NCBI GenBank assembly: GCA_003641345.1
Contig: QNAD01000076.1
Span: forward strand, 1-8,322
Reading direction: 5' to 3'
DNA: 8,322 nt
DNA from: Candidatus Zixiibacteriota bacterium
GTDB taxonomy: Bacteria; Zixibacteria; MSB-5A5; GN15; FEB-12
Part shown: positions 1 to 8,322 of the stretch, one piece after another
Position numbering within the stretch: the first letter of the stretch is position 1
Layout: each line of letters opens with the position of its first letter
Translations under genes and position numbers: made by a program
Notes under the pieces: model-generated
Database searches by the model: none
Seen by the model: the letters and a program-made list of their open reading frames with translations, nothing else
Told to the model about the DNA's origin: nothing

Positions 1-449
1 ATTAAAAGAGGGGTTTTACCTGCATTAAACCATTCCCTTTCGGGATTAATTAATTCTGTTTTTGCCGATGATGTCGCAGTATCTTTTGATAAAGCATCGA
101 TATAATAAACATAACTTGACCCAATTTCTACTTTATCATCCTGGAAAGAATTTTTCTGAGGTGGGAACTCTGCAATCCGTTCAAATCCTCCACCGTTCAC
201 AGAACGAAAAAGTTCATAGCCAATAACTTTGCCAGCAGGCAATTGGTCATCAATCGAGGGCACCCAGTTAAGCTTTAGGGAATTTCCATTATCATATTTA
301 TAATCTGATACAATTAAAGATGTTGCCGGCTCTGCTATTACTTTTGAAATTTCAATTAAACTATCTGATTGTTCTTCTTGAGCGAAAACTGAAAAAGGGG
401 ATAATATTACAAGACATAAAAAAATAGGTATCAAAAAAAAATTCTTCAC
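1..449 (-). CDS. FN3-domain exported protein, probable second FN3-DUF6754 paralog (3' end outside window)
   Basis: An open frame reads leftward from a GTG at 449 for 149 codons without a stop, then leaves the window, so the C-terminus is missing. The GTG overlaps the TAG stop of the preceding gene by one base (TAGTG), and an AGGG lies about 11 nt upstream, so translation is probably coupled. Residues 1-23 form a signal peptide: Lys at 2, a hydrophobic core, then cleavage after Val-Phe-Ala before Gln-Glu-Glu. Residues about 40-137 look like one fibronectin type III domain, with the conserved Trp at 62, the motif GKVIGYELFRS at 73-83, and Tyr residues near 113-116. The layout matches the 419-aa protein that opens the same operon: PATS/PATN, W..S.DD..AGKV..Y..FR, then E-W-F or Q-W-F just before the expected membrane helix. 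By analogy the missing part may carry a transmembrane helix and a DUF6754-like domain. The FN3 call is good; the rest is inference. Confidence 0.82.
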   Translation of the reverse strand, partial: MKNFFLIPIFLCLVILSPFSVFAQEEQSDSLIEISKVIAEPATSLIVSDYKYDNGNSLKLNWVPSIDDQLPAGKVIGYELFRSVNGGGFERIAEFPPQKNSFQDDKVEIGSSYVYYIDALSKDTATSSAKTELINPEREWFNAGKTPLL

Positions 450-1084
450 TACTTAATCATCCCTAACCAATCACCAAACAGAAAATCAATTCTACCAATG
501 AGAAGTGACATGCGGCTCATAACAGTATATCCAAACGAAGCACCAAAAGTTATCATTAAAAAGAAAATTCCTATTTTCGCACCAACCCCAAAAGCACCTT
601 TGTGCTCTTTGGAAAAGAAGAAATATACTAATCCTGTCAGAGTACCAAAAAATATAACCAAATTAGCCACAATTGTTGCAAAATCAGCATCAAAACCGGT
701 GCCATACCCTGTTGAGAAAAGAGGCATAATAGTTGCCTGCACCTGCACCATAATGTTGGAGGCAAAATAATTCATTAACCATAGCCCACTAGTAGCTCCA
801 ACAATAAACGCAAGCGGCCATCTCGATAACCATCCTACTTTAGGGACAAGACGTAACAACATCAGAAATCCTAAAAAAGCACCAACCCAAAGCATTGGCT
901 CTTCCCCTTTACCAACCCAGAACTTACCATAGAAGTTATCCCAGAAAAGAGTAACAACCCAATATCCGGCAGAAATACCAATGAAGATTGCTTCGGTTAG
1001 CTTATACCAAGGGTTATCTTTGTAAAGAAATGAAATAATTCCCAATGTTAAAAAAGCGGCTAACCAGAGTGAAAAATGGTCCAT
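449..1084 (-). CDS. Six-helix integral membrane protein of unknown function
   Basis: I do not recognise a named family. The 211-aa protein is almost entirely hydrophobic, with likely transmembrane helices near residues 4-21, 30-48, 63-81, 89-108, 134-157 and 167-189. A hydrophobic C-terminal tail (about 194-210) may be a re-entrant or amphipathic segment. The loops carry aromatic and charged clusters (KDNPWYK at 22-28, GKGEEP at 58-63) and a glycine-rich loop (STGYGTGFDADF at 124-135). There is no signal peptide and no ATP-binding or catalytic motif. The ATG at 1084 has an AGGA 10 nt upstream and lies 6 nt after the stop of the 338-aa gene. It is the fourth gene of the leftward operon and probably a membrane subunit of the same assembly. 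Function is unassigned. Confidence 0.9.
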   Translation of the reverse strand: MDHFSLWLAAFLTLGIISFLYKDNPWYKLTEAIFIGISAGYWVVTLFWDNFYGKFWVGKGEEPMLWVGAFLGFLMLLRLVPKVGWLSRWPLAFIVGATSGLWLMNYFASNIMVQVQATIMPLFSTGYGTGFDADFATIVANLVIFFGTLTGLVYFFFSKEHKGAFGVGAKIGIFFLMITFGASFGYTVMSRMSLLIGRIDFLFGDWLGMIK

Positions 1085-1090
1085 AATTTC

Positions 1091-2107
1091 TTATTCCTCA
1101 TTTCCGAGCAATTGTGACTTACGACCACTCATGAAAAAGGCAACATTACCAATCAGTACAAAAGCAATTACAACCATATGTGAAAATGACTGAGACAACA
1201 TAAATTTTGTACCCTTGCCGGGATTTCCAGTTAAAACTTCAAATTCTGCCGCACCATTCATACCGCCCAGAAGACCGGTAAGTTGTTTGGCGTTTAAGTA
1301 TGGATAAATTTGAGGAGCTTGCACCGCCGTGTTTCCGGCACCAAGTAAAACTCCAAAACGGTCAACTCCTATCTGAATCCACTCAACTGTTCCGGGAAAA
1401 CCGGCTGATAAATTAAAGCAATAATCTATATTTGAAAAATTCTTAATATTTTTAACTAAAGGTAAATCATCATATGCATTACCTACATAATCAGTTGGGA
1501 ACATTGATTTAAAAGAACTACCCATACGTTGAATAACAAATTCATTACCTGTTTGAAAACCTAAATTAACATAATCAACACCGTATTCAAATTTTCTACC
1601 TTTCAACTTTTCACTGGAGAAAACTTTTTCAAAAGCAAGACTTGCCTGTTGGGGTCCCTGCGGCCAAAGTCCCATCGTAATCACTTTAAGGTTTTTTTCA
1701 AAACAGAGATGAAGAAATGTTTCTGCCATCGGTTGTAATTCCGGTGCCGAGGGAGGATCATAATCAAATGATATTAATACTTTAGAACCAGCTGGCAAAG
1801 CATCCACAGACTCATAAAGCGAAACAACTTCCGGAGAACTTTTTATCTTTTGTGAGATACCCATAAAAAGAGGTAAAGTTACGGCAATACCAACAAATAG
1901 AAAAACTATCCTTCTCTCAATCATCTTTCCTTTAATAGTCAGAATTAATATCCAAACCAAAGAAAGGACTAACAGAAAAATTATTACCATTGATACTGTT
2001 GACGAAAACTCAATTGTTTCCCAACCATTAATCTTTCCAATATAAAATATCAGACAGAATATCGTTATTACAATTACAGCAAGAATTTCTTTTACTTTAG
2101 TACTCAT
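1091..2107 (-). CDS. Membrane-anchored alpha/beta-domain protein, possibly related to DUF6754
   Basis: The 338-aa protein has three N-terminal transmembrane helices (about 8-25, 38-58 and 66-83), a soluble region of roughly 210 residues, and one C-terminal helix (308-327) followed by a short polar tail. The soluble region begins with a beta-strand and acidic loop (KVLISFDYDPPSAPELQP at 109-126), then a helix and another strand (KVITMG at 141-146), typical of an alpha/beta fold. It ends with a conserved-looking AGNT (257-260) and QLTGLLGGMNGAAEFE (275-290), just before the last helix. The DUF6754-like region of the 419-aa neighbour has the same order: strand, acidic loop, helix, strand, later TGNS, then QL and GEEL, then a final helix. 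I infer distant homology. The start overlaps the previous stop by one base (TAATG) and has a very strong GGAGGAGGGG ribosome site at 2121-2112. No enzyme function is evident. Confidence 0.88.
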   Translation of the reverse strand: MSTKVKEILAVIVITIFCLIFYIGKINGWETIEFSSTVSMVIIFLLVLSLVWILILTIKGKMIERRIVFLFVGIAVTLPLFMGISQKIKSSPEVVSLYESVDALPAGSKVLISFDYDPPSAPELQPMAETFLHLCFEKNLKVITMGLWPQGPQQASLAFEKVFSSEKLKGRKFEYGVDYVNLGFQTGNEFVIQRMGSSFKSMFPTDYVGNAYDDLPLVKNIKNFSNIDYCFNLSAGFPGTVEWIQIGVDRFGVLLGAGNTAVQAPQIYPYLNAKQLTGLLGGMNGAAEFEVLTGNPGKGTKFMLSQSFSHMVVIAFVLIGNVAFFMSGRKSQLLGNEE

Positions 2108-2757
2108 TATTCCCCTCCTCCGATATGAGAACGCTCAATACCAAGTATGACGCGAAGCGATGTGGAAACAATTCCAAGTCCAATACCAATCATAATCGCC
2201 CTTTGTCCTGCCGCCTGCGGAACATTCATCACCCATGAAGCTAAATTAGACAACTGATAACCTTCGGGCATAAACCAAACTAAAAGATCTCCAATCGGCA
2301 CTCTTCCGAGCATAACAAAAAAGGCGGCAATCAAAAGCAATGTAGCTTCAAAATTTCTTGCTCTGAACGCCCTATATGAAGCTGAAGCAACAAAAAACGC
2401 AAGAATAGAAAACATCGTTGCAGAAAGGGGTATAAATATAAAATTATAAATCCAATCAAACTTTGTTCCGGGAAGCCTGAATTCTTCACCTTCAGACAAA
2501 CCAATTATTGTAATAAATAAAAATGATACAATAATTACTGCCGCATAAACCCAATCAGGCTTTTTATCTTTAACTTTAAGAAAAGAGATCTTCATTAGGT
2601 TTAGAGCACCTAAAATAATGGCACAAGCTTGAATAATAGAGAACCAATCAGAGAACCAATCAGATAGATTATTAAACGGAGGATGAGGAATAAAATATTG
2701 TATTACAAAACTGGCACCGACAATAGCGGTTATAAACAGAGGTACTTCTCTTCTCAT
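2107..2757 (-). CDS. Polytopic membrane protein of unknown function
   Basis: The 216-aa protein has about six hydrophobic segments: residues 6-24, 38-60, 68-86, 104-126, 137-152 and 183-205. A basic loop (YRAFRARNFE at 128-137) precedes the fifth helix, with GRVPIGD at 151-157 after it. The C-terminus carries a small-residue-rich helix (QRAIMIGIGLGIVSTSLRV, 185-203) followed by a conserved-looking polar tail, LGIERSHIGGGE. Short sequences WFSDWFS at 34-40 form an aromatic re-entrant loop after the first helix. There is no signal peptide and no recognisable enzymatic motif. The ATG at 2757 lies 2 nt after the stop of the FN3-DUF6754 gene and has no good Shine-Dalgarno site, so it probably depends on coupling to its upstream neighbour. 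Its stop overlaps the next start. I infer that it is a core membrane subunit of the complex encoded by this operon. Confidence 0.9.
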   Translation of the reverse strand: MRREVPLFITAIVGASFVIQYFIPHPPFNNLSDWFSDWFSIIQACAIILGALNLMKISFLKVKDKKPDWVYAAVIIVSFLFITIIGLSEGEEFRLPGTKFDWIYNFIFIPLSATMFSILAFFVASASYRAFRARNFEATLLLIAAFFVMLGRVPIGDLLVWFMPEGYQLSNLASWVMNVPQAAGQRAIMIGIGLGIVSTSLRVILGIERSHIGGGE

Positions 2758-2759
2758 AA

Positions 2760-4019
2760 TTAATTAATCACCGAAAATAGACTGGAAAAATTCCAGATAT
2801 TAAAAGTTTCTAAAAGCATTCCGATTATTAAAGCAACCAGAATGACACCTTTACCAATGTCCTGTCCTTTCAATGAACCAAGAAGTTTTGGTTCTTTGGA
2901 AAGATAAGATGAAGCGGCAAAAAGCTCTTCACCAATTAATGTATAATCACATGCAGCGACAAAGAACGGCAACTGCGAAGGCATCGCAGTTCCGGCAATT
3001 TGAATAGCACCGATAGAATTCCCTGTTTCGGCTAAAATCAATGATTCGGCAAAAAATTGTCCCATGAAAAATATCGTTGCCGGTTTTTCACGAACAAACA
3101 TACCATCAACAGCCGCAGCATATCCAAATTGGTCATCGGTTATATAATGAACTTGATCTTCTTTAAATGAATCCGGCCGTCCGGCTTTAGAGTAAGCTTC
3201 TTTCACAACTTCTTTGGCAGTAACCATAACCAAAGAACGGCAAACCGGTACATCAAGATAAGTATCATATTCTGCGGCTAATTCACTAACTCGCCCAAGA
3301 ATAGTCATTGATGCAATAGTTTGCATATTGTCCATGTCGCCAAGCCCCGAGACATAAAAGATTTTACGCCCCATCTCCGTTGCCCGACCAACTGCCTCGT
3401 GAACAGCTTCCATACCAGCAAGCTTTCTTATAAAGAGATCTTTTCCTTTACTTGCCTGATTGATATAAAATATTATAAAAAAGCATAAAAGAGCTACGCC
3501 AATTAATGTATTTATAGTGTACATCCTAAACCATTGTGGAGAAGAAGATACCGGTTCAGATATTTTAGATTCAGAGAAAAACTCTTTTAATTCCGCATTC
3601 TCATCATAGAAAGAGTTGACTACCTGAACTTTATAAACATATTGAAAATCATTATCTACATTTCCGTCCTGATAAGAAACAGCCCCTGCAGTATTTTCGC
3701 CAACTTGTTGGTATTCACCAACTTCTCCGTCAATCACCATTGCCCTGAATACTTTATACTGAGTCACCTTACCACCCGCATGATCATCTGCCGATAAATC
3801 CCAAGAAACAATAATAGAGCCGCCTTCATCATTAGGCGTATCTTTAGCGACAACATTAGTAGCGGGCTGTGGTTGGAGTTCTAAAGTTAGACTGTCAACA
3901 ACTTCTAAAGCTGTTGAATCAACGTCATCCTGAGCAATCACGAAAGAACTATTGATTATAATTAGACCAAAAATAATGAATGAAAAATATTTGAAAATTC
4001 TCAGTTGTTTGAAGCTCAT
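2760..4019 (-). CDS. Signal peptide, FN3 and DUF6754-like membrane protein
   Basis: The 419-aa protein opens the leftward operon. Residues 1-29 look like a signal peptide with a long basic n-region and cleavage after Val-Ile-Ala before Gln-Asp-Asp. An acidic linker leads to an FN3 domain (about 50-157; Trp 73, GGKVTQYKVFRA at 82-93, YVYKVQV at 127-133). A transmembrane helix follows at 168-187. The region 195-385 is predicted to lie in the cytoplasm and contains the strand-loop FYVSGLGDMDNM (221-232) and IAGTAMPSQLPFFVAACDYT (341-360) followed by GEEL at 363-366. A last helix spans 388-405. I recall this combination as the uncharacterised DUF6754 family, but could not search to confirm it. 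The ATG has an AGGA 10 nt upstream and a candidate promoter about 95 nt upstream. The FN3 domain would face outside and the DUF domain inside, so the protein could link the envelope to a cytoplasmic partner. That role is inferred. Confidence 0.88.
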   Translation of the reverse strand: MSFKQLRIFKYFSFIIFGLIIINSSFVIAQDDVDSTALEVVDSLTLELQPQPATNVVAKDTPNDEGGSIIVSWDLSADDHAGGKVTQYKVFRAMVIDGEVGEYQQVGENTAGAVSYQDGNVDNDFQYVYKVQVVNSFYDENAELKEFFSESKISEPVSSSPQWFRMYTINTLIGVALLCFFIIFYINQASKGKDLFIRKLAGMEAVHEAVGRATEMGRKIFYVSGLGDMDNMQTIASMTILGRVSELAAEYDTYLDVPVCRSLVMVTAKEVVKEAYSKAGRPDSFKEDQVHYITDDQFGYAAAVDGMFVREKPATIFFMGQFFAESLILAETGNSIGAIQIAGTAMPSQLPFFVAACDYTLIGEELFAASSYLSKEPKLLGSLKGQDIGKGVILVALIIGMLLETFNIWNFSSLFSVIN

Positions 4020-4112
4020 TAAATTGAAGTCCTATTTTATATACTATATGCTCATAACTATTTCATATAACGATTAAAGCTATGATAACATCAAATAAAA
4101 AACATTAGTTAA

Positions 4113-4141
4113 ATTATAACCTCTCAATAATTAGCAGGCAA
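4113..4141 (-). promoter_or_regulatory. Candidate sigma-70 promoter for the leftward membrane operon
   Basis: Reading the minus strand, TTGCCT at 4141-4136 (4 of 6 consensus bases) and a perfect TATAAT at 4118-4113 are separated by 17 bp. Transcription would start near 4106, giving a leader of about 86 nt before the ATG at 4019. The region is AT-rich, so a chance match is possible. Confidence 0.5.
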
Positions 4142-4189
4142 TCTAATCGCCTTCTTAAACCAAGTCAAGTAAAACAAGCAGGCTAATTA
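4128..4189. repeat. Short inverted and direct repeats over the leftward -35 region
   Basis: TAATTAGC at 4128-4135 and GCTAATTA at 4182-4189 form a perfect 8-bp inverted pair. AGCAGGC occurs in direct orientation at 4133-4139 and 4177-4183, touching each inverted arm. The left copy overlaps the candidate -35 element of the leftward promoter, where a regulator could bind. The arms are AT-rich, so the pairing may be fortuitous. Confidence 0.3.
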
Positions 4190-4272
4190 AATTTTAGACA
4201 TAAAAAAACATATAATACAAAACATAACAAATTTTGCTCAAATTTATTAAATGAATTATTATAAAAAGGTAC

Positions 4273-4300
4273 TTTACAAAAAAAATCTATATGCTATAAT
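4273..4300 (+). promoter_or_regulatory. Strong sigma-70 promoter for the GlmL-like operon
   Basis: TTTACA at 4273-4278 (5 of 6 consensus bases) and a perfect TATAAT at 4295-4300 are separated by 16 bp. TG at 4292-4293 adds an extended -10 element. Transcription should begin near 4307, leaving a leader of about 90 nt before the ATG at 4397. This is the best promoter match in the window. Confidence 0.7.
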
Positions 4301-4326
4301 ATTGGTCTTTGAAAAAATAATTAGTT

Positions 4327-4355
4327 GATAAACTGTTTGAGTTTACCGGTTTATC
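4327..4355 (+). promoter_or_regulatory. Leader segment with two mutually exclusive small hairpins
   Basis: GATAAAC at 4327-4333 can pair with GTTTATC at 4349-4355 (7 bp, 15-nt loop). Within it, TAAACT at 4329-4334 can pair instead with AGTTTA at 4340-4345 (6 bp, 5-nt loop). Both share the same left arm, so only one can form at a time. Both are weak AT-rich stems and no known riboswitch fold is recognised. Confidence 0.25.
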
Positions 4356-4396
4356 GCAAGAATTGAAAAAAATGTTTAAAAGACAGGATATACCGA

Positions 4397-6268
4397 ATGG
4401 CCAAATTTGATAATCCCGATGACATCAAAATCATCGTAGCAACCGACTGCGGTTCAACTACTACTAAAGCTATCCTTATCGAGTATATAAATGGAGAATA
4501 CCGACAAACAACTCGCGGCGAAGCTCCCACAACAGTAGAGGCTCCATTTGAAGATGTGACTATGGGTGTTCTTAATGCTGTTGCAGAACTTGAAGAACTT
4601 TCAGGGCGGAAGATTTTAGATGAAAATGGTAAGTTTATCTCTCCTGCTAAGGGTGATACTGGAACTGATATTTATATTTCGACTTCCTCAGCAGGTGGTG
4701 GACTCCAAATGATGGTCGCTGGTGTTGTTCGCTCTATGACCGCAGAATCCGCTGAAAGAGCCGCCCTTGGTGCCGGCTCTATCGTTATGGATGTAATTTC
4801 TTCAAACGATAAGCGTCTCCCCCACCAACAAATTGAGCGCATTCGCCATTTAAGACCTGATATGATTTTACTTTCCGGTGGTATCGACGGCGGTACTACA
4901 ACCCATGTCGTTGAACTGGCAGAGCTTATTTCAGCCGCTGACCCACACCCAAGACTTGGCTCAAGTTATAATTTACCTTTGATTTATGCCGGCAACAAAG
5001 CCGCTACCGATGCGGTTAAGGAGACTCTCTCTGATAAAGTTGACCTAAAAGTAGTTGATAACCTTCGTCCTGTCCTTGAAAGAGAAAATCTTGCTCCTGC
5101 CCGTGAAGAAATTCATGAACTTTTCATGGAGCATGTAATGGCACAAGCACCGGGTTATAAAAAATTGATGGACTGGTCCGACGCTCCGATTATGCCTACC
5201 CCGGGAGCTGTTGGATTAATCATTCAAACAATTGCTAACCAGTATAATATTGAAGCTGTCGGTGTTGATATTGGTGGAGCTACAACAGATGTTTTCTCAG
5301 TTTTCCGCCCTGGCGGTGGCGACGGTGTCTTTAACCGAACCGTCTCGGCTAATCTGGGAATGTCTTATTCAATTTCTAATGTTTTTGCTGAGGCTACTGT
5401 ACCGATGGTAATGCGATGGGTTCCATTTCCGATGAATGAGAAAGATTTACGGAACAGGGTCAAAAACAAAATGATCCGACCGACAACAATCCCTCAATCA
5501 ATGGAAGAACTGATTCTCGAACAAGCAATTGCCAAAGAAGCACTTAGGCTTGCGTTTATCCAACACAAAAATTTTGCTACTGTTCTTAAAGGAGTACAGC
5601 AACAACGAACAATCGCTGATGCTTTCGAGCAATCATCATCCGGAGCAACTATTGTTAATATGATGACTCTGGACATGTTAATCGGGTCTGGCGGTGTACT
5701 TTCACATGCTCCTCGCCGCCAACAATCAGCCTTGATGATGATTGATGCTTTCCTTCCCGAAGGAGTTACCAGACTGGCGGTAGATTCAATCTTCATGATG
5801 CCTCAACTCGGCGTTCTTACTGAAGTTCAGCCAAAAGCGGCTACTGAAGTGTTTGAAAAAGACTGTCTTATTCATCTTGGTACATGTATAGCTCCGGTTG
5901 GCATCTCAAAAAAAGGTGGACCAACTATGAAATATACAATTGAGCTACCAACTGGTACTGTAACAGGAACATTAGACCATCTGAAAATGAAGAAATTTGA
6001 CTTAGGTGTTCAGGAAAATGGTTTGCCTATAAAAGTTAAAGCTACATTTGAGCCTACTCGTAATTTTGACATGGGTAAAGGTAAAGGTCAAAAAATTGAA
6101 TGTGAACTTCATGGCGGTGTGATTGGAATCATTCTCGATGGCAGGGGACGTCCATTCGATTTATCTGATCTCTCGGAAAGTGAAAGAGTTAAATATCTAA
6201 CTGAGTGGATGACAGAACTTAATATATACCCGGAAGAAAATCTTAAAAACTTAGCTGGCATAAAATAA
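4397..6268 (+). CDS. GlmL/MutL-family ASKHA ATPase (glutamate mutase L-like)
   Basis: The 623-aa protein belongs to the glutamate mutase L family, actin/Hsp70-fold ATPases whose characterised role is thought to be reactivation of the B12-dependent glutamate mutase. Two phosphate-binding motifs mark the two halves of the fold: ATDCGSTTTK at 15-24 and VDIGGATTDV at 290-299. Other glycine-rich loops are STSSAGGGLQM (96-106), LSGGIDGG (159-166) and IGSGGVLSH (429-437). As I recall, clostridial members are near 460 residues. This one has about 130 further residues (490-623) rich in beta-strand, including GVIGIILDGRGRPFDL at 574-589. The ATG has an AGGA 8 nt upstream. No mutase E or S subunit gene is present here, so a mutase-chaperone role is not supported by context. 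It is more likely the energy-providing cytoplasmic partner of the divergent membrane proteins. It is unrelated to the DNA mismatch-repair MutL. The family call is secure; the role is inferred. Confidence 0.93.
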   Translation: MAKFDNPDDIKIIVATDCGSTTTKAILIEYINGEYRQTTRGEAPTTVEAPFEDVTMGVLNAVAELEELSGRKILDENGKFISPAKGDTGTDIYISTSSAGGGLQMMVAGVVRSMTAESAERAALGAGSIVMDVISSNDKRLPHQQIERIRHLRPDMILLSGGIDGGTTTHVVELAELISAADPHPRLGSSYNLPLIYAGNKAATDAVKETLSDKVDLKVVDNLRPVLERENLAPAREEIHELFMEHVMAQAPGYKKLMDWSDAPIMPTPGAVGLIIQTIANQYNIEAVGVDIGGATTDVFSVFRPGGGDGVFNRTVSANLGMSYSISNVFAEATVPMVMRWVPFPMNEKDLRNRVKNKMIRPTTIPQSMEELILEQAIAKEALRLAFIQHKNFATVLKGVQQQRTIADAFEQSSSGATIVNMMTLDMLIGSGGVLSHAPRRQQSALMMIDAFLPEGVTRLAVDSIFMMPQLGVLTEVQPKAATEVFEKDCLIHLGTCIAPVGISKKGGPTMKYTIELPTGTVTGTLDHLKMKKFDLGVQENGLPIKVKATFEPTRNFDMGKGKGQKIECELHGGVIGIILDGRGRPFDLSDLSESERVKYLTEWMTELNIYPEENLKNLAGIK

Positions 6269-6270
6269 AA

Positions 6271-7023
6271 ATGATAAGCTTAAAGAAAAATATTGTTGTT
6301 ACTCTTTGCTTGCTCTTAATCTTTAGTGCAGTATCAGCTAAAAATTACGTCAGCCTAAGTGGAAGATTTTACGTTGACATCCCTGAAGAATGGGAAAAAG
6401 TTGATTTTAAGGTTGTAGATGAATATTTACAAAGAAACAATGTAGGACTTGAAGGCTTTTATTATGATGCAGTTTTTGCAAATAAATCAAATAAACCTTT
6501 CTATAATGGTAATTATCTAACGATCACCTACGAAATAAGAAATGAATTGAATGATAAACAAATTGATTCAGTCTTAAATGAAATGAGTAGAATTTTTGGA
6601 AATAACGTTAAATATTTCCCAGTCTCTGACTATCTTGTTGATCTAAATTCCAACACTCCGGTATATGACAAAGACCAAAAAGTTGCTTATGTTATCAACG
6701 ACATAACTCAAAAATCAGAATTGTACAAAAAAAATCTACTCTTCTACAAATTTTACCATAGAGGAATAGCTAAATTTTATTTTTACTCTCCTGATTCATT
6801 GTTTAATGAGAGTAAATCAATATTTGAAAAAATTGTTTCTTCCTTTTCAAGTGAAAATATCGAAGAAGCTCTTCCAAAAGAAGATGTGAAAATTGCTGAC
6901 ATTGAGACAGCAAAAGAAGATAATGATTCAAATTCAAGCTGGATACCTATAATGTCCGCTTTAATTATTATTATTATCGTTATTGCAAGAAAAAAGAAAA
7001 ATCAGTATAAAAGGAAATATTAA
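6271..7023 (+). CDS. Secreted, C-terminally anchored protein, possible PsbP/DUF1795-like fold
   Basis: I do not recognise a named family. The 250-aa protein has a signal peptide (Lys 5-6, hydrophobic core 7-20, cleavage after Val-Ser-Ala at 23). A domain of about 165 residues follows, then an acidic linker (197-222), one transmembrane helix (223-239) and a strongly basic tail, KKKNQYKRKY. The bulk of the protein would therefore lie outside the cytoplasmic membrane. The domain opens with GRFYVDIPEEW (31-41) and closes with FEKIVSSF (185-192), resembling the start and end of PsbP/DUF1795-like domains. This is a weak inference. It begins 2 nt after the GlmL-like stop with no clear Shine-Dalgarno site, and its stop abuts the next ATG. 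It reads as more AT-rich than both neighbours, so it could be a late addition to the operon. Confidence 0.85.
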   Translation: MISLKKNIVVTLCLLLIFSAVSAKNYVSLSGRFYVDIPEEWEKVDFKVVDEYLQRNNVGLEGFYYDAVFANKSNKPFYNGNYLTITYEIRNELNDKQIDSVLNEMSRIFGNNVKYFPVSDYLVDLNSNTPVYDKDQKVAYVINDITQKSELYKKNLLFYKFYHRGIAKFYFYSPDSLFNESKSIFEKIVSSFSSENIEEALPKEDVKIADIETAKEDNDSNSSWIPIMSALIIIIIVIARKKKNQYKRKY

Positions 7024-8151
7024 ATGAGTCATGCCTATACTCCCGGACTTAAAGTAACTGAAAAACTCCTGGTTCAAAAAAGACGAATCCTACCTCTAAA
7101 AGGAGATGTGGTCGTAAAAGTTGGAGACAAAGTCTCTCCCGATGACGTTGTTGCCCTAACTCACTTACCCGGTAATGTAGTACCTCTGAACATTGCAAAC
7201 AAACTTGGTATTCCTCCGGAAGATTTGGAAATGGTCATGGTGCTAAAAGAAGGTGATCCAATCAAAGCTGGTGAACCAATTGCTGTAAAAAAATCATTTA
7301 TAAAATGGTTTTCATCTCAAACTGACGCCACTATTGATGGGACATTGGAGTCTATTTCACATATTACCGGTCAGGTTCTCCAGCGAGGCCATCCAATTCC
7401 GGTTGAAGTTAAGGCTTATATAAGTGGTGAAATTACCGAAATTATTCCTAACGAAGGAGTAGTTGTAGCTACTCAGGCTTCGTTTGTTCAAGGTATTTTT
7501 GGAATTGGCGGTGAGACTCATGGTGAGATTGTAATTGCAACGCCAGACAATAAAACAATCTTATCTGATGACCTTATCAATGATAAAATGAAGGGTAAAG
7601 TTATAGTCGGCGGTTCGGTAGTAACTGCTGCCGCAACTAAGAAAGCTATCGCAATAGGTGCTAAAGGAATAATTGCTGGTGGAATTAATGATCAAGACTT
7701 AAGGGATTTCCTTGGCTATGACATTGGAGTTGCCATTACCGGTTCCGAAGATATAGGAATCACCGTAGTAGTTACCGAAGGTTTTGGTGAAATCGACATG
7801 GCGGAAAAAACATTTGACTTGCTAAAAGATCATGAAGGTCAATTAGCCTGTATCAACGGAGCCACTCAAATTAGGGCTGGCGTTATCAGGCCGGAAGTTG
7901 TTATTCTTTCTTCAGATGACCAAGATATTGAAAAATATGACGCTGAAACCGAAATTAAAGGTTTAAACATCGGCACGCTTGTTCGTGTAATTCGACACCC
8001 TTATTTTGGCAATATCGGTAAAGTAACTGACCTCCCATCTCCGCTTCAGGTTCTGGAATCAGAATCTAAAGCTCGTGTGCTGGAAGTGGAACTTGAAGAT
8101 GGAAAAAAAGCAATTATCCCACGAGCCAATGTGGAAATGATTGAAGATTAA
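7024..8151 (+). CDS. Cytoplasmic barrel-like and KOW-like multi-domain protein of unknown function
   Basis: The 375-aa protein has no signal peptide or membrane helix. The N-terminal part (about 15-88) resembles the barrel-sandwich fold of RnfC/NqrA-type and lipoyl-like domains: LPLKGDVVVKVGDKVSPDDV at 24-42 and LKEGDPIKAGEPIAV at 74-88. A beta-rich stretch follows (103-150). The middle region (191-296) is a glycine-rich alpha/beta segment, with GKVIVGGSVVTAAATKKAIA at 191-210 and GAKGIIAGGIND at 212-223, recalling swivelling domains. The last 60 residues look like a KOW/SH3-type module: GTLVRVIRHPYFGNIGKVTD (317-336), then VELEDGKKAIIPRANVEMI. There are no redox cysteines (one Cys, at 276) and no flavin motif, so an electron-transfer role is unlikely. 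The start is firm: an AAGGA lies 8 nt upstream and the ATG follows the previous stop directly. It is the last gene before the terminator and probably a soluble partner of the GlmL-like ATPase. Confidence 0.9.
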   Translation: MSHAYTPGLKVTEKLLVQKRRILPLKGDVVVKVGDKVSPDDVVALTHLPGNVVPLNIANKLGIPPEDLEMVMVLKEGDPIKAGEPIAVKKSFIKWFSSQTDATIDGTLESISHITGQVLQRGHPIPVEVKAYISGEITEIIPNEGVVVATQASFVQGIFGIGGETHGEIVIATPDNKTILSDDLINDKMKGKVIVGGSVVTAAATKKAIAIGAKGIIAGGINDQDLRDFLGYDIGVAITGSEDIGITVVVTEGFGEIDMAEKTFDLLKDHEGQLACINGATQIRAGVIRPEVVILSSDDQDIEKYDAETEIKGLNIGTLVRVIRHPYFGNIGKVTDLPSPLQVLESESKARVLEVELEDGKKAIIPRANVEMIED

Positions 8152-8190
8152 TTCAAAGTTACAATTCGCCAAGGCGGATTTCAAAAATTC

Positions 8191-8222
8191 AACCGGTAGA
8201 ATTCAATTTCTACCGGTTTTTC
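8191..8222 (+). terminator. Intrinsic terminator of the GlmL-like operon
   Basis: A perfect 11-bp stem, AACCGGTAGAA at 8191-8201 with TTCTACCGGTT at 8208-8218, closes a 6-nt loop and runs into a T-rich tract (TTTC at 8219-8222). It lies 40 bp after the stop of the 375-aa gene. The opposite strand also has a T-run (GAATTTTTGA) after the stem, so it may work in both directions. Confidence 0.88.
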
Positions 8223-8322
8223 TATACCTGAACAGTAGAGATTTAATTCTTCTTACCTTTTTGTTGATTTTATAACTAATTATTAATAATTATAATCCAT
8301 CTATGTATATAGAGTGTAAAAA
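8223..8322. other. AT-rich tail without a recognised gene
   Basis: No start codon with a ribosome site and no RNA gene is visible. A TATAAT at 8291-8296 on the plus strand could belong to a promoter for a gene beyond the window, but no good -35 element sits at the right distance. Confidence 0.4.

Follow-up and report, generated by a model that had tools for sequence, protein, structure and literature searches.

The locus raises the question of whether an ATPase from a family assigned to B12 mutases can serve a group of membrane proteins encoded beside it. The window, meaning the whole stretch of DNA analysed, comprises 8,322 nucleotides from a Candidatus Zixiibacteriota bacterium. About eight uncharacterised proteins travel together across several bacterial phyla, culturable planctomycetes included. 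They probably form an undescribed, widespread envelope machine, and most of one copy lies within the window. The literature search, carried out partly at title level, found no paper naming the protein set, DUF6754, or PF20539. PMC4682846 has the glutamate mutase pathway as its subject.

Gene layout of the window

The leftward genes comprise one quartet (DUF6754/FN3, TM216, P338, and TM211) and the beginning of a second. The rightward genes encode, in order, an ASKHA protein of the long MutL type, an exoprotein of the Zixibacteria type, and a protein with barrel-sandwich, swivel, and KOW domains. This agrees with the original prediction, in which five leftward genes for membrane or exported proteins face an ATPase/exoprotein/KOW operon. 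All five leftward genes are present, and the identity of the fifth was refined. Its product (3..449, minus strand) is truncated where the contig stops; what is left is the signal peptide and FN3 domain from the N-terminus of a further DUF6754 protein, which opens the second quartet. It is most similar to second DUF6754 copies (e.g., E = 1.4e-34 in L010). The order DUF6754-TM216-P338-TM211 recurs in 98 complete quartets. In related genomes, quartets occur in tandem, mostly as three old types. The predicted divergent layout is the usual arrangement in Zixibacteria, but in other groups the genes run one way, as they also do in some loci with Zixibacteria titles (L015, L032, L050, and L061). The unidirectional order is often MutL-KOW-DUF6754-TM216-P338-TM211 (L056, L065, L066, L079, L119, L122, L128, and L129). 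Because the locus set consists of the best 80 of 575 confirmed relatives, it leans to Zixibacteria. Open reading frames were called mechanically from the first possible start; hence, some lengths are too long.

The two operons are separated by a divergent intergenic region (4020..4396). Promoter-like matches were found there at 4273-4300 (plus strand, 11/12) and 4141-4113 (minus strand, 10/12), with counts at chance level. The rightward operon probably ends in an intrinsic terminator (8191..8218, plus strand), an 11-pair stem followed by a T-rich tail; 13 terminator-like sites were found in the window against 6.0 expected. Rfam gave no match in the intergenic region or elsewhere in the window, and an RNA element was dropped from consideration. 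A defence system was rejected, as the PADLOC anti-phage models had no match at E ≤ 0.01 for seven window proteins. No common ancestry was detected among the seven families with hhalign (best probability, 4.1).

The membrane quartet

The complete DUF6754 protein (2760..4019, minus strand) is a full member of PF20539 (408.1 bits against a gathering cut-off of 27), a family named as a domain of unknown function, and is a type-1 copy in the tree. It consists of a signal peptide, an FN3 domain (approximately residues 46-163), a transmembrane segment (166-190), an alpha/beta domain (approximately 201-376), and a C-terminal transmembrane segment (377-405). The AF2 model (pLDDT 88.2, pTM 0.69) has the FN3 fold. 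It had been proposed that FN3 lies outside and the DUF6754 region inside; the AF2 model and the flanking charges are consistent with this, and an exoplasmic FN3 and a cytosolic alpha/beta domain would fit. In structure searches with this model, FN3 took up the PDB, VIA, and viral match lists, masking the cytosolic domain. The invariant residues of the latter appear to sit after strands in the model. No new fold is claimed for the cytosolic DUF6754 or P338 domains.

TM216 (2107..2757, minus strand), the second gene product of the 98 complete quartets, is a conserved polytopic membrane protein with six hydropathy peaks and no Pfam or NCBIfam family over cut-off. Its TMD0_ABC and 7TMR-DISM matches, below the Pfam cut-off, were taken as chance. 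P338 (1091..2107, minus strand), placed by quartet order, has three N-terminal transmembrane segments, a soluble domain that is probably outside the membrane, and one C-terminal transmembrane segment. The pair R65-R66, preceding the third segment, is near-invariant. Neither Pfam nor the PDB gave P338 a relative above threshold, and Radical_SAM matches in 9 of 69 rows (best E = 0.0029) were taken as chance. TM211 (449..1084, minus strand) was recognised as a polytopic membrane protein by quartet order, conservation, and hydropathy. It carries an invariant loop motif and an invariant Arg and Gln, and matched no family in Pfam or NCBIfam.

The long MutL protein and its proposed adaptor

The long MutL (4397..6268, plus strand; 623 aa) is a GlmL-related protein scoring 426.9 bits against PF13941 (gathering cut-off, 27). 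It shares this Pfam domain, over its first ~490 residues, with the GlmL/MutL accessory proteins (NF040745, NF040744, and TIGR01319), and differs from those of glutamate mutase and ornithine degradation in its C-terminal extension past residue ~490 and in its scores: 234 bits against a cut-off of 475 for NF040745, 170 against 204 for TIGR01319, and 214 against 600 for NF040744. All four other MutL-domain proteins scanned also fell below these three cut-offs. The PDB sequence search returned no significant relative. Twenty-one relatives are 64-88% identical to the window protein. Across the 22 rows, D17-K24 and D291-D298 are invariant (I292 nearly so), as are C18, C490, and C497. We take the two segments to be the glycine-rich phosphate-binding loops of an ASKHA nucleotide site, and both loops are thus predicted from the sequence.

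KOW375 (7024..8151, plus strand) was characterised by its AF2 model (pLDDT 84, pTM 0.67), Foldseek, and VIA-align; the PDB sequence search gave no significant relative. In the model, it comprises a barrel-sandwich hybrid (11-130), a swivelling beta/beta/alpha domain (130-297), and a KOW/Tudor domain (311-375). The middle domain is near the swivelling domains of RraA, UPF0107, rifampin phosphotransferase, and pyruvate kinase. The N-terminal domain resembles the barrel sandwich at the N-termini of RnfC and NqrA: RnfC_N matched 29 of the 52 rows at E ≤ 1, and of ten relatives scanned, one, in L119, exceeded the cut-offs of RnfC_N (33.4 against 25.6 bits) and NQRA_N (25.5 against 25). Biotin/lipoyl models match this domain too. 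Unlike in RnfC and NqrA, the barrel sandwich is followed by swivelling and KOW domains, and no Fe-S or SLBB family appeared among the matches of the 52 rows at E ≤ 1. In six open reading frames, MutL is fused to the first two domains of the KOW protein; this fusion and the gene context tie the long MutL to KOW375, which also sets it apart from the GlmL/MutL accessory proteins.

The exoprotein between them, P250 (6271..7023, plus strand), appears by sequence to be exported and C-terminally anchored. Its occurrence was confined to loci of the Zixibacteria type (11 rows, among them the window, and additionally L126).

Co-occurrence across genomes

In Acidobacteriota, the same 3 of 149 genomes carry DUF6754, KOW, the long MutL, and SF125, a small new family encoded outside the window. 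Among 199 Planctomycetota genomes, 45 have both DUF6754 and KOW, 5 only DUF6754, 3 only KOW, and 146 neither; for KOW and the long MutL, 47 have both, 1 only KOW, 2 only MutL, and 149 neither. KOW matches are missing from 5 of the 50 DUF6754 genomes and the long MutL from 5 of 50, while 3 genomes lacking DUF6754 have KOW (one match being a 28-residue contig-end piece) and 4 have the long MutL. These breaks are perhaps partly due to incomplete genomes. All 19 DUF6754 genomes tested carry the long MutL, KOW, and SF125, with one to seven DUF6754 matches each; the MutL of G005 and G006 and the KOW of G004 are in pieces, and G011 and G018 were picked as sampling centres because both carry the system. 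Because the genomes are related to one another, the Fisher p-values are underestimates. The two operons thus co-occur closely, where rare co-occurrence would have counted against the original prediction. SF125 and a bPH-like membrane protein, both encoded outside the window, belong to the set.

Gene neighbourhoods vary. In two WOR-3 genomes, MutL, KOW, and the quartets lie apart, and no quartet adjoins MutL-KOW in four Eisenbacteria regions (L120, L124, L125, and L127). L130 and L146 have MutL-KOW-DUF6754 without TM216, P338, and TM211 beside it, which suggests that DUF6754 is the contact; these three genes are also not adjacent to DUF6754 in L134. By raw counts, glycine-cleavage and ExbBD neighbours provide no single common partner of the system.

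What the system may do

Our best reading, which we hold to be probable, is that one cytosolic MutL-KOW engine serves several paralogous four-protein membrane modules. It starts from the directly established genes, gene order, co-occurrence, copy-number pattern, ATPase-adaptor fusion (first two domains), and FN3 fold, together with the modelled domain types of the adaptor. DUF6754, P338, TM216, and TM211 would form one complex, with FN3 and the P338 soluble domain outside and the alpha/beta domain inside, and one to several such modules, of old paralogous types, would be present per genome. The single engine for all modules would be the long MutL, a predicted ATPase, bound to the barrel-sandwich/swivel/KOW adaptor and helped by SF125 and the small bPH-like membrane protein, which are encoded elsewhere in Zixibacteria. 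MutL-KOW may dock on the cytosolic DUF6754 domain, ATP binding and hydrolysis may switch or assemble the module, and FN3 and P338 may handle something outside the membrane.

That the long MutL simply reactivates an adenosylcobalamin mutase as a conventional chaperone, with incidental membrane neighbours, is highly improbable, although it belongs to Pfam MutL and its nearest NCBIfam models are GlmL-type. The window protein and four others miss the three GlmL-type cut-offs, the neighbours are KOW, DUF6754, and SF125, and three Acidobacteriota genomes without DUF6754 have weak generic MutL matches (66-148 bits). The glutamate-mutase E subunit (PF06368) was over cut-off in none of 32 genomes other than the window's own (two matches were sub-threshold), a weakly controlled result, as no control genome passed either, Haloferax volcanii falling below cut-off. 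Glutamate mutase is therefore an unlikely client, and service to a B12 mutase is disfavoured for this enzyme alone; nor, for the same enzyme, was the long GlmL tied to mutase genes, the pattern named beforehand as contrary to the original prediction. That prediction is only partly supported as a whole: a conserved, co-occurring system with no glutamate-mutase tie stands. A sensor or regulator is unlikely but carries some weight; on this view, FN3 and P338 would recognise an external ligand, and signals would pass from the cytosolic DUF6754 domain by way of MutL-KOW. The putative exoplasmic FN3 and outside soluble domain would suit it, as would DUF4388-like and roadblock-like genes (named by eye) after WOR-3 quartets; however, the window proteins gave no match to a kinase, receiver, or DNA-binding family, and a sensor would be unusual in having as many as four membrane proteins.

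We give a small chance to an ion pump distantly like Rnf/Nqr, with KOW as cytosolic docking subunit, TM216 and TM211 as the pump, and ATP via MutL in place of redox energy. The RnfC_N resemblance and the two polytopic proteins per module speak for it, as does NqrA, which is listed without a cofactor and with a possible structural role in PMC4014512. However, RnfA/E hold a [2Fe-2S] cluster according to PMC11889175, whereas neither TM216 nor TM211 has a column with Cys in at least half of the rows; the window membrane proteins match no Rnf/Nqr family, and biotin/lipoyl proteins have the same barrel-sandwich type. Rnf/Nqr membership was rejected on the cysteines, though the similarity of the barrel sandwich still serves as a lead. 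An ExbB/ExbD-energised envelope system with the quartet as inner-membrane partner is quite improbable: ExbD-like genes occur in 15 of 121 regions (a raw count; Zixibacteria-type, WOR-3/Stahlbacteria, and Planctomycetota, in differing layouts) but are absent from the other 106, many of them short, and ExbB/ExbD are common.

Significance

The preferred reading of one engine serving several modules can be approached in culture. The DUF6754 protein of L129, which lies in a full operon, is 98% identical to a protein of Gimesia panareensis, and relatives occur in Gimesia maris, G. alba, G. fumaroli, G. algae, and Maioricimonas rarisocia. With so close a counterpart in a Gimesia isolate, the question is testable by deletion and purification. 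High conservation, close co-inheritance, and many module copies make a basic role likely. The system may represent an ATP-driven envelope machine of a new class, in which an ASKHA ATPase-adaptor drives interchangeable four-subunit inner-membrane modules in many phyla; we regard this as a serious possibility, a little short of probable. With this system, membrane biology gains an ATPase family assigned to B12 mutases. If true, an ASKHA engine whose family is known otherwise for its link with coenzyme B12 enzymes would power inner-membrane modules in many phyla.

Gene content of the window

Eight ORFs were found in the window, arranged as two divergent, tightly packed operons. The leftward operon encodes a DUF6754 (PF20539) protein with an N-terminal FN3 domain, the polytopic protein TM216, P338, the polytopic protein TM211, and a fifth protein (3-449), truncated by the contig end to its N-terminal 149 residues. 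The rightward operon encodes a long MutL-family protein (PF13941), the anchored exoprotein P250, and the 375-residue soluble protein KOW375; a strong terminator-like hairpin lies 3' of the KOW gene (8191-8218). Of the window proteins, only DUF6754 and MutL passed Pfam cut-offs. The closest named relative of the DUF6754 protein is from candidate division Zixibacteria (93% identity), and a protein identical to KOW375 is also encoded on a 68,679-base contig. The five-protein membrane set of the original prediction holds for four proteins, which make up one quartet (DUF6754-TM216-P338-TM211); the fifth is the start of the next quartet because its best matches are second DUF6754 copies (L010, E 1.4e-34).

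Conservation of the quartet

A search covering a single genome for each species yielded at least 575 confirmed DUF6754 relatives, the best 80 of which were used as loci. Their record titles included Zixibacteria, WOR-3, Stahlbacteria, Coatesbacteria, Eisenbacteria, Gemmatimonadota, Acidobacteria, Latescibacterota, Calditrichaeota, Planctomycetota, and others. Within these best 80 loci, 98 of 135 DUF6754 genes headed a full one-strand quartet; of the other 37, 16 were consistent with a quartet but cut by the locus end and 21 differed. Gaps inside these quartets were shorter than 50 bases in 281 of 294 cases (median, 6), and another DUF6754 was the next gene after 41 of the 98 full quartets. A tree of 91 DUF6754 copies from multi-copy loci divided them by array position: a first-copy clade including the window protein (30 tips, support 0.976), a second-copy clade (21 tips, support 0.997; one tip, L053, is a first copy), and a third/last-copy clade (25 tips, support 0.995; L032 and L053 contribute second-of-three copies). 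Fifteen tips fell outside these clades. L112 holds a divergent DUF6754-P338-TM211 set (154, 222, and 135 bits) alongside an SH3 protein. Its genome also has a MutL-KOW fusion (L111), and the set may be a second version of the system.

Linkage of MutL and KOW to the quartets

The order MutL-KOW375-DUF6754-TM216-P338-TM211 ran in one direction in many loci (for example, L056, L065, L066, L079, L119, L122, L128, and L129). The divergent layout originally proposed, with MutL-P250-KOW375 facing quartets, is shared by the window and most MutL-holding Zixibacteria loci (L015, L032, L050, and L061 run one way), but is not general. MutL, KOW, and quartets were all present but apart in the two WOR-3 genomes searched, and Eisenbacteria regions L120, L124, L125, and L127 had MutL-KOW without an adjoining quartet, quartets being present in these genomes.

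DUF6754 followed KOW without adjoining TM216, P338, or TM211 in the Planctomycetota regions L130, L134, and L146, with MutL too in L130 and L146. L142 and L143 each hold a second, divergent MutL-KOW gene pair of a Planctomycetota genome (MutL, 620-647 bits; KOW, 187-191 bits). The MutL of WOR-3 genome G005 lies in two distant pieces, the first of about 370 aa (L118, 8527-9636), which may reflect either rearrangement or an assembly fault.

Six ORFs of 824-1029 aa were MutL-KOW fusions: L108-L111 and L113 from four Eisenbacteria-titled genomes, and L140 from Planctomycetota. Each has a MutL domain and, C-terminal to it, one or two barrel-sandwich regions plus the KOW protein's swivel region; the KOW tail had no match in the six. 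These fusions are good evidence that the two proteins act together.

Co-occurrence across genomes

The expected co-occurrence of the long GlmL-type protein with DUF6754 and KOW was borne out. Among 149 Acidobacteriota genomes, DUF6754, KOW, and long MutL (>1,000 bits) occurred in the same three, one being a centre chosen for having the system; three further genomes had only weak MutL matches (66-148 bits). Among 199 Planctomycetota genomes, DUF6754 was found in 50, KOW in 48, and MutL (at least 500 bits) in 49; all three occurred in 44 and none in 145, and three more had weak MutL matches. The Fisher p-values were at most 4e-34, with kinship between genomes left out of account. DUF6754 was found in none of 14 well-known control genomes. 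All 19 loci genomes had long MutL and KOW (split into two pieces for MutL in G005 and G006 and for KOW in G004). The parts almost certainly form one system. These 19 genomes mostly carried one MutL and one KOW, versus 1-7 DUF6754 matches, which suggests that one MutL-KOW engine serves several membrane modules.

Further parts and neighbours

Two families encoded outside the window accompany the system. SF125 (about 105-170 aa) precedes MutL in many loci; one locus set gave 29 ORFs in 29 loci. It occurred once per genome in 19 of 19 DUF6754 genomes, including Zixibacteria, where it is unlinked, and in the same three of 149 Acidobacteriota genomes as the other parts. In 19 of 35 SF125 loci, the gene directly upstream of SF125 encoded a small membrane protein that resembles bPH weakly, below threshold.

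Glycine-cleavage P-protein genes closely preceded SF125-MutL in 7 of 11 long-MutL regions (L115, L118, L119, L120, L121, L124, and L127; four checked by Pfam), spanning WOR-3, Eisenbacteria, Gemmatimonadetes, and one further bacterium; a search of other regions found none. In 15 of 121 regions (L005, L008, L010, L016, L017, L018, L035, L041, L045, L046, L047, L049, L126, L128, and L129), ExbD-like genes with adjoining ExbB lay close to the system; these regions came from three lineages and differed in layout. In WOR-3/Stahlbacteria (L035, L041, L046, L047, and L049), a conserved run of genes lay 3' of the quartet, resembling DUF4388, roadblock-like, two small TM proteins, ExbB, ExbD, ExbD, and TonB-like, all named by eye except ExbB and ExbD.

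Proposed mechanism

As the most likely mechanism, we infer that KOW375 would hold MutL on the cytosolic domain of DUF6754, where MutL would bind and hydrolyse ATP. This ATP cycle would switch or assemble the membrane module, the FN3 and P338 domains of which would act outside. The ATPase is somewhat more likely than not to act on this module. A DUF6754 contact fits the L130 and L146 arrangement, MutL-KOW-DUF6754 with no other adjoining membrane part.

MutL was also considered as a GlmL-type accessory protein; three GlmL-type models scored below cut-off in the window MutL and in all four further MutL-domain proteins scanned. The glutamate-mutase E subunit exceeded its cut-off in none of 32 genomes, nor in any control genome. 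PADLOC, which covers defence systems, gave no match for seven window proteins. No cysteine is conserved in TM216 or TM211, in contrast to RnfA/E, which carry a cluster (PMC11889175).

A literature search found no paper naming DUF6754, PF20539, or PF13941. DUF6754 relatives are present in named isolates; hence, the system is open to testing in cultured organisms.
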